Source: Mycobacterium paraseoulense
GTDB taxonomy: Bacteria > Actinomycetota > Actinomycetes > Mycobacteriales > Mycobacteriaceae
Direction: 5' to 3'
Length of the DNA stretch: 64,000 nt
Assembly: GCF_010731655.1 (NCBI RefSeq)
Contig: NZ_AP022619.1
Coordinates: forward strand, 4,836,001 to 4,900,000
Position numbers and translations under genes: made by a program. The notes under the pieces are model-generated. The model was not told the DNA's origin and did no database searches. It worked only from the letters and a program-made list of their open reading frames with translations. Below, in pieces: positions 1 through 64,000 of this stretch. The first letter of the stretch is position 1; each line of letters opens with the position of its first letter.

Positions 1-2
1 TG

Positions 3-167
3 CAGCACCGCAATGCCGGCCTGGCGATCATCCCGGCCGGCTCCATCGCGGTGGTGTGCTGGCTGGCGGCGACGGGGCTGCTCATCGGGCTGGCGGTGCT
101 GGACAGGCTGCTGGATCGTCGCAGTGACGCTGCCGACCAGCAGATTTCGCGCGACGTATGCCCGTAG
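3..167 (+). CDS. C-terminal end of a membrane protein (partial)
   Basis: An open frame enters from the left edge and stops at TAG 165-167, giving 54 residues. It contains one hydrophobic segment (AGSIAVVCWLAATGLLIGLA) followed by a charged tail (DRLLDRRSDAADQQ), the look of a last transmembrane helix and cytoplasmic tail. Its position immediately before mgtA matches Rv0556, a small membrane protein in H37Rv; this assignment rests on gene order. No function can be given from the fragment. Confidence 0.6.
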   Translation, partial: QHRNAGLAIIPAGSIAVVCWLAATGLLIGLAVLDRLLDRRSDAADQQISRDVCP

Positions 168-205
168 GCAACCTTTTCGACAGTCGGTGCTGACACCGTG
201 ATGTT

Positions 206-1360
206 GTGCGCGTTGCCATCGTCGCCGAATCGTTCCTGCCGGAAGTCAACGGTGTCAGCAACTCGGTGATCCGGGTGCTCGAGCACCTGCGCCGGACGGG
301 TCACGAAGCCCTCGTCATCGCCCCGGACACCCCGCCCGGTGCGCCCCCAGCGGATCGCGTCTACGACGGAATCCGCGTGCATCGGGTTCCGTCGCGGATG
401 TTTCCCAAGGTGACCACGCTGCCGCTCGGTGTGCCGATGCCCCGGATGGTCAAGGTGCTGCGCGGATTCGACCCGCACGTCGTGCATCTGGCCTCGCCGG
501 CGCTGTTGGGCTACGGCGGGGTGAAGGCGGCGCGGTGGCTGGGGGTGCCGACGGTCGCGGTGTATCAAACCGACGTACCGGGTTTCGCGGCGAGCTACGG
601 CATCCCGATGACGACACGGGCCGCGTGGGCCTGGTTCCGCCATCTGCACAGCCTCGCCGACCGCACCCTGGCGCCGTCCAGCGTGACGATGGAATCGCTT
701 GTCGCGCACCGCTTCCCCCGGGTCCACCACTGGGCGCGCGGGGTCGACGTGCTGCGGTTCGCGCCGTCGGCACGCGACGAGGCGCTCAGGCGGCAATGGT
801 CGCCCCAGGGCAAGCCGATCGTCGGCTTCGTGGGCCGGTTGGCGCCCGAGAAGCACGTCGAGCGGCTGATTCCGCTGGCCGCGCGGGAGGCGCTACAGGT
901 CGTCGTCGTCGGTGATGGCGTGGACCGGAACAAGTTGCAAAAGGCAATGCCGACAGCGGTTTTCACCGGAGCTCTGTACGGTGACGAACTCGCGGCGGCG
1001 TACGCCAGCATGGACGTCTTCGTGCATCCCGGCGAGCACGAGACATTCTGCCAAGTCGTGCAGGAAGCGCTGGCGTCGGGGTTGCCGGTGATCGCCCCCG
1101 ACGCCGGCGGCCCACGTGACCTCGTCACGCCGTGGCGCACCGGTTTGTTACTGGGCGTCGACGAGTTCGAAGCGAAGTTGCCGGCGGCCGTCACCCATTT
1201 GATCGACGAACGCCAGCGTTACGCGCCGGCCGCCCGGCGCAGCGTGCTCGGCCGCAGCTGGCCGGTCATCTGTGACGAGCTGCTCGGCCACTACGAGGCC
1301 GTGCTGTCGCCGTTTGCCCGCCGGCGGATGTTCGCCAAGCGGTACGCGCAGGGGCAGTGA
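206..1360 (+). CDS. mgtA: GT4 alpha-mannosyltransferase MgtA
   Basis: GT-B fold glycosyltransferase of family GT4, 384 aa from a GTG start. The N-terminal Rossmann half opens with [20 protein letters not shown], the typical acceptor-side start of this family. The C-terminal half carries [14 protein letters not shown] near residue 208 and the nucleotide-sugar ExxxxxxxE region in [20 protein letters not shown]. Its order before menG matches Rv0557, a GDP-mannose-dependent transferase acting on glycolipid acceptors in lipomannan-type synthesis at the inner face of the membrane. No strong Shine-Dalgarno sequence precedes the GTG; it was chosen because the hydrophobic first strand starts directly after it. 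Confidence 0.9.
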
Positions 1361-1582
1361 GCTAGCGGTCAGCCCCGCGCCGGCCATCGCTGCGGGATGA
1401 TTTGCTGTCGGCATCTTTGCTGAACGCTTCTCGCGGCCGTGTGTCGCGCTCTAACATCCAAGTTTGGTGCCGGATCGGCGGGGCAAGGTCGACGACTTGA
1501 TCACCGGCCGCATCGATGGATGGGTGATCCCGACCAAGCTCTGGGTCGCAGGGGCAGGATTGGCCTGATAGGAGGGGTCAGC

Positions 1583-2209
1583 ATGTCTTCCCATTTGGAG
1601 GTGTGGAAACCCTCGGGACGGGAGCTGATCGCGCTGAGCGGTGAACGAGTGACCCTGGGCAAGGCCTTGACCAACGCCGTGTCGTTCGAGCACGACCCGA
1701 CCGTGTCCCGCGTGCACGCCGTCTTGGAGAACTTCGGGCAAGCGTGGTCCGTGCGGGATCTCGGTAGCCGCAACGGCACCTACGTCAACGGGGAAAAGAT
1801 CGCCGCGGAACGGATCCTGCGGTCTGGAGACGAATTACGCCTGGGCAGTTCACGGTTGGTCTTCTGGATGACAAGGGGGGCCGACGAAGCACCGGGTGAT
1901 CAAGAAACCGAAACCGGCAAGTCCGTCCTGCGACCGCCTCGGATGACCCAGCGCGAACTCGAGGTCCTCAAGGTGTTGTGTCGGCCGTTCGTCTCCGATG
2001 ACCCGTTTCCCGAGCCCGCGTCGGTTCGTCGGATGGCCCAGGAGCTGTTCGTTACGGAGGCGGCCGTCAAGCAGCATCTGCAACACCTGTACGACAAGTT
2101 CGGTATCAACGCCGATGGAGATCGTCGGGTCCGGCTGGCCAACGCGGCCATCCGCCTCGGGGCTGTCAACCGCTCCATGCTGCGTGAGCGTCGCCCGCGG
2201 CAACGGTGA
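1583..2209 (+). CDS. FHA-domain protein with C-terminal helix-turn-helix
   Basis: 208-aa protein. ATG 1583 is chosen because AGGAGGGG lies just upstream; the frame stays open to 1439, but that extension looks non-coding. Residues about 18-95 form an FHA phosphothreonine-binding domain (SRVHAVL, DLGSRNGTYVNG). Residues about 120-195 look like a DNA-binding helix-turn-helix (MTQRELEVLKVL, then FVTEAAVKQHLQHLYDKFGI). FHA domains usually read Ser/Thr kinase phosphorylation, so this is probably a phospho-responsive regulator. It converges on the ECF sigma gene with only 12 bases between stop codons, so it may belong to the RiPP locus, but there is no direct proof. Confidence 0.8.
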   Translation: MSSHLEVWKPSGRELIALSGERVTLGKALTNAVSFEHDPTVSRVHAVLENFGQAWSVRDLGSRNGTYVNGEKIAAERILRSGDELRLGSSRLVFWMTRGADEAPGDQETETGKSVLRPPRMTQRELEVLKVLCRPFVSDDPFPEPASVRRMAQELFVTEAAVKQHLQHLYDKFGINADGDRRVRLANAAIRLGAVNRSMLRERRPRQR

Positions 2210-2221
2210 GCGGCCGCGTCA

Positions 2222-2983
2222 CTAGGAGACCTTGTCGAGCACCCCGCCGCCGAGCATGGCGACGGCGTTGAGGGCGCTGCGGCGGTATTCGTCGCATGTG
2301 GGGCACGACTCGATATGGCGCGCAATGCGTTTGCGCATCAGGACGGTGAACTGTTGGTCCCAGCCGGACAGCTCCGCGGAGAGGCGCGGGCATCCGTTCT
2401 GGGGAGCGCGGCGGGCCACCAACAGCGCCCCCAACGAGCGTTCAATGGTGTCGCGCAGCCGCTGCAGCAGCTTCTTGGTCGAGTCATAGCTGATGCCGAG
2501 CGTTCGTGCGAGCTCGGCTCCGGTCATGCCACGGCGGTAGGCGAGCTCCAGCACCTGGCGGTCGCGCTCGGACAATCCGCCGGCGGCCTGGGCGATCAGT
2601 TGGCGGAGTTCGTTCTGGGCCGTGAGCGTGAACGGCCCCGGGCCGGTGGCCGCGTTGTCGGGCAGCTCGTCGGACGCGGCCTCGCGGCGGCGTTCGGACA
2701 GGGTCCGCAGTGCGCTGCGCCGGGCGATGGCGTAGAGCCACGGCCTCAGCTTGTCCGCGTCACGAAGCTTCGGCAACTCTGTCGTCGCCGTGCAGAAGAC
2801 CTCTTGCACGCAGTCAGAGGCCGCGTGCCGATCGCGCAGCATGCCGACGCAGTAGGCGTGCAGCGGGGCGGCGTAGCGGTGGTAGATCCCGGCCAGCGCG
2901 GCGCGATCGCCGGCCGCAGCAGCCCGGGCGAGGTCCGCGTCGCTCACGATGGGGCTGTTCGGCAGTGTGGTCATGAAACTCAT
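2222..2983 (-). CDS. ECF sigma factor with C-terminal HxxxCxxC motif
   Basis: 253-aa sigma-70 family protein with region 2 (DCVQEVFCTATTELPKL, LRPWLYAIARR) and region 4 (LSERDRQVLELAYRRGMTG, then ELARTLGISYDSTKKLLQRL). After region 4 comes an extension of about 60 residues carrying H223-x3-C227-x2-C230 (HIESCPTC), the motif of zinc-binding anti-sigma domains. It thus looks like a sigma factor with a built-in ZAS-like regulator; no separate anti-sigma gene is adjacent. It is the nearest regulator to the three identical bipartite promoters of the RiPP locus, so I infer that it drives them. The start is ATG 2983; ATG 2974 is an alternative. Confidence 0.85.
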   Translation of the reverse strand: MSFMTTLPNSPIVSDADLARAAAAGDRAALAGIYHRYAAPLHAYCVGMLRDRHAASDCVQEVFCTATTELPKLRDADKLRPWLYAIARRSALRTLSERRREAASDELPDNAATGPGPFTLTAQNELRQLIAQAAGGLSERDRQVLELAYRRGMTGAELARTLGISYDSTKKLLQRLRDTIERSLGALLVARRAPQNGCPRLSAELSGWDQQFTVLMRKRIARHIESCPTCDEYRRSALNAVAMLGGGVLDKVS

Positions 2984-3024
2984 GACTGAAATGCTCGGCG
3001 ATGGCGGGTGATCTCGTAATTACC

Positions 3025-3042
3025 GTGGAAGCCAGTTTCCAC
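3025..3042. promoter_or_regulatory. Inverted repeat upstream of the sigma gene
   Basis: GTGGAA-N6-TTCCAC is a perfect 6-bp inverted repeat 42 bases before the sigma start codon. It could be an operator in the sigma promoter region. It does not resemble the bipartite promoters of the peptide genes, so the sigma gene may be under different control. Confidence 0.3.
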
Positions 3043-3136
3043 TCCCGAAAGGGAAGGGTTTCCTATCCGTTTGGTAAGGGTTTGTTCGGCAAGTGCCGGT
3101 AAGCCGACTCGGCTGCGGGGAGCATGCCGACGACGA

Positions 3137-3176
3137 CCACCGCCCCATCACCGTTACCTCGGTGATGGGGCGGTGG
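3137..3176 (-). terminator. 17-bp hairpin after precursor gene 1
   Basis: A perfect 17-bp stem (3137-3153 CCACCGCCCCATCACCG with 3160-3176) closes a 6-base loop, 27 bases after the stop codon of the precursor gene at 3204. There is no T-run after it, as is common for mycobacterial terminators. Its arm shares ACCGCCCCA with the hairpin behind the other precursor gene. Confidence 0.75.
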
Positions 3177-3203
3177 CGACGATCTTGACGTGTTATGGGC
3201 AGC

Positions 3204-3389
3204 TCACGCCTTCGTCTTGGTGTGCGCCGTGCGGGTGCCGGTGCCGTTTCCGGTGCCGGTCCCCGTGCCGTGGCCGGTGCCCGTGCCGGTGCCGTTGCCG
3301 CGGCCGCCGTGGGCGATGCGCAGCTCGTCGGCGGTCAGTGTGCGGATGCTCTGCCGGCGCAGCGCGATCTTGTCGTGGTTGATACTCAT
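3204..3389 (-). CDS. RiPP precursor peptide 1 (Gly/Thr-rich, Cys-free)
   Basis: 61-aa peptide. ATG 3389 is preceded by AGAAGGAAAGG and by a promoter at 3445-3475. Residues 1-29 are a leader with LRRQSIRTLTADELR ending in AHGG, a double-glycine site for a C39 peptidase. Residues 30-61 would be the core: alternating Gly-Thr with Asn, His, Lys and Arg, containing 11 Thr and no Cys or Ser. The leader is nearly identical to that of the peptide gene at 3602-3829. With the adjacent LanB dehydratase, many core Thr could become dehydrobutyrine; without Cys, no lanthionine could form. The core is coded by GGC/ACC repeats prone to slippage. Bioactivity is unknown. Confidence 0.85.
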   Translation of the reverse strand: MSINHDKIALRRQSIRTLTADELRIAHGGRGNGTGTGTGHGTGTGTGNGTGTRTAHTKTKA

Positions 3390-3444
3390 GTGACCTTTCC
3401 TTCTGGTGATTTGTTGACGGCAAGCCCGGGTGGGCCCGCTCATA

Positions 3445-3475
3445 GGTAGGAGCGCCGGCGACGTCGAAGGGTGAC
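3445..3475 (-). promoter_or_regulatory. Bipartite ECF-type promoter of precursor gene 1
   Basis: On the minus strand GTCACC, 16 bases, then GCTCCTACC. The same two blocks with the same 16-base spacing occur at 3885-3915 and 9650-9680. The -10-like block ends 55 bases before ATG 3389, leaving a leader of about 48 bases. The adjacent ECF sigma factor is the likely reader. Confidence 0.8.
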
Positions 3476-3537
3476 CCTTTTCCCGCGGAGATTTTGCACT
3501 TGCCGAACCCGGCCGGTTACCTGCCGGCACAGCGAGA

Positions 3538-3576
3538 ACCGCCCCACAATCGACACCAAATCGGTTGTGGGGCGGT
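3538..3576 (-). terminator. 16-bp hairpin between the two precursor genes
   Basis: ACCGCCCCACAA (3538-3549) pairs perfectly with 3565-3576. Four more pairs, one a G-T wobble, extend the stem to 16 bp around a 7-base loop. It begins 25 bases after the stop of precursor gene 2 and upstream of the promoter of precursor gene 1, so it would end or attenuate transcription from precursor 2. No T-run follows. Confidence 0.7.
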
Positions 3577-3601
3577 CTCTTCGGGTAGGCGCTGGGCTCT
3601 G

Positions 3602-3829
3602 CTAGGCCACCGTCAGCGTCTGCGTGGGTAAATGAGTAGCCGTCGGATTGGTGCTGGTGCCTGTGTGCGTTCCCGAGCTGGGCATCGTGGTGTGTTTGGT
3701 GGTCCTGCCCGTGCCGTTGCCACCGCCGGTGCCGTTGCCGCCCTGACCGCCGTGGGCCATGCGCAGCTCGTCGCCGGTCAAGGCGCGGATGCTTTGCCGG
3801 CGCAGGGCCAGCTTGTCGTTGGTGTTCAT
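3602..3829 (-). CDS. RiPP precursor peptide 2 (Thr-rich, Cys-free)
   Basis: 75-aa peptide. ATG 3829 follows AGGAGAGAC; the open frame upstream to 3907 contains the promoter and is not coding. Residues 1-28 are a leader (LALRRQSIRALTGDELRMAHGG region) ending in Gly-Gly, almost identical to that of peptide 1. The 47-residue core starts with a Gly/Asn/Thr stretch like peptide 1, then continues into a distinct Thr-rich tail with Pro. It has 15 Thr, 3 Ser and no Cys. It lies 87 bases after the LanB stop codon and has its own promoter. The predicted fate is dehydration by LanB and leader removal during export. Confidence 0.85.
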   Translation of the reverse strand: MNTNDKLALRRQSIRALTGDELRMAHGGQGGNGTGGGNGTGRTTKHTTMPSSGTHTGTSTNPTATHLPTQTLTVA

Positions 3830-3884
3830 CGTCTCTCCTGATTGTGATTTGTGTTGGCGCGGACCGGGTTTGGCCGCACTCACA

Positions 3885-3915
3885 GGTAGGAGCGACAAAC
3901 CTGGCAAAGCGTGAC
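3885..3915 (-). promoter_or_regulatory. Bipartite ECF-type promoter of precursor gene 2
   Basis: On the minus strand GTCACG, 16 bases, then GCTCCTACC. The upstream block begins 2 bases after the lanB stop codon (3917-3919), so the operon can be read through or restarted here. It shares sequence and spacing with the sites at 3445-3475 and 9650-9680. Confidence 0.8.
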
Positions 3916-3916
3916 G

Positions 3917-6900
3917 CTATTTCGCCCGCGCCAATCGGCTCGCGTAGTGGCGATCCAGAAAGTTCAGCAGGACGAGTTCGTGAGTGCGGGCGGCCGAGCG
4001 CAGCAGCCGCACGGCGTTCAGGTGGCTGAAGCTGTGCAGCAGCTCCGGATAGGACCGGGTCAGCTCACCCCGCCTGGAAAGGTCCGCCAGCTCCGCGAGC
4101 AAGGGCGCCATCCGGTCGGATCGCCGCCTGAACACCAGGCGCGCGGCTTCGTACGGGTGCCCCTCGCCGTCATCGAGCAGCGCGGTGATGTCGGCGCGCT
4201 CGCGGCGCCAGCGCTGCCCGATCCCGGGATCCAGGTTGGCGGCGTTGGGGTATTCCGGCCGGTATCCGGCGGCCCCGCTCTTGGCCCAGTCGCGGCGCTC
4301 GTGGATGTCCAGGCCCGCATCGGCCAGGAGGCGGTCGGTGGCATACAGGCACAACCGCCAGCGCGCGTCGGCCGCCTCCTCGCCGCCGAGCATGCCCAGG
4401 ACTCGCAGCACGGCCTCGCTGTCGACCGCATGGATCCGCTCGGCCAGCTCGACGCCGGCGTCGCCGCCGTAGCGTTCGATCTCGCGGTGGTACGTGTCGG
4501 TCGCGAACTTCCATATCGTCCCGTCGGCGAGCCGTGGCGCCAGGGCGTCGGTCAGTGCCGGGAGGGCGTGGTCGCGCAGCGCGGCGGGGTCCCCGTGCAA
4601 CCGGAGCCGCAGATGATGTTCGGGGTCGGCATAGCGCAGGAAGAACCAGTGGTCGACAACGCCGCTTTCGCGCAGCTGTTCGATGACGGGCCCGACGGTG
4701 TCGGTGAGGATGTGATCGGCCGACGCCGTACCCGTGTACGCCTTGAGGTAGAGCCACGGGCTGCCGGGTGCGAACGTCCGGCGCACCGTGGGCGCGGTCC
4801 ACGACCGGGGGGCGGGTGCCGGTTCGCCGCGGCGGAGGAACGGCACGATGAGTTCGTGGGCGAACCGGCCTTGCGGGCCGCCGGCGACCCCGGTGGGCAG
4901 GACCTCCTCGAGGATCGCCTCGGTCCGCCCGCGCAGCACCTTGGCGGCCGCGGCGGTCAGGGCGGGGCTGGCCGTGTCGACGTACAGGCGGTTGTCGCCG
5001 TCGGCGATGAGCAGCTCGCCGGGTAGCCCCCGCTCACGGGCGAGCGCCGCCCATGCGGCCACGGCGTCGGACCCGGTGACCCGGGCGATCTCGTCCGCCG
5101 ACAGCCGCCACCGCGCCCGTGCCAGGACCAGGCGCCCGGAGGTGACTCGGGGCAACGCCGGCGCCCCTGCCAGGGCGCCCCAATCCCACGTAAGCCCGCC
5201 GGCCACCCCGTCGCTTTGCAGTGCCGCGAGAAACCGGTAAACCCCGAAGCCGCGCCACGCCGGGTTGTGGGCGGTGGTCAGCCGCGGCCTGACTTCGGCG
5301 CCCAGCCGCGGGCTGTAGAGGACGACGCGGTCACCGTCGAGACGCACGGTCAGCTCGTCGACACTGAGCTGACGATCCGCGGGTGCCCCCGAACGACCCA
5401 ACAGGACCAGCTCGTAGTCGCGCAACACCGGCCGGGCCAACACATTCCCGACACGGCCTTCCGGCAGGTGGACGATCTCGGCGAACACGACACCGGGCGA
5501 CTGGGCCTCCTCGGCGCGCAGGTGGGCTCGTACCGCGTCGGACATGCGCGCATCGCCGTGACAGAACCGGCCGAGTAGCTGAGCTCCCGAAGGCCCGTAA
5601 ACGCAGTCGATCTCGATACCGTCCTCGAGGAGGCTGGCGTTGACCGCCAGGCCGTCGGGCAACGGCGGCGGCGACGGCGATTCCAGGCGCGCGACGGTAG
5701 GGGCGTCGAGTTCGAGGCTGGCAGCGCCGCTTTCGCGGGTGCGGATCATCATGTCGAGCAGGACGGCGTCGCGCGCGGTGAACGCATACTGCGGTGCCAC
5801 ACCGCCCAGGTCGAGGCCGGTCAGCAGTGGCGACTCGTCGGCGGCCGGGTGCGTCGACGGGTCGAATCCGACGCCCATCTCCTCGTCGAGCGCCTCCATC
5901 AGCGGGACCTCGCGGTCCTCGTAGCGCGCCGCGAACTGCTGCTTGAACCGAATCAGCGCCGGATCCTCGCCGCCGGTGGACAACCGATGCAGCAGGTGCA
6001 CGCCCTCGGTGAGCAGTCGCACCGCGTCGGATCCAAGCCTCAGACCGGACCCGGCCCGGTGCAGGTCGACCTGGATCAGCCGGGCTTCGTCGCCTTCGCC
6101 GGCCAGCTCGAGCAGGGTTGCGGCCGCGGCACCGTAGGCCTCCGGCGGATTTCCCAGCCCGGCGGCGTCCAGCCGGGCGAGCTCGTCGGATACCCGCCGC
6201 AACGCCTCCGACGTCGCGGCGAAGGCCGGTCCGCTCAGCGATGACATCAGCTGCGCCAGCGGTTCTGGGCCCGTTACCGCGGGCTCTGCCACCGGCGTCA
6301 GGACCTTGGCCTCGATCAGGGCATCGACGTACTCGCGGGCCTCGCCGCGCTCGACTACCATCCCTTCGGCAACGGCCTCGACGACCGTGTCCACCGAACA
6401 GCCGCCGGCGGCCGCGTCCAGCGCACACCGCAACGGCGCGTCGTCCTCGATAACGACCAGATGATGCGAGCGACGGCCCTCGCGAAGCCGGCTTTCGATG
6501 AGGCGCACGGCCCCGGCGGCGTGGTAGCGGCTGGAGTTGGGTTCCACCATCATCGCCGGCCGTGTCGCCGGATCCGCGAGCAGCCGCTGCACCAGCGCCG
6601 CCAGCACCTCGGTGTCGGGCCGGCTGTGCCGACTGACCCGCTGCGGGCCGTCGACCACCAGCGCGGTGGCTCCCGGATCTGGGCTCACCTCGCCCAGCGC
6701 GCAGCCCGCGAAAAGTCCGAAAGGGGTTGCGCGGGTGCACATGCGCGTCAGGTACGCGGTCACCGAGGCAATCACCCGGTCGTCGGGATCGCCCGCGGCC
6801 AAGCATCGCATCAACCCGGGTGAGGCGAGGTGCAGGGCCTCGCGAACCTCCGGCCGCGCAACGAGGGTCCGCCAGTGGTCGGAATCGGCGCGCAGGCAAT

Positions 6901-6982
6901 CCAATTCCTGCAGTGGCAGCAACGGCGCGCGCATCACGAAGAAGCCGCTCGGAGTCAGTGTGGACGTCGATGGAGCGTTCAT
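3917..6982 (-). CDS. Full-length LanB-type lantibiotic dehydratase
   Basis: 1021-aa class I lanthipeptide dehydratase. Such enzymes glutamylate Ser/Thr of a precursor using glutamyl-tRNA, then eliminate glutamate to leave dehydroamino acids. The N-terminal glutamylation domain shows the family signatures RAPLLP (18-23) and TPFGLFAG (86-93). The C-terminal elimination domain, from about residue 730, shows RYADPEHHLRLRL, YHREIERYGG and SFSHLNAVRLL with a His near 987, matching the Arg/Glu/His positions of this domain. Both halves appear complete, unlike split thiopeptide enzymes or PEARL ligases. ATG 6982 follows AAGGTAGG, 9 bases after the transporter stop. No LanC gene lies nearby. Confidence 0.92.
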   Translation of the reverse strand: MNAPSTSTLTPSGFFVMRAPLLPLQELDCLRADSDHWRTLVARPEVREALHLASPGLMRCLAAGDPDDRVIASVTAYLTRMCTRATPFGLFAGCALGEVSPDPGATALVVDGPQRVSRHSRPDTEVLAALVQRLLADPATRPAMMVEPNSSRYHAAGAVRLIESRLREGRRSHHLVVIEDDAPLRCALDAAAGGCSVDTVVEAVAEGMVVERGEAREYVDALIEAKVLTPVAEPAVTGPEPLAQLMSSLSGPAFAATSEALRRVSDELARLDAAGLGNPPEAYGAAAATLLELAGEGDEARLIQVDLHRAGSGLRLGSDAVRLLTEGVHLLHRLSTGGEDPALIRFKQQFAARYEDREVPLMEALDEEMGVGFDPSTHPAADESPLLTGLDLGGVAPQYAFTARDAVLLDMMIRTRESGAASLELDAPTVARLESPSPPPLPDGLAVNASLLEDGIEIDCVYGPSGAQLLGRFCHGDARMSDAVRAHLRAEEAQSPGVVFAEIVHLPEGRVGNVLARPVLRDYELVLLGRSGAPADRQLSVDELTVRLDGDRVVLYSPRLGAEVRPRLTTAHNPAWRGFGVYRFLAALQSDGVAGGLTWDWGALAGAPALPRVTSGRLVLARARWRLSADEIARVTGSDAVAAWAALARERGLPGELLIADGDNRLYVDTASPALTAAAAKVLRGRTEAILEEVLPTGVAGGPQGRFAHELIVPFLRRGEPAPAPRSWTAPTVRRTFAPGSPWLYLKAYTGTASADHILTDTVGPVIEQLRESGVVDHWFFLRYADPEHHLRLRLHGDPAALRDHALPALTDALAPRLADGTIWKFATDTYHREIERYGGDAGVELAERIHAVDSEAVLRVLGMLGGEEAADARWRLCLYATDRLLADAGLDIHERRDWAKSGAAGYRPEYPNAANLDPGIGQRWRRERADITALLDDGEGHPYEAARLVFRRRSDRMAPLLAELADLSRRGELTRSYPELLHSFSHLNAVRLLRSAARTHELVLLNFLDRHYASRLARAK

Positions 6983-6991
6983 TGCGGTTGC

Positions 6992-9148
6992 CTACCTTGC
7001 TGTTTCGCCGACGAGTTGTCCGGCCACGAGTCGTGCGTAATGGCCGCCCATGGCCATGAGTTCCTGGTGACAGCCCGCCTCGACGACCCGGCCCGCGTCC
7101 ATCACCACGATGTGGTCGGCGTCGATCACGGTCGCCAGTCGATGCGCGATCACGATGACGGTGCAGCCGAGCCGCGCGATATTGCCGTGGACCCTGGCCT
7201 CGGTGACGGTGTCGAGACTGCTGGTCGCCTCGTCGAGCAACAGGATCCGTGGCCGGGGGGCGAGCGCGCGTGCCAGGGCAAGCCGTTGACGTTGACCACC
7301 CGACAGCGAGGCGCCCGCGTCGACGAGCGGGGTGTCGAAACCCATTGGCATCGCGCGGATGTCCTCGGCGACGCCGGCCAGTTCCGCCGCCGACTCGAGC
7401 CGCTCCAGCGGCAGGCTGGGGTTACCCAGTACCAGGTTGTCGCGAATCGGCAGCCCGAAGATGTAGGGGTCCTGGGTCACCACGCCGATTTGCGAGCGCA
7501 CGCTGCGCGGGTGCAGGGTGGCGAGGTCATTGCCGTCGAGCAGGACGCGTCCCTCCGAGGGTGAGTAGAGGCCCAGTAGGAGCCGGCCCAGCGTGGATTT
7601 GCCCGACCCGGAACGACCCACGATGGCCAGGACCTGTCCGGGCCGCACCTCGAGGCTGGCGCCGTCGACGACCGGTGGGCCATGGGGGGTGTAGCGGAAG
7701 GTGAGCCGCTCGGCGCGTACCGATCCGATGAGTTCGGGCGCGTGTCGTAGCTCGCGCCCCGCGGTCTCCGTGGGGGTGTTGAACACGTCGTCAAGGCGGG
7801 CCAGGTAGCTGCCGAGCAGCTGCACTTGCAGCGCAGTCGCGACCAGAATGCCAAGTGGTTCAAGAAATCCCGTCGCCAGGGCAGCCAGGGCAAGCATGGT
7901 GCCCAACGAGAGCTTTCCGCTGGACGTCAGCTCGGCGCCGGCCAGCAGCACCGCGATGGGGGACAACAGCGCCAGCCCGTGGATCGCGGTCGAGACCAAG
8001 GCCTCGAGGCGCCCGCGGCGTAGCGAGACGTTCAGTTCGGCGACGAACAGGTTGGTCCAGTGCGCCACCGCGCGCCGCTCCGCGCCGGCCGCCTTGAGCG
8101 TTTCGACGGCGGAGAACATCTCGTAGGCGTAGGACTGTGAGCGGGCTTCGGTGGCCAGTGATTCGCCCATCAGGTGTTGGTTGCGGCGGCGCGCCGCCAG
8201 CAGGACGGCGACCTGGGCGGCGCCGAGCACGCAGACGAGAAGGCCCAGAGCCGGCGACAGGGCGACGATGACAACCAGGTAGAGGGTGGCCAGCGCGCCG
8301 TCGAGCAGCGCGGAGATGGTGCCCGTGGTCAGGATCTCGCGAACCGTGGCGTTGCTGCGCAATCGCATCATCAGGTCTCCCGACGAGCGCTTGAGGAAGA
8401 ACGCGTACGGCAGGTCCACGAGGTGCTCGAGGAAGTCGAGCGTCATGTCGACGTCCAGGCGACTGCGCAGCCGCAACAGCAAATGGGCGCGCAGATACGT
8501 CGCGAGCACCGAGTAGATGACCAAAGCGGCCATCACCGCGGCCAGCACTTTCAGCAGGCGCCCGTCGTCGTTGGGCACGACCCGATCGACGACCACGCCG
8601 GTCAGCACCGGCACCGCCAGCGCCATCACCCGCACCACCACCGAGGTGGCCAGCACCCGGCCGATCCCGGTCGATCGGGCCAGCAGGCGCCGCGCGTGAT
8701 GGAGCGCGCCGGGGGCTCTCCGCCCGCCCGCCGCGAAACCGTCGCCGGGCTCCAGCATGACCGCGACGCCGCTGTAGAGATCGTTGACCGCGTCCCAGCT
8801 GAGCCGGTAGCGACCGGCGGCCGGATCGACAATGGTCACCCCGCGCCGTGAAGTCGAGTCGAGGACGATGAAATGCGAAGCACCCCAATGTAGTACGGTG
8901 CCCCGGGGCAGAGCCCGCAGATCGTCGAGTTCGGTAGCCACGCCGCGGGCACGCAACCCGAACGAGGTCGCGGCCTCCGCGAGCCGCAAGGCGTCGATAC
9001 CGTCGCGCCCGGTCCCGGTGGCCTCGTGCGCCTCGGCGAGCGAAACGTGGCGGCCGTGATAGCCGAGCGCCATGGCGAGCGCGGCGGCGCCGCAGTCGGC
9101 CATTTCTGCCTGCGCAATGTAGGGGATCGCGCGTCCCCGCCCCTTCAC
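6992..9148 (-). CDS. C39 peptidase-containing ABC exporter
   Basis: 718-aa bifunctional transporter that cleaves double-glycine leaders and exports the peptide. Residues 1-130 are a C39 peptidase with Cys19 (QAEMADCGAAAL), His92 (GASHFIVLDS) and Asp108 (VDPAAG). Residues about 150-440 are the six-helix membrane domain. The rest is the ATPase with Walker A GRSGSGKST, signature LSGGQRQR and Walker B ILLLDEATSSLD. The GTG start overlaps the stop of the upstream gene in GTGA, showing translational coupling. C39 exporters normally serve class II lanthipeptides and bacteriocins, so pairing one with a class I LanB is unusual. The double-Gly leaders of both precursors fit it. Confidence 0.93.
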   Translation of the reverse strand: MKGRGRAIPYIAQAEMADCGAAALAMALGYHGRHVSLAEAHEATGTGRDGIDALRLAEAATSFGLRARGVATELDDLRALPRGTVLHWGASHFIVLDSTSRRGVTIVDPAAGRYRLSWDAVNDLYSGVAVMLEPGDGFAAGGRRAPGALHHARRLLARSTGIGRVLATSVVVRVMALAVPVLTGVVVDRVVPNDDGRLLKVLAAVMAALVIYSVLATYLRAHLLLRLRSRLDVDMTLDFLEHLVDLPYAFFLKRSSGDLMMRLRSNATVREILTTGTISALLDGALATLYLVVIVALSPALGLLVCVLGAAQVAVLLAARRRNQHLMGESLATEARSQSYAYEMFSAVETLKAAGAERRAVAHWTNLFVAELNVSLRRGRLEALVSTAIHGLALLSPIAVLLAGAELTSSGKLSLGTMLALAALATGFLEPLGILVATALQVQLLGSYLARLDDVFNTPTETAGRELRHAPELIGSVRAERLTFRYTPHGPPVVDGASLEVRPGQVLAIVGRSGSGKSTLGRLLLGLYSPSEGRVLLDGNDLATLHPRSVRSQIGVVTQDPYIFGLPIRDNLVLGNPSLPLERLESAAELAGVAEDIRAMPMGFDTPLVDAGASLSGGQRQRLALARALAPRPRILLLDEATSSLDTVTEARVHGNIARLGCTVIVIAHRLATVIDADHIVVMDAGRVVEAGCHQELMAMGGHYARLVAGQLVGETAR

Positions 9149-9600
9149 CGCAGCCTCGGCATTAACGCGCTGATCAGCCGCTGCCGTCCTTGCGGAACAA
9201 CAAGTTCACCGGACGGCGCCGAAACGGGCCGGTCCAACTCGGCCTTCACCTCGGTCGCGGTCACGTCGATGACGACGGCGCCGTGCGTTGTGCCGGAAGC
9301 ATCCCGAAATTGGACGGCAGCACCCCGGGCAGGCGGTATGCCGCCGCCACGGCTCGCCGTGACAGTCATGCCTTGCGTGACGGCCGGCAGCGCCTCGGTC
9401 CGCGCAATGCTGACCGTGCCGGCGATCAGAGCGCCGGCTGCCAACAGCACACCGAGCATGACGAGTCCCGCCTCGGTCCGCTCCTGCTGCTTGATCAGTT
9501 CACCGGGGCGGCTCGCCGTGGATTGGCGGTCGCGCCACCGCTCACGAAACACCGGCTCATGCCGGGTCTCGCCGTCGTCGCTATTTCGGTCGGCTTCCAT
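9145..9600 (-). CDS. Small HlyD-like membrane-fusion accessory protein
   Basis: 151-aa protein with a charged N-terminus (FRERWRDRQSTASRPGELIK), one membrane helix at about 44-66 and an external beta-rich tail. The layout matches the start of HlyD-family adaptors of C39 exporters, but the long coiled-coil and lipoyl parts are missing. ATG 9600 follows AAGGAGCGACGA and lies downstream of the promoter at 9650-9680, so the longer reading to 9717 is rejected. It is the first gene of the operon with the ABC exporter and LanB. It could be a minimal adaptor suited to a mycobacterial envelope; the family call is moderate because similarity is confined to the N-terminal half. Confidence 0.7.
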   Translation of the reverse strand: MEADRNSDDGETRHEPVFRERWRDRQSTASRPGELIKQQERTEAGLVMLGVLLAAGALIAGTVSIARTEALPAVTQGMTVTASRGGGIPPARGAAVQFRDASGTTHGAVVIDVTATEVKAELDRPVSAPSGELVVPQGRQRLISALMPRLR

Positions 9601-9649
9601 TCGTCGCTCCTTGGGTGGCGGTCGGTCGCAGACGGGGCCGACTCTCGCG

Positions 9650-9680
9650 GGTAGGAGCTTCAGCGGTGCGAAACGGTGAC
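9650..9680 (-). promoter_or_regulatory. Bipartite ECF-type promoter of the transporter-lanB operon
   Basis: On the minus strand GTCACC, 16 bases, then GCTCCTACC, identical in blocks and spacing to the promoters of the two precursor genes (one base differs in the upstream block of precursor 2). It stands 50 bases before ATG 9600. Confidence 0.8.
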
Positions 9681-9775
9681 ACCTTTTGGGGATGCTGCCG
9701 GCGCCGGCCTGTGGCAATCGCCCGGACCCGATCTAGAGTCCACGGGTTTTGCCGAGGATTATGACCGTCCTCCGG

Positions 9776-10600
9776 TCAGCCCTGCGCGAGCTCGGCGACG
9801 GGCTGCCATTCCGCCCAGGTGCGTAGCCGGCTCTCATAGTCGGCCTTGGCGGTTTCCAGCGGCGAGGCCCCGAAAAACACTCGCAGCGGCGGCTTTTCGG
9901 CGTCGACCACCTTCAGCAGCGCGGCGGCGGATGCCTCCGGGTTGCCCGGGCTGGCCCAGCGCTTGCTGCGCTCGGCCTGCACGGCGGCGCGAACGTCGTC
10001 GTAGGCCGGCAGCGGATCGGCGTGCCTGGCGGAATCTCCGGCCCAGTCGGTGTCGAAGCCGCCCGGCTCGATCAGCGTGACGTGCACCCCGAACGGGGCG
10101 ACCTCCTGCGCCAGCGCCTGTGAGAAGCCCTCGAGCGCCCACTTGGACGCGTGGTACATGCCGACCAAGGGGAACGCGGTGATGCCCCCGATCGAGGACA
10201 CCTGGATGATGTGCCCGCTGCCCTGCGCCCGCAGATATGGCAGCGCGGCCTGGGTGACCCACAGCGCCCCAAAGACGTTCGTCTCGATCTGGTCGCGCGC
10301 GTCCCGTTCGGAGAGCTCCTCGACGAAGCCGAACTGCCCGTAGCCGGCGTTGTTGACGACGATGTCCAGCCGCCCGAAGTGGTCGTACGCGTGCTTGACC
10401 GCGGCGAAGTCGGCGCTTCGATCCGTGACGTCCAACCGGATCGGCAGCAGCGCGTCGCCGTATTTCTCGGCCAGGTCGTCGAGTGACGCCGTGTTGCGCG
10501 CTGTCGCCGCAACCCTGTCGCCGCGCTCGAGCGCCGCGATCGCCCATGCCCGTCCGAAACCGCGCGATGTCCCGGTGATAAACCAAACTTTTTCAGTCAC
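9776..10600 (-). CDS. Short-chain dehydrogenase/reductase
   Basis: 274-aa classical SDR. The NAD(P)-binding motif is TGTSRGFG at residues 9-16, NNAG lies near 85, and the catalytic Ser plus YHASK follow near 140-160. The GTG at 10600 (MTEKVWFITGTSRG) is chosen; a TTG at 10612 would add four residues, and neither has a good Shine-Dalgarno sequence. Substrate unknown. It stands alone between the RiPP operon and menG, facing away from menG with 55 bases between start codons. Confidence 0.85.
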   Translation of the reverse strand: MTEKVWFITGTSRGFGRAWAIAALERGDRVAATARNTASLDDLAEKYGDALLPIRLDVTDRSADFAAVKHAYDHFGRLDIVVNNAGYGQFGFVEELSERDARDQIETNVFGALWVTQAALPYLRAQGSGHIIQVSSIGGITAFPLVGMYHASKWALEGFSQALAQEVAPFGVHVTLIEPGGFDTDWAGDSARHADPLPAYDDVRAAVQAERSKRWASPGNPEASAAALLKVVDAEKPPLRVFFGASPLETAKADYESRLRTWAEWQPVAELAQG

Positions 10601-10655
10601 GAAGTGTTGCAACGCCGATGTCGCCGCCTAATTCCCGAGAGGTAGCGTCTCCGTC

Positions 10656-11348
10656 ATGAGTCGCGCGGCCTTGGACAAGGACCCCCGGGACGTCGCGTCG
10701 ATGTTCGACGGCGTGGCCCGCCGCTACGACGTGACCAACACCGTGCTGTCGCTGGGTCAGGACCGGTACTGGCGGAAAGCCACCCGGTCGGCGCTGGACA
10801 TCGGGCCGGGCCAGCGGGTGCTGGACCTCGCCGCGGGCACGGCGGTATCCACCGTCGAGCTGCAGAAGTCGGGGGCATGGTGTGTGGCGGCCGATTTCTC
10901 GGTGGGGATGCTCGCGGCGGGGGCGGCTCGCGACGTGCCGAAGGTCGCCGCCGACGCCACTCGCCTGCCGTTTGGTGACGATGTATTCGACGCCGTCACA
11001 ATCAGTTTCGGGTTGCGCAACGTCGTCGTTCCGCAGGCGGCACTGCGTGAGATGGCTCGGGTCACCCGCCCGGGCGGCCGATTGGTGGTGTGCGAATTCT
11101 CCACGCCGACCAATGCGCTGTTCGCCACCGCCTACAAGGAGTACTTGATGCGGGCGCTGCCGCGGGTGGCGCGCGCGGTGTCCAGCAACCCGGACGCCTA
11201 TGTGTACCTCGCGGAGTCGATCAGGGCCTGGCCCGACCAGGCAAACCTGGCACGCGAAATCGCGCGGGCCGGATGGGCGGCGGTGCGGTGGCGCAACCTG
11301 ACCGGCGGCATCGTCGCCCTACACGCGGGCCACAAGCCGCTGCGGTGA
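10656..11348 (+). CDS. menG: Demethylmenaquinone methyltransferase
   Basis: 230-aa UbiE/MenG-type SAM-dependent methyltransferase catalysing the last step of menaquinone synthesis. The SAM motif is [11 protein letters not shown] near residues 50-60; the UbiE features [12 protein letters not shown] (N-terminus) and [21 protein letters not shown] (middle) are clear. ATG 10656 follows GAGAGGTAGC. In H37Rv this gene (Rv0558) directly follows mgtA; here about 9.3 kb separates them. It works in the same pathway as menJ and probably grcC1 nearby. Confidence 0.92.
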
Positions 11349-11355
11349 GAACGCC

Positions 11356-11709
11356 CTAGTGGGTACCGGCGCGCTGCACGAAGCCGACCTGGTCGGGGCA
11401 GTAGTGGTCCACCGCGGCACCGAGGAACTGGAACGCCTGCCCCTGGGTGGTGCCCCGCGGCAGGTTGTGCTGGATGAAATTGGCGGACTTGTACGGGTCG
11501 CCGTCCACACCCCTGGCGATCCGCTCGCAGGTGATCTTGCCCAGCCACGCGAGCTGGTCCTGCGGCTGGTAGATGCCGAAGCCGTTGACCGTGTTCTTGA
11601 ACGGGGCGTCCTGGTCGTTGGGCGGCGGCGGCGAGGCCAATGCCGGCGCGGCCAGCGCGATGGCGGCGGCGGCCAGGCCGCCAATAGTAGCCAGCTTCGT
11701 TCCCTTCAT
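11356..11709 (-). CDS. Secreted DUF732-family protein
   Basis: 117-aa exported protein. A signal peptide (KLATIGGLAAAAIALAAPALA) ends near residue 25. The mature part (NTVNGFGIYQPQDQLAWLGK, then two Cys in TCERI and HYCPDQ) has the small helical DUF732 look common in mycobacteria. ATG 11709 is chosen because it starts the signal peptide. Its position between menG and menJ matches Rv0559c. It converges on menG with 7 bases between stops. Function unknown. Confidence 0.8.
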   Translation of the reverse strand: MKGTKLATIGGLAAAAIALAAPALASPPPPNDQDAPFKNTVNGFGIYQPQDQLAWLGKITCERIARGVDGDPYKSANFIQHNLPRGTTQGQAFQFLGAAVDHYCPDQVGFVQRAGTH

Positions 11710-11813
11710 TAGCCGGACTATACACCGCTCGCCCGAACCGTGCGGAAAATTCTCGACGCCCGCAGTCGGGACCGAGCACCGTTTGCGCACGTCAATGACG
11801 GTGAGCAGTTCGC

Positions 11814-13049
11814 TCAGCTGAACGGCACCCGGCGATCGACCAGCCGGGACAGCCGTCCGGCGCCCCGCCAGGCCCGCGCCACCCAGTCGGCGTCATCGTC
11901 GGTGACGAGGTTGGCCATCACCCGCACGGCGATCGTCATCAGCCTCGGGGAGCGCATCGCGATCGGCCCCGTCGTGGGCAGGAACCGCTGGAACGTCAGC
12001 AGCAGCGCCAGCCTTCGGGCGATCGAGAACCCCCGGCCGTAGTGCTCCTGCAGCAGCGCCGGCCACACCCGCGACAGGTCGCGGCAGTCCAGCAGCTCGG
12101 CGGCCAGCCGCCCCGTCTCCATCCCGTAGTCGATGCCCTCGCCATTCAACGGGTTGACGCAGGCCGCGGCGTCGCCGATCAGCATCCAGTTGGGCCCGGC
12201 CACCCCGGACACCGCGCCGCCCATCGGCAGCAACGCCGACGACACGGCCCGCGGCGGCCCGTCGAAGCCCCACTCGTCGCGGCGCAGGTCGGTGTAGTAG
12301 TTGATCAGCGGTCGCAGCGCCAGGTCGGCCGGCCGTTTCGACGTCGACAGCGCGCCGACGCCGATGTTCACCTCGCCGTTGCCGAGCGGGAAGATCCAGC
12401 CGTAGCCGGGCAGCACTTTGTCCTTGGAGCCGTCGGGTCCGCGCAGCTCCAGGTGCGACGTCAGCCACGGGTCGTCGGCGCGCGCGGTGGCCAGATAGCC
12501 GCGGGCCGCGACGCCGTACACCGTCTCCTGGTGCCAACGCCGCCCCAGCTCGCGGCCCAGCGAAGACCGGGCCCCGTCGGCCACGATCAGCTGCCGGCAG
12601 CCCACCTCCGTGCCGTCGGCCAACGTCAGCGACACCACGCGTCTCGACGAGTCATGATGGACAGCAACGGCTTTCGTGCCCAGCATCATCCGGGCGCCGG
12701 AATCCTCGGCGACCTTGCGGATCCGGTCGTCCAACTCGAGTCGGGCCACCGCACTGCCGGTCGAGGGAAACGACGGGCCCGGCCAGCCGACTTCCACCTC
12801 GCCGCCGAATCCGCTCATCCGCAGGCCCCGATGCCTGATGCGGGTGTCCAGCCAGTCGCCCAGCCCGAGGCGCTCGCACTCGGCGACCGCGCGCGGCGTC
12901 AGCCCGTCACCGCATGGCTTGTCCCGCGGAAAGCTGGCGGAGTCGATGACCAGCACGTCGTTGCCGGCGCGTGCCGCCCACGCGGCGGCCGCCGAGCCGG
13001 CCGGTCCGGCGCCGACGACCACCAGGTCGGCTTTGGTCTCCACGCTCAC
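11814..13049 (-). CDS. menJ: Menaquinone reductase MenJ (FAD-dependent)
   Basis: 411-aa flavoprotein of the geranylgeranyl reductase family. FAD binding is shown by VVVGAGPAGSAAA (GxGxxG at 13-18) and LIGDAAACVNPLNGEGIDYG, plus the family motif PRDKPCGDGLTPRAV. The order matches Rv0561c, MenJ, which saturates one isoprene unit of menaquinone-9. GTG 13049 is chosen; GTG 13043 is also possible and would fit a leaderless transcript better. Its start codon is only 15 bases from that of grcC1 on the other strand. The H37Rv methyltransferase gene Rv0560c, expected just before it, is absent. Confidence 0.88.
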   Translation of the reverse strand: MSVETKADLVVVGAGPAGSAAAAWAARAGNDVLVIDSASFPRDKPCGDGLTPRAVAECERLGLGDWLDTRIRHRGLRMSGFGGEVEVGWPGPSFPSTGSAVARLELDDRIRKVAEDSGARMMLGTKAVAVHHDSSRRVVSLTLADGTEVGCRQLIVADGARSSLGRELGRRWHQETVYGVAARGYLATARADDPWLTSHLELRGPDGSKDKVLPGYGWIFPLGNGEVNIGVGALSTSKRPADLALRPLINYYTDLRRDEWGFDGPPRAVSSALLPMGGAVSGVAGPNWMLIGDAAACVNPLNGEGIDYGMETGRLAAELLDCRDLSRVWPALLQEHYGRGFSIARRLALLLTFQRFLPTTGPIAMRSPRLMTIAVRVMANLVTDDDADWVARAWRGAGRLSRLVDRRVPFS

Positions 13050-13067
13050 CAGTATGTTGGTCGGGTG
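13047..13067. promoter_or_regulatory. Compressed divergent start region of menJ and grcC1
   Basis: Only 15 bases separate the two GTG codons. On the plus strand TATGTT (13054-13059) sits 5 bases before the grcC1 GTG; on the minus strand the same bases read as CATACT-like, just ahead of menJ. Both transcripts would be leaderless or nearly so and would share one -10 region. Inferred from position only. Confidence 0.4.
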
Positions 13068-14081
13068 AGTACTCCGGCGACGGTGGTGGCGGGCGTGGAC
13101 TTCGGCGACGCCGCGTTCGCGGCGGCCGTGCGCGACGGTGTCGGGCGGATCGAGCAGCTCATGGACACCGAACTGCGCAGCGCCGACGAGGTGATGACCG
13201 ACTCGCTGACGCACCTATTCAAGGCCGGCGGCAAGCGATTCCGGCCGTTGTTCACGGTGCTGTCCGCCCAGATCGGGCCGAACCCGGAGGCGCACGACGT
13301 GACCATCGCCGGCGCGGTCATCGAGCTGGTCCACCTGGCCACGCTCTACCACGACGACGTGATGGACGAGGCGGAGGTGCGCCGCGGCGCGCCGACCGCG
13401 AACGTCCGCTGGGGGAACAACGTCGCGATCCTGGCCGGGGATTACCTGTTCGCCACGGCGTCGCGGCTGGTCTCCCGGCTGGGACCGGAAGCGGTACGGC
13501 TGATAGCCGAGACGTTCGCCCAGCTGGTGACGGGCCAGATGCGCGAGACGCGCGGCCTGACGGGACCGGCCGAAGGGGCGGACGCGATAGAGCACTACCT
13601 GAAGGTGGTGTACGAGAAGACGGCCTGCCTGATCGCCGCGGCGGGCCGTTTCGGCGCCATGTTCTCGGGCGCCGACGCCGAGCAGGTCGAGCGGCTGAGC
13701 CGGCTCGGCGGCATCGTGGGCACCGCGTTCCAGATCTCCGACGACATCATCGACATCGACAGCGACTCGCACGAGTCGGGCAAGCTGCCCGGCACCGACG
13801 TGCGCGAGGGCGTGCACACCCTGCCGATGCTGTACGCCCTGCGCGAATCCGGGGCGAACGCGGCGCGGCTGCGCGAGCTGCTGGCCGGCCCCATCGACGA
13901 CGACGACGCGGTGGCCGAGGCGCTGGCGCTGCTGCGGGCGTCCCCCGGCATGGCGAAGGCCAAGCAAACGCTGGCGGAATATGCGGCCCAGGCACGCGCC
14001 GAGCTGGCGCTTTTACCCGACGTCGCCGGCCGGCGCGCGCTGCAGACGCTGGTGGACTACACCATCAGCCGGCACGGCTAG
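13065..14081 (+). CDS. grcC1: Polyprenyl diphosphate synthase GrcC1
   Basis: 338-aa trans-isoprenyl diphosphate synthase, close to the usual length of about 335. The two Asp-rich motifs are DDVMD (97-101) and DDIID (226-230), with GGKRFRP near residue 55 and a QMRETRGL region between. It would make the long isoprenoid chain used for menaquinone or related lipids, fitting its place beside menJ and menG. GTG 13065 is chosen since the upstream extension overlaps menJ. Confidence 0.9.
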
Positions 14082-14163
14082 CGAGTCGCGGAACCCAACG
14101 GCCCGTCTCGGACGTTCAATTGGCTGTAGTAGTCAATTCCTGAGTGCTCCGAGGAGGACACCG

Positions 14164-15024
14164 ATGACCTGGCATCCCCATGCCAACAGGTTGAAGACCT
14201 TCGCCCTGTTGGTCGGTATGTCCGCGTTGATCGTGTTTGTCGGGTCGCTGTTCGGCAGGACGGCCATGTTCCTGGCGGTGCTGTTCGCCGTCGGGATGAA
14301 CATCTACACGTACTACAACAGCGACAAGCTCGCGTTGCGGGCGATGCACGCACAACCGGTGTCCGAACTGCAGGCGCCTGCGATGTACCGGATCGTGCGC
14401 GAGCTGGCCACCGCCGCGCACCAGCCCATGCCCCGGCTCTACATCAGCGACACCAACGCGCCGAACGCCTTCGCGACCGGACGCAACCCGCGCAACGCCG
14501 CCGTCTGCTGCACCACCGGCATTCTGGGGATCCTCAACGAACGTGAGCTGCGCGCGGTGCTGGGTCACGAACTTTCCCACGTCTACAACCGCGACATCCT
14601 GATTTCCTGCGTGGCCGGCGCGATGGCGTCGGTCATCACAGCGCTGGCCAACATGGCCATGTGGGCCGGCATGTTCGGCGGTAACCGGGACGGCGAGAAT
14701 CCTTTTGCGCTGCTGCTGGTTTCGTTGCTGGGTCCGATCGCGGCGACCGTGGTGCGGCTGGCGGTGTCCCGGTCGCGGGAGTACCAGGCCGACGAGTCGG
14801 GCGCGGTATTGACCGGTGATCCGCTGGCCCTGGCCTCGGCCCTGCGCAAGATCTCCGGCGGTGTGCAGGCCGCCCCGTTGCCGCCGGAGCCGCAGCTGGC
14901 CAGCCAGGCGCACCTGATGATCGCCAACCCGTTCCGTGCGGGCGAGCGGATCGGGTCGCTGTTCTCGACGCACCCGCCGATCGAGGACCGTATCCGCCGG
15001 CTGGAGACCATGGCGCGCGGCTAG
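14164..15024 (+). CDS. htpX: HtpX membrane metalloprotease (M48)
   Basis: 286-aa zinc protease for membrane protein quality control. Two N-terminal membrane helices (about 10-30 and 33-50), the zinc motif HELSH at 135-139, two more hydrophobic segments (145-200) and the third ligand region [14 protein letters not shown] 14164 follows GAGGAGGACACC. Matches Rv0563 by order. Confidence 0.95.
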
Positions 15025-15061
15025 TGTCGGCGCTCTCCGCAAGGATGCGGGCGTTGCCGAT

Positions 15062-15085
15062 TTTGATATCGCCCGCGCTATCAAA
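15062..15085. repeat. Palindrome copy 1, TTTGATA-N10-TATCAAA
   Basis: Perfect 7-bp inverted repeat with a 10-base, C/G-rich centre. A second copy with an 8-of-10 identical centre lies at 15145-15168, 83 bases downstream, just before the hicB start. They look like paired operators. Confidence 0.7.
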
Positions 15086-15144
15086 TCCGCGAAGCTTCAC
15101 ATGCCCTGGAGCGCCGAGCCCCCTGGGGATGAGTGACTCCCGGA

Positions 15145-15168
15145 TTTGATACCGCCCGTGCTATCAAA
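15145..15168. repeat. Palindrome copy 2, TTTGATA-N10-TATCAAA
   Basis: Perfect 7-bp inverted repeat ending 6 bases before the probable hicB GTG at 15175. HicB-type antitoxins repress their own promoters through a C-terminal DNA-binding domain, so this is probably the autoregulatory operator. Confidence 0.65.
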
Positions 15169-15174
15169 TCCCGC

Positions 15175-15531
15175 GTGGACCGCTACACCTAGGGCGCGCA
15201 GTGGTTGCCCGACTACAACGAATACGTGGGCGTGTGTATCGAATTGCCCTACATGAGGCGCGAAGCGCCGACGGCGCCCCAGGCCGTGGCCGCCGTCGAG
15301 GACGCCGTCCTCGAGCACGTGGAAGCCCTGCGGGCAACCGGCGAATCGGCACCCGAACCGCTTTCCGAACGGCGCTACAGCGGGAAATTTCTCGTCAGAA
15401 CCTCGCCGCAATTGCATGCCCGCCTTGCGCTGGAAGCCGTGGAGCAGGGTGTGCCGATGAACCAGTGGATAGTCCAGAGACTCAGCGGGCGGGCGCCCAG
15501 CGAAACCTTCGGCCTCTCCGGCTATGACTAG
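15175..15531 (+). pseudogene. HicB-like antitoxin with an in-frame stop at codon 6
   Basis: Read from GTG 15175, the protein starts MDRYT, then meets TAG at 15190-15192, then continues in the same frame as GAQWLPDYNEYVGVCIELPY, the HicB N-terminal sheet, and ends with a ribbon-helix-helix-like domain (YSGKFLVRTSPQLHARLALE, GVPMNQWIVQRL). Family members normally read RYTYR..W here, so TAG probably replaced a TAC Tyr codon. Translation could restart at TTG 15205, giving 108 aa that lack the first strand. No hicA toxin gene is visible on either side. It may be an orphan antitoxin that has decayed or is still partly made. The stop is seen directly; its effect is inferred. Confidence 0.65.
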
Positions 15532-15543
15532 CTTGGCGCCCGA

Positions 15544-17091
15544 TTAGGCGGCTGCCGGTCGTTCGGGTTCGACGGGCTCTGTTCCCCTGCGGGGCGAATG
15601 ACCCGTTTCCAGCCTGCCCCGGATGTGGACCGTGCCGTCGTTGGCCTCGTGCTGGCGCTGCCAGTCGCTGATCGCCTGATGCGCCGCGTGATCCAGGTAG
15701 TGCACCCAAACATCCACGGTGACAACACTTCCGGCGGGGATGGAGGCCAGCACCCGGGTCAATCGCGGGAGCGCCAGGAACGTGCAGGCCGCACCCTCGA
15801 TGACCACCTGCCACCCGTCGCCGGCCGGCTTGGCCTCGACCTTGGCCCGGATCACCCGCCAGCCGGTCAGCGTGATGGCCAGCGCCAGGCCGATCATCAC
15901 GCCGTGCAAGAGGTTCAGGAAGACGACGCTGACGGCGGTCACGACGTACACGGCGAGATCGCCGTGCTTCATTGCGGTCTCGATGTGGGCCGGCTTGAGC
16001 AACTGAATGCCGATGACGATGAGCAGCCCGGCGAGCGCCGCGGTGGGAATCTCTTCGACCAGCTCCGCAAACGGAACGGTGAACAGCAGGATCCACACGC
16101 CGTGCAGGAGTGCCGAGGCGCGGGATTTGGCGCCCGCGTTGACGTTGGTCGAGCTGCGCACGATGACACCGGTGACCGGCAGCCCGCCGATGGTGCCCGA
16201 GACGATGTTGGCGGCGCCCTGTCCCACCAGCTCGCGGTTGAAGTCGGTGCGCGGCCCGTTGTGCATCCGGTCGACCGACACCGCCGACAGCAGGCTCTCG
16301 ACGCTGGCGATGAGCGCGACGGTGATCACCCCGATGGCAACCGCACCCCAGTTGCCGTGCGGAATGTCGGGCAGCTGCAACGCGTCCAGCGGCGACCCGT
16401 CCAGGTCGATCCGGCGCACGTGGAAGGGAAAGACGACGGACACCACCGTCACGCCGACGATCGCGACCAGTGGGCCCGGAATGCGGCGAACCTTGGCCGG
16501 AACCCAACGCCAGGCGACGAGGATGACGATCACCAGCACGCCGAGGACGACCCCCGGCCGATGTGCCCCGATGATCTGACCCGGCAGTCCGATGAGGTTG
16601 TGCCAGGCCGTGCTCTTGGACTTTCCGCCGAGCAACACGTGCGCTTGCTGCAGCGCGATCGTGATGCCGATGCCCGCCAGCATGGCGTGCACCACCACCG
16701 GTGAGATCGCCAGAGCCGCCCGCGCGACACGGCTGAGGCCCAACAGCACCTGCAGGGCGCCGGCGGCGACGGTGATCAAACAGGTTACGCCCCAGCCGAA
16801 GTCGGAGATCAGGTCGGCGACGACCACCGTCAGTCCCGCCGCGGGGCCGCTGACCTGCAGCGGTGACCCGCCGATGGCGCCGACGACGATGCCCCCGACG
16901 ATCGCGGCGATGAGGCCGGCGAGCACGGGCGCGTTGGAAGCGATCGCGATCCCCAAGGACAACGGGAGTGCGACCAGGAAAACGACGAGCGACGAAGGCA
17001 GGTCGTGCCGGATGATCGATCGCACCCGGTCTTTGCGTGGGTTCGTGGCCTGGTCGTGAGGTTGATTGCCGAGCTGTTCGATGTCTTGCAT
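15544..17091 (-). CDS. SulP-family anion permease
   Basis: 515-aa SLC26/SulP transporter with about 10-12 membrane helices (from residue 30 to 430). Family motifs include VVGAIGGSPLQVSGPAAGLT and GTIGGLPVTGVIVRSSTNVNAGAKS, with the conserved Asn/Ser-rich loop. A shortened STAS-like C-terminal domain follows (VHYLDHAAHQAISDW). The lack of a sulfate operon and the general family pattern leave bicarbonate or sulfate as substrate. Stop-to-stop spacing to hicB is 12 bases, convergent. Confidence 0.85.
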   Translation of the reverse strand: MQDIEQLGNQPHDQATNPRKDRVRSIIRHDLPSSLVVFLVALPLSLGIAIASNAPVLAGLIAAIVGGIVVGAIGGSPLQVSGPAAGLTVVVADLISDFGWGVTCLITVAAGALQVLLGLSRVARAALAISPVVVHAMLAGIGITIALQQAHVLLGGKSKSTAWHNLIGLPGQIIGAHRPGVVLGVLVIVILVAWRWVPAKVRRIPGPLVAIVGVTVVSVVFPFHVRRIDLDGSPLDALQLPDIPHGNWGAVAIGVITVALIASVESLLSAVSVDRMHNGPRTDFNRELVGQGAANIVSGTIGGLPVTGVIVRSSTNVNAGAKSRASALLHGVWILLFTVPFAELVEEIPTAALAGLLIVIGIQLLKPAHIETAMKHGDLAVYVVTAVSVVFLNLLHGVMIGLALAITLTGWRVIRAKVEAKPAGDGWQVVIEGAACTFLALPRLTRVLASIPAGSVVTVDVWVHYLDHAAHQAISDWQRQHEANDGTVHIRGRLETGHSPRRGTEPVEPERPAAA

Positions 17092-17335
17092 CGGGCGCGT
17101 CCCTCGTTAGGCGTTTGCGGGGGATGTTCCGATATCCGGCCCATCATGCGCGCCATTACGTCGTCGTAAACTCTTGGCGCACAAACGGTTAAGACCCGGC
17201 CTTGCTCACAGAACCATGGCCGGGAACCCCTGGCTGTGTCACTGACGGTATTTTGCTGGCAAACGCCGGTCAAGCGGACAGGCTCGGCCCATAGAGAATG
17301 CAAAGATTTGAATTCGGCGGCGTCATACGGCCACG

Positions 17336-18361
17336 TCAGAACCCCGAGCCGTGCACCTCGTGGCCGGGGACCTCGGCGATCAGGCCCCGATAGGCCTCCT
17401 CGACGGTCGAACCGTGGTTGATCACCGAGTCGACTTCGCGGGCGATCGGCATGTTCAGCCCGAACTCGTTGGCGAACTCCATGATCACGCTGGCGGCTTT
17501 GACGCCCTCGGCGACCTGGTTCATCGAGGCGATGATCTCGTCGATCGGCTTGCCGGCTCCCAGCTGTTCACCCACGTGGCGGTTGCGGCTGCGCTGGCTG
17601 GTGCACGTCACGATGAGGTCGCCCAGCCCGGCCAGGCCGGGGAAGGTTTCGGGATTGCCGCCCATGGCCACGCCCAGCTTCGTCATCTCGCGCAGCGCAC
17701 GGGCGATCACCAGCGCGCGGGTGTTCTCCCCGATGCCCAGCGAGTAACCCATTCCGACGGAGATGGCGTAGACGTTCTTCAGCGCCCCGGCCATCTCGAC
17801 CCCGATGACGTCGTCGGTGGTGTACACGCGGAAACGCCGGGTGCGGAACAGCCCGGACAGCCGGGTCGCCAGATGCTGGTCCGGCATGGCCAGCACCGCG
17901 GCCGCGGCGTAGCCCTCGCCGACCTCACGCGCGATGTTCGGCCCCGCCAGGATGCCCGCCGGATGACCCGGCAGCACCTCCTCGATGATCTGCGACATCC
18001 GCATGTTGGTGCCCTGCTCGAGCCCCTTGACCAGCGACACCACCGGAACCCAAGGCCGCAGTTCCCTGGCCAGCTCGGTCAGCACGCCCCGGAAGCCGTG
18101 CGAGGGAACGCCCATCACCACGACGTCGGCGGAGTTCGCGGCCTCGGCGAAGTCGGTCGTCGCGCGCAAGGTGTCGCTCAGCACCGCATCGTCGCCGAGG
18201 TAGCGGCTGTTGCGGTGATTTTCGTTGATGTCCTTCGCCGTCTCCTCCGAGCGCACCCATTGCAGCGTCGGTCCGCGGCGCGCACAGATCGACGCCACCG
18301 TGGTTCCCCAGGAACCGCCACCGAGGACAACGACTTTGGGTTCGCGCATCGCAGCTGCCAT
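17336..18361 (-). CDS. gpsA: Glycerol-3-phosphate dehydrogenase [NAD(P)+]
   Basis: 341-aa soluble GpsA reducing dihydroxyacetone phosphate for phospholipid synthesis. The nucleotide motif GGGSWGT is at 14-20; the substrate region GVEMAGALKNVYAISVGMG with the catalytic Lys and the motif GLAGLGDLIVTCTS are clear. ATG 18361 is chosen, with ATG 18349 (MREPK) as alternative. Order matches Rv0564c, one of two gpsA paralogues in mycobacteria. Confidence 0.93.
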   Translation of the reverse strand: MAAAMREPKVVVLGGGSWGTTVASICARRGPTLQWVRSEETAKDINENHRNSRYLGDDAVLSDTLRATTDFAEAANSADVVVMGVPSHGFRGVLTELARELRPWVPVVSLVKGLEQGTNMRMSQIIEEVLPGHPAGILAGPNIAREVGEGYAAAAVLAMPDQHLATRLSGLFRTRRFRVYTTDDVIGVEMAGALKNVYAISVGMGYSLGIGENTRALVIARALREMTKLGVAMGGNPETFPGLAGLGDLIVTCTSQRSRNRHVGEQLGAGKPIDEIIASMNQVAEGVKAASVIMEFANEFGLNMPIAREVDSVINHGSTVEEAYRGLIAEVPGHEVHGSGF

Positions 18362-18892
18362 GGCGATCAGCGTATTGCCGACACCTCACATTTAGTAGCA
18401 GTTCACGCGGCACCGATTCGCGTCGAGTGCGGCCTTGGCGCGGCGGACGCCTGACAGCGAAGCTTCCGCTCGGCCCTGCGCCCGTTTCATGCGAAATTCA
18501 CAAAGTGCATTCATCCGGGGATGGGCAGCGAATGCGCGACCAGCCGCCCATGGCCCGATAAACGCGTGTAGGTCGAAATACATAGACATTTCATAACATT
18601 GCCATTCCGGGCCGCGGCGGGCCGGTCCGGTTCATGCCAAACTCACAAAATTGTGCGGAAAAGACTGATGCGCAGGCGGGTCGAAAGCCCTGGACAACGG
18701 GCCTACTGCGGGGGCGGTTCGGACGGTGGGCCCGCGGAAAAGAATGCCGCCGCCGACAAATTAAAAATCAATGTGAGCGTTGCCAAAATGGCGAGCTCAC
18801 GGGGATTGCGGAGCCATCGGTCGCCTTGATGCGCTCGACCCGTGTTTATAGCGTTTCGCGGCAATCGTCCAATTCGCCAGAGGGGAAGCCGC
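18362..18892. other. 531-base gap before the PE/PPE pair, with a 19-bp repeat
   Basis: No convincing gene. It is more A/T-rich than its surroundings in places. TTCATGCGAAATTCACAAA (18486-18504) recurs as TTCATGCCAAACTCACAAA (18631-18649), 17 of 19 bases identical, 145 bases apart on the same strand. It probably holds the PE/PPE promoter and regulator sites. Confidence 0.45.
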
Positions 18893-19195
18893 GTGTCCTA
18901 TGTAAATGTCGATCCGGAGAAGCTGTCGGCGGCGGCCAGCAATCTGCAGTCCATCACCGCCGCGTTGAGTGCCGGCAATGCCGCGGCGGCCGGACCCACC
19001 ACCGCGGTGGTTCCCGCTGCTGCCGACGAGGTGTCCGCCCTGACGGCGGCGCGCTTCGCCGTCCACGCGCAGCGGTACCAGATCCTCAGTGCCAGAGCCG
19101 TTGCCATCCACGAGCTGCTTGCCGCCGCCTTGGCGTCGGGTGCGGGTTCCTATGCCGGCACCGAGGCCGCCAACGCCGCGGCTTCGGCGCTCTGA
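18893..19195 (+). CDS. PE-family protein
   Basis: 100-aa PE protein consisting only of the N-terminal PE domain, with Pro8-Glu9 and a two-helix Ala-rich body ending TEAANAAASAL. The GTG at 18893 follows AGAGGGGAAG. PE proteins pair with PPE proteins and leave the cell through ESX type VII secretion; the next gene is its PPE partner, 2 bases away. The YxxxD/E secretion signal is plausibly YAGTE near residue 88. Confidence 0.92.
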   Translation: MSYVNVDPEKLSAAASNLQSITAALSAGNAAAAGPTTAVVPAAADEVSALTAARFAVHAQRYQILSARAVAIHELLAAALASGAGSYAGTEAANAAASAL

Positions 19196-19197
19196 AC

Positions 19198-20364
19198 GTG
19201 TCAGCCAACGTGGACTACGCGCTGTTGCCCCCGGAAATCAACTCGGGGCGGATGTACACCGGCCCGGGGGTCGGTTCGTTGCTGGCGGCCGCGACGGCCT
19301 GGGCTGAACTGGCCGCGCAGTTGCACGCCAGCGCCGCGTCGTACCGGTCGGTGATCTCCGCGTTGACCGGCGGGCCGTGGTTGGGTCCGGCGTCGCTGGC
19401 GCTGGCCGCTGCCGCCGCCACCAATGTGGCTTGGCTGCGCAGCAGCGCTGAAAGCGCCGAGCTGACCTTCGAACGGGCCGGCGCGGCCGTGGCCGCCTAC
19501 GAGACGGCGTTCGGGTTGACGGTGCCCCCGCCGGTGATCGCGGCCAACCGCGCCGTGCTGGCGTCGCTGATCGCGACGAATGTCTTGGGGCAGAACAGCG
19601 CCGCCATCGCGACAGTCGAGGCGGAGTACTTGGAGATGTGGGCTCAGGACGCCGCGGCCATGTATGGCTATGTGGCGGCCTCCGCGACCGCCACCCAGCT
19701 GACCGATTTCGCGGAGCCCGAGGAGGTGACGGACCCGGCCGGGTCGGCCCGGCAGGCCGCCGCGGTGGCGAAAGCCGTAGGCAATTCGGCCCAGACCGGC
19801 GCGCAAGACGTCGCGGCGAACGAACCCGCGACCCCCACCTTCGGCAACCTCAAACCGATCGACGAGTGGATTTCGGAGAACACACCGTTGGACGACATGG
19901 CCGCGATGTACTCGAAATACGTTGTCCCGTATGTGTCGTCGGGACAGGTGGGGGTTCAGACCGCCCAATCCTTCGGGCAGATCAGCAATGGCATCACGGC
20001 CATGACCACGTTCGGAAAGGGCCTGCTACCCGCCGCCTCGTCGGCGGCTCAGGCCGCCGGGGGTGGGACCAACGCGCTGGGCGCCGCCGGCGCCGGGCTG
20101 GGCAACGCCGGGTCGGCCGCGGCGGGGCTGGGGCGCGCGCTTCCGATCGGCGCAATGTCGGTGCCGCCGAGCTGGGCCCCGGTAACCGCGGTGACCAACC
20201 CGGGGGTCACAACCCTGACGAGCGCGGCCCCGGCCGCGGCCGACGGGCTGCACCCTTTCCCGATGGCGCCCTTTGGGCCAATGACCGGGCACACCGGCTG
20301 GCGTCAGACTCCGACGTATGGGTTCAAGCCGTCGGTGATGGCCAAACCACCGGCGGCCGGCTAG
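19198..20364 (+). CDS. PPE-family protein (PPE-SVP type)
   Basis: 388-aa PPE protein. The PPE motif is at 11-13 (LLPPEINSGRMY); the helical PPE domain runs to about residue 175. The C-terminal part carries GAMSVPPSWAP, the GxxSVPxxW signature of the SVP subgroup. The GTG at 19198 starts 2 bases after the PE stop, so the pair is an operon. I recall no PE/PPE pair between gpsA and Rv0565c in H37Rv, so this is probably an insertion or lineage-specific pair. It converges on the next gene with 4 bases between stops. Confidence 0.93.
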   Translation: MSANVDYALLPPEINSGRMYTGPGVGSLLAAATAWAELAAQLHASAASYRSVISALTGGPWLGPASLALAAAAATNVAWLRSSAESAELTFERAGAAVAAYETAFGLTVPPPVIAANRAVLASLIATNVLGQNSAAIATVEAEYLEMWAQDAAAMYGYVAASATATQLTDFAEPEEVTDPAGSARQAAAVAKAVGNSAQTGAQDVAANEPATPTFGNLKPIDEWISENTPLDDMAAMYSKYVVPYVSSGQVGVQTAQSFGQISNGITAMTTFGKGLLPAASSAAQAAGGGTNALGAAGAGLGNAGSAAAGLGRALPIGAMSVPPSWAPVTAVTNPGVTTLTSAAPAAADGLHPFPMAPFGPMTGHTGWRQTPTYGFKPSVMAKPPAAG

Positions 20365-20368
20365 CTGT

Positions 20369-21850
20369 TCAACCGGCCAGTGGCGCCCGGTCGGCGGCCC
20401 GCCCGAACACCATCGCCTCCTCGATGCGGTCGAAGCGGTAGTCGATGGCGTCGGCCAGGTAGTTCTGCCGCACGTTCCACGGCCGCCTGGTTCCCGACTT
20501 GGGCAGCGCATGCACCGACCGCAGCACGTAGCCGGCGTTGATGTCCCACGACGGTTTCTCGGTCATCGGCTCGTTGCCGCGGTGCGGGTAGGCGTGCGTG
20601 TAGCCGTGAGCGGCCATGTGCGCCAGCAACTTCGCGGTGGCCCGGGCGGTGATGTCGGCGCGCAGGGTCCACGAAGCGTTGGTGTAGCCGACGCACCAGA
20701 ACAGATTGGGCACGTCTTCGAGCATGTGCGCCTTGTAGACGAAGCGGTCGTTGGTCTTGATCTCGCTGCCGTCCAGGCTGATCGCGGTCCCGCCCAGCGC
20801 CTGCAGTTGCAGGCCGGTGGCGGTGACGATGATGTCGGCGTCGAGGTGCCCGCCGGATTTCAGCGCGATGCCGGCTGCGTCGAAATGGTCGATGTGGTCG
20901 GTGACCACGTCGGCGCGGCCTGCGGTGATGGCGTTGTACAGGTCGGCGTCGGGTATCAGGCACATCCGCTGGTCCCACGGGTTGTACCGCGGCTTGAAGT
21001 GGGTGTCCACGTCGTAGCCGTCGGGCAGGCTGCTGATCGCCTTGCGCCGCAGCAGCCAGCGCACCAACCCCGGCGCCTTGCGGGACAGCGCGAAGAACAC
21101 CGCCTCGGTGAGCGCGCTGTACATCCGGACGACGAGATGAGCCGGCTTGCGGGGCAGCACTTTCCGCGCGACGGCGGCGACCTTGCCGTACTTCGATGCG
21201 GAGATGAGATAGGTGGGCGAGCGTTGCAGCATGGTCACTTTGGCGGCCCGCTCCGACAGCGACGGAAGCAGCGTCACCGCGGTGGCCCCGCTGCCGATCA
21301 CCACGATTTTCTTGCCGGTGTAGTCGAGGTCTTCCGGCCAGTGCTGGGGGTGCACGACGACGCCGCCGAACGTTTCGATGCCGGGGAAGTCGGGGGTGTA
21401 CCCCTCGTCGTAGTTGTAGTAACCGCTGCCGAAGAACAGGAATCGGCCGCGGAAGAGCTTCCGCGCCCCGTCCTGCTCGACCGTGACGGTCCAGGTGTCG
21501 GTGGACGAGTCCCAGTCGGCTGAGCGCACGTAGCTGTTGAATCGGATGTGCCGATCGATGCCGTACTTGCGCGCCGTGGCGACCAGGTACTCGCGGATGT
21601 GGACACCGTCGGCCACGCCCTCCTTGCGGGTCCACGGCTCGAACGGAAAGGACAGCGTGAAGATGCTGCTGTCCGAGCGCACACCGGGGTAGCGGAACAA
21701 GTCCCACGTGCCGCCGATCTGCGCGCGCCGCTCCAGGATGGTGTAGCTCAGCTGCGGGTTGCGCTCGCTGATCCGGTAGGCCGCGTCGATGCCGGAGATG
21801 CCGGCGCCGACGATGATCACGTCGGAATACTCGGCTTCGCTAGGGGCCAT
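20369..21850 (-). CDS. FAD monooxygenase, Baeyer-Villiger/EthA-like
   Basis: 493-aa flavin monooxygenase. FAD motif VGAGISGIDAAYRI at 14-27 and NADPH motif IGSGATAVTLLP near 185 are present. The Baeyer-Villiger fingerprint region reads FPGIETFGGVVVHPQHWPED. Order matches Rv0565c, a paralogue of EthA. Substrate unknown. Confidence 0.9.
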   Translation of the reverse strand: MAPSEAEYSDVIIVGAGISGIDAAYRISERNPQLSYTILERRAQIGGTWDLFRYPGVRSDSSIFTLSFPFEPWTRKEGVADGVHIREYLVATARKYGIDRHIRFNSYVRSADWDSSTDTWTVTVEQDGARKLFRGRFLFFGSGYYNYDEGYTPDFPGIETFGGVVVHPQHWPEDLDYTGKKIVVIGSGATAVTLLPSLSERAAKVTMLQRSPTYLISASKYGKVAAVARKVLPRKPAHLVVRMYSALTEAVFFALSRKAPGLVRWLLRRKAISSLPDGYDVDTHFKPRYNPWDQRMCLIPDADLYNAITAGRADVVTDHIDHFDAAGIALKSGGHLDADIIVTATGLQLQALGGTAISLDGSEIKTNDRFVYKAHMLEDVPNLFWCVGYTNASWTLRADITARATAKLLAHMAAHGYTHAYPHRGNEPMTEKPSWDINAGYVLRSVHALPKSGTRRPWNVRQNYLADAIDYRFDRIEEAMVFGRAADRAPLAG

Positions 21851-21948
21851 CGTGAACCTCGCTCACATCGTGGGACTGGTCACTACATTAGGCACCCACC
21901 GGTTGGCCGGGCCAGAAATCCTCGCGACGGCTCGATGGCGTTACGTGG

Positions 21949-22440
21949 CTATCGGTAGTTCACGAACTGCAGCGCGACGTCCAGGTCGGCCTGCTTGAGC
22001 ATCGAGATGACGGCCTGCAGGTCGTCGCGCTTTTTGCTGCTGACGCGGATCTCGTCGCCCTGGATCTGCGTCTTGACGCCCTTGGGTCCCTCGTCGCGGA
22101 TCAGCTTGGTGATCTTTTTGGCGTGCTCACTGTCGATGCCCTGCTTCAGGGTGCCGCTGACCTTGTAGGTCTTGCCGGACGCCTGCGGTTCGCCCGCGTC
22201 GAAGGCCTTCATCGAGATGTCGCGCCGGATGAGCTTCTCCTTGAAGACGTCGACGGCGGCCTTGACGCGTTCCTCGGTGGACGATGTCAGCTCGATAGCC
22301 TCATCGCCCTTCCACGCGATCGTGGTGTCGGTGCCGCGGAAGTCGAAGCGGGTGGCCAGCTCCTTGGCGGCCTGATTGAGTGCGTTGTCGACCTCTTGGC
22401 GCTCGACTTTGCTGACAATGTCGAACGATGAGTCCGCCAT
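21949..22440 (-). CDS. YajQ-family nucleotide-binding protein
   Basis: 163-aa protein covering the whole YajQ fold: [20 protein letters not shown] at the start, [18 protein letters not shown] in the middle and VALQFVNYR at the end. Family members bind RNA or, in some bacteria, cyclic-di-GMP. ATG 22440 is chosen; the longer frame crosses the tRNA. Matches Rv0566c by order. Confidence 0.93.
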
Positions 22441-22505
22441 GCGATCCGTCCCTTCATCCGGTGCCGTTTGTGCTTTGTCTACCCCCTCGTTGTAACCTGT
22501 CTGGC

Positions 22506-22589
22506 GGCAGGTTGCCCGAGCGGCCAATGGGAGCGGACTGTAAATCCGTCGCGAAAGCTTCACAGGTTCGAATCCTGTACCTGCCACCA
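22506..22589 (+). tRNA. tRNA-Tyr (anticodon GTA)
   Basis: The acceptor arm GGCAGGT (22506-22512) pairs with ACCTGCC (22579-22585), followed by discriminator A and an encoded CCA. The anticodon loop reads ACTGTAAAT with GTA; the T arm is GGTTCGAATCC. A long variable arm fits a class II tyrosine tRNA. It lies divergent from YajQ. Confidence 0.95.
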
Positions 22590-22596
22590 CACTTCG

Positions 22597-23514
22597 TCAG
22601 AGCGGCGACGACGCTTTCGGCTCGTCGGCGATTCGCACGTCGCGCCCGGCGCCCGCCGACACGGTGGCGGCCTCGCCGTGCGCCAGGCCGACCGCCGCGA
22701 CGATCACCAACACCGCCGCCACGGCCAGCACCACCCAATCAAAGCCGTGGGCGTCCAGCGTCTCGCCGAGCACGGTGATGCCCAGGACCGCGCCCACGAT
22801 GGGCTTGGCGGCGATGATCGTCGGCAACGAGGCTGTCAAAGCGCCTGCGCGGTAAGCGGATTGGTGAAAGATCATCCCGGCCGCCCCGCAGAACACCCAG
22901 CCGTACAGCTCGGGCCTGGTCCACAACTGTTCGGGGTTGTGTTCGAGGATGTCGACGACGCCCTTCATCAGCACCGCGAAGACCGCCAGCAACGATCCGG
23001 CGACCGCCGCGAGCAACAGCGCGGCCAGCGGACGGTCCGACCAGATCCGGGCGCCCAGCAGTCCCAATAGCAGCGGCGGGGCCATCACCAGGGCCACCAC
23101 AAGCCAGACGTGGGCCGGCGCGCGTTCCTGACCGCCCACCGGAGCGCCGACCGAGATGACGACCACCAACGCCGCGGTCAGCAACACGGCCCATATCCAC
23201 TCGCCGCGGGTGACCGGGTGACGGCTCATCCGCGCGTAGATCGGCAGGGCGAACAGCAGCGCGGTCACCTGCAGCGACATCACCAACAGCACGGAGCCCT
23301 TGTCCAGGGCCGCGGCGAGCAGGCAGTAGCTGGCGATGTCTCCCAGACCGCCCATCCACCAACGGGTATCGCGCAACAGCATGCCGAACAGCGCCAGGTG
23401 GCCGACCGGTTTGTCGGTCACCTCCTGCGCGGATCGCTGACGCACCACGTTGCCGATCGCCGACGCGAGCGCGGCGCACAGGGCGAGGATCGCCGCCATA
23501 TCAGCCCTCGACAT
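22597..23514 (-). CDS. DMT-type multi-helix membrane transporter
   Basis: 305-aa protein with about ten hydrophobic helices in the drug/metabolite transporter pattern, with paired halves and short loops (SAIGNVVRQRSAQ, GTVLG-type final helices in AKPIVGAVLGITVLGE). It ends 8 bases after the tRNA-Tyr 3' end, on the opposite strand. Substrate unknown. ATG 23514 start. Confidence 0.8.
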   Translation of the reverse strand: MSRADMAAILALCAALASAIGNVVRQRSAQEVTDKPVGHLALFGMLLRDTRWWMGGLGDIASYCLLAAALDKGSVLLVMSLQVTALLFALPIYARMSRHPVTRGEWIWAVLLTAALVVVISVGAPVGGQERAPAHVWLVVALVMAPPLLLGLLGARIWSDRPLAALLLAAVAGSLLAVFAVLMKGVVDILEHNPEQLWTRPELYGWVFCGAAGMIFHQSAYRAGALTASLPTIIAAKPIVGAVLGITVLGETLDAHGFDWVVLAVAAVLVIVAAVGLAHGEAATVSAGAGRDVRIADEPKASSPL

Positions 23515-23532
23515 GTCACCAATTTAATCGCG

Positions 23533-24420
23533 TCACGGCAAACCGCTCGCCGAGAGCGGGAAGGCGGTGCCGGTGAGCTCCTCGGAAAGGTCCCACAGGG
23601 CCGTCGCGGTGCCCGCCCGCTTGGCCGGCCAGTGACGCCAGGTCGGCTGGGTGCGGCCATACAGGCCGAAGCGCGGGCCGACGTAGGTGTCGCCCGGCAG
23701 GTCCTGTGACACCGCGTACAGCGTCTGCCGGGCGCCGAACTCGGCGTCGGTGGACACGATGCGGTCGACGGCCAAGACCGCCGCGTCGCCCAGCTTTCGG
23801 CCGGAGTTGCCCTGCAGGTTCGTGTGCGACCAGCCGGGATGGGCGGCCAGCGCGCGCAGCGGGGAACCGACGGCGTTGAGCCGTCGCTGAAGTTCGCTGG
23901 TGAACAGCAGGTTGGCCAGCTTGGATTGGCTGTAGGCCAGCCACGCCGAATATGGGCGCGACCGCCAGTTGAGGTCTTTGAGGCTGATGTAGCCGAAGTG
24001 GTGCATCAGCGACGACACCGTCACCACCCGGTCGGTGAGCTTGGGCAGCAGCAGGTTGGTCAACGCGAAGTGGCCGAGGTGATTGGTGCCGATCTGGCCC
24101 TCGAAGCCGTCGGCGGTCACCGCGTGCTTGGTCGCCATGATGCCGGCGTTGTTGACCAGCACGTCGACCGTGCCCATCTCGTCGGCGAAGCGCCGCACGG
24201 AGCCCAAATCCTGCAGGTCGAGCTGGCGCACCTCGACATCACCGGCCATTCGCTCGGCGGCGGCCTTGCCCTTGTCGGTGTCGCGCACCGCCAGCACGAC
24301 GCGGGCACCGACCCGCGCCAATTCACGTGCGGTGACCTCGCCCAGGCCGGCGTTGGCCCCGGTGATCACGACGCTACGTCCGGCGAACGAAGGCAACTCC
24401 GCTGCGGTCCAACCTGGCAT
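23533..24420 (-). CDS. Short-chain dehydrogenase (retinol dehydrogenase-like)
   Basis: 295-aa SDR. NAD(P) motif TGANAGLG at about 20-27, NNAG near 90, catalytic Ser in TVSSLMHH and YSQSK near 163. The long C-terminal part after the core (YVGPRFGLYGR) is typical of the protochlorophyllide/retinol-type SDRs found in mycobacteria. ATG 24420 (MPGWTAAELPSFAGRS) is chosen over the longer open frame. Substrate unknown. Confidence 0.85.
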   Translation of the reverse strand: MPGWTAAELPSFAGRSVVITGANAGLGEVTARELARVGARVVLAVRDTDKGKAAAERMAGDVEVRQLDLQDLGSVRRFADEMGTVDVLVNNAGIMATKHAVTADGFEGQIGTNHLGHFALTNLLLPKLTDRVVTVSSLMHHFGYISLKDLNWRSRPYSAWLAYSQSKLANLLFTSELQRRLNAVGSPLRALAAHPGWSHTNLQGNSGRKLGDAAVLAVDRIVSTDAEFGARQTLYAVSQDLPGDTYVGPRFGLYGRTQPTWRHWPAKRAGTATALWDLSEELTGTAFPLSASGLP

Positions 24421-24511
24421 GCAGCCCACCCTAACTACGTGATCTGGCCCATCGGAACGCCGCAGGTATCGTGCGTGGGATGGCCAGCGGAACCTCACCT
24501 GGACGCCACGG

Positions 24512-25498
24512 ATGTATCTAGGGGTCATCGTCAATCCGCTCGCGCGCCGGAATCGCCGCGCGCGGGGCGACCGCGTCGCCGAGTTGCGCCGCATCGTCGG
24601 CCCGTCGGGCGAGGTGCATGAAACCGCTTCGACCGAGGAGCTCGCCAAGACCCTGGACGAACTCCGTCCGCGGGTCACTCACCTCGTCGCGGACGGGGGG
24701 GACGGCGCGCTGCACTGGTTGATCAACGAGATGGAGCGCTGCGAGAGCGATCCGGAACGCTGGCCGGCGTTCGTGCCCACCAACGGGGGCAGCGTCAACG
24801 CCGTCGCCCGCAAGGCGGGGGTGCGCGGGCGGCCCGACGCGGTCATCCGCGCGCTGGCGGCGGCCGCGGCGGCCGACCGGCCGCCGCCCGAGATACGCCT
24901 GGACACCTTGCGACTCGACGGCGAAACCGCCGACGGCGCCGCGTTTCATCGCCTGTGCTTCGGGCTGGCCGCCGGGGGTGTCGGAAACCGGTTCTACGAC
25001 ATGTATTACGGAAAGCCCGACCACGGGCGCAGCGAAGTCGCGAAGGTGATCGGGCGTTCGTTCCGCGACTACCTCGCGTCCAAGGTCGGCCGCTCGCAGG
25101 CTTCCAATTACGCGTCCTTGCTGTTCGCCCCGACGCGCGCCCGAGTCGTCATCGACGGCGAGGAGGTCCCGACGCGGACGCATCGCCTGCTGCACGCCGG
25201 TGCCATCGACCTGAGGATCGGTGGGCCGTTCCGGCTTTTCCCGAAGGCCCAGGACCCGGGCGCGCTGCATTTCCAGGCCGGTGAGATAAGGCCCTCGAGG
25301 ATCGTCGCGCAGCTTCCCGCGGCGCTCACCAACGGGACGGTGCGCGGTCGCCGGGTGCGCGACGTCAACGGGCGCGAGATGGTCATCGAGGCCGAGGGCG
25401 AGCCGCTCTCGCCGATCATCGACGGCGAACGGTTCGTCGGCATCACCCGGCTGGTGGCCCGCGCCGGCCCGCTCATCCGCGTCGCCCGGATCGGCTGA
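24512..25498 (+). CDS. Diacylglycerol kinase-family lipid kinase
   Basis: 328-aa protein with the DAGK catalytic fold: N-terminal VIVNPLARRN, then VADGGDGALHWLINE (the GGDGT nucleotide loop with Ala for Thr) and VPTNGGSVNAVARKAG. The C-terminal beta-sandwich follows (FCFGLAAGGVGNRFY). Such enzymes phosphorylate lipid alcohols such as diacylglycerol. The Thr-to-Ala change in the loop may alter activity. ATG 24512; divergent from the SDR gene. Confidence 0.8.
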   Translation: MYLGVIVNPLARRNRRARGDRVAELRRIVGPSGEVHETASTEELAKTLDELRPRVTHLVADGGDGALHWLINEMERCESDPERWPAFVPTNGGSVNAVARKAGVRGRPDAVIRALAAAAAADRPPPEIRLDTLRLDGETADGAAFHRLCFGLAAGGVGNRFYDMYYGKPDHGRSEVAKVIGRSFRDYLASKVGRSQASNYASLLFAPTRARVVIDGEEVPTRTHRLLHAGAIDLRIGGPFRLFPKAQDPGALHFQAGEIRPSRIVAQLPAALTNGTVRGRRVRDVNGREMVIEAEGEPLSPIIDGERFVGITRLVARAGPLIRVARIG

Positions 25499-25957
25499 CT
25501 CCGTACGTCAGTAGATCAGCACCGCTGGCCGGCTCGCCCGTTGCGGAAATCGCTGTCCGGCACGAATGGGAAAGCACCGATTCGGCTCGCTTTCGGCCGC
25601 GTTATGTCATTTGCGGTGCCGATATGAAATGCGGCCGGAAAACAGGACCGTTGCTCCGGTGATAATTCAGGATAAGCATAATTACGTATGTCAGTATCCA
25701 CTGGTCTACGGAGCGCAGAAGCGGCTAAACGGCTAGCTAGAAACGATAATAGGAAATACTGATCTACGCGTTTGCGGGTGGGTCACCCCTGATAAGAAGC
25801 CGTTGATGTGCCTTGCCTGTGTGGTGAATGTGCAATGCCCAACAAAGCCCACGCACGCTTTGCTTAGTGCCGGCCAGCGGCGTTACATTGGGCGTTACCA
25901 ATTGATACGAAACTTCTTATCGCGCAATAGTTAACCCGGAAGGGGGTGGCTCCTGCG
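25499..25957. other. 459-base A/T-richer gap before the lipid operon
   Basis: No gene seen. The last 100 bases look like a promoter: GGCGTTAC occurs twice, 12 bases apart (25879-25886 and 25891-25898), followed by TTGATA (25902-25907), a 17-base spacer and CAATAG (25925-25930). GGAAGGGG at 25938-25945 is the ribosome site for ATG 25958. The direct repeats could bind a regulator. Confidence 0.4.
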
Positions 25958-28900
25958 ATGGAGACGCTCATCGATCATCTGCACAAGCGGGAAGCGCTGA
26001 CACCGGACAAGACCCTCTTCCGGTTCGTCGACGACGAAGGCCGGGAACAGGAGCACTACACCTACCAGACCTTCGCCGAGCGGACGCGTGAACTGGCCGC
26101 CTATCTGACGACGGAAGCGGGCCTGCGCCGGGGTGATCGCGCGCTGCTGGTCTACCCGCCCAGTCTGGAGATGGTCGCGGCGTTCTATGCGTGCGCCCGC
26201 ATCGGGGTGATCGCCGTACCGGTCAGCCCGCCGCTGCCGATGTCGTTCGAGTCGGGGCTGGCCAAACTCGCCTTCATCGCGCGCGACTGCCAAGCCAAGG
26301 CGGTGCTGTCGACCAAGCAGTTCGAGTACGACTACCGCCTGCTGCTCAACCACCTCGACGGCGGATCGCCCTGGCCGGACGCCCAACGGCCCCCGGAACT
26401 GCCGTGGTTCGGAACCGACGGCACGCAGGAGTTCGGTGGCGCGCCCGTCCCCGACACGCCCGGGCCGGTGCTCTTCCTTCAATACACCTCCGGCTCCACC
26501 AGCGACCCCAAGGGCGTGGTGGTCAGCCACGCCAACGTCATCGCCAACGCCTCCGCCTTCGCGGGCGGCGAGGTGCTGGTCAGCTGGCTGCCGCAGCACC
26601 ACGACATGGGCCTGATCTCCGCCTACCTGTTCATCCTGCTGGTCGGGGGGACCACGCACGCGATGTCGCCGCTGGACTTCCTCAAGCGCCCGTCGTCCTG
26701 GCTGCGGCTGATCAGCGACGTGCGCGCCACCCACACGCCGGTGCCCAACTTCGCCCTGGAGCTGTGCCTGCGCGAGGACAAACTGCCCACCTCCGAGCTC
26801 GCCGGGATCGACCTGAGCTGCCTGGAGAGCATCGTCGTGGGCGCGGAACCGCTGCGCGCCGGCACATTCACGCGCTTCCGGGAGCGCTTTGCCCCCTACG
26901 GCCTTGACCCCAATGCGCTCACCGGCGCCTACGGCATGGCCGAAAACACCCTGATCGTCTCGCTTCGCGGACGCCAGACCCTGGCCCTCAATAAGCGCGC
27001 GCTGGAGCAGAATCTCGCCCGGGTCGAAAAGGCTCAGCCCCAGAACAGCAACCAGGCCCCGGTGGTGAGCTGCGGCAAGCCGATCGACGGCAACGTGGTC
27101 CGCATCGTCGACCCCGAATCCGGGCGGGCCCTCGGCGAGGGCCGGGTCGGCGAGGTCTGGCTGGACGGGCCGTCCAAGGGCGGCGGCTACTGGAACCGCC
27201 CCGAGCTGACCGCCGAGGCCTTCGCGGCCCGCATCCCCGGCGACGACGAGCACACCTACCTGCGCACCGGTGACCTCGGCTTCCTCTACGAGGGCGAGCT
27301 GTTCGTCTGCGGCCGCAGCAAGGACCTGATCATCGTCCGCGGCGTCAACTGCTACCCCTCGGACATCGAGGGCATCGTGGAACGGTCGGCGCCGGAGGTC
27401 CGCGGCGGCTGCGTCGCCGCCTTCGCGGTGGAGCACGACGAGCAGGAAGCGCTGACCGTGGTGGCCGAGGTCCGCGACGCGCAGGCGCTGCCGGACGGCA
27501 AGGCGTTGGCGCGGGCCATCCGCCGGCACGGCCACATCGACCCGCATGCGATCGCGTTCGTGCCGCCGCACAGCATCCCCAAGACCACCTCGGGGAAGAT
27601 CAGGCGCTCGTCGACGCGGCAGCTCTGGCTGGACGGCAAGCTGCCGGTGCTGTCGGTCTACACGCATCAGCCCCACGACCTGCCGGACGCGGACCGGGGC
27701 CCGCTGGACCGGTTCCGCAACCTCATCGAAAGTTATGACCTCACAGGTGAGGAGGACTGCTCCTTCGCGGATCTCGGCATCGACTCGCTGGCACTCGCGG
27801 AGCTGCGCTCCGATCTGCAGGCCCTGCTGGAGGAGCACGGCGCCGGGGCGCTGGCCGAGGAGGTCAACACGCGCCTGCTGCAGCGACTGACGGTGGCCGA
27901 GTTCTTCGGGCTGATGCGGCAGTTCGGTGAGGGGTCCGGGCGGCCGCTGGACGCGCTGCGCCAGGCGCTGGACCAGATCTCGGCGGAGTACGAGGCCTAC
28001 GAGATCGCACGGATGCGGGCCGACGCACAGCTGCCCCTGCCGGCGCTGCCGCCGGCGCGGCCGGGCGCGCCCAGCGACGTCCTGCTGACGGGCGCCACCG
28101 GGTTCCTGGGGCCGTTCCTGGTCGCCAGCCTGCTGGGCCGGACGTCGTACACCGTCCACGCGCTGATCCGCGCCACGGACTCCGCCCACGGGCTGGACCG
28201 GATCGTCGCGTCGCTGCGCAAGGCCCGCCTGTGGTCCCCGGCGCTGGAAGCCGAGGTCCGCAAGCGGGTGCGCGTGGTGTGCGGCGACCTCGCCGAGCCG
28301 CACCTGGGCCTCGGCGCGCCGGAATTCCAGCGCCTGGCCGAGGGCGTCGACGTCATCGTCCACAACGGCGCCCTGGTCAACTACGTCCGGACCTACGACG
28401 CCCTGCGGCCCGCCAACGTGGCCGGCACGCACGAACTGCTGCGGCTGGCCATGACCGCCCACCGCAAGACCTTCCACCTGGTCTCCAGCACCTTCATCTA
28501 CGGATGGAGCGTCAAGCCGGTGGTGGGGGAGTCCGACGCCAACCTGGAGATGAACGCCCTGGACTTCGGCTACTCGCAGACGAAGTGGGTCGCCGAGCAG
28601 CTGGCCTTCGCCGCCCAGCGCCAGGGCCTCGACGTGCGCATCTTCCGGCCCTCGCTGATCTCACCGACCGGCGCGGGCTTCGGCAGCCAGGACGACATCC
28701 TGGTGCGCACCATGGCGTTCATGATCGAGCACGGCGTCGCCGCCAATGCGCTCAACCAGCTCAGCCTGCTGCCGGCGGACCTGATCGCCGACCACATCGT
28801 CGCGCTGATGGAGCTGCCGGCCGGCGCGGGCGATGTGTTCAACATGACCGCGGACGACTACTACAACATGACCGACATCACCCGGGTGCTGTCCGAGCGC

Positions 28901-29197
28901 TACGGCTACCGCTTCGAGTACCACGACATCTCGTCTTTCGCCGCCGAGATGAACCGGCGGTGCACGCCGCGCGACCCGATCTACCCGCTGGTCGACTTCC
29001 TCACCCGCTCGGCGGACAAGATCGCCGCGATGCGGGACAAGCGCTACGGCAACACCCAATACCAGCGTGCGCGCGCTTTGGCCGACGTCCGGCTGCGGGA
29101 ACCGGCGCTGACCGAGACGGTCGACAATCTCGTCCGGTTCTTGCGCAGTGAGCGCCTGATCACCGAGGCTGAGGCCGAGGAGCAACGCAGCGCCTGA
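25958..29197 (+). CDS. Fatty acyl-AMP ligase / ACP / thioester reductase
   Basis: 1079-aa three-domain protein. Residues 1-580 are an adenylate-forming ligase of the FAAL/FACL type (TSGSTSDPKG near 177). A carrier domain follows with Ser610 in DLGIDSLAL. Residues 700-1079 form a reductase with NAD(P) motif TGATGFLG near 711 and Tyr872-x3-Lys876. Such enzymes activate a fatty acid, load it and release it reductively as aldehyde or alcohol. ATG 25958 is preferred over GTG 25946, which sits on the Shine-Dalgarno sequence. It heads an operon with a diiron protein, a hydrolase and an electron-transfer reductase. Confidence 0.9.
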   Translation: METLIDHLHKREALTPDKTLFRFVDDEGREQEHYTYQTFAERTRELAAYLTTEAGLRRGDRALLVYPPSLEMVAAFYACARIGVIAVPVSPPLPMSFESGLAKLAFIARDCQAKAVLSTKQFEYDYRLLLNHLDGGSPWPDAQRPPELPWFGTDGTQEFGGAPVPDTPGPVLFLQYTSGSTSDPKGVVVSHANVIANASAFAGGEVLVSWLPQHHDMGLISAYLFILLVGGTTHAMSPLDFLKRPSSWLRLISDVRATHTPVPNFALELCLREDKLPTSELAGIDLSCLESIVVGAEPLRAGTFTRFRERFAPYGLDPNALTGAYGMAENTLIVSLRGRQTLALNKRALEQNLARVEKAQPQNSNQAPVVSCGKPIDGNVVRIVDPESGRALGEGRVGEVWLDGPSKGGGYWNRPELTAEAFAARIPGDDEHTYLRTGDLGFLYEGELFVCGRSKDLIIVRGVNCYPSDIEGIVERSAPEVRGGCVAAFAVEHDEQEALTVVAEVRDAQALPDGKALARAIRRHGHIDPHAIAFVPPHSIPKTTSGKIRRSSTRQLWLDGKLPVLSVYTHQPHDLPDADRGPLDRFRNLIESYDLTGEEDCSFADLGIDSLALAELRSDLQALLEEHGAGALAEEVNTRLLQRLTVAEFFGLMRQFGEGSGRPLDALRQALDQISAEYEAYEIARMRADAQLPLPALPPARPGAPSDVLLTGATGFLGPFLVASLLGRTSYTVHALIRATDSAHGLDRIVASLRKARLWSPALEAEVRKRVRVVCGDLAEPHLGLGAPEFQRLAEGVDVIVHNGALVNYVRTYDALRPANVAGTHELLRLAMTAHRKTFHLVSSTFIYGWSVKPVVGESDANLEMNALDFGYSQTKWVAEQLAFAAQRQGLDVRIFRPSLISPTGAGFGSQDDILVRTMAFMIEHGVAANALNQLSLLPADLIADHIVALMELPAGAGDVFNMTADDYYNMTDITRVLSERYGYRFEYHDISSFAAEMNRRCTPRDPIYPLVDFLTRSADKIAAMRDKRYGNTQYQRARALADVRLREPALTETVDNLVRFLRSERLITEAEAEEQRSA

Positions 29198-29227
29198 CCC
29201 GCGCGACAACCAAGCAAGGGGGTCACC

Positions 29228-30136
29228 ATGTTCACCGTCGACGACCAGGCGACCGGCCCGCATGACGCCTCGCTCGACCACGAGCGGATCGTCCTGCAGG
29301 CGCGCGACGTCGACTTCGACTGGGCGGCGCTGCCGTTCTACTACGTGCCCAACGAGCCCTTCACCACCCACTTCTGCAACGTCTTGCACCTGCTGCTGCC
29401 CGCCGGCGAGGAGTTCATCGTCGACGCGTTCAAGAACACGCTGCCGCTGATCAAGGACGATCAGCTGCGGCTGGACGTGCAGGGCTTCATCAGCCAGGAG
29501 GCCATGCACTCCCAGGCCCATTCGGGGGTGCTGGACCACTTCGCGGCCAAGGGCATCGACGTCACGCCCTTCACCGACCAGATGGCCTGGCTGTTCTCCC
29601 AACTCATCGGCGGCCGGCCGGGGTGGGGTTGGCGGCGACGGCAGAGCTGGCTGCTCGAGCGGGTATCGATGGTGGCGGCTCTCGAGCACTACACGGCCAT
29701 CCTGGGCGAATGGATCCTCGACACCCCGCAACACGACGCGTTGGGCACCGACCCGGTGATGCTGGACCTGCTGCGCTGGCATGGCGCGGAAGAGGTCGAA
29801 CACAAGGCGGTCGCGTTCGACACCATGAAGCATCTGCGCGCCGGGTACTGGCGGCAGGTGCGCACCCAGCTGCTGGTGACCCCGGCGCTGCTGTGGTTGT
29901 TCATCCGCGGCGTGCGGTTCATGTACTCGGTCGACCCGCACCTGCCGCCCGGCGCCAAACCGCGCTGGCGCGACTACTTCAGCGCGGCGCGCCGGGGCCT
30001 GGTGCCCGGGCCGTTCCAGTTCCTGCGGGTCATCGGCGCCTACTACACGCCGAGTTTCCACCCGTCCAAACTGGGCGGGGTGGGCCGCGCGGTCGACTAC
30101 CTGGCCCGCTCGCCGGCGGCGCGCGCGGCGCACTGA
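29228..30136 (+). CDS. Ferritin-like diiron protein (PF10118 family)
   Basis: 302-aa protein of the family named predicted metal-dependent hydrolase. I see a full set of carboxylate-bridged diiron ligands in four-helix order: Glu62, Glu91-x2-His94 (QEAMHSQAH), Glu153 (LEHYTA) and Glu189-x2-His192 (AEEVEHKA). This suggests an O2-using diiron enzyme rather than a simple hydrolase. It follows the reductase gene by 30 bases and precedes a hydrolase and a flavin/2Fe-2S reductase that could supply electrons. Oxidation of the fatty aldehyde or acyl chain made by the first enzyme is a reasonable but unproven role. Confidence 0.75.
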   Translation: MFTVDDQATGPHDASLDHERIVLQARDVDFDWAALPFYYVPNEPFTTHFCNVLHLLLPAGEEFIVDAFKNTLPLIKDDQLRLDVQGFISQEAMHSQAHSGVLDHFAAKGIDVTPFTDQMAWLFSQLIGGRPGWGWRRRQSWLLERVSMVAALEHYTAILGEWILDTPQHDALGTDPVMLDLLRWHGAEEVEHKAVAFDTMKHLRAGYWRQVRTQLLVTPALLWLFIRGVRFMYSVDPHLPPGAKPRWRDYFSAARRGLVPGPFQFLRVIGAYYTPSFHPSKLGGVGRAVDYLARSPAARAAH

Positions 30137-30145
30137 GAGCCGGAC

Positions 30146-31066
30146 ATGGCAGAGATGACTCACTCCCGCACCGTGGTCGCCTCCGACGGCGTATCCCTCG
30201 CCGTCCACGCCTACGCGGAGATCGACCGCCGGCGCCCCACCGTTCTGGCCATTCACGGCTACCCCGACAACCACCACGTGTGGGACGGCGTCGCCGACGC
30301 ACTGGGCGGCCGCTTCAACGTCGTGGCCTACGACGTGCGCGGGACCGGTGAATCCTCCAAGCCGGCGAGGCGGGCGGGATACCGCCTGCCCCAACTGGTT
30401 TCGGATATCGGCGCGGTGATCGACAGCCTCGGCGCGGGCCGGGTGCACCTGGTGGCCCACGACTGGGGTTCCATCCAGGCCTGGGCGGCGGTCACCGACG
30501 ACGCGGTGATGCGTAAGGTCGCCTCGTTCACGTCGATCTCGGGCCCGCACCTGAACTACGCGGGCAGGTTCCTGCGGTCCGCGCGCACGCCCCGCGGCGT
30601 GTTCGACGTGCTCAAGCAGGCGCTGGCGTCGTCGTACATCTGGTTCTTCCTCTGCCCGGGGGTGCCGGAGCTGGCGATCTGGTCCCGGGCCAGCGTGGCC
30701 GTCTTCGCCGCTGTTGAACTCATCGGCCGCCCACGCGGCGCCGGCCGGGCGCGCGCGGCGACCACCCGCTCGACCCGCGACTACGTCAACGGGCTCAACC
30801 TGTACCGCGCCAACATGCCGGGACCGTTCCTGGCCCCGGGAAAGGAGCTGCCGCAGACGGCCGTCCCGGTGCAGGTGCTGGTGGCGCGCAGGGACTATTT
30901 CGTCTCGCCGCCCCTGCAGCGGTTCACCGGCGCGATACCGCCGAACGGCAGGGTCGTCGACATCGACGGCGGGCACTGGGTGGTGTCCTCCCATCCCGAG
31001 GTCATCGCCCGGCTCACCGCCGAGTGGATCAACCAGGTCGCCGGCACCGACATCCGACAGGCATAG
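30146..31066 (+). CDS. Alpha/beta hydrolase (epoxide hydrolase-like)
   Basis: 306-aa alpha/beta fold protein. The oxyanion motif is HGYPDN (37-42), the nucleophile Asp106 sits in AHDWGS as in epoxide hydrolases, and the catalytic His is in GGHWVV near 280. It resembles the N-terminal half of EphD-type proteins, which usually continue into an SDR domain that is absent here. It is 9 bases after the diiron gene. It may act on an epoxide or similar product of the diiron enzyme. Confidence 0.8.
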   Translation: MAEMTHSRTVVASDGVSLAVHAYAEIDRRRPTVLAIHGYPDNHHVWDGVADALGGRFNVVAYDVRGTGESSKPARRAGYRLPQLVSDIGAVIDSLGAGRVHLVAHDWGSIQAWAAVTDDAVMRKVASFTSISGPHLNYAGRFLRSARTPRGVFDVLKQALASSYIWFFLCPGVPELAIWSRASVAVFAAVELIGRPRGAGRARAATTRSTRDYVNGLNLYRANMPGPFLAPGKELPQTAVPVQVLVARRDYFVSPPLQRFTGAIPPNGRVVDIDGGHWVVSSHPEVIARLTAEWINQVAGTDIRQA

Positions 31067-31076
31067 GACATTCGCT

Positions 31077-32153
31077 GTGGCACATGCGATTTGGAGCAGC
31101 AGACCGGCCGACCTGTACGGTCGCCGCAAGCGCGATCGCCTCTACACGGCGTTGTGGGGAGTGGGCACCCTGTTCGGCGGTCTGGCGTCGGCGTCGCGGT
31201 GGAATCCATCGCGGGTCGTGCCGGTGCATCGGACCAACACCGCGGTGGTCACCAAGCGAGAACTTCTCACCCCGGACGTGGTCGCGTTGACGCTCGCCGA
31301 CGCGCAAGGCGGATTGCTGCCGACGTGGACTCCCGGCGCGCACATCGACATCCGGCTGGCGTCGGGCCGCCGCCGCCAGTACTCGCTGTGCGGTCCGCCC
31401 GGGCGGCGCACCGACTACCGCATCGCGGTGCGACGGATCGCCGACGGCGGCGGCGGCTCGATCGAAATGCACGACACCTTCGACGTGGGGGCCAGGGTCG
31501 AATTCGAAGGTCCCCGCAACGCGTTCTATCTCGTCACCGACGAGCGGGAGGTGTTGTTCGTGATCGGCGGCATCGGCGTGACACCGATCCTGCCCATGAT
31601 CTCACTCGCCCAGCAGCGCGGAATCGACTGGCGCGCAGTGTATGTCGGGCGCAGCCGGGAGTACATGCCGCTGCTCGACGAGGTGCTGGCAATGGCGCCC
31701 GGGCGGGTCACCGTCTGGGCCGACGACGAGCGTGGCCGCATCGCCACCGTCGAGGAGCTGCTTGCCGACGCCGGGCCGACGACGGCCGTCTACGTGTGCG
31801 GCCCGGCCGGAATGCTCGAAGCGGTGCGCACGGCGCGAGATCGACACGCCGACGCTCCGCTGCACTACGAAAGGTTCGGGCCGCCGCCCGTCGTCGACGG
31901 CACCCCCTTCGAGCTGGAGCTCGCCCGTTCGGGGCGGGTGCTCAGCGTGCCGGCGAACCGCTCGGCGCTTGACGTCATGCTCGACGGCGACCCGACCACC
32001 GCGTACTCGTGCCAGCAAGGCTTCTGTGGCACCTGCAAGGTGAAAGTGCTTGCCGGACAGGTCGATCGGCGCGGCCGCGCCAGCGAGGGCGACGGCGAGA
32101 TGCTGGTCTGCGTCTCGCGCGCCCACGGCGATCGGCTGGTGATCGACGCCTAG
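31077..32153 (+). CDS. Flavin reductase with C-terminal 2Fe-2S ferredoxin
   Basis: 358-aa phthalate dioxygenase reductase-type electron carrier. FAD-binding RQYSLCGPP near 100, NAD motif GGIGVTPILPM, and a plant-type [2Fe-2S] domain with Cys312, Cys317, Cys320 and Cys345 (CQQGFCGTC ... VC). The GTG at 31077 is chosen, 10 bases after the hydrolase stop. An N-terminal extension of about 45 residues precedes the flavin domain. In this operon it probably passes electrons from NAD(P)H to the diiron protein. Confidence 0.88.
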   Translation: MAHAIWSSRPADLYGRRKRDRLYTALWGVGTLFGGLASASRWNPSRVVPVHRTNTAVVTKRELLTPDVVALTLADAQGGLLPTWTPGAHIDIRLASGRRRQYSLCGPPGRRTDYRIAVRRIADGGGGSIEMHDTFDVGARVEFEGPRNAFYLVTDEREVLFVIGGIGVTPILPMISLAQQRGIDWRAVYVGRSREYMPLLDEVLAMAPGRVTVWADDERGRIATVEELLADAGPTTAVYVCGPAGMLEAVRTARDRHADAPLHYERFGPPPVVDGTPFELELARSGRVLSVPANRSALDVMLDGDPTTAYSCQQGFCGTCKVKVLAGQVDRRGRASEGDGEMLVCVSRAHGDRLVIDA

Positions 32154-32179
32154 AAACGCGGAAGCGGGCGCGGCCGGAG

Positions 32180-33196
32180 CTAAACGCCGTGTTGTTCGCT
32201 GTGGTGCGCGGGATAGGCGTGGACGAGCGCGCTGTTGAGCCTGGGCACGGCGTGCGTCAGTTCGTGTTCGGCGTCATGGGCGATGCGGTGGGCGTCCTCG
32301 AGGCTGGTGCCGGGATCGATGTCGAGTTCGGCGTCGGCGTGCAGCTGGTGCCCGATCCAGCGCATCCGGATGCTTCGCACGCTACGGACGCCGGGCCGGG
32401 CGGCAAGGCATGCTTCGGCGGTGTCGACCAGCTTGGGGTCCACCGCGTCCATCAGCCGGCGGAAGATCTCCCGCACGGCGCGGTAGAGCACCGCGACAAT
32501 CGCCACCGTGATGAGCATGCCCACGACCGGGTCCGCGACCGGGTAGCCCAGAGCGACGCCGATCGCCCCGAAAAGCACTGCCAGCGAGGTGAATCCGTCG
32601 GTGCGGGCGTGTAGGCCGTCGGCGACGAGGGCGGCCGAGCCGATTCGGCGGCCGACCCGGATGCGGTAGGTTGCGACGCCCTCGTTTCCGAGGAAGCCGA
32701 TCACGCCGGCGGCGGCGACCCAGGCGACGTGCTCGACGGCAACGGGGTGGATGAGCCGCAGCACGGCTTCGTACCCGGCGATGATCGCCGACAGGGCGAT
32801 CATGCCGATGACGAACAAACCGGCGATGTCTTCGGCGCGCCCGTAGCCGTACGTGTATCGCCGGTTTGCCGCGCGCCGGCCCAGCGAGAACGCGATCCAG
32901 AGCGGGACCGCGGTGAGCGCGTCCGAGAAGTTGTGAATGGTGTCGGCGGCCAGCGCGATCGACCCGGAGATGACGGCGACGACCACCTGGATGGCGGCGG
33001 TGGCCGCCAGGCCGACGAGGCTGACCTTGACCGCCCGGATGCCGACCGCGCTGGATTCCAGGGCGGTGTCGACACTGTCGGCGGCGTCGTGGCTGTGCGG
33101 GACGAACAGGTGGGCAACGAGGCCGCGAAGTCCGTGGGCATGCGGGTGACCAGGCCCATGGTGGTGGTCGTGGTCGTGCCCGCCGGGGGTGCTCAT
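32180..33196 (-). CDS. Cation diffusion facilitator metal exporter
   Basis: 338-aa CDF transporter. The His-rich N-terminus (GHDHDHHHGPGHPHAH) and a second His loop suit Zn, Co or similar divalent ions. Six membrane helices contain the metal sites HNFSD (helix 2) and HARTD (helix 5). The C-terminal cytosolic domain has further His. It opens the metal-related part of the window and is 26 bases from the stop of the reductase gene, convergent. Confidence 0.92.
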   Translation of the reverse strand: MSTPGGHDHDHHHGPGHPHAHGLRGLVAHLFVPHSHDAADSVDTALESSAVGIRAVKVSLVGLAATAAIQVVVAVISGSIALAADTIHNFSDALTAVPLWIAFSLGRRAANRRYTYGYGRAEDIAGLFVIGMIALSAIIAGYEAVLRLIHPVAVEHVAWVAAAGVIGFLGNEGVATYRIRVGRRIGSAALVADGLHARTDGFTSLAVLFGAIGVALGYPVADPVVGMLITVAIVAVLYRAVREIFRRLMDAVDPKLVDTAEACLAARPGVRSVRSIRMRWIGHQLHADAELDIDPGTSLEDAHRIAHDAEHELTHAVPRLNSALVHAYPAHHSEQHGV

Positions 33197-33243
33197 CTGG
33201 GCACTGGCCGCTTACCTGCATGCATACGCAGATAATAAATCAC

Positions 33244-34572
33244 TCAGCTCGCGCCCGACAACCTGACGGTGATCTCGGCACCGCCTTCCGCGTGATTCTC
33301 GGCGGTGACCGTGCCATGGTTGCGCCGCGTGAGGGCGTCGACGATGGCCAATCCGAGGCCGGTGCCGCCGGCGGTCCGCGCGTTGTCTGCGCGGGTGAAT
33401 CGGTTGAAAGCGTGGGGGAGGAAATCGGGCGGAAATCCCGGACCGTGGTCGCCGACGTGGATCTCGACGCCGTCGGCGGTCGCCTGGGCGCGGACGGTGA
33501 TCGGCGGGGCTCCGTGCTGGGCGGCGTTGTCGATGAGGTTGTCGACGATCCGGTCCAGGTCGTCTGGCTGGACGCGGACATGTTGGCCTGCGGGGCAGTC
33601 AATCTCAAGCTGGGCGCCTAGGCTGTGGCGGTAGCGCTCGCCGATGCCGGCCAGGATCCCACCGAGGTCGATGGTCGGCGGGTCGGCCCGTCTGCCGGTG
33701 TCTGCGACCGCGAGCAGGTCGCGCGCCAATCGGGACAGCCGAGTGGTTTCGTGCAGGGCCGAGTGCATTGCGGCGACCAATTCGGGATTGCTTCGTGGGC
33801 GCCGTAGTGCGAGTTCGAGTTCGGTCGTCAGCAGGCTCAGCGGGGTGCGCAGTTCGTGGCCCGCATCGGTGACGAATTGACGTTCCCGCTCCAAGGCGAC
33901 CTGCAGCCGCTGCAGGAGCTCATTGAAAGTCGTTCCCAGGTCTCGGATCTCATCACGGGCCGGCGGGACGGGCAGTCGGGCGTCCGCGTCGGTCGCGCTG
34001 ATGCCTGCGGCACGGACGCGCATGCGTTCGACCGGTCGAAGGGCGGCCGCTGCCAGCAGGTAGGCGCCGACGGCGGTGGCCAACAGAAGGAGCGGGAAAC
34101 TGACGGCGAGCTCGTTGCGCAGATCCGCGACCGCGGCGTCCCGGTCGGCCAGGCTTTGGGCCGCGACGACGACGCGTCCACCGGCCGCCGGGCCCGCGGC
34201 CAGCCGCACCGGCCCGTGCAGGTTGCCGAGCCGCGGCTGATCGGTTACCAGTTTCCCTCGCTGGGCGGTCCCCAACTGGGAGGGTGACAGCGCGGTCTGC
34301 CCGCCCAGATTGGAGGTCGCGGCGAGCACGTGGCCCCCGGGGGCGACGATCTGCTGTGCGGTGTCGGGATCGCCTCCGGCCAGCAACGGATCGTCATCCG
34401 CTGCGATCGGGCGGAGGTTGGCCAGCTGAGTGGACAGGGACTCGGTGATCGCCGCGTCGAGCGATTCTTTGGTGTGGGCAACGGTGAGGGTCGCCACGAC
34501 CAACAGCACCAGCCCCGTCACGGCGGTGAACGCGGCGGTGAGCCTGATCCGAATCGGCCAGCGTCGAATCAT
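33244..34572 (-). CDS. Sensor histidine kinase
   Basis: 442-aa membrane sensor. Membrane helices at about 12-32 and 155-178 enclose an external sensing domain, followed by HAMP, the phospho-His box DAGHELRTPLSLL and the ATPase motifs NLIDNAAQHG, GDHGPGF and GGTGLGLAIV. It overlaps the regulator stop by 4 bases (ATGA). Nearby metal genes suggest a metal or envelope signal, but the sensor domain gives no clue. Confidence 0.92.
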   Translation of the reverse strand: MIRRWPIRIRLTAAFTAVTGLVLLVVATLTVAHTKESLDAAITESLSTQLANLRPIAADDDPLLAGGDPDTAQQIVAPGGHVLAATSNLGGQTALSPSQLGTAQRGKLVTDQPRLGNLHGPVRLAAGPAAGGRVVVAAQSLADRDAAVADLRNELAVSFPLLLLATAVGAYLLAAAALRPVERMRVRAAGISATDADARLPVPPARDEIRDLGTTFNELLQRLQVALERERQFVTDAGHELRTPLSLLTTELELALRRPRSNPELVAAMHSALHETTRLSRLARDLLAVADTGRRADPPTIDLGGILAGIGERYRHSLGAQLEIDCPAGQHVRVQPDDLDRIVDNLIDNAAQHGAPPITVRAQATADGVEIHVGDHGPGFPPDFLPHAFNRFTRADNARTAGGTGLGLAIVDALTRRNHGTVTAENHAEGGAEITVRLSGAS

Positions 34573-35267
34573 CTGCCCGTTTTCTCGGGCACACCGCCGT
34601 CGGTGCGCATTCGGTAGCCGATCCCGCGGACGGTTTCGATGGAGCGCAGCCCGAACGGCCGGTCAATCTTGTCGCGTAGCGCGCGGATGTGGACGTCGAT
34701 GACATTGGAACGTGATTCGTAGGCGAAGTCCCAGCAGTGCTCCATCAACAGGTCTCGGCTAAGTACCGCGCCGGGCCGACGCAGCAGCAGCTGCAGTAAT
34801 CCGAATTCCTTGGTGGTCAAGGAAATCTCAACTTCGCCGCGCCAGCATCGGTGGCTGGCGGGGTCGGCACGCAGCGATCCGGCGGTCAATACCGTTGGTC
34901 GTGGTGTGGGCCCGCGGCGGATGAGTGATCGCAGCCGGGCGAAGAGTTCGTCGAGGTGAAACGGTTTGGTGAGGTAGTCGTCGGCGCCGCCATCAAGACC
35001 GGCGACCCGGTCTGTGACCGCCCCGCGGGCGGTGAGCATCAGCACCGGTACCCACTTCTGCCGGTTGCGCCATTTCCGGCAGATATCGAAGCCGGACATG
35101 CCTGGCAGCATCACATCCAGCACCACCGCGTCGTAGTCATAGGCCATCGCGGCCTGGTAGCCGCTGGGGCCGTCGGCGGCGATGTCGACGGCGTAGCCGT
35201 CTTCGATCAGACCGCGGCGCAGCAGGTCGGCCATCTTGGGCTCGTCTTCGACCACCAGCACTCGCAC
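34569..35267 (-). CDS. OmpR-family response regulator
   Basis: 232-aa regulator with receiver domain (VRVLVVEDEPKMADLL, phospho-Asp in VVLDVMLPGMSG, Lys in LTKPF) and winged-helix DNA-binding domain (SRDLLMEHCWDF, RGIGYRM). GTG 35267 is chosen: GAGAGGG lies 11 bases upstream and the next candidate is too close to it. Direct-repeat sites upstream of this gene (35360-35375) and of the PepSY gene are its likely targets. Confidence 0.9.
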   Translation of the reverse strand: MRVLVVEDEPKMADLLRRGLIEDGYAVDIAADGPSGYQAAMAYDYDAVVLDVMLPGMSGFDICRKWRNRQKWVPVLMLTARGAVTDRVAGLDGGADDYLTKPFHLDELFARLRSLIRRGPTPRPTVLTAGSLRADPASHRCWRGEVEISLTTKEFGLLQLLLRRPGAVLSRDLLMEHCWDFAYESRSNVIDVHIRALRDKIDRPFGLRSIETVRGIGYRMRTDGGVPEKTGR

Positions 35268-35623
35268 CGTTGCCACCACCCTCTCTGCACTCGGAGGTGC
35301 CACCAGGCCCACACCCATCATCGTCTCTATTTGAGGTAAAGCAGGTGTAGTTGGCGTTGATGAAGCTGCGATGAGGAAAGCGGCGCTGGACGCGACATCG
35401 ATCGGGCCGGCCATCCCGGCGCCGACGGTGCAGCCGCCGGTCGACATCGATGTCGCTATTGGGGCGTCGATGACGCGGTCACCCTGGCGAAGGCGTTGCG
35501 CCCGGCGCTCGACGCCACCGATCTGCGGGCGGCGTAGAGCCGGCCCAAGCCACGAGGTTTGACTGACGCGATCGGCTGATCACCATGGCTGGTGCTCGGC
35601 GACAACGTTATTCGTCCTCCCGG
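35268..35623. other. 356-base gap with a possible gene remnant
   Basis: Besides the regulator promoter, the plus strand near 35453-35538 reads RYWGVDDAVTLAKALRPALD and then ATDLRAA before a stop. This has protein-like composition but no start or upstream continuation, so it may be a decayed gene end. I cannot name the family. Confidence 0.3.
35360..35375 (-). promoter_or_regulatory. 11-bp direct repeat upstream of the response regulator
   Basis: On the plus strand ATGAAGCTGCGATGAG; on the coding strand CTCAT-N6-TTCAT. The half-sites repeat at 11 bases, one helical turn, as OmpR-family regulators require. The same pattern stands before the PepSY gene at 35973-35988. Confidence 0.5.
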
Positions 35624-35917
35624 TCAGTCATTATCCGGGGCTTCAGTCCCTACGAAGTGGAAGCCTTGATCTAGGTGAACTTCGACCTGAGTGCCGTCGG
35701 GTTTGGTGACGACTACCCCGTAATACGCGGCGCCCTCGTTGGTTTCCTTTTCGACCTTCCCGGCTTTGCCCGGAATGGCTTGCACCGCCGCGGCGCGGGC
35801 CTGATCGGCGGGCGGCCCGGTGATCTCCTGGTCGTCGGCGGCGGCGACGCCGACGCCAATGGCCGCTAGGACGGTGGCACTGGCCACGCCGATGCCGATT
35901 TTCGTTCTGGCCCTCAT
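35624..35917 (-). CDS. Secreted PepSY-like protein
   Basis: 97-aa exported protein: a signal peptide (IGIGVASATVLAAIGVGVAAA) followed by one PepSY-type domain (AAVQAIPGKAGKVEKE, YYGVVVTKPDGTQVEVHLD). PepSY proteins often sit beside two-component systems and may modulate the sensor outside the membrane. The direct-repeat site upstream suggests control by the neighbouring regulator. Confidence 0.75.
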   Translation of the reverse strand: MRARTKIGIGVASATVLAAIGVGVAAADDQEITGPPADQARAAAVQAIPGKAGKVEKETNEGAAYYGVVVTKPDGTQVEVHLDQGFHFVGTEAPDND

Positions 35918-36291
35918 CGATTCGTCCCTTCTCGTCTTGACCTGATCATGGAAGCGACGCTAGCGCCAGCACATGAAGCCAGGATGAATGTGCTCGAAGT
36001 CGTTTGCCCGCATGCATGTCTTCGTGCTGAGTCGGGCATGCAGGCTTTGAACTTGGCGACGCAATGACCGCCGAGGTGGAGGATTCGGACCTGCGAGCGG
36101 CGGCATCGCCTCGATGGTGATCGCCATGGCCCGTTGCCCGCTCGGTCCGCCGGGTTGCGGGCGTCGCGCTCAGCTGGGCCGACGGTTCAACGGCGCAGGT
36201 ACGCCCCGACAAGGAATCTATTCATCCGGAACCTTGCCGGCCGGTCGTTACGAGGACGATGATCGTGACTGACGGCTAAGGAGGCTCTGTC
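35918..36291. other. 374-base gap between divergent small genes
   Basis: No gene seen. It holds the direct-repeat site of the PepSY promoter and the leader of the small membrane protein (AAGGAGG just before ATG 36292). Short open frames here lack start signals and protein-like sequence. Confidence 0.4.
35973..35988 (-). promoter_or_regulatory. 11-bp direct repeat upstream of the PepSY gene
   Basis: On the plus strand ATGAAGCCAGGATGAA; on the coding strand TTCAT-N6-TTCAT, 56 bases before the start codon. It matches the site before the response regulator in both sequence and 11-bp spacing. Confidence 0.5.
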
Positions 36292-36513
36292 ATGATGCTC
36301 AATAGATTCGCCGCCTGGACCGGGTGGTTTGCCACACTCCTTGCGTTCGCGGCGCTGCCGATGGCCCTCTTCGCGGCGGGCACCGGCCACCCGGGTTGGG
36401 CGATGGTGGCGGCCGCCGCCCTGCTGTCCTGCGTCGGCGTCGGGGCCGGCGTGGTCGGGGCGGTCGTGCATTACGACCACCGGCATCACCGAAGCACGCC
36501 TCACCTCTTCTAG
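36292..36513 (+). CDS. Small two-helix membrane protein with His-rich tail
   Basis: 73-aa protein with two membrane helices (about 8-30 and 36-60) and a tail YDHRHHRSTPHLF that could bind metal. AAGGAGG precedes the ATG. Family not recognised. Its setting among metal and copper-type genes suggests a role in metal handling, by inference only. Confidence 0.6.
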   Translation: MMLNRFAAWTGWFATLLAFAALPMALFAAGTGHPGWAMVAAAALLSCVGVGAGVVGAVVHYDHRHHRSTPHLF

Positions 36514-36557
36514 CGACGAGACGCCTCGAGGCCGGCCGAGAGCCCGGCGCGGTCGGC

Positions 36558-36800
36558 CTAGCAGTTGATATGAGGAATGCAACCCGTGTCGCCTCCGGGG
36601 CCGTTGAAGCCCCTCGTGGGCTGACTGGCCGCGGGTGCTCCTGGACCGGCAGTGGTCGGGGGCGCCGGTGCAACGGTGGACGTCGGGGTTGCAATCGATG
36701 TGGTCGTGGTGCTGGGTGATTCGCTGCCGAAGGCTGCCGCCAGGGTCAGCACTGCCGCACCGCTGGACAGCGCGATCGCCGTCATCGCTCGAGATTTCAT
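36558..36800 (-). CDS. Small secreted protein ending CIPHINC, copper-box controlled
   Basis: 80-aa protein with a signal peptide (MTAIALSSGAAVLTLAAAFG), a Thr/Pro/Ala-rich linker and a short C-terminal motif TGCIPHINC that could bind a metal through Cys-x2-His-x2-Cys. ATG 36800 follows GCGGAGAC. A perfect TACCC-N5-GGGTA palindrome and a TATAAC -10 box stand upstream, so copper control by a RicR/CsoR-type repressor is likely. Function unknown. Confidence 0.65.
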   Translation of the reverse strand: MKSRAMTAIALSSGAAVLTLAAAFGSESPSTTTTSIATPTSTVAPAPPTTAGPGAPAASQPTRGFNGPGGDTGCIPHINC

Positions 36801-36848
36801 CACAGTCTCCGCTCTCGATTTGTGCGTACCACCCATTTGACGTCGTTA

Positions 36849-36863
36849 TACCCCTACGGGGTA
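36849..36863. promoter_or_regulatory. RicR/CsoR-type copper box 1
   Basis: TACCCCTACGGGGTA is a perfect palindrome fitting the TACCC-N5-GGGTA motif known for the mycobacterial copper repressor RicR. On the minus strand it directly abuts and partly overlaps a TATAAC -10 hexamer about 48 bases before ATG 36800. Confidence 0.75.
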
Positions 36864-36900
36864 GGGCCATAGGTCCTCTGCGTTGCCGGGCGGCCTCGCG

Positions 36901-37140
36901 TCAGGGTCGGGCAGGTGATGAGTCGCCTCGATGGGCCTGCAGTCGAGAGAGGCCGTCGCGGATTCCCCCGGCGATCTGACCGGTGACGTCAGGACCGAGG
37001 CCCGGTGGTGGCTGGCAATAGCAGCTCAGATTGCCGAATGGGTTCGGGTCGGCACTGGCCCCCGGCGCGAGGTCAATGCCCAAGCCGAGGGCGATGGTTG
37101 CACTGGCGCAGAGGATCGAAATCGCAGGGAAATTAATCAC
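36901..37140 (-). CDS. Small secreted protein with CxC motif
   Basis: 79-aa protein: signal peptide (ISILCASATIALGLGIDLAPGASA), then DPNPFGNLSCYCQPPPGLGP and a helical tail (VTGQIAGGIRDGLSRLQ). The pattern NLSCxC followed by Pro-rich sequence recurs in small mycobacterial exported proteins. The GTG at 37140 is the start; it has no clear Shine-Dalgarno sequence. It lies 67 bases after the metallothionein-like gene and may be read from the same copper-controlled promoter. Confidence 0.6.
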   Translation of the reverse strand: MINFPAISILCASATIALGLGIDLAPGASADPNPFGNLSCYCQPPPGLGPDVTGQIAGGIRDGLSRLQAHRGDSSPARP

Positions 37141-37207
37141 TATGGCCTGGGGCTGGCATCGATGACGGTCTGCCTAGGCAGGGTTGAGGCCTTTTCTTTG
37201 CAGGCGA

Positions 37208-37324
37208 CTAGTCGTTACACGTGCACGCGGGGTGGCCGCAGGCGCAGCCGCCGGCCTGGGTGCAGGCGGAGTCGCCACAGGTGCATCCGGTGGATTTGCA
37301 GTGGCAGGTGTCTGTCTCGTTCAT
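37208..37324 (-). CDS. Metallothionein-like Cys-rich peptide (38 aa)
   Basis: A 38-residue peptide with 9 Cys at positions 7, 9, 14, 16, 21, 27, 29, 34 and 36, mostly as CxC pairs (TCHC, GCTC, GCAC, ACTC), plus two His. This is metallothionein composition, suited to Cu(I) or Zn binding in the cytosol. It is not the sequence of M. tuberculosis MymT as I remember it. The promoter is TTGCCA, a 17-base spacer that contains a perfect copper box, then TATGGT 7 bases before ATG, so the transcript is probably leaderless. It is short enough to be missed by gene callers. Confidence 0.8.
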   Translation of the reverse strand: MNETDTCHCKSTGCTCGDSACTQAGGCACGHPACTCND

Positions 37325-37335
37325 GCCCGGAACCA

Positions 37336-37350
37336 TACCCCCGTAGGGTA
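37336..37350. promoter_or_regulatory. RicR/CsoR-type copper box 2 in the metallothionein promoter
   Basis: TACCCCCGTAGGGTA fits TACCC-N5-GGGTA exactly. It fills the spacer between a -35 (TTGCCA, 37353-37358) and a -10 (TATGGT, 37330-37335 region) on the minus strand, where a bound repressor would block polymerase. Confidence 0.8.
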
Positions 37351-37446
37351 ACTATGGCAAGCGTGTTCAGGCTGTGCCGCGCGAGCACGTGCCCCGAATT
37401 GCGTGCCCTGACCTGTGCTTGTGCCAGCTGAGCATCCGGAAGCAGT

Positions 37447-38190
37447 TCAGTGGCTTGCGATGTCGTGGGAGGGGGTCTTTGAATTCCCGAGTGCCCTCAC
37501 CGTCCGCAACGCGCCCGCGGCAAGCAGGGTCTGCTGGGAACCGCGAAGCTCCGCCGCGAGGTCGTGCTCTAACGCCGGAACCTCCACCCCTCGGCGGCGC
37601 AGCTGCCGGTCCAGCGCGGCGATGAACAGGCCCTCGCCCTTGCGGCGGCACCCGAGCACGGCGCGCTCGTTCATGACGTCGCGGGTGAGGGCGGCGGCCG
37701 GGCAGGATGCGACCACCTCGAGCGATGCCCGCATGTCCAAGGTCGTGGTGACCCCACACGATGGCGAGGCGCCGATTCCGACCATGCCCGCGACGGTGAT
37801 CCCGGACCGCTCGTAGTCGGCGACGTCGCGCGCGACCCGCCGCGCCAGCCGCCGGTAGACCAGGCGGGTCCAGGCGACGAATCCGCGCAGCAACGGACCG
37901 CGCAGCGGGTACAGCAGTCCGCCCTTGGAGTGGTACAGGTGCAGGCTGTGCGGCTTGAGGGTCCCGCCCCAGGCCAGCCGCTCCGGGCACGGCAGCTGGT
38001 GAATGCCGTAACCCTCGCTGATGAGCTCCTCGACCGACTCCGACACCGCACCCGGTCGGGTGGCGCCGCCGGCGTAACGCGTGTTCTCGTTCAGCAGACA
38101 GTGCGACACGAGGACAATCCGCCGACCGCGCTCATCGCGCAGCTGGTCGAGCAGCAGCTGCGCTTGGGACGGTGTCCGTCTACGGCGCAT
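37447..38190 (-). CDS. DUF523/TudS-like protein
   Basis: 247-aa protein with VSHCLLNENTRYAGG near residue 25 and MVGIGASPSCGVTTT near 135. These match the Cys-containing motifs of DUF523, a family that includes [4Fe-4S] thiouracil desulfidases. The C-terminal part (RRKGEGLFIAALDRQLRRRG) also fits. ATG 38190 is chosen; the open frame upstream lacks protein-like sequence. Substrate unknown. Confidence 0.7.
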   Translation of the reverse strand: MRRRRTPSQAQLLLDQLRDERGRRIVLVSHCLLNENTRYAGGATRPGAVSESVEELISEGYGIHQLPCPERLAWGGTLKPHSLHLYHSKGGLLYPLRGPLLRGFVAWTRLVYRRLARRVARDVADYERSGITVAGMVGIGASPSCGVTTTLDMRASLEVVASCPAAALTRDVMNERAVLGCRRKGEGLFIAALDRQLRRRGVEVPALEHDLAAELRGSQQTLLAAGALRTVRALGNSKTPSHDIASH

Positions 38191-38397
38191 GGTCGACACG
38201 TTATCTCGGCTCGTCCGGTGCGGAGCAGTTTCGGCCGCCACCCGCCCTGATCGATCGGCGGAGGTGAGCCGCCCGGGCGAAAACAGCGCCGCCAGGCGAT
38301 GCAAACACAGGACTTCCGCCCCTTGGCCTGACGCGGCACCGAAAACTACCGTCGGCGTTATAGCGAGACGATCGACACATCGACTGCGAGGTTCACC

Positions 38398-39333
38398 ATG
38401 TATCAGGCGAAGTGGTTCCAGGTTGTGGTCTGCACTGCCGCGCTGCTGGTGACCGCATGCTCGAGTCACCCGGCGCCACCGGCATCGTCATCCCTGGCCG
38501 ATTCCACCCGATCAAATGCGTTGTCAGCCATGCACGGTGAGGCGCTCGCCCATGCGAAGTATCTGGCTTATGCGACTCAGGCGCAGCAGGCCGGGCGGGC
38601 GCAGGCCGCGCAGGACTTCACCAACGCCGCCCAGACCGAGCACATGGATCACTTTGCCCGCGAGGCCGATCTGGTCGGGCTGGGCAGAGACATCGCGGCC
38701 AACCTGCGCGACGCGATCAACGGCGAGACCACCGAGACCAACTCCATGTATCCGGGCTTCGCCAAGCAGGCCACCGCTGACAACGATCCGGCCGCGGCAT
38801 CCGCCTTCAGCGAAATCGGCACCGACGAGGCAGCCCACCTCAAGGACTTCCAGGCCGCACTGAACGCGGTGAGCAACCCTGGCGGTGGCGCGTCGGTTCC
38901 GGCCGGCGCACCGCCGGCACCGGCGGCCATCACGGCCGGGCCCCCGCGGTCGTCCGGGGCCACGCTGGCGAACCTGCGCACAGCGATGCAGGGCGAGGCG
39001 TTCGCCTACGCGAAATACATGCGCTACGCCGATCAGGCACGACGAGACGGTAACTCGGCGGTGGCGCAACTCTTTACCAACGCCGCAAACTTTGAGTTGA
39101 ACGAGCATTTCGCGATGCTGGCCACGCTGGCCGGGTTGGTGGCCACCGACACCAACGCAAACCTGCAAGACGCGATCAACGGTGAGCAGCACGAGGCCGA
39201 TGTCATGTATCCCGACTATGCCCGCCAAGCCGATCAGGCGGGAAACCCTCAGGCCGCCAACCTGTTCCGGGAAATCGCCGGCGACGAGAAGATCCACCAG
39301 CAGACCTTTCAGAAGGCGCTGACTGCGTCATGA
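38398..39333 (+). CDS. Lipoprotein with two rubrerythrin-like domains
   Basis: 311-aa exported lipoprotein with lipobox LLVTACSS (Cys21). Two tandem ferritin-like domains follow, about 40-155 and 190-310. Domain 1 has GEALAHAKY, TEHMDHF, NGETTETNSMY and DEAAHLKDF; domain 2 has GEAFAYAKY, ELNEHF, NGEQHEADVMY and DEKIHQQTF. The repeated Glu and ExxH positions suggest a diiron site in each. Rubrerythrins are usually cytosolic peroxide reductases, so an outer, lipid-anchored double copy is unusual. Its stop overlaps the start of the P-type ATPase gene (ATGA), so the two are made together. Confidence 0.8.
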   Translation: MYQAKWFQVVVCTAALLVTACSSHPAPPASSSLADSTRSNALSAMHGEALAHAKYLAYATQAQQAGRAQAAQDFTNAAQTEHMDHFAREADLVGLGRDIAANLRDAINGETTETNSMYPGFAKQATADNDPAAASAFSEIGTDEAAHLKDFQAALNAVSNPGGGASVPAGAPPAPAAITAGPPRSSGATLANLRTAMQGEAFAYAKYMRYADQARRDGNSAVAQLFTNAANFELNEHFAMLATLAGLVATDTNANLQDAINGEQHEADVMYPDYARQADQAGNPQAANLFREIAGDEKIHQQTFQKALTAS

Positions 39334-41888
39334 CCCTGGCGGAGGCAGGAGCCGGCGCGGCCCTGTCCGGGCTAACAGCCCAGGAGGCCGCGCGTCGGCT
39401 CGCCGCCGACGGACCCAATGAGCTCGCGGCCCAGATGCGGCGGAACCTGCTGCAGGAAGCCTGGGATGTCGTACGCCAGCCCATGCTGCTCCTGCTCCTC
39501 GGTGCCGGCCTGGTGAACTTCCTGGTGGCCGAGCCGCTGGACGGCATCATGCTGTTGGGTTTCGTCGTCGTGGTCATCACGATTTCGATCTATCAGGAGC
39601 ACAGAACTGAACGGGCGCTGGCCGCGCTGCGTGACCTGTCGTCGCCCCGGGCGCTCGTCGTACGGGACGGGACGCAGGTACGCATTGCCGGCCGCGACGT
39701 TGTGCGCGGCGATGTGGTCCTTCTCGCCGAGGGGGACCGGGTCCCCGCTGACGCCGTCCTCCTTGAATGCGCGAACTTTTCGGTTGACGAGGCAGCGCTG
39801 ACGGGCGAATCCGTGCCGGTGCGGAAGGCGTCGATCGAGCCGCCGGCGATGTCGGCGGCCATGGGTCGACCCGGTGGGGACACGACGCCGTGGGTCTTTT
39901 CGGGAACCCTGGTGGTCAAGGGCCACGGCGTTGCGGTGGTCAGGGAAACCGGCGCAGGAACCGAGCTGGGAAAGATCGGAACGGCGCTGCGCACGATAGA
40001 GCCGGAGCGCACTGCGCTGCAACGGGAAATCGACCGCCTCGTAGGAATTCTCGCCGTTTTCGGTCTTGCCGTCGCGGTCGTCGTCGTGATTGTTTACGGG
40101 CTGACACGAGGCAATTGGCTTACGGGTGTGCTCGCGGGCATCGCGACCGCGATGGCGCTGCTGCCGGAGGAGTTTCCGGTGGTTCTGACGGTGTTTCTGG
40201 CGCTGGGCGCCTGGCGAATGTCGCGTAAGCAGGTCCTCACTCGGCGTCCCCCGGTGATCGAAACGCTGGGATCGGCGACGGTCCTGTGCGTCGACAAAAC
40301 GGGCACCCTGACGCTGAACCGAATGACCGTGTGCCAGCTCATCGTTGACGGGCATGCTCATACCCTTGGCGAGGATCCGCTACCCGAGGCGTTTCACACC
40401 ATCGCGGAGTTTGCCGTGCTGGCCTCGCCCGTTGATCCGTTCGATCCGATGGACAAAGCGTTCAGGGAACTTGGCGAGAAGTACCTGTCCGGAACCGAAC
40501 ACGTCCACGCCGCGTGGGAACTGGTGCGCGAATATCCGCTCTCGGAAAGGTTGTTGGCGCTGTCGCACGTCTGGCGCTCGCCCGACGGCGGCAAGTTCGT
40601 CATCGCCGCCAAGGGCGCACCCGAGGCGATCGCTGACCTGTGCCACTTCACCGCCGACCAGCTCGCCGCACTGACCGCCGATGTGGAGCGCGCCACCGCC
40701 GGCGGCCAACGGGTCCTCGCGGTGGCGTGCGCCCGCTTCGACGACCACACCGCATTGCCGGCCGAGCAGCACGACTTCGAATTCGAATTCCTCGGGCTGG
40801 CTGGTCTTAATGACCCGGTGCGCCCGGGCGTGGCCGGTGCGGTCGCTGAATGCCGGCGCGCCGGCGTCCGCACGATCATGATCACCGGCGACTATCCCGG
40901 CACCGCACTGGCGATCGCCCGCGACATCGGCTTAGACCATGCCGCCGGCTGCATCACCGGCCGGGATCTCGAAGTGATGTCGGATGATGAGCTGGCTCGC
41001 CGCATCCGATCCGTCAGTGTTTTCGCCCGAATGGTGCCAGAGCAGAAGCTCCAACTCGTCCGCGCCCTGCAAGCCAACGGTGAAGTGGTCGGAATGACCG
41101 GTGACGGCGTCAATGACGCTCCGGCGTTGCGCGCGGCCAACATCGGCATCGCAATGGGGGCGCATGGCACCGACGTCGCCCGCGAGTCCGCTGGGCTCGT
41201 CATCACCGACGACGACTTCACGTCGATCGTTGGTGGAGTGCGGCAGGGCCGCGGCATCTTCGACAATTTGCGGAAAGCGATGGCCTATGTGATCGCCGTG
41301 CACATCCCGATCGTTGGCATGTCGCTCATCCCGGTTTTCGTCGCCGGCTGGCCCCTCGTGCTGCTGCCCGTCCAGATCGCATTCCTCGAACTCATCATCG
41401 ATCCTGCGTGCTCGGTGGTGTTCGAAGCCGAGGAGACCGACCCTAAGATCATGGAATCGTCGCCGCGCGGGCCGAACGAGCGGATGTTCGGTGCACGCGT
41501 ATTGACAATTGCCGCTCTGCAAGGGCTTTCGGTGCTCGCCGCTACCCTCGGCGTTTTCCTGTGGGCAGCGCTCAACGATCGCCCCGACAATGTCGTCCGC
41601 TCGGTGACGTTCGTCGCGCTCGTCGTCGGCAATCTCGCGTTGATTCTGGTGAATCGGTCATGGCGGCTTCCGATCTGGCGAACGTTCCGGGAGCGGCGCA
41701 ACCGCGCCCTGAAGTGGATACTCGCCGCGGCGGCTTCGCTGCTCGTCATGGTGCTGGTGGTTCCCGGACTGCGCCGCGCCTTCAACTTCGGCCCGATCAC
41801 ACCGCGGGACTGGATCATCGCCGTCGCGGCCGGCGTCATCGGGGTCGCGTGGTTCGAGATCTACAAGACCGCCGCAGCGCGGCGCTAG
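39330..41888 (+). CDS. P-type cation-transporting ATPase (P2-like)
   Basis: 852-aa ion pump. N-terminal cation ATPase domain (GLTAQEAARRLAADGPNEL), actuator loop LTGESVPV, PEEFP in helix 4 (in place of the PEGLP of Ca pumps), phosphorylation site DKTGTLT with Asp322, and TGDGVNDAPALR in the hinge. There is no CPC metal motif, so it is not a copper or zinc P1B pump; Ca, Mg or another light cation is more likely. Coupled by 4-base overlap to the rubrerythrin-like lipoprotein. Confidence 0.92.
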   Translation: MTLAEAGAGAALSGLTAQEAARRLAADGPNELAAQMRRNLLQEAWDVVRQPMLLLLLGAGLVNFLVAEPLDGIMLLGFVVVVITISIYQEHRTERALAALRDLSSPRALVVRDGTQVRIAGRDVVRGDVVLLAEGDRVPADAVLLECANFSVDEAALTGESVPVRKASIEPPAMSAAMGRPGGDTTPWVFSGTLVVKGHGVAVVRETGAGTELGKIGTALRTIEPERTALQREIDRLVGILAVFGLAVAVVVVIVYGLTRGNWLTGVLAGIATAMALLPEEFPVVLTVFLALGAWRMSRKQVLTRRPPVIETLGSATVLCVDKTGTLTLNRMTVCQLIVDGHAHTLGEDPLPEAFHTIAEFAVLASPVDPFDPMDKAFRELGEKYLSGTEHVHAAWELVREYPLSERLLALSHVWRSPDGGKFVIAAKGAPEAIADLCHFTADQLAALTADVERATAGGQRVLAVACARFDDHTALPAEQHDFEFEFLGLAGLNDPVRPGVAGAVAECRRAGVRTIMITGDYPGTALAIARDIGLDHAAGCITGRDLEVMSDDELARRIRSVSVFARMVPEQKLQLVRALQANGEVVGMTGDGVNDAPALRAANIGIAMGAHGTDVARESAGLVITDDDFTSIVGGVRQGRGIFDNLRKAMAYVIAVHIPIVGMSLIPVFVAGWPLVLLPVQIAFLELIIDPACSVVFEAEETDPKIMESSPRGPNERMFGARVLTIAALQGLSVLAATLGVFLWAALNDRPDNVVRSVTFVALVVGNLALILVNRSWRLPIWRTFRERRNRALKWILAAAASLLVMVLVVPGLRRAFNFGPITPRDWIIAVAAGVIGVAWFEIYKTAAARR

Positions 41889-42109
41889 CACCCGGTGGCA
41901 GCGACCGTGCCCAGAGTTGTGCCCAACCCCGGCTATTCGATTGCCGGTCAGACGGTGATCGTCCACCGCTTACGCCGGCGGCATCGGCATCTGCATGGAC
42001 GTTCATGAGGGGCCAAAGTCATCAAAGGCCGCTCCTTTCGATTCTGGTTATGCACGAGTCGATGGTGCACATTGGGACGAAGTTGTAGCGACTCAAACCT
42101 GGAACAGAA

Positions 42110-43045
42110 TTGGCAGCACTCAACGAAGTCTTTTTCGAGTCCGACGGCACACGGTGTGTGGCCGATCTCTACCTGCCCACCACCGTCGGCACCAGGATGC
42201 CCTGCGTGGTGATGGGGCACGGCGGTAGCGCCACCAAGCGCCTCGGCCTGCCCGCGTATGCGGAGAAGTTCACGAAGGCGGGCTTGGCGGCATTCGCGTT
42301 CGACTATCGGAATTTCGGCGCCAGCGGCGGCGAGCCCCGGCAAGTCATCAAGGTTGCCGAACAACAGGATGACTACCGCGCGGCGGTGCGATACCTGCGC
42401 GGTCGTGACGACATCGACCCGCATCGTATTGCCTTGTGGGGGACGTCGCTCAGCGGTGGACACGTGCTGGCGGTAGCCGCAACCGATCCGGATATCGCTG
42501 CGGTGGTGTCGCAGGTACCGCTTATCGACGGCTGGCACCGCGGCCGCATGCTGCGCCAGCGTCTCAATTGGGATGTAACGTGGCGGACTGCGCAATTCGC
42601 AGTCGCGGCCGTGCGCGATGTAGTGGGGGCAAAGTTGGGTAGGGAGCCGTATCTGGTTCCCGTGGTGGCGAATTCCGGAATGGTCGCGGTGTTCACCGAG
42701 CCTGAGGCCAGAGCCGCGTTCGAGGCGCTGGGCGGCGAAGCCGTCGGCTGGCGCAATGCGCTTGCGCCGCGCATGCTTTTCGCCTTGCCCCGCTATCGCA
42801 AAGGCACCGCAGAGAAGCTACGCATGCCGGTCCTGATGTGCATCGGGGACCGCGACCTGCAAGCTTCGCCCAGGTTCGGCGCTCGCATAGCGTCGCTGAT
42901 GAATAACGTTGAACTGCATCGCTATCCGGTGGGGCACTTCGACGTCTACACGGGAACTCTGTTCGAGACGATCAGCGCGGTGGAGACGGAGTTTCTGCAC
43001 CGCCACCTGATTGGCGGTCCTTCGGCGAACGGCGCCCGCGGCTGA
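42110..43045 (+). CDS. Alpha/beta hydrolase (dienelactone hydrolase-like)
   Basis: 311-aa hydrolase. The sheet start MPCVVMGHGG carries the oxyanion hole, the nucleophile Ser lies in WGTSLSGGH (GxSxxG) near 122, the acid is in GDRDLQ and the His in VGHFDVY near 283. TTG 42110 is the only start that keeps the first strand (LNEVFFESDGTR). Related to esterases and peptidases annotated as YcjY-like. Substrate unknown; no operon partner. Confidence 0.8.
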   Translation: MAALNEVFFESDGTRCVADLYLPTTVGTRMPCVVMGHGGSATKRLGLPAYAEKFTKAGLAAFAFDYRNFGASGGEPRQVIKVAEQQDDYRAAVRYLRGRDDIDPHRIALWGTSLSGGHVLAVAATDPDIAAVVSQVPLIDGWHRGRMLRQRLNWDVTWRTAQFAVAAVRDVVGAKLGREPYLVPVVANSGMVAVFTEPEARAAFEALGGEAVGWRNALAPRMLFALPRYRKGTAEKLRMPVLMCIGDRDLQASPRFGARIASLMNNVELHRYPVGHFDVYTGTLFETISAVETEFLHRHLIGGPSANGARG

Positions 43046-43192
43046 TGACGCGCTGGAAGTCGAAGGCGCGCCGGGCCGCGGGGTATTCGTGGGCCGTCCG
43101 CGATGCACGACGAGCGACGAGGGTCACATGCTCGTCTTCTGCCACGCGGAAGAGATCCTGATTGCGACCGCGGACAAGCCTGGCTGACGGGT

Positions 43193-44542
43193 TCAGGTCC
43201 ACGGGCCGGGGAAGTGGCCGTCCTGGTCCTGCACCATCACGATGTCCTTGCACTCCCCGTTCAGCGCCGCGGCATTCTCACCGCGGCACACCAGGGTCCA
43301 GCCCGAGATCCGCGCGAAGGGCCGGACGGACCAGGTGGTCGCGATCGGGTCGGTGGCAGGCAGGGCGAGGACGGCGAACGTGTTGCCGACGTTGGTGATG
43401 TAGAGGTGGTCCTCGAAGAACGCCAATTTGGCGATTGGCATCTTCTTCGCGTCGTCGCGCGTCTTCAGCAAGTCCCACTGCTGCGTGCGCAGGTTCCACA
43501 CCCCGAATCCGAACTGCGAATTATCGGAGTTGCGGCCGTCGATGAAGAGCTTCCCGTCCGACAACGTGGCGGAGAGCCCGCCGCCCGAAACCTTGTCGGA
43601 GTCACCGACTTTGATGACGGATTTGGCGTTCAGGTCGTAGAACATCGTCGAGACCACCGGGGGATTGTAGGAATCCCAGTGCGTCATCTTCACCAGTTTG
43701 TCCGGGCCGTCGGATAACTCGCCATCGACCGTCCAGATGTCGTTGTCCTGATAGATCGCTTCCCCGCTTGGCCGGCGCAGCTCGGCACCGGACGTCTTGG
43801 CGGCGTCGGTGTTTCGCTGGAATGACAACACGTCCTGCCACGCATGACCCGGCTGCGGGTCGTCCCACATCGGCGAGAGATCCGAACCGGAAAGGATCAC
43901 GGTCCGCGGCGCCGAGGTGGCGCTGTGCCCGTCGGTAAAGGCGTTCACCCACGCGACACCCGACGCGGTCGCCGCCAGGCTCCAGTCGTTGGGTGGGGTC
44001 AACTTCAGGTCGGGGTTCGGCGGCTGCAGCTCTTTGGTCACCAACGGATGGTTGGTCTTGAGGTCAAAGGCGTATGCGGTGGCCTTGGCGACCTCGGGTT
44101 CCGGGCCGTGCGCGGGCTTGACGGTCGTCGTCAGATAGACGACCTTCATGTCCTCCGCCGTGCCGGTCAGCGCGCAGATGCCCCCGGTCAGATTCTCGCC
44201 GGCGGGGACCGTGGGGACCCCGGGCGCCACGTATTGCCCGGTTTTCGTATCGAATACTTTGGGCCGGATGCCCTCGAGCGCGGATTTGCCCGGCGAGAAT
44301 TTATCGGGACAACCGAAGTACGCGGTTGCGCCGTAGGTTTTCCAGTCCTTCTCGAGCGGACCCGTCACCGGAGGCGGCAGGGGAGCCGACTGGGCGGTCG
44401 CTTTACCGGCGGAAGTCGAGGTGGTCGGGACCGCCGCGGGGGGCGACGCGGTTTCCGAACAGGAAACGACGGCCAGGCAGACAACGGACGTGACCAGGGC
44501 AAGCCCCCATTTGGGCACAGTTTGCCCCGTAAACGCCCGCAT
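43193..44542 (-). CDS. Lipoprotein of unknown function
   Basis: 449-aa lipoprotein with lipobox LAVVSCSE (Cys28), a Pro/Ser/Thr-rich linker to about residue 55, then a large extracellular part rich in beta-strand and Trp (WSLAATASGVAWVNAF, FGFGVWNLRTQQWDLL) that looks like a beta-propeller. I do not recognise the family. ATG 44542 is chosen because it gives the signal peptide. Alone between unrelated genes. Confidence 0.75.
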   Translation of the reverse strand: MRAFTGQTVPKWGLALVTSVVCLAVVSCSETASPPAAVPTTSTSAGKATAQSAPLPPPVTGPLEKDWKTYGATAYFGCPDKFSPGKSALEGIRPKVFDTKTGQYVAPGVPTVPAGENLTGGICALTGTAEDMKVVYLTTTVKPAHGPEPEVAKATAYAFDLKTNHPLVTKELQPPNPDLKLTPPNDWSLAATASGVAWVNAFTDGHSATSAPRTVILSGSDLSPMWDDPQPGHAWQDVLSFQRNTDAAKTSGAELRRPSGEAIYQDNDIWTVDGELSDGPDKLVKMTHWDSYNPPVVSTMFYDLNAKSVIKVGDSDKVSGGGLSATLSDGKLFIDGRNSDNSQFGFGVWNLRTQQWDLLKTRDDAKKMPIAKLAFFEDHLYITNVGNTFAVLALPATDPIATTWSVRPFARISGWTLVCRGENAAALNGECKDIVMVQDQDGHFPGPWT

Positions 44543-44645
44543 CAAGAAACCCCCGTTAAGTTCGTGTAACCAACGAGCGTAAAGCGGGCCGGGACCCACC
44601 GCGACTTGTGTCAGGCGGTCTTCGTCACACCCGGCCGCGGACCTG

Positions 44646-45875
44646 CTATCGGTCGAACTCGATGGGCAGGCTCTCGGGGCCGCTCAGGCTCACCATCGGT
44701 TTCCACGGAACCGGCCCGGCGGTGCGCGGGTTGAGCAGGCGGCCCGCGATGACGTTCAGCGCTTCGGCGATCTCGCGGCGGGCCAGGTTGGCCCCCAGGC
44801 AGTAGTGCACGCCGCCGCCGAAGGTCAAGATGGGCGGCGCGCCCGCTCGCGTGATGTCGACGCGGTCGGGGTCGTCGTACACCGCCGGGTCGCGGTTGGC
44901 CGCGGCGGTGTTCACCAGGACCATCGTGCCGGCGGGAAAGAGGTAGCCGTCCAGCTCGGCGTCCTCGATCACCAGCCGCAGGGTTCCGCACGCGATCGGC
45001 GAGTGGCGCATGGTCTCCTCGACGGCGCGCATCGCCAGTTCGGGGTGCGCCTTGAGCAGGTCCCACTGCTCCGGGTGCTCGCACAGGACGTGCACCGAGG
45101 CGGCCACCTGGTTTCGGGTGGTGTCCGTCCCCGCCAGGAGCAGGCCGCCCGCGAGCATTCGCAATTCGGCGGTGTTCAGGCGGTCGTCGTCGTCCTCGGC
45201 GCGGATCAGGTCGGAAAGCAGGTCATCGGTCAGGCTGTGCCGCCGCCGCGCCACCATGTCGTCGACGTAGTCGTCGAGCTGCCGCCAGGCCTCCATGACG
45301 ACGGGCTCGACTTGCCGGAGGTCGACGCTGAAGCTGAAGGCCTTGAAGACGTCGTCGGCCCACAAGGAGAACTGTTGCCAGTCCTCGCGGGGCGCGCCGA
45401 GCAATGCGCAGATGATCGGGACGGGGTAGGGGCGCGCGAGGTCGGTGACGACGTCGCAGCGGCCCGCGTCGGCGACCCCGTCGACCAGCTCGTTCATCAC
45501 CTTGGCCATGGTGTCGTGCAGCCTCAGGATCGCGCGCGGCGTGAACGCCTTCGATGTCAGGCTGCGCAGCCGATGGTGTGCGTCGCCTTCCAGGCACAGC
45601 AGGCTGTTGACCACCTTGTCCCACAGCGGACCCGACGTGACGCCCTGGGCGAGCAGATTGATGCCGGGCGGGATGTGGAATCGGCCGTCGCGCAGGACGG
45701 AGCGGACGAGCTGGTAGGACAGGACTTCGGGTCCGTGCGGTCCGATGGCCACGGGGGCGTGCCGTTGCGCCGCCTGAATGCGCGGATAGACGTCGGCGGG
45801 GGGTTCCTCGGGGCCGTATGTGAGCGTCGGCAGATCGGCATCGAAAACGCTTGTGGCAACGGTACCGACGGTCAT
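44646..45875 (-). CDS. Cytochrome P450
   Basis: 409-aa soluble P450. The I-helix reads GGLLLAGTDTTRNQ, the ExxR helix is EETMRH and the heme loop FGGGVHYCLGANLARRE holds the Cys ligand. ATG 45875 follows GAGGAGACC. No ferredoxin gene is adjacent. Family number and substrate not assigned. Confidence 0.92.
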   Translation of the reverse strand: MTVGTVATSVFDADLPTLTYGPEEPPADVYPRIQAAQRHAPVAIGPHGPEVLSYQLVRSVLRDGRFHIPPGINLLAQGVTSGPLWDKVVNSLLCLEGDAHHRLRSLTSKAFTPRAILRLHDTMAKVMNELVDGVADAGRCDVVTDLARPYPVPIICALLGAPREDWQQFSLWADDVFKAFSFSVDLRQVEPVVMEAWRQLDDYVDDMVARRRHSLTDDLLSDLIRAEDDDDRLNTAELRMLAGGLLLAGTDTTRNQVAASVHVLCEHPEQWDLLKAHPELAMRAVEETMRHSPIACGTLRLVIEDAELDGYLFPAGTMVLVNTAAANRDPAVYDDPDRVDITRAGAPPILTFGGGVHYCLGANLARREIAEALNVIAGRLLNPRTAGPVPWKPMVSLSGPESLPIEFDR

Positions 45876-46029
45876 GACGGTCTCCTCGAGGTTGCGCGAA
45901 TAGTCCGCGACAACTTGCACACAATGTATGGCCGCGCCCGTGGGCTGTCAACGACCTCGCGCGTAGCCGCGGCCATTCGACGCCGCCGGCCATACAAAAA
46001 GCATCGGCCGTGTGGCCACCAAGCGGCGG

Positions 46030-47223
46030 CTACCGGCCCCTCATGCCGCGGGTCAACTGGCCGCCGAGCAGCGCCAGCGCGAACACGCCCCCGATGATCC
46101 CCGAAACAAGCAGTGGCAGTTGGCCGTTCGAACCCCACAGCAACCCCGCCCACAACCCTGCCACCAGGACGGCCAAGCCGATCGCGCCCTGGAACAGGCC
46201 CTGCGCGCTGGCCTGGTGCTCCTGATCGACGAGCCCGGAAATCCAGGCCTTGCCGACGCCGTCGGTGCACCCGGTGAACAACCCATAGGCGCCGATCAGC
46301 AGCCAGGAGGTCACGATGTCGGTGGTCAGCCCCAACCCGATGTAACCAACCGCGAAGAAGGTCAGGCCGAGGCCGAACAACGCCGGGCGGCCGACGCGGT
46401 CGGCCAGCGATCCGGCCGGGTAGCTGGCCAGGGCGTACACGGCGTTGTACCCGACGTACGCCAGGATCACCCCCACCACCGAGAAGCCGATCTCGTTGAG
46501 GCGCAACAACAGCAGGGCGTCGGGAAAATTCACCATGCTGAAGACCACCAGGAGCGCGGTCACCCGCCAGTACGGCCGCGGCAACGAGCGCACACCGGCC
46601 CACATCGACGGCCGCGGCGCGAGCGGGGCACCGCGGCGCCGCTCGCGCACCAGAAAGACGAGCGCCACGGACAGGACAGCGGGCACGATGGCGATATACA
46701 GCAGAGGGGCGATGCGGTGGTCCAGCAGCTCGTAGCCCGCCAACCCGATCAGCGGACCGGCGACGGCGCCCAGGGTGTCCATCGTGCGGTGGAATCCGAA
46801 AACCCGCCCGCGCAGGGGCTCGGCGACGCCGTCGACCAGCAGTGCGTCCCGCGGTGCGCCGCGGACCCCCTTGCCGAGCCGGTCGACGACACGACCCGCC
46901 AGCACACCGGGCCAGGCCGCCGCCACCGCGATGATGACCTTCCCGAGCGCGGCCATCCCGTAGCCGCCGGCGATCAGCGGGCGGCGCTGAAACCTGTCGC
47001 CGAGCGGGCCCGCGGCGAGTTTCGTCAGCGACGCCGCACCCTCGGCGGCCCCCTCGACGGCTCCCACCACCGATGGGGGCGCGCCCAACACGGCCGTCAG
47101 GTAGATCGGCAACAGCGGATACAGCAGCTCACTGGCGGTGTCCTGCAGAAATGAGACCCCGGAGAGCACCCGAACGTTGCGGGTGAGCCAGCGGGGGCCC
47201 GCGTCAGTTTGACTCTTGGGCAC
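46030..47223 (-). CDS. Major facilitator superfamily transporter
   Basis: 397-aa MFS protein with about 12 helices. The loop 2-3 motif appears as GPLGDRFQRRPLIAGG and again as GSLADRVGRPALFG in the second half. The GTG at 47223 is chosen, overlapping the end of the NYN gene by 20 bases; the longer frame to 47271 would overlap more and lacks signals. Resembles bacterial exporters of the YfcJ/efflux type. Substrate unknown. Confidence 0.82.
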   Translation of the reverse strand: MPKSQTDAGPRWLTRNVRVLSGVSFLQDTASELLYPLLPIYLTAVLGAPPSVVGAVEGAAEGAASLTKLAAGPLGDRFQRRPLIAGGYGMAALGKVIIAVAAAWPGVLAGRVVDRLGKGVRGAPRDALLVDGVAEPLRGRVFGFHRTMDTLGAVAGPLIGLAGYELLDHRIAPLLYIAIVPAVLSVALVFLVRERRRGAPLAPRPSMWAGVRSLPRPYWRVTALLVVFSMVNFPDALLLLRLNEIGFSVVGVILAYVGYNAVYALASYPAGSLADRVGRPALFGLGLTFFAVGYIGLGLTTDIVTSWLLIGAYGLFTGCTDGVGKAWISGLVDQEHQASAQGLFQGAIGLAVLVAGLWAGLLWGSNGQLPLLVSGIIGGVFALALLGGQLTRGMRGR

Positions 47224-48109
47224 GAAGCCGCACCATCCGGGTCGTCGACGTCTCGTCCAACTCGACGACATCGGAACGCGAACGCAGGAAATCGCTGAAT
47301 GACCGGAATCCCAAAGATCTTTCGCTGAACGACGGGTCCATTCGCTTCATCTGTGCCTTCACCGCGGAGTTGTGCAGCCAGTCGACGTCGTCCTTCTCCA
47401 GGCCGATCTGCAGCGCGCGCGTCAGCAGCGCCGTGGCGGCGGCCTGCGGATCGGGCGGCTCCGGTTCCTCGGGCTGCGCCGTCTTGGCGCGCCCGGCCGG
47501 TCGCTTCGGTCGCTTCGCCTCGTCGCCGGCGTCGGCCGCCGCGGGACCCGGTTCGAGCGCCGGCACGCCCGGCAGCGAGTCGTAGATGACGAACTCGTCG
47601 CAGGCCGCCGCCAGCGCCCGGCTCGACGCGCCGGCCACCCCGATGCCCACCACGTACCGGCCCAGCCGCTTGCAGCGCTGGGCCAGCGGGATGTAGTCGG
47701 AGTCGCCGGCCACGATCACCACGTGGGTGAGGTCGGGCAGCCGGAACATGTCCTCGACCGCGTCGACGGCCAGCCGGATATCGGCGCCGTTCTTGCCGTA
47801 GGCCGCCGCGGGGAACAGCTGCACCAGGTCAACTGCGCGGGCCACCAACTGCCCGCGGTACCCGGCGTTGATATCGGCCGACCAGTCCGCGTACGCGCGG
47901 GTGAGCACCAGGGTGCCGAACGACGACGCGAAGTCGAGGATCGCGCCGACGTCGACGGTGGCCCGATCCAGCCGCTCGGCATACTGCTCGAGCCCCTTGG
48001 CCTTGTCCCGCTGGAACGAGCTTCGGCCATGAACCTGGTCATATCGTGAAATCACGATGTTGTCGAAGTCGAGGTAGACGGCCACGCGGGCCGCGATGGG
48101 TTCCGTCAT
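47204..48109 (-). CDS. NYN-domain (PIN-like) putative nuclease with OST-HTH-like tail
   Basis: 301-aa protein. Residues 8-165 form an NYN/LabA-type PIN domain with acidic residues in YLDFDNI, NGADIRLAVDAVEDM and VAGDSDYIPLAQ, the expected metal-binding nuclease site. A Pro/Ala/Lys linker follows, then a C-terminal domain (ALLTRALQIGLEKDDVDWLH, RSFSDFLRS) resembling an OST-HTH/LOTUS RNA-binding fold. Probably acts on RNA. Divergent from the next gene. Confidence 0.8.
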   Translation of the reverse strand: MTEPIAARVAVYLDFDNIVISRYDQVHGRSSFQRDKAKGLEQYAERLDRATVDVGAILDFASSFGTLVLTRAYADWSADINAGYRGQLVARAVDLVQLFPAAAYGKNGADIRLAVDAVEDMFRLPDLTHVVIVAGDSDYIPLAQRCKRLGRYVVGIGVAGASSRALAAACDEFVIYDSLPGVPALEPGPAAADAGDEAKRPKRPAGRAKTAQPEEPEPPDPQAAATALLTRALQIGLEKDDVDWLHNSAVKAQMKRMDPSFSERSLGFRSFSDFLRSRSDVVELDETSTTRMVRLRAQESN

Positions 48110-48219
48110 GGGCTAAATCATCGCTGAGGCGTCCGGCACTGTGGCGGTCGGAAGCGTTTTCCGTCACGATTCGCCCCGGCGGGGCCCTAGACAGCAGCCA
48201 TATCGGGTACACCTGGGCA

Positions 48220-49092
48220 ATGAACGAGTTGAAGTTCCTCGAGTTGCACGGCGATCGGGTCGCCTACCGCGACGAGGGCGACGGTGAGGTGCTACTGCTC
48301 ATCCACGGCATGGCGGGCAGTTCGGAGACATGGCGGTCGGTGATACCTCCGCTGTCGAAGAAATTCCGGGTCATCGCCCCGGACCTGCTCGGACACGGCG
48401 AATCGGCGAAACCGCGCACCGACTACTCGCTGGGCGCCTTCGCGGTCTGGCTGCGCGACCTGCTCGACGAACTCGGCGTCAGCCAGGCCACCCTGGTGGG
48501 TCAATCCCTCGGCGGCGGGGTCGCGATGCAGTTCGTCTATCAGCATCCCGACTACGCCAAGCGGTTGATCCTGATCAGCAGCGGCGGCCTGGGCCCCGAT
48601 GTGGGGTGGGTGCTGCGCCTGCTCTCGGCGCCGGGGGCGGAGCTGGTATTGCCCATCATCGCGCCCAAGCCCGTGCTGTCGGTCGGCAACAAACTGAGGT
48701 CGTGGTTGAGAGGCGCGGGCATCCACTCGCCGCGCGGGGCCGAGATCTGGAGCGCCTACACGTCGCTGTCGGACGGCGAGACGCGCCAGTCGTTTCTTCG
48801 GACGCTGCGATCGGTGGTCGACTACCGCGGGCAGGCAGTCAGCGCGCTCAGCAGGCTGCGGCTGCGTGAGGACCTCCCGGTCATGGCGATCTGGGGGGAG
48901 CGCGACGGCATCATTCCGGTCGACCACGCGTACGCAGCGCACGAGGCCCGCACCGACGCGAGGCTGGAAATCCTCCCCGACGTCGGCCACTTCGCACAGG
49001 TGGAGGCGCCGAACCAGGTGGTGGAGCTGATCGAGGATTTCATCGCGACCGGCGACCGCCACGACACGCAGAGTGCCCAGGCGCAGCTGTAG
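48220..49092 (+). CDS. Alpha/beta hydrolase
   Basis: 290-aa serine hydrolase. Oxyanion HGMAGSSETW near 30-39, nucleophile Ser in VGQSLGGG near 97, acid in GERDGIIP, His in VGHFAQVEAP near 262. ATG 48220 starts just before the first strand (LKFLELHGDRVAYRD). The fold is that of the meta-cleavage product hydrolases and haloperoxidase-like enzymes. Substrate unknown. Confidence 0.85.
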   Translation: MNELKFLELHGDRVAYRDEGDGEVLLLIHGMAGSSETWRSVIPPLSKKFRVIAPDLLGHGESAKPRTDYSLGAFAVWLRDLLDELGVSQATLVGQSLGGGVAMQFVYQHPDYAKRLILISSGGLGPDVGWVLRLLSAPGAELVLPIIAPKPVLSVGNKLRSWLRGAGIHSPRGAEIWSAYTSLSDGETRQSFLRTLRSVVDYRGQAVSALSRLRLREDLPVMAIWGERDGIIPVDHAYAAHEARTDARLEILPDVGHFAQVEAPNQVVELIEDFIATGDRHDTQSAQAQL

Positions 49093-49150
49093 CTGAGGCG
49101 ACGGCAATCGATCGCGCCGCGCCGCGCTCGCCGGTCGTAAAATTGGGGCA

Positions 49151-50515
49151 ATGCCCAAAACCGCGGGTGCAGCACTTCCTCCCGGGCCCCGGCTGCCCCG
49201 GGCGGTACAGGCCGCGGTCATGCTGCACCGAGGGTCGCGCTTCGTCGCCGCCTGCCGGCGGCGTTACGGGGATGTGTTCACGCTGCGCGTCGCCGGGATG
49301 GGCACGCTGGTGTATCTGGCCGACCCGTCCGATATCAAGGCGGTATTCGCCGGCGACCCGCATGTCTTCCATGCGGGCGAAGCGAATTCGATTCTGAGCG
49401 GGTTGCTCGGCGACACCTCTCTTCTGGTGATCGACGAAGACGTCCATCGGGATCGGCGCCGCCTGATGCTGCCGCCGTTTCACCGCGACGCCGTCGCGCG
49501 CCAAGCCGGGCTGATGGCTGAGATTGCCGCGGCGAATATCGCGGGGTGGCCGGTGGGCAAGAGCTTCGCGGCCGCGCCCAAGATGTCGGAGATCACCCTC
49601 GAGGTGATCCTGCGCACCGTCATCGGCGCCACCGACCCGGCCCGGCTCGCGGCCCTGCGGGCGATCATGCCGCGGCTGCTCACCGTGGGCTCGTGGGCGA
49701 CGCTGGCGCTGGCGAAGCCGGAGCTGCAGCGCTACCTCCCCTGGCGGGGACTGCGCCGGTGCATGGCCGAAGCAGACCGTCTGCTCTATACGGAGATCGC
49801 CGAGCGCCGCGCGGATCCCCACCTGGCCGAACGCACCGACGTGCTGGCCATGCTGGTCCGCGCCGACGACGGCGGACGGACGATGTCCGACCACGAGCTG
49901 CGGGACCAGCTGATGACGTTGCTGGTGGCCGGGCACGACACCACCGCGAACGGGTTGTCCTGGGCGCTCGAGCGGTTGACCCGCCACCCCGCCGTGCTGG
50001 CCAAGGCCGTCGCCGCCGCCGAGGCCAGCGCCGCGGGTGACCCGGCCGGGGACGAATATCTCGACGCGCTGGTGAAGGAGACGTTGCGGATCCGTCCGGT
50101 GGTGTTCGACGTGGGGCGGGTCCTGACCGAACCGGCCGACGTGGCCGGCTACCGGCTGCCGGCCGGGGTGATGGTGGCGCCTGGAATCGGGCTGGTGCAC
50201 ACCAGCGCCTCGGTGTACCAGGATCCGCACCGGTTCGATCCGGACCGCATGCTGGGCGCCGCGCTGAGCCCGACGACCTGGTTCCCGTTCGGCGGAGGCA
50301 ACCGTCGCTGTCTGGGCGCCGGCTTCGCCCTGGTCGAGATGCGGGTGGTGCTGCGCGAGATCCTGCGCCGGGCCGATCTGGAGACCACCGCCGCGGCCGG
50401 CGAACGGCAGAAGCTGAAATTCGTCGTGCTGGTGCCGCATCGCGGGGCCCGGATCCGGCTGAGGGCGGTCAGGGACGTCCCCGCCGCGGCGGGGACGCGG
50501 ACGCCGGCCCGGTAG
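49151..50515 (+). CDS. Cytochrome P450, CYP135B-like
   Basis: 454-aa P450. N-terminal Pro-rich LPPGPRLPRAVQ, I-helix LLVAGHDTTANGLSWALERL, ExxR in KETLRI and heme loop FPFGGGNRRCLGAGFALVEM. By sequence type and order it matches Rv0568 (cyp135B1). Substrate unknown. It marks the return to the H37Rv gene order after the accessory region. Confidence 0.9.
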   Translation: MPKTAGAALPPGPRLPRAVQAAVMLHRGSRFVAACRRRYGDVFTLRVAGMGTLVYLADPSDIKAVFAGDPHVFHAGEANSILSGLLGDTSLLVIDEDVHRDRRRLMLPPFHRDAVARQAGLMAEIAAANIAGWPVGKSFAAAPKMSEITLEVILRTVIGATDPARLAALRAIMPRLLTVGSWATLALAKPELQRYLPWRGLRRCMAEADRLLYTEIAERRADPHLAERTDVLAMLVRADDGGRTMSDHELRDQLMTLLVAGHDTTANGLSWALERLTRHPAVLAKAVAAAEASAAGDPAGDEYLDALVKETLRIRPVVFDVGRVLTEPADVAGYRLPAGVMVAPGIGLVHTSASVYQDPHRFDPDRMLGAALSPTTWFPFGGGNRRCLGAGFALVEMRVVLREILRRADLETTAAAGERQKLKFVVLVPHRGARIRLRAVRDVPAAAGTRTPAR

Positions 50516-51682
50516 CTAAATGCCGTAATCCGGCAGGTCGAAGTCGTCGCGCACGCCGCCCGCGAACAGCGTCGCCAGTGGGGCGAAATTCATGGTGCGC
50601 AGCGCCACGTCGCGCAACCACAGTCCGAATCGGGTCCGGGTGGCGAAGAACCCGATGTAGCGGGCCGCACCGGCTTGCTTGTCGCCGATGAAGGGCCGCA
50701 TGCGCGCCTCATACGCGCCGAAAGCGCGGCAATGATCGCCCCCGGCGCGGGCGAGTTCGCCCGCCAGCACGTATGCCTCGGTGATGGCCAGGCCGGTGCC
50801 CTCCCCGCCGAGTAGCGAAATACACCCGGCCGCATCGCCGATCAACAACACCCGGCCACGGGACCAGCGGTCCATCCGAATCTGGCTGACGACGTCGAAG
50901 TACAGGTCTTCGACGTCGTCGAGTGCGGCCAGCATGGGTTTGGCCTCCCAGCCGAGGTCGCCGAACTCTTTGCGCAACTGGTCTTTCGGCGCGATCCCGT
51001 CATCATCGTGCCCGGCGCGGAAGATGAACAGGAACGTGGTGCGATCGTCGCGCAGCGCGAAACGCGCCAGCTGCCGCCCGGGGGCGGCGTAGGTCACGTA
51101 GGCGAGCTCCTCGCGCGGACGGTAACCGTCGACCACGCAGGCCGCGACCTTGCAACCCAGATAGTGCTCGAATGGTCGCTCTGGCCCGAACACCAGACCG
51201 CGCACGTTGGAATGCAGTCCGTCGGCGCCGATCAGCAGGTCGAAATCGCGCGGCGCGCCGTTGTCGAAGGTGAGCCGTACGCCGTCGCCGCGGTCGTCGA
51301 CGGTGGCGATGCTGTCGCCGAAGATGGTTTCGACCTTGTCCTCGATGGTGGTGTAGATCGCCGCGGCCAGATCGCCGCGCCGCAGGCTGGTGAGGTCGGC
51401 GCCGAGGACCCGGCGAAAGACGTTCACGTCCACGTCCGCCTTGACCTCGCCGTTCGGGCCGACCGAGCGAAGCCGTTCCATGTGGTAGCCGGCGGCGCGG
51501 ATCTGCTCTTCGATGCCCATCCGCTTGGCCACCTGGTAGCCGACGCCCCAGAAGTCGATCATGTAGCCGCCGGTGCGGAATTGCGGCGCCTGCTCGATCA
51601 GCGTCGGCGTGTGGCCGGTGCGCTGCAGCCAGTGGGCAAGGGCCGCCCCGGCCACGCCGGCGCCGCTGATGGCGATTCTCAT
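50516..51682 (-). CDS. FAD-dependent monooxygenase (PHBH type)
   Basis: 388-aa flavoprotein. Dinucleotide motif ISGAGVAGAALAHWLQ at 4-19, DG motif LLIGADGLHSNVRG near 160 and the second FAD motif LLIGDAAGCISLLGGEGTG near 285. Size and type fit Rv0575c. ATG 51682 is preferred over 51712. It converges on the P450 with no gap. Substrate unknown. Confidence 0.88.
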   Translation of the reverse strand: MRIAISGAGVAGAALAHWLQRTGHTPTLIEQAPQFRTGGYMIDFWGVGYQVAKRMGIEEQIRAAGYHMERLRSVGPNGEVKADVDVNVFRRVLGADLTSLRRGDLAAAIYTTIEDKVETIFGDSIATVDDRGDGVRLTFDNGAPRDFDLLIGADGLHSNVRGLVFGPERPFEHYLGCKVAACVVDGYRPREELAYVTYAAPGRQLARFALRDDRTTFLFIFRAGHDDDGIAPKDQLRKEFGDLGWEAKPMLAALDDVEDLYFDVVSQIRMDRWSRGRVLLIGDAAGCISLLGGEGTGLAITEAYVLAGELARAGGDHCRAFGAYEARMRPFIGDKQAGAARYIGFFATRTRFGLWLRDVALRTMNFAPLATLFAGGVRDDFDLPDYGI

Positions 51683-51690
51683 GGCGGCCT

Positions 51691-52056
51691 CTACGCTCGC
51701 ACCCACTCCCATGCCGCGTCCAGTCGCTCACGGTCGAAAGTTCGCAACTCGCCGCTCATCAGCCACGCGGCGGCGACGTTGACGCACCATTGCTCCCACC
51801 GCGGCGCGCCGACCACGGCAACCTTGCGAAAGTCGTTGCGGTGCCCGATGTCGAAAACGGTGTTGACCCACGCCGCGCGCAGGGTCCATCCGTCGAACGG
51901 CTCGCCGATGAGGAAGAGCACCTTCAGGGTGCCGAAGCGGTCGAGCAAGCTCTGCACCGTGGGCACCAGCACGTCGCGGTAATCGCCCGCGGTCAGTTTG
52001 CCCGTCGCGCACAGTCCCAGCACGTCGCGGTCGCTCCCGCGCATGACGTCGATCAC
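51691..52056 (-). CDS. SpoIIAA-like (STAS-fold) protein
   Basis: 121-aa protein with the small alpha/beta pattern of the SpoIIAA-like family (VLGLCATGKLTAGDYRDVL, LKVLFLIGEPFDGWTL, VAVVGAPRWEQW). Family members are often anion or lipid binding and have no fixed role. It overlaps the upstream small gene by 4 bases (ATGA) and lies 8 bases before the monooxygenase, so the three form one operon. Confidence 0.75.
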   Translation of the reverse strand: MIDVMRGSDRDVLGLCATGKLTAGDYRDVLVPTVQSLLDRFGTLKVLFLIGEPFDGWTLRAAWVNTVFDIGHRNDFRKVAVVGAPRWEQWCVNVAAAWLMSGELRTFDRERLDAAWEWVRA

Positions 52057-52370
52057 GGCCGGCCTCGCAGTTGAATGTACGGCGCGAACAGCTCATCGGC
52101 TGCGGTGTCCAAATCGTCCGGGGCGTCGATGATCACGACGAACGCGTCGTCGCTCTCCTCGGTGCCGAACCGCAGAAACGGGCAGCACTCGCGCTCGCGA
52201 CGCACCAGTTCCCGTGCCTGCGCGGCGGCCGCCGGCCGGTACCGCAGCCGCATCCGCTGGCCATCGCGCTGATGAGTCTGTAGGGCCGTCGCGTTGAGTT
52301 GTCCGATCCACGCCATTCGCGCCGCGTGATCGGAGGCCGTCAGGCTGCAGGCAAGGTCATTCTCGGGCAT
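52053..52370 (-). CDS. Small Cys-containing protein beside a MerR regulator
   Basis: 105-aa soluble protein with one notable motif, RRERECCPFLRFG, near residue 60. Similar CCPFL proteins are found next to MerR regulators. It could bind a metal or thiol-reactive compound, but I cannot name a function. It starts 62 bases from the divergent MerR gene and heads the operon with the SpoIIAA-like protein and the monooxygenase. Confidence 0.65.
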   Translation of the reverse strand: MPENDLACSLTASDHAARMAWIGQLNATALQTHQRDGQRMRLRYRPAAAAQARELVRRERECCPFLRFGTEESDDAFVVIIDAPDDLDTAADELFAPYIQLRGRP

Positions 52371-52375
52371 GCCTC

Positions 52376-52407
52376 AAGGATCGGACTTCACGTGGGTTGA
52401 GGGTCAA
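52376..52407 (-). promoter_or_regulatory. MerR-type promoter with long spacer
   Basis: On the minus strand TTGACC (52402-52407), a 19-base spacer, then GATCCT. Spacers of 19-20 bases are the mark of MerR-controlled promoters. The spacer contains CACGTG but only a weak longer dyad. It would drive the 52370 operon under the divergent MerR protein. Confidence 0.4.
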
Positions 52408-52431
52408 GACCGCACGCGAGACCATGGGGAG

Positions 52432-52872
52432 ATGGCCCTCAGGATTGGCGAGCTTGCCGGTGCAACCGGGACGACGGCGCCGACCATTCGCTACTACGAA
52501 CAGATCGGTCTGCTGCCCCACCCGCGGCGGGTCGGCGGTCAGCGTCGGTATGACGACGACGATGTGCGGCGGGTGACTTTCATTCGACGCTGCCGGGATC
52601 TTGATTTTTCGGTCGAGCAGGTCCGCGCTCTCGTCGAACTCACGCACGATGCTGATCGGTCCTGCGTTGAGGCCCGTGACCTGGCGGAGCTCCACCTCAC
52701 CGCGGTGCGGGCAAAGCTCGCGGACTTGCGAACGCTGGAAAGCCGCATCGCCGAATTGATCGTGACCTCGAAGGCTGACTGCGATGGCCGGCCCGCCACG
52801 GAATGCGTTGTGCTGGAAGGGCTGTCCCGACCCTGCGCTACGACCCGGGTCACGTCCCCGGATTTTCGATGA
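52432..52872 (+). CDS. MerR-family regulator
   Basis: 146-aa regulator: winged helix (RIGELAGATGTTAPTIRYYE), then the dimer helix and Cys at 78, 117, 125 and 135. The Cys78 and C-terminal CDG...ECVVLEGL arrangement resembles metal-sensing members, and the partner gene also has a CC motif. ATG 52432 starts the domain exactly. Its 3' end overlaps the convergent SRPBCC gene by 23 bases. Confidence 0.88.
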   Translation: MALRIGELAGATGTTAPTIRYYEQIGLLPHPRRVGGQRRYDDDDVRRVTFIRRCRDLDFSVEQVRALVELTHDADRSCVEARDLAELHLTAVRAKLADLRTLESRIAELIVTSKADCDGRPATECVVLEGLSRPCATTRVTSPDFR

Positions 52873-53347
52873 GCCGCTTGAGATAGCGCAGCTCGGTTCG
52901 GGTGTGCTCGCGATCCTTCTCGATGCCGTGCAGCAGGTGCACGAAGGCGAACGCCGCGATGCGCCCCAACAAGTGGCGTGGGAACGTGGCCCACACCCGC
53001 GCGCTGACCCGGGTGCTGGCCCCGTCGCTCGGCTCGACGCGCCAGGTCACGCCCTCACCCACCGGCAGCGAAACGCCGAACCAGCGATACCGCGCGTCGG
53101 CTTCCCAGGTGACCGCCGTGCCCGGGTCCACAGCGGTGATGGTCCCCTCGGCCACCCCGGGTATCCCGCCGATTTTTTCCGCGATCCGCAGTCGCGCGCC
53201 GACCTCTGTCGCCGGCAGCGAGTCCAGGTGCTCGAGGCTTTTGTGCTCGCTGTTGGAAGCCAACCACCAGCGGTCGATGTCGCGGAGCACATTCCATACC
53301 TGTGCGTGTGGTGCTGCTATCAAGACCGATTCGCTGAACTCGAACAC
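52850..53347 (-). CDS. SRPBCC (START-like) family protein
   Basis: 165-aa polyketide cyclase/START-type fold (FEFSESVLIAAPHAQVWNVL, DIDRWWLAS, then AVTWEADARYRWFGV). Such proteins bind hydrophobic ligands in a cavity. ATG 53347 start. It lies 119 bases upstream-facing from the next P450 gene on the same strand. Ligand unknown. Confidence 0.8.
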   Translation of the reverse strand: MFEFSESVLIAAPHAQVWNVLRDIDRWWLASNSEHKSLEHLDSLPATEVGARLRIAEKIGGIPGVAEGTITAVDPGTAVTWEADARYRWFGVSLPVGEGVTWRVEPSDGASTRVSARVWATFPRHLLGRIAAFAFVHLLHGIEKDREHTRTELRYLKRLIENPGT

Positions 53348-53466
53348 CTTGAACTCCCTCCGTTGCTTTTCGACCCCTATTCCTCGACATTAGTTCATTA
53401 ATGCGCATATATGAATATCTGTCCCGTTGGTCGAGTTCCGGCCGTTCGGCCGGCGGGCACCAGGGC

Positions 53467-54711
53467 CTAGTGGGTCCGCGCGCCGCGGTAGTCGACCTGC
53501 CAGTGCTTGATGCCGTTGATGAACGACGACCGCAGCCGCTCGGGATTCGCCAGGGGAGTCAGGTCGGGCACGTGATCGGCGAGCGCATTGAACATCAGGT
53601 CGATCGTCATGCGCGCCAGGTTGGCGCCGATGCAGTAGTGCGCACCGGTGCCGCCGAAACCCACGTGCGGGTTCGGGCTGCGCAATACGTCGAAGGTGTA
53701 CGGGGCATCGAAGACCTCTTCGTCGAAGTTGGCCGAGCGGTAGAACAGCACCACCCGCTGGCCCTCGGCGATCCGGACACCGCCGAGCTCGGTGTCGGCG
53801 AGCGCGGTGCGCTGAAACGCAGTGATCGGTGTCGCCCAACGGATTATCTCGTCGGCCGCCGTCTTGGGTCGCCGCGCCCTGAACAGCTCCCACTGCGCCG
53901 GATGATCGGTGAAGGCCATCATCCCCTGGGTGATCGAGTTCCGCGTCGTCTCGTTTCCGGCGACGGCCAGGGTGACCACGAACATGCCGAACTCCGCCTC
54001 CGAGAGGCGCTGGCCCTCGGCGTCCGCGCGGATCAGCGTCGTGACGATGTCGTCGCCCGGCTCGTCCCGCTTGCGGGCCGCCAGTTGCATTGCGTACCAC
54101 ATCAATTCGCCCGCCGACGTCAGCGCATCGTTGCCGGCGAACTCCGGATCGTCGCCGCCGATCATGTTGTTCGTCCAGTCGAACAGCTTGCCGTAGTCCT
54201 CGGGCGGAACACCGAGCAGCCCGCAAATGGCCTGCAGCGGTAACTCGCAGGCCACCTGGCGGACGAAGTCGCCCGAACCGGCCGCCGCCGCTTCGGTCAC
54301 GATGCGGCCCGCCCGCTCGGAGAGTTCGGTGCGCAGCCGCTCCACCGCGCGGGGCGTGAAGGCCCGCGAGACGATCTTGCGCAACCGGCTGTGTTCGGGG
54401 TCGTCCATCATGATCATCGACGCCCGGCCCGCCGCAATCTGGCCGGCCGCCACGTCGTCGCGGTAACGCGGCACGATCGACTTGGCCGCCGAGGAGAAGA
54501 CGTCGCTGCGCAGCGAGACCTCGCGGACGTCGCGGTGCTTGGTCACCACCCAGTAGCCACCGTCACCGAATCCGCCCGCGCCGGGCACCTGCTCGTTCCA
54601 CCAGATCGGTTCCGTTGCGCGCAGTTCGGCGAACTCTTGCACCGGCAACCGGTGGGCGTAGATGTCGGGATCGGTGAAGTCAAAGCCCGGCGGGAGGTTC
54701 GGTGCGGCCAT
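53467..54711 (-). CDS. Cytochrome P450, CYP125/CYP142-like
   Basis: 414-aa P450. The N-terminal LPPGFDFTDPDIYAHRLPV and NEQVPGAGGFGDGGYWVVTK strongly recall CYP125, the cholesterol C26-terminal oxidase. I-helix VTLAVAGNETTRNSITQGM (Asn-Glu-Thr-Thr) and heme loop GFGGTGAHYCIGANLARM are intact. ATG 54711 is chosen, 54726 is possible. CYP125 itself lies in the cholesterol (Rv3545c) region in H37Rv, so this is probably a paralogue; a sterol-like substrate is a guess. Confidence 0.88.
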   Translation of the reverse strand: MAAPNLPPGFDFTDPDIYAHRLPVQEFAELRATEPIWWNEQVPGAGGFGDGGYWVVTKHRDVREVSLRSDVFSSAAKSIVPRYRDDVAAGQIAAGRASMIMMDDPEHSRLRKIVSRAFTPRAVERLRTELSERAGRIVTEAAAAGSGDFVRQVACELPLQAICGLLGVPPEDYGKLFDWTNNMIGGDDPEFAGNDALTSAGELMWYAMQLAARKRDEPGDDIVTTLIRADAEGQRLSEAEFGMFVVTLAVAGNETTRNSITQGMMAFTDHPAQWELFRARRPKTAADEIIRWATPITAFQRTALADTELGGVRIAEGQRVVLFYRSANFDEEVFDAPYTFDVLRSPNPHVGFGGTGAHYCIGANLARMTIDLMFNALADHVPDLTPLANPERLRSSFINGIKHWQVDYRGARTH

Positions 54712-54809
54712 CGGAGTTCTCCTCACGCGTGCCTATTGGGATCGGTAGCAAACCCCGCGTGTCTTACTGCCAGCACCATAAAGCCGAGCATGGAAGAAGA
54801 GAAGCCTCC

Positions 54810-55217
54810 ATGAGAATCACAGCGATGGCCGCCGCCGGCCTGACGGTCGCCATGATCGTGACGGCTTGCCCCGCGCACGCCGACGCGACGGCGCCGGCCG
54901 CTTTCGGCCACGGTTACCGGCTGGAGCCACCCCCCGCACCCGACCCCGAGGCCGAGGTCGCAGAGCTGCAGCGGCAGGTGAACGAGCTGCACGACAACTG
55001 GGACAACCTCACCCCGGCGCAACGACAACAACGGCTGACTCAGCTTCAGCAGCAGGCCACCACGGTGTCCAACGACGCGCAAAACCTGCCTCCGGCGCAG
55101 CGGCCCGGGGTGGAATTGCGGCTGTTGCAAACCATGGCTGCGCTGTTCGACCTGGTGAGAAAGGCGCAGGGGCCCAATCAGCCGTGCTATTTCCCCGCGT
55201 GCCTGCCAGGCCTCTGA
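54810..55217 (+). CDS. Small secreted protein
   Basis: 135-aa exported protein: signal peptide ending near ACPAHA (residue 24), a Pro-rich stretch, a Gln-rich coiled-coil-like helix (VAELQRQVNELHDNWDNL, QRQQRLTQLQQQ) and a C-terminal CYFPACLPGL with two Cys. Family not recognised. Its stop overlaps the FUSC gene end by 31 bases, convergent. Confidence 0.7.
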   Translation: MRITAMAAAGLTVAMIVTACPAHADATAPAAFGHGYRLEPPPAPDPEAEVAELQRQVNELHDNWDNLTPAQRQQRLTQLQQQATTVSNDAQNLPPAQRPGVELRLLQTMAALFDLVRKAQGPNQPCYFPACLPGL

Positions 55218-57430
55218 AATCCGTGAGACCCGGCGCCGGCGGTTTCGCGCCCGCCGAGGTTGGTGGCCGCGGTCACGACGGCCCGCTCGATCTGGCGGAG
55301 CGCGTGCACCGCGGTGAGGAATCGTCGGGTGTCGGGCCCCGGTTGGCCGAGTGACCCGCCTTCCCCGTCGCGCTGACGGGCCAGGGTTTCGGCGTTGTCG
55401 AGGTCGTCGGCCGCCGAGATGATCGTCGGCCGCTGTCCGGTCCCGATGGCGGCGGCCAGCGCATCGATGTTGCGCCGCGTCTGGGCCGCGGCGGCCGAGA
55501 AGGCTTGTTCCACTTCAACGGCGAGCGGTTGCGACCACACCGGGTCCTGATACTGCTCGCTGCTGCGCGCCAGGCTGCGGCCGTACCGGTCGCACGCGGC
55601 GAAGATGCGCAGCGCGCGGCGAATGCTGCGCCGTCCGGCCAGGCCGGCGACACCCGCCAGCAGCGGCTTGGCGGTGACCCGGAATTGCTGCAGGTCCCGG
55701 TCGAGCCGGCGTGCCTGCTCGGACGGGCTCAGGCTCTCCTGCGCGCCGAACATCGTTGCGGTGGACACGTCGATCAGCGCCGACAGGGTGGCCAGAAAAG
55801 TCCGGGTGTCCTCACGGATGGCGGTCCTGGTGTGCGTCGGCAGCACGACGACCGCCACGGTCGCCCCGATGACCGCGCCGATCGCGGTCTCTTCGATCCG
55901 CAACATCAGTACGCCGAAAGAGAATTGGCCGAGCAGGCCGTACAGCAACGCCAACATGGTGGTGATCCAGAAGGTCATCAGGCTGTAGGTGACCGTCATG
56001 AAATAGAAGGCGCAGAACAGGCACACGAAGATCCCGGTGAGCGCGGCGGCCTTATCGCCGGCCAGCAGCGTGGCCACCAGCACGCCGCAGGGCACGCCGA
56101 GCAGGGTGCCGAGCAGGCGTTGCCATCCTTTGGTCAGGGTCTCGCCCCACGAGTTGGTTCCGGCGAAGATGACGAACGCGGCGATCACCGCCCAATACCA
56201 GCGGGCCGGAGACACCAGCTCGCCGACGACGATGGCCAGCACCGCGGCGACGGTGACCTGAATGGCCTGCCGGGTGGTCGGCCGGAGACCCTTGATTTCC
56301 GCTTCTTCGGGTCCGGCGATGGGTGCGTCATCGGATGCCGGCGGCCGCTCGCTGTCCGCGGCCTCCACGGTTTCGCCGGCGGTGACCGCGCGGTCGACGA
56401 TGGCCCGGACGTCGGAAGTCGCTGTGGCGGCGTTGATTATCGCCAGGGCGAGCCGGCGCACGGCGACGCCGCCGGGGTCGTCGCCCGCGGGACCGCACTG
56501 CTCGTCCAATAGCCGCTGCGCCTGGTCTGCGGCCCGCCGGAGGCCATCGGGCTCGGGAAGGCGGATGGCCCGTGCCAGCCGGGAGAGCGCGTCGACGAGG
56601 GCGGCCCGGGTGGGGCCGGGGATGGCGCCCGGGGTCTCGGGGGCCGCCGCGGCGGCCCGCCGGCCGGCCGTGGCCACCCATTCGATCGCCAGTTCGGCGT
56701 CCAGCAGCCAGGGGGCCAATTGTTCGGCGGTGACGCCCGGCCACAGCGTGGCGGGGTCGGCCTTGTCCTCGATCTGGCTCTGCACCATCAGGGCGGTCTC
56801 GTTGAGCCGAAGGGTGCGCGCCCGCATGCGGCGCCGGCGTCGTTCGTCGAGGTGGCCGGTGCGCACCACTTCGGCCGTGGTGTCCACGACGATCGCCATG
56901 CGCGCCCGCAGCGCCCGGATGGTGGCACGCAGCACCCGCTCGGGCCGATCGGGCATGACGTAGGTGGTCATCACGAAGGTGCACACGGTGCCCACCGCGA
57001 CCGCCCCGATCATCCACGGCAGCTCCGAAATGCGCGCTCGCAGATACAACGTGAAGAAGTAGGACATGAACGCGACCATGCCCAGCGCCCTGCCCCGCGC
57101 CCCGAACCGGCGGACGTACGCGGCGGTGAACACGACCACCACGAACACCGCGTCGCTGACCAGCTGGTGGGACGCGAGCACCGCGGCGGCCGTGATGGAC
57201 ACCGCGGCGGGCAGGGGCAACAGCGCCATGGTGATCCGCTGCCGGCGCGGGTCGGGCTCGTTGACGGATCGCGACGCGACCATCGTGATGACGACGCCCA
57301 GCAACGCGACGGTCAGCGGCTGTCCCGTCGCCCGGGTCACGGCGTAGAGGGCCAGCAGCGAACAGCCGAGCGCGGCCGTCGTCCGCGTCGCCATCCGCAG
57401 CCGAAGCAAACCGGGATCCGAGCCGATCAC
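55187..57430 (-). CDS. FUSC-family inner membrane protein
   Basis: About 747-aa protein with two sets of membrane helices (near the N-terminus, and about 410-560) separated by cytosolic regions, the FUSC/aromatic acid exporter layout (QAIQVTVAAVLAIVVGELVS, FWITTMLALLYGLLGQFSF). Start uncertain: GTG 57430 is the first normal start codon with protein-like sequence after it. However, coding-like sequence continues back to an ATA codon at 57463 that has AGAAGGGGG at ideal distance; ATG 57535 is a third choice. Substrate unknown. Confidence 0.8.
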   Translation of the reverse strand: MIGSDPGLLRLRMATRTTAALGCSLLALYAVTRATGQPLTVALLGVVITMVASRSVNEPDPRRQRITMALLPLPAAVSITAAAVLASHQLVSDAVFVVVVFTAAYVRRFGARGRALGMVAFMSYFFTLYLRARISELPWMIGAVAVGTVCTFVMTTYVMPDRPERVLRATIRALRARMAIVVDTTAEVVRTGHLDERRRRRMRARTLRLNETALMVQSQIEDKADPATLWPGVTAEQLAPWLLDAELAIEWVATAGRRAAAAAPETPGAIPGPTRAALVDALSRLARAIRLPEPDGLRRAADQAQRLLDEQCGPAGDDPGGVAVRRLALAIINAATATSDVRAIVDRAVTAGETVEAADSERPPASDDAPIAGPEEAEIKGLRPTTRQAIQVTVAAVLAIVVGELVSPARWYWAVIAAFVIFAGTNSWGETLTKGWQRLLGTLLGVPCGVLVATLLAGDKAAALTGIFVCLFCAFYFMTVTYSLMTFWITTMLALLYGLLGQFSFGVLMLRIEETAIGAVIGATVAVVVLPTHTRTAIREDTRTFLATLSALIDVSTATMFGAQESLSPSEQARRLDRDLQQFRVTAKPLLAGVAGLAGRRSIRRALRIFAACDRYGRSLARSSEQYQDPVWSQPLAVEVEQAFSAAAAQTRRNIDALAAAIGTGQRPTIISAADDLDNAETLARQRDGEGGSLGQPGPDTRRFLTAVHALRQIERAVVTAATNLGGRETAGAGSHGFQRPGRHAGK

Positions 57431-57536
57431 CCAGTTGCCGGCTTGTTCGTAAAGAACGGTTATCGCCGCGCCCCCTTCTCGCCCGCCGGACCAACCATGG
57501 TTACCCGGACTTCGGCACAGGCTAGTCTTCGACATC

Positions 57537-58616
57537 GTGACAGCGCCGACGCGGGCGAAGCTGGCCGACGGCCGTGACCTGCTGTTCTTCGCGCTGCCCG
57601 GCCATCGCCCGGCGCCGGTCGAGGATCGCAGGCCGCTGCCGGCGCCCGGCGGGCAGCAGACCGAGCTCCGGTTCGACCAGACCACGGGGCAGTGGGTGAT
57701 CGTCGCGGCGCTGCGCCAAGACCGCACCTACAAGCCGCCCGCCGACCAGTGCCCGCTGTGCCCGGGCCCGACGGGGCTGACCAGCGAGGTGCCCGCCCCC
57801 GACTACGACGTCGTCGTCTTCGAGAACCGGTTCCCCAGCCTGGCCGGCTCCGGGCCGGCGCTTGCGCCCGCCGGTGACGGCTTCGTGTCCGCCCCGGGGC
57901 AGGGCCGCTGCGAGGTGATCTGCTTCTCCAGCGACCACACCGGCTCGTTCGCGGGGCTGGAACCGGCGCACGCCCGGCTGGTCATCGAGGCATGGCGGCA
58001 CCGCACCGGCGACCTGATGGCCGCGCCGGGGATCGAGCAGGTCTTCTGTTTCGAGAACCGCGGCGAGGAGATCGGGGTGACGCTGACCCACCCGCACGGG
58101 CAGATCTACGGCTATCCGTACCTGACGCCGCGCACCGCCGCCATGCTGGACCGGGCGCGCCGGCACCGGACACGCCACGGCACCAACCTCTTCGGCGACC
58201 TGCTGGCCGGCGAAGTCGCCGACGGCAGCCGGATCGTCGCGCGCGACGACCTGTTCACCGCGTTCGTGCCGTTCGCCGCGCGCTGGCCGGTCGAGGTGCA
58301 CATCTACCCGAACAGGTTTGTGCGCAACATCGTCGACCTCGACGAGGACGAACTGGACGGGTTCGCGCGGGCCTACCTCGACGTGCTGCGGAGGTTCGAC
58401 CGGATGTATGCCTCACCGCTGCCGTACATTTCGGCACTGCACCAGTACACCGACGCCGAAGCCCAGGCCGACGGCTACTTCCACGTCGAGCTGATGTCGA
58501 TCCGGCGCAGCGCCACCAAGCTCAAGTATCTGGCGGCCTCCGAGTCTGCGATGGACGCATTCATCAGCGATGTCACGCCCGAGAGCGTGGCGCGGCGGCT
58601 CAGGGATCTGGGATGA
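57537..58616 (+). CDS. galT: Galactose-1-phosphate uridylyltransferase
   Basis: 359-aa GalT of the Leloir pathway. Zinc and active-site motifs: CPLCPGP near 75, [10 protein letters not shown] near 100, and [12 protein letters not shown] near 187 with the His-Pro-His catalytic site; also HVELMSIRR towards the end. GTG 57537 start. In H37Rv this gene is annotated as two pieces, galTa and galTb; here the frame is uninterrupted. It overlaps galK by 4 bases. Confidence 0.95.
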
Positions 58617-59701
58617 CGATCCGGTACGCCGCGCCGGGCCGGATCAACCTGATCGGCGAGCACACCGACTACAACCTGGGGTTCGCGCTGCCGATCGCGT
58701 TGCCGCAGCGCACGGTGGTGACGTTCACGCCGGACCGTGGCGAGGCGATCACCGTGGTCAGCGACCACGCGGACGGGCCGGTGCGCATCCCGCTCGGCAC
58801 CGCCCCCGGCGGGGTGGCCGGCTGGGCCGCCTACGTGGCCGGGGTGATGTGGGCGCTGCGCCAGGCCGGTCACCCGGTGCCCGGCGGCGCGATGCACGTC
58901 ACCAGCGACGTCCCGATAGGGTCGGGCCTGTCCTCGTCGGCCGCGCTGGAGTGCGCGGTCCTGGGCGCGATCGCGACGGCCGCCGGTGCGCGCGTCGACC
59001 CCCGGGAACAGGCGCGGCTCGCCCAGCGCGCCGAGAACGACTACGTCGGCGCCCCAACGGGTTTGCTCGACCAGCTGGCCGCACTATTCGGCCGGCCGGC
59101 GACCGCGTTGCTGATCGACTTTCGCGATCTCACGGTCGCGCCGGTGGCCTTCGACCCCGACGCCGCCGGTGTCGCGCTGTTGCTGATCGACTCCCGCGCC
59201 CGGCACAGCCACGCCGGCGGCGACTATGCCGCACGCCGCGCGTCGTGCGAGCGGGCGGCCGCGGATCTCGGTGCGTCCTCGCTGCGCGAGGTCCAGGACC
59301 GCGGGCCGTCCGCCGTCGCCGCGGTGCGCGACCCGGTCGACGCCCGCCGGGCCCGCCACGTGCTGAGCGAGAACCAGCGGGTGATCGATTGTGTTGCGGC
59401 GCTGCAGCGTTCGGACTTCGCCGGGGCCGGGCGGATCTTCACCGCCTCGCACGCGTCCATGCGCAACGATTTCGGAATCACCACGGGGCACATCGACCTG
59501 ATCGCCGACACCGCGGTACGCGCGGGCGCGCTGGGTGCCCGCATGACCGGTGGGGGGTTCGGGGGCTGCGTGATCGCGCTGGTGCCGGCCGACCGCGCCG
59601 ACGCGGTCGGCGAGGCGGTGCGAAGCGCCGTGGCCGCCGCCGGTCTCGAGCCGCCGGTCATCACCCGCACCCGCGCCGCCGCCGGCGCGGGGCCCGGGTG
59701 A
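58613..59701 (+). CDS. galK: Galactokinase
   Basis: 362-aa GHMP kinase. The galactokinase signature [19 protein letters not shown] is at 9-27; the phosphate loop [15 protein letters not shown] is near 99; the third motif [16 protein letters not shown] is near 305. ATG 58613 overlaps the galT stop (ATGA). Works with GalT to turn galactose into UDP-galactose precursors for arabinogalactan and other glycans. Confidence 0.95.
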
Positions 59702-60460
59702 GTGAACGAGCCGACCGGTCACGTCGAAGTTCGGGTGTACGCCGAGCTCAACGACTTCCTGTCTTCCCAGACGCGCGGGACGACGGTGCGCCGACCGTTC
59801 CGGCCGCATCAGACCGTCAAGGACGTCCTGGAGGCGATGGGTGTCCCGCACACCGAGGTCGACCTCATCGTGGTGAACGGGTACCCGCGTGACTTCGCCT
59901 ACCGCCCGGACTTCGGCGACCGCATCGCGGCCTACCCGGTGTTCGAGGCGCTCGACGTCGGGGCGACCGCCCGGCTGCGGCCGGTGCCGTTGCGCGATCC
60001 GCGGTTCGTCGTCGACGTCAACCTGGGCAGGCTGGCCTGGCTGCTTCGCCTGCTCGGGTTCGACGTGTGGTGGTCGAACGACGCCGACGACAAGACGCTG
60101 GCCGACATCAGCGCCGAGGGGCACCGGATCCTGTTGACCCGCGATCGCGGCCTGTTGAAGCGGCGCGCCGTCACCCGCGGCCTGTTCGTTAGGTCCGGCG
60201 ACCCCGAAGAGCAGGCGCTCGACGTGCTGCGGCGGCTGGACCTGGGAGAGCGGCTGGCGCCGCTCACCCGCTGTGTGCGCTGCAACGGCGCGTTGACCCG
60301 GGTCGCCAAGCAGGAGGTGATCGACCAGTTGGAGCCGCTGACGCGCCAGTACCACGACGAGTTCAGCCGGTGCGCGGAATGCGGGCGGGTTTACTGGCCC
60401 GGGTCGCATCACGAGAAATTGGTCCGGCTCGTCGACAGGCTTCGTGACCAGCTCGGATGA
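59702..60460 (+). CDS. Mut7-C RNase-like protein with ubiquitin-like N-terminus
   Basis: 252-aa protein. Residues 1-90 form a ubiquitin/MoaD-like fold (VEVRVYAELNDFLSSQ, VDLIVVNGYP). Residues 95-252 are the Mut7-C domain: FVVDVNLGRLAWLLRLLGFD, acidic residues in DADDKTLADI and LLTRDRGLL, and a zinc ribbon with two CxxC pairs (CVRC and CAEC). Probably an RNA-cleaving enzyme. The GTG at 59702 follows the galK stop directly, so it is in the gal operon. Confidence 0.85.
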   Translation: MNEPTGHVEVRVYAELNDFLSSQTRGTTVRRPFRPHQTVKDVLEAMGVPHTEVDLIVVNGYPRDFAYRPDFGDRIAAYPVFEALDVGATARLRPVPLRDPRFVVDVNLGRLAWLLRLLGFDVWWSNDADDKTLADISAEGHRILLTRDRGLLKRRAVTRGLFVRSGDPEEQALDVLRRLDLGERLAPLTRCVRCNGALTRVAKQEVIDQLEPLTRQYHDEFSRCAECGRVYWPGSHHEKLVRLVDRLRDQLG

Positions 60461-60499
60461 ATGCCCCCTGCGGGCATCCGGCCCCGACGGGTAGCGGCG

Positions 60500-60985
60500 C
60501 TACTCGGCCGGCGTCAGGCGCACCGCTCGCAGGTGCATCCGGTCGACCGCCTCGGCGAACTCCTCGCGCGTCGGTATGCGTTGATCGCGGAATTTCAGTC
60601 CGATCATGCGTTGCGCGCGCCGGACGCCGTAGGACTGGGCGCAGCGCAGGAAGAGGTCGGACACGGCGGCGCGGTCCGCGATGAGTTCCCCGCGCATCGC
60701 GGTGGTTTTGCCGTCGTAGACCACCCGCGCGGGTGCGCCGTCGCGGAAGTTCTGCTTCCAGCTCGCCCCGGTCAACGCGTAGAGCTGGCCGTCGATCACG
60801 TGCGCGCTGACCGGAAGCGTGAACGGCCGCCCCGATTTCCGCCCGGTGAAGCTCAACACCATCAGCTGCTTGCGGGCGGGTCCGGCGAGCGGGGTGCGAA
60901 GCAGGAAACCCATCATCGGGTTGATGACGCGCAGCAGGGCCGACGGTGGGTGCCCGGCGTCTATCGCATATTCCTGCCCTGCCAT
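60500..60985 (-). CDS. Deazaflavin-type (FDOR/nitroreductase-like) protein
   Basis: 161-aa split-barrel protein resembling the F420/flavin-dependent FDOR family (LMVLSFTGRKSGRPFTLPVS, LYALTGASWKQNFRDGAPARV). The core motif TGRKSG is typical. Substrate unknown. It lies 19 bases after the lpqN start on the same strand. Confidence 0.7.
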   Translation of the reverse strand: MAGQEYAIDAGHPPSALLRVINPMMGFLLRTPLAGPARKQLMVLSFTGRKSGRPFTLPVSAHVIDGQLYALTGASWKQNFRDGAPARVVYDGKTTAMRGELIADRAAVSDLFLRCAQSYGVRRAQRMIGLKFRDQRIPTREEFAEAVDRMHLRAVRLTPAE

Positions 60986-61004
60986 GTGCTTACCGTAGAG
61001 CCAA

Positions 61005-61676
61005 TCAGGGCGTGATGGTGGTCTGGTCGTCGATGACGTTGGTGGCGTCCATCAGCGGGCCTTGGTCGGCCTGCGGGCCCTCGGCGTTGAGCTGCAGCAC
61101 GTAGACCGCGCCCTGGCTGGGGATCACCACCGTTTTCTGCGCGATGACGCGGGTGGTGCCGTCCTTCTGGTACGTGCCGCCGAGCTGCCACGCTTGGAAG
61201 CCGCCGAGCGTGGACGCTTTGCCGTCACCGCCCTCGTATCCTGGCAGGTTCTGCACCTCGCCCGGGGCGTACTGGATGATCTTCGCCGGGTCGACGTCGC
61301 CGCTGAGCCTGGAGAACAGCGCCGTAACGGTGGGCGGGTCGGCGGGGTTGCTGGGCTGGGTCGAGACAATTCCGCCGTACGACGTGTCGGCGTTCTGGTT
61401 GAGCTGCCAGCCGGCGGGCACCGGCAGGTCGACGTTGGGGCCGGGATCGCCGTGATGGACGGGGGTCTCGGTGATGTGGTTGTCCTTGACGTAGTCGGCG
61501 ATGGTGTATTTCGCCTTCGCGGCCGGGGCTGCGCTGGTGGCGGACGTCGACGTCGATGTCGACGTGGACGTGGTCGTCGAGGTCGACGATTGATTGCCGG
61601 TCTTGTGATCGTGGCCGCAACCGGCGAGCGCCAGACTCAGTGCAACGGAAATGGTTGCTAGCGTCAAATGTTTCAT
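61005..61676 (-). CDS. lpqN: LpqN-family lipoprotein
   Basis: 223-aa lipoprotein with lipobox LALAGCGHD (Cys20), a Ser/Thr-repeat linker (TSTTTSTSTSTSTS) coded by GACGTC-like repeats, and the LpqN/LpqT domain from about 60 (YTIADYVKDNHITETPV, VPAGWQLNQNADTSYGGI). Order before the GH92 gene matches Rv0583c. The family binds envelope glycolipid partners; the exact role is uncertain. The linker repeat could vary between strains. Confidence 0.88.
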   Translation of the reverse strand: MKHLTLATISVALSLALAGCGHDHKTGNQSSTSTTTSTSTSTSTSATSAAPAAKAKYTIADYVKDNHITETPVHHGDPGPNVDLPVPAGWQLNQNADTSYGGIVSTQPSNPADPPTVTALFSRLSGDVDPAKIIQYAPGEVQNLPGYEGGDGKASTLGGFQAWQLGGTYQKDGTTRVIAQKTVVIPSQGAVYVLQLNAEGPQADQGPLMDATNVIDDQTTITP

Positions 61677-61863
61677 TATCCAATCTCCCGAAAATTGGGG
61701 CCGGTACCAGCGCCGACCACGGCGAAATGACAGTAGCCGAATTGGCGAGCAACGTTGCCGATCTTTTGATTTTTTGGCCGGATCGCGGCGGACCGCAAAT
61801 CGTTATCCAATTCGTTCACGAAAAACAGCCACCCGGTACACCGTTGTCCAGTAAGAGACAGGT

Positions 61864-64000
61864 ATGCGGTCACGCAGGGCCCTCGTCGCACTACTTGCGG
61901 CGTCGGTCGTCTTCATGGCATTCGTCGCAGCGGCGCCGCCCATCGCCTACGACGGTGAGCCCGGACTCGTGACCAACCCGGTCGATCACGTCGCCACGCT
62001 GATCGGCACCGGAACGGGCGGTCAGACGGTGGGGGAGATCAACAACTTCCCCGGCGCCACTGTGCCGTTCGGCATGGTGCAGTACTCGCCGGACACCGTC
62101 GGCAATTACGCCGGCTACAACTACGACAACCCGCGCTCGACCGGGTTCAGCATGACCCACGCCTCGGTGGGTTGCGCCGCGTTCGGTGACATCTCAATGC
62201 TGCCGACCACCAATGGAATTGGCTCGCAGCCGTGGAACGCCTGGGAACGGATCGCCCACGACGGCACCGAGCGCGGCGTGCCGGGCTACTACACGGTCCG
62301 GTTCCCGGGCACCGGGGTCAAGGCCGAGCTCACCGCCACCACGCGGACGGGCGTCGGCCGATTCAGCTATCCGCGCAACGGCCGCCCCGCGCTGCTACAC
62401 GTGCGTTCCGGGGCGTCGTTGGCGGGCAACTCCCGCGCGACCATCCAGATCGGCCAGGACAACACCACGATCACCGGCTGGGCCACCAGCGGCGGATTCT
62501 GCGGCAAGAACAACACGTACACGGTCTATTTCGCGATGAAGTTCAGCCAGCCTTTCGTTTCCTACGGAGCCTGGGACGGCAATGCGGTGTATCCCGGTGC
62601 CCGCAGCGCAAATTCGCCGTACAGCGGCGGGTACGTGGAATTTCCGGCGGGAGCGGTGCTCGAGGTGCGGACCGCGATCTCCTACGTCGGTATCGACGGG
62701 GCGCGGGCGAACCTGGCGGCCGAGGGTTCGGCGAGCTTCGACGACGTGAGCCGCACGGCGTCGAGGATGTGGAACGCCGCGCTGTCGCGCATCTCGGTCG
62801 CCGGTCGCAACGCCGACGACCTGGAAACGTTCTACACCTCCCTGTATCGATCGCTGCTGCACCCCAACACCTTCAACGACGTGGACGGGCGTTACACCGG
62901 GTTCGACGGTGCCGTGCACACCGTGGCCGCGGGGCACACGCAGTACGCCAACTTCTCCGACTGGGACACCTACCGGTGCCTGGCGGCGTTGCAGGCGCTC
63001 CTCTTTCCGGACCGGGCCAGCGATATGGCCCAATCGCTCGTGAACGACGCCGAGCAGAGCGGAGCGCTGCCACGGTGGGCGCTGGCCAACGCCGCGACCG
63101 CGGAGATGAGCGGGGACAACGTGGTACCGCTCATCGCGAACTTCCACGCCTTCGGCGCCCAGGACTTCGACACCGGGGCGGCGCTGCGCTACATGGTGAA
63201 CGCGGCGACGAAAGGCGGTGTCGGGCTGGGCGGTTACGTCGAGCGACCGGGGATCGACACGTATCTGAAATTCGGCTACGCGCCGTTCTCCTTCGAGTTC
63301 CGCACCGATGGCTGGGTGGCCGACGCGTCGATCACGCTGGAGTGGTCGGTCGACGACTTCGCCATCTCGCGGTTCGCCGATTCGCTCGGTGACCCGGGCA
63401 CCGCCGCCGAATTCCAGCGCCGGTCCCAGTACTGGCAGAACCTGTTCAACCCGACCACCCGATACATTTCGCCGCGCAACTGGACCAGCTTCTTCCGCGC
63501 CGGTCCCGCGTTCGTGGTGTCCCCCTCCGATTTCGGCCAGGTCGGCTTCGACGAGGGCAACGCCACGCAGTACGTGTGGTGGGTGCCGCACAACGTGGCC
63601 GGCCTGGTGACCGCGCTCGGCGGCCGGCAGGCGGTGGCCGGGCGGCTCGACGGCTTCACCAAGAAACTCAACGTCGGTCCCAACGAGCCCTACCTGTGGG
63701 CCGGCAACGAACCCGGGTTCGGGGTGCCGTGGCTGTACAACTACATCGGTCAGCCGTGGAAGACGCAGCGCACGGTCGACCGGGTGCGCGGCCTGTTCGG
63801 CCCGACGGCCGACGGGGAGCCGGGCAACGACGATCTCGGCGCGATGGCCAGCTGGTACGTCTGGGCGGCCCTGGGCCTCTATCCGAGCACTCCGGGAACA
63901 TCGATACTCACCGTGGGCGCACCGCTGTTCGACCGTGCCGTGATCACGCTTCCCCACGGCAACGCCATTCGGATCTCCGCACCGGGCGCGTCCGGACCGC
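61864..64000 (+). CDS. Exported GH92 alpha-mannosidase (3' end cut)
   Basis: 712 codons lie in the window and the frame runs off the right edge; H37Rv Rv0584 is about 877 aa. A signal peptide ([19 protein letters not shown]) precedes the GH92 fold. Family motifs: [18 protein letters not shown] near 60, [15 protein letters not shown] near 562, [18 protein letters not shown] near 616, and [20 protein letters not shown] near 655. These cover the acid, calcium and sugar sites of GH92 exo-alpha-mannosidases. It would trim mannose from lipomannan-type glycans or host glycans outside the cell. ATG 61864 start. Confidence 0.92.

Follow-up and report, generated by a model that had tools for sequence, protein, structure and literature searches.

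A mycobacterial LanB dehydratase locus with cysteine-free precursors and no LanC cyclase as a likely source of linear dehydrobutyrine-containing peptides

In the complete 6.09 Mb genome of Mycobacterium paraseoulense, two double-glycine precursors are encoded next to a small membrane protein, a C39 peptidase-exporter and a LanB dehydratase. Judging from the sequence, this locus likely converts Thr to dehydrobutyrine and releases linear, uncyclised peptides, a reading to which we assign a probability of about 0.6. Since neither LanC nor a core Cys is present, and the LanB and the C39 exporter are intact, the product is best read as linear and rich in dehydrobutyrine. The whole stretch analysed, 64,000 nucleotides of contig NZ_AP022619.1 (positions 4,836,001 to 4,900,000), is called the window, and the features of the locus within it are as follows.

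2222-2983, minus strand: ECF-type sigma factor, 253 aa, with PF04542 (sigma region 2) and PF08281 (region 4)
3204-3389, minus strand: precursor peptide B, 61 aa, with a Gly-Gly leader and a Gly-Thr repeat core
3446-3475, minus strand: promoter motif GTCAC-N17-GCTCCTAC, 56 bases before precursor B
3602-3829, minus strand: precursor peptide A, 75 aa, with a Gly-Gly leader and a Thr-rich core
3886-3915, minus strand: promoter motif GTCAC-N17-GCTCCTAC, 56 bases before precursor A
3917-6982, minus strand: LanB dehydratase of full length, 1021 aa, carrying both the glutamylation and the elimination domain
6992-9148, minus strand: C39 peptidase/ABC exporter, 718 aa, with PF03412, PF00664 and PF00005
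9145-9600, minus strand: conserved accessory membrane protein, 151 aa, its gene overlapping the exporter gene by 4 bases
9651-9680, minus strand: promoter motif GTCAC-N17-GCTCCTAC, 50 bases before the accessory-exporter-LanB operon

All elements named in the original prediction, i.e., the precursors, a LanB with both domains and a C39 exporter, were found in their places. The predicted lack of a cyclase was borne out by the complete host genome, which gave no LANC_like match, and the LanB at 3917-6982 was its sole match to PF14028. YcaO was absent from the host genome and was found in none of the five genomes tested, and no further conserved enzyme was found in the neighbourhood of the locus. 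The prediction had not mentioned the accessory protein, the sigma factor with its three matching promoters, or the mycobacteria-wide family.

The LanB is full length, as had been proposed, with PF04738 over residues 42-674 (453 bits) and PF14028 over residues 743-1013 (207.6 bits). Its residues Y77, R80, R84 and T86 are the counterparts of NisB Y80, R83, R87 and T89, which are important according to the mutants described in the cited part of PMC4341554, and they were invariant in 11 of 11 close LanBs. In the elimination domain, R792, R794, E834, R837 and H987 were the same in 20 of 20 LanBs, the last being the His of the C-terminal motif. This motif reads HLHxNR in most of the other aligned LanBs and HLNA(V/I)R in the clade of this LanB, LanC-plus and LanC-minus members alike; therefore, elimination could be altered. 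The gene has a dN/dS of about 0.22 and contains no internal stops.

Precursor A consists of a 28-aa leader and a 47-aa core with 15 Thr, 3 Ser and no Cys, and precursor B of a 29-aa leader and a 32-aa core with 11 Thr and neither Ser nor Cys. Against a background of 4.9% Thr in seven neighbouring proteins, the probability of such Thr enrichment by chance is about 4e-9 for core A and 2e-7 for core B. The two leaders, described beforehand as near-identical double-glycine leaders, are identical at 22 of 28 positions once the one extra His of B is set aside, and both end in AHGG. Leader A (LALRRQSIRAL) keeps the LxLxKx5L spacing with R for K, and leader B (IALRRQSIRTL) has in addition Ile for the first Leu. 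The NCBIfam leader model NF038153 matched neither precursor, and it scored the relatives from loci L009, L004 and L058 at 15.4, 13.5 and 17.9 bits, all under the cut-off of 22. Comparison of precursor B with that of M. nebraskense (L006) gave 13 synonymous and no nonsynonymous changes, and by this codon comparison purifying selection on precursor B is strong. Precursor A evolves fast, with a dN/dS of 0.65-0.78. The Cys-free cores with 15 and 11 Thr were thus as predicted, and exceptions exist across the family: core Cys occurred in 12 of the 91 database precursors that could be parsed (92 were found) and in one of 19 pattern-found precursors of LanC-less loci, which was one of the three precursors of L005. 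One variant class carries a single TGTCIPTR motif. 'Cys-free' is not absolute in this precursor family. The A-type cores retain KHTT, in 40 of 43 rows with TTGT/PSSGTH.

The exporter contains the domains Peptidase_C39 (PF03412), ABC_membrane (PF00664) and ABC_tran (PF00005). Its residues C19, H92 and D108, which we take to be the likely C39 catalytic triad, were invariant in nine of nine aligned sequences, in keeping with the exporter that had been anticipated. The accessory protein is predicted to have one long helix at residues 32-59, which is likely membrane-spanning, followed by a small beta-barrel-like domain at about 65-140.

The motif GTCAC-N17-GCTCCTAC had three exact matches genome-wide, all at this locus, where they lie 50-56 bases ahead of the two precursors and of the accessory-exporter-LanB operon, and the reversed control had none. 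By its sequence it is likely an ECF-type promoter, and the likely driver of all three copies is the neighbouring sigma factor, whose dN/dS was 0.23 against L006 and 0.14 against L007. With the motif derived from the window itself and a cut-off of 10 chosen after the scores had been seen, upstream scores of at least 10 of 12 were obtained for 14 of 19 regions in sigma-bearing loci and for 0 of 15 in sigma-less ones, and for 5 of 10 regions without the window and its close relatives L006 and L007. A loosened pattern applied to seven other genomes carries no weight, because the reversed control gave more matches (23) than the pattern (8, two of them at the cluster). A sigma relative was present at six of the 13 close-LanB loci (the window, L001-L011, with L011 an incomplete stretch, and L059), namely, the window, L001, L003, L005, L006 and L007. 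Sigma relatives were found in seven of 41 genomes searched: the host, two at 86% identity (G001 and G010) and four at 39-63%. In G001 and G010 the slot of the locus is filled by oxidoreductase-like genes, and the search gave no LanB; the link between sigma factor and cluster is thus not a strict one.

When mycobacterial genomes were searched with the LanB and a precursor profile, much as proposed with the prediction, a close LanB (67-100% identity) was found in 6 of 198 genomes of the genus, and the precursor profile hit the same six and none of the other 192. LanC was found in none of these six and in all three genomes in which LanB is represented by a distant form only. Eleven mycobacterial genomes possess the module, and just one of them has a LanC domain, as a kinase fusion on another contig. 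The gene order accessory protein, C39 exporter, LanB is common to 11 loci and L059. Smaragdicoccus niigatensis/Nocardiaceae loci (L004 and L010) have the orthologous accessory protein, exporter and LanB (72-74% identity) and the same leader type, but differ from the mycobacterial locus in a lanC adjoining the LanB gene and a three-Cys core; neither this sigma factor nor its promoter was found in the L004 and L010 stretches examined. By sequence comparison, the mycobacterial module is related to this Nocardiaceae module, for which ringed peptides are predicted. The simplest history is that mycobacteria lost lanC, and a gain in Nocardiaceae is also possible. A single mycobacterial LanB clade, corresponding to one lanC loss, was neither rejected nor demonstrated (AU p = 0.324).

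The suggestion that the combination is undescribed was not supported in that form, both since Nocardiaceae have this module together with LanC and Cys and since, in the part of PMC7268733 cited here, Bacteroidetes class I precursors combine LanB with double-glycine LxLxKx5L leaders and C39 peptidases. Our locus resembles these Bacteroidetes systems in LanB, the LxLx[K/R]x5L spacing (precursor A), the Gly-Gly end and the C39 peptidase. On the other hand, the Bacteroidetes clusters in that part were found through LanC and all have it, whereas the Mycobacterium locus has neither LanC nor core Cys, and its leaders carry R for K and, in precursor B, Ile for the first Leu. As for class I lanthipeptides in general, the LanB domains are present, and LanC and core Cys are absent. 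Pearlins and pyritides, as outlined in the passages used from PMC11002830, likewise have a LanB-family enzyme, no cyclase and no precursor Cys, but their LanBs are truncated; pearlin (PEARL) systems have a short LanB devoid of the elimination domain, which is present here over 743-1013, and the truncated or split LanB of pyritides does not match the single full-length chain here, with both domains and the only PF14028 match. A similar dehydration by LanB, leaving dehydroamino acids, occurs in thiopeptides and goadsporin-type azole peptides, whose LanB is split (PMC10783134, in part), but here the LanB is unsplit and YcaO is lacking. Nisin with NisC absent or Cys removed also shows LanB dehydration without cyclase or Cys, in an engineered state according to the cited portions of PMC8546558 and PMC4341554, whereas the mycobacterial locus is a natural one.

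Three other explanations were weighed. The LanB might glutamylate Thr without (full) elimination, so that a peptide with glutamyl esters or another unusual modification is exported. The HLNA(V/I)R motif and the existence of LanB relatives with other chemistry (PEARLs, in the cited part of PMC11002830) point in this direction, but the elimination domain is full length with its five conserved residues, and L004 and L010 share the altered motif together with an adjacent LanC and core Cys that suggest dehydration; we consider this unlikely. Similarly improbable is that the dehydrated peptides are closed or altered by a route other than LanC, through addition of Lys, His or an external thiol to dehydrobutyrine, either spontaneously or by an unlinked enzyme. 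The retained KHTT and the TGTCIPTR variant class would fit such a route, against which stand the neighbourhood and genome content described above and the chemistry, since dehydrobutyrine reacts slowly.

The locus could also be a decaying lanthipeptide locus, in which LanC was lost, LanB is irrelevant and the precursors are exported with essentially no modification. LanC-bearing relatives, the sigma factor persisting without the cluster in G001 and G010, and the fast evolution of precursor A would agree with decay; the constrained and uninterrupted LanB gene, the invariant dehydration-critical positions, precursor B without amino-acid change against L006 and the recurrence in 11 genomes argue against it, and we regard decay as unlikely.

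For the preferred reading, release of linear dehydrobutyrine-containing peptides, the following pathway is proposed. The ECF sigma factor would transcribe the three units from the three near-identical promoters. LanB would bind the leader, use glutamyl-tRNA to glutamylate Thr (and Ser) and then eliminate glutamate, as its conserved domains and residues suggest. In the part of PMC8546558 cited, NisB dehydrated nisin precursors with Cys replaced stepwise, in the presence of both NisB and NisC, and dehydrated the unaltered precursor more when NisC was absent; because of these results, LanB dehydration should not depend on Cys or LanC. With both absent here, the dehydrobutyrines would remain unsaturated. 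The C39 domain would cleave after Gly-Gly and the ABC part export the core; the membrane protein may serve as an adaptor.

The kind of system with LanB, a Gly-Gly leader and C39 is already known, and what appears new from the gene content is the version without LanC and with Cys-free cores. Also new are the confinement of the close LanB and the precursor family to the same few mycobacterial genomes, the trio of ECF-type promoters, the LanC-plus counterpart in Nocardiaceae and the purifying selection on precursor B. The large survey PMC7268733 began from LanC, according to the part cited, and by this design could not cover full-length LanB systems that lack LanC. Linear dehydrobutyrine-rich peptides in mycobacteria were not mentioned in the literature searched. 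Tentatively, and at somewhat less than even odds, these peptides may form a separate natural-product class, poly(glycyl-dehydrobutyrine): linear, secreted, repeat-built dehydropeptides from a lanthipeptide module that kept the dehydratase and gave up cyclase and cysteines, with cores of Gly-Thr, KHTT/PTTGTH or SGTSVI/NPSGG repeats and, in part, a private ECF-sigma switch. If the Thr residues are dehydrated, dehydrobutyrine would make up about one core residue in three, and we know of no peptide with a higher density. The LanC-plus and LanC-minus versions of the module have leader type, LanB and exporter in common and so offer a natural experiment on the purpose of a ringless LanB product.

The genes of the locus all lie on the reverse strand and are listed below in order of transcription.

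Genes of the M. paraseoulense locus
9145-9600, reverse strand, accessory membrane protein of 151 aa (first)
6992-9148, reverse strand, C39 peptidase/ABC exporter (second)
3917-6982, reverse strand, full-length LanB (third)
3602-3829, reverse strand, precursor A (fourth)
3204-3389, reverse strand, precursor B (fifth)
2222-2983, reverse strand, ECF sigma factor (last)

The accessory, exporter and LanB genes are closely packed, with a 4-base overlap followed by a 9-base gap. Both leaders end in AHGG and, as read from the sequence, share L-12, E-8, L-7, G-2 and G-1, the usual double-glycine pattern. The cysteine-free, threonine-packed cores of the original prediction were borne out, as core A (47 residues) contains 15 Thr, 3 Ser and no Cys, and core B (32 residues) contains 11 Thr and neither Ser nor Cys. 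The predicted absence of a cyclase also held, because no LanC-like domain was found across the complete genome of this strain (one contig, 6,085,955 bases). LanM, LanKC and LanL enzymes each contain such a domain, and therefore this result speaks against them as well. In the same genome, no YcaO was found, the window LanB was the single match of Lant_dehydr_C, and the precursor profile matched only precursors A and B.

In the LanB, elimination-domain residues R792, R794, E834 and R837 were identical in all 20 aligned LanBs, as was H987 of a C-terminal motif, which presumably holds the counterpart of NisB H961. This motif (residues 987-992), located late in the elimination domain, reads HLNA(V/I)R throughout the close clade, with or without LanC, and takes the forms H(L/M)(H/Q)xNR at the same place in the remaining eight. 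In the alignment, Y77, R80, R84 and T86 correspond to NisB Y80, R83, R87 and T89 and are invariant in 11/11 close LanBs; mutation of these NisB residues abolishes or lowers dehydration, according to the accessible part of PMC4341554. NisB dehydrated Cys-replaced nisin precursors in the presence of NisC, and it dehydrated the unaltered precursor further when NisC was absent (PMC8546558, in part). Dehydration by a LanB thus requires neither Cys nor LanC.

LanB relatives were detected in 9 of 198 genomes of the genus, three of them distant (29-33% identity). The search of mycobacterial genomes proposed with the original prediction placed a close LanB (67-100% identity) in six genomes, M. paraseoulense included, and the precursor profile in the same six and in none of the 192 others. 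LanC was present in 0/6 close-LanB genomes and in 3/3 distant-LanB genomes, adjoining LanB in two of the latter. Ordinary-looking LanB-LanC pairs were observed in other mycobacteria (loci L060 of genome G066 and L061 of G052), lanC of L060 being preceded by a small open reading frame rich in Cys (7215-7514), and a mycobacterial metagenome assembly (L056) carries a kinase-like/LanC fusion that is class III/IV-like by eye. A scan of genome contigs yielded 11 loci (nine mycobacterial, two Nocardiaceae), all with the order accessory protein-exporter-LanB, one of them (L011) ending inside LanB. Loci and genomes with identical precursors were counted once (L001=G170, L005=G081, L007=G080 and L008=G014). 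Among 11 mycobacterial module-bearing genomes, part of them incomplete assemblies, a LanC domain was found in one (L003), as a kinase-like fusion on a separate contig.

In Smaragdicoccus niigatensis (L004) and a Nocardiaceae assembly (L010), the accessory, exporter and LanB genes are followed by LanC (PF05147, 108 bits in L004; the L010 copy is 83% identical). Their precursor, labelled 'Bacteriocin' by NCBI in Smaragdicoccus, lies on the opposite strand and joins a leader of the window type to the core RAFSDHGSGCATSDRCATYACPRSSSSW with three Cys, whereas the window locus has neither LanC nor such a core. At E 1e-50, a LanB was matched in 15 of 397 genomes of the order, the best one beyond the close clade being that of G435, a sister 44-46% identical. 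G435 also carries LanC and C39, together with a small open reading frame whose leader is of the LxLxKx5L, Gly-Gly type; no accessory protein was detected at this locus. These cousins place the module with the class I lanthipeptide systems, and its mycobacterial form is without cyclase and, almost always, without cysteine. LanC may have been lost once; forcing the ten mycobacterial LanBs together in the tree, as expected for such a loss, cost 1.48 log units and was not rejected (AU p 0.324).

A database search with precursor A gave 92 proteins, and the 91 parsed had medians of 32% Thr and 0 Ser in the core; core Cys occurred in 12 (six with TGTCIPTR, four seemingly frame-shifted as judged by eye, two others). 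Among the 19 pattern-found precursors of LanC-less loci, 18 were Cys-free, the exception being the third precursor of L005. Single-Cys TGTCIPTR variants were seen at L005 7141-7275 and in P0063, P0069, P0072, P0077-P0079 and P0197; no LanC match was found in G081, the genome of L005. A second core subfamily with SGTSVI and NPSGG repeats was found at L002 7025-7273 and 13164-13430, at L009 13126-13413 and in P0095-P0206, with no match among 396 Actinomycetota except the M. paraseoulense genome. With the L009 peptide as query, 112 proteins were retrieved, of which 102 were parsed, three with core Cys; two of the ten unparsed also had Cys. One of these proteins, P0200, carries SGTSVI repeats under a leader that scores 24.2 bits with the NCBIfam model of class I lanthipeptide leaders, above its cut-off of 22.

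Precursor B and its counterpart in M. nebraskense (L006) are separated by 13 synonymous changes and no nonsynonymous one; for L007 the counts are 11 and 1. The Gly-Thr repeat of precursor B is therefore kept for its amino acids. Against L006, dN/dS was 0.22 for LanB, 0.16 for the exporter, 0.23 for sigma, 0.47 for the accessory protein and 0.78 for precursor A, which evolves faster than B under little constraint.

Three copies of the motif GTCAC-N17-GCTCCTAC are present in the window, where 0.02 would be expected, and none elsewhere in the genome (reversed control, 0). Precursor B, precursor A and the operon each have one copy upstream, at 56, 56 and 50 bases from the start codon, respectively. 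With a 12-position score derived from the window itself and a cut-off of 10 picked after the scores were seen, 14/19 regions upstream of precursor and accessory genes passed in six sigma-bearing loci versus 0/15 in six sigma-less loci (L002, L004, L008, L009, L010 and L059; L011 was unscanned), and 5/10 versus 0/15 without the window, L006 and L007. This score was not reached upstream of the sigma gene (six regions) or of the window LanB and C39 (two). A loosened pattern in seven other genomes gave eight matches, two at the cluster (G080 and G081), against 23 for the reversed control, nothing beyond chance. Sigma relatives occurred in 7/41 genomes, including G001 and G010 (86%, flanks as in the window), where other genes lie between sigma and the SDR gene, which argues against a strict tie of sigma to the cluster.

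Variable slot in the sister genomes (genes named by eye from translations)
L068 (G001), 3633-9639, P450- and monooxygenase-like genes replacing the peptide module
L069 (G010), 9919-13140, P450- and monooxygenase-like genes replacing the peptide module

The window slot spans about 6.7 kb (3081-9780), between glycosyltransferase, FHA protein and sigma on one side and SDR and ubiE on the other. The FHA-domain protein (1583-2209) bears a weak resemblance to a LuxR-type helix-turn-helix in its C-terminal stretch, and its gene adjoins sigma in L006, L007, G001 and G010 and lies near the accessory gene in L003. The sigma factor probably controls the three promoters.

The combination of LanB and a C39 exporter, not recognized as a described family in the original prediction, has a precedent in Bacteroidetes, where class I precursors have an LxLxKx5L motif and a Gly-Gly end in the leader and occur with C39 peptidases (PMC7268733, in part). 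As that survey started from LANC_like proteins, LanC-less loci such as this one would escape it. Pearlins and pyritides also lack LanC and Cys, but their LanBs are truncated, whereas the window LanB is complete (PMC11002830, in part). The accessible parts of PMC12945691, PMC10783134 and PMC7296275 describe nothing matching the locus. Lanthipeptide identity was rejected for the window locus itself, as it has neither LanC nor Cys. The best explanation, to which we give a probability of about 60%, slightly lowered by the loosened promoter pattern not exceeding its control, is an ECF sigma-driven locus that dehydrates Thr and exports linear, dehydrobutyrine-rich peptides. The precursors would be dehydrated, the dehydrobutyrines would persist, and cleavage after the double glycine would precede export and any extracellular function.

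Genes common to at least three of 12 compared loci were the exporter, LanB, accessory protein, sigma (six), FHA protein (four) and the flanking glycosyltransferase (three), with no immunity gene among them; for this reason, we would guess that the product is more likely to serve in signalling or at the surface than as a lantibiotic. In operation, the locus would resemble the first half of a lanthipeptide pathway.
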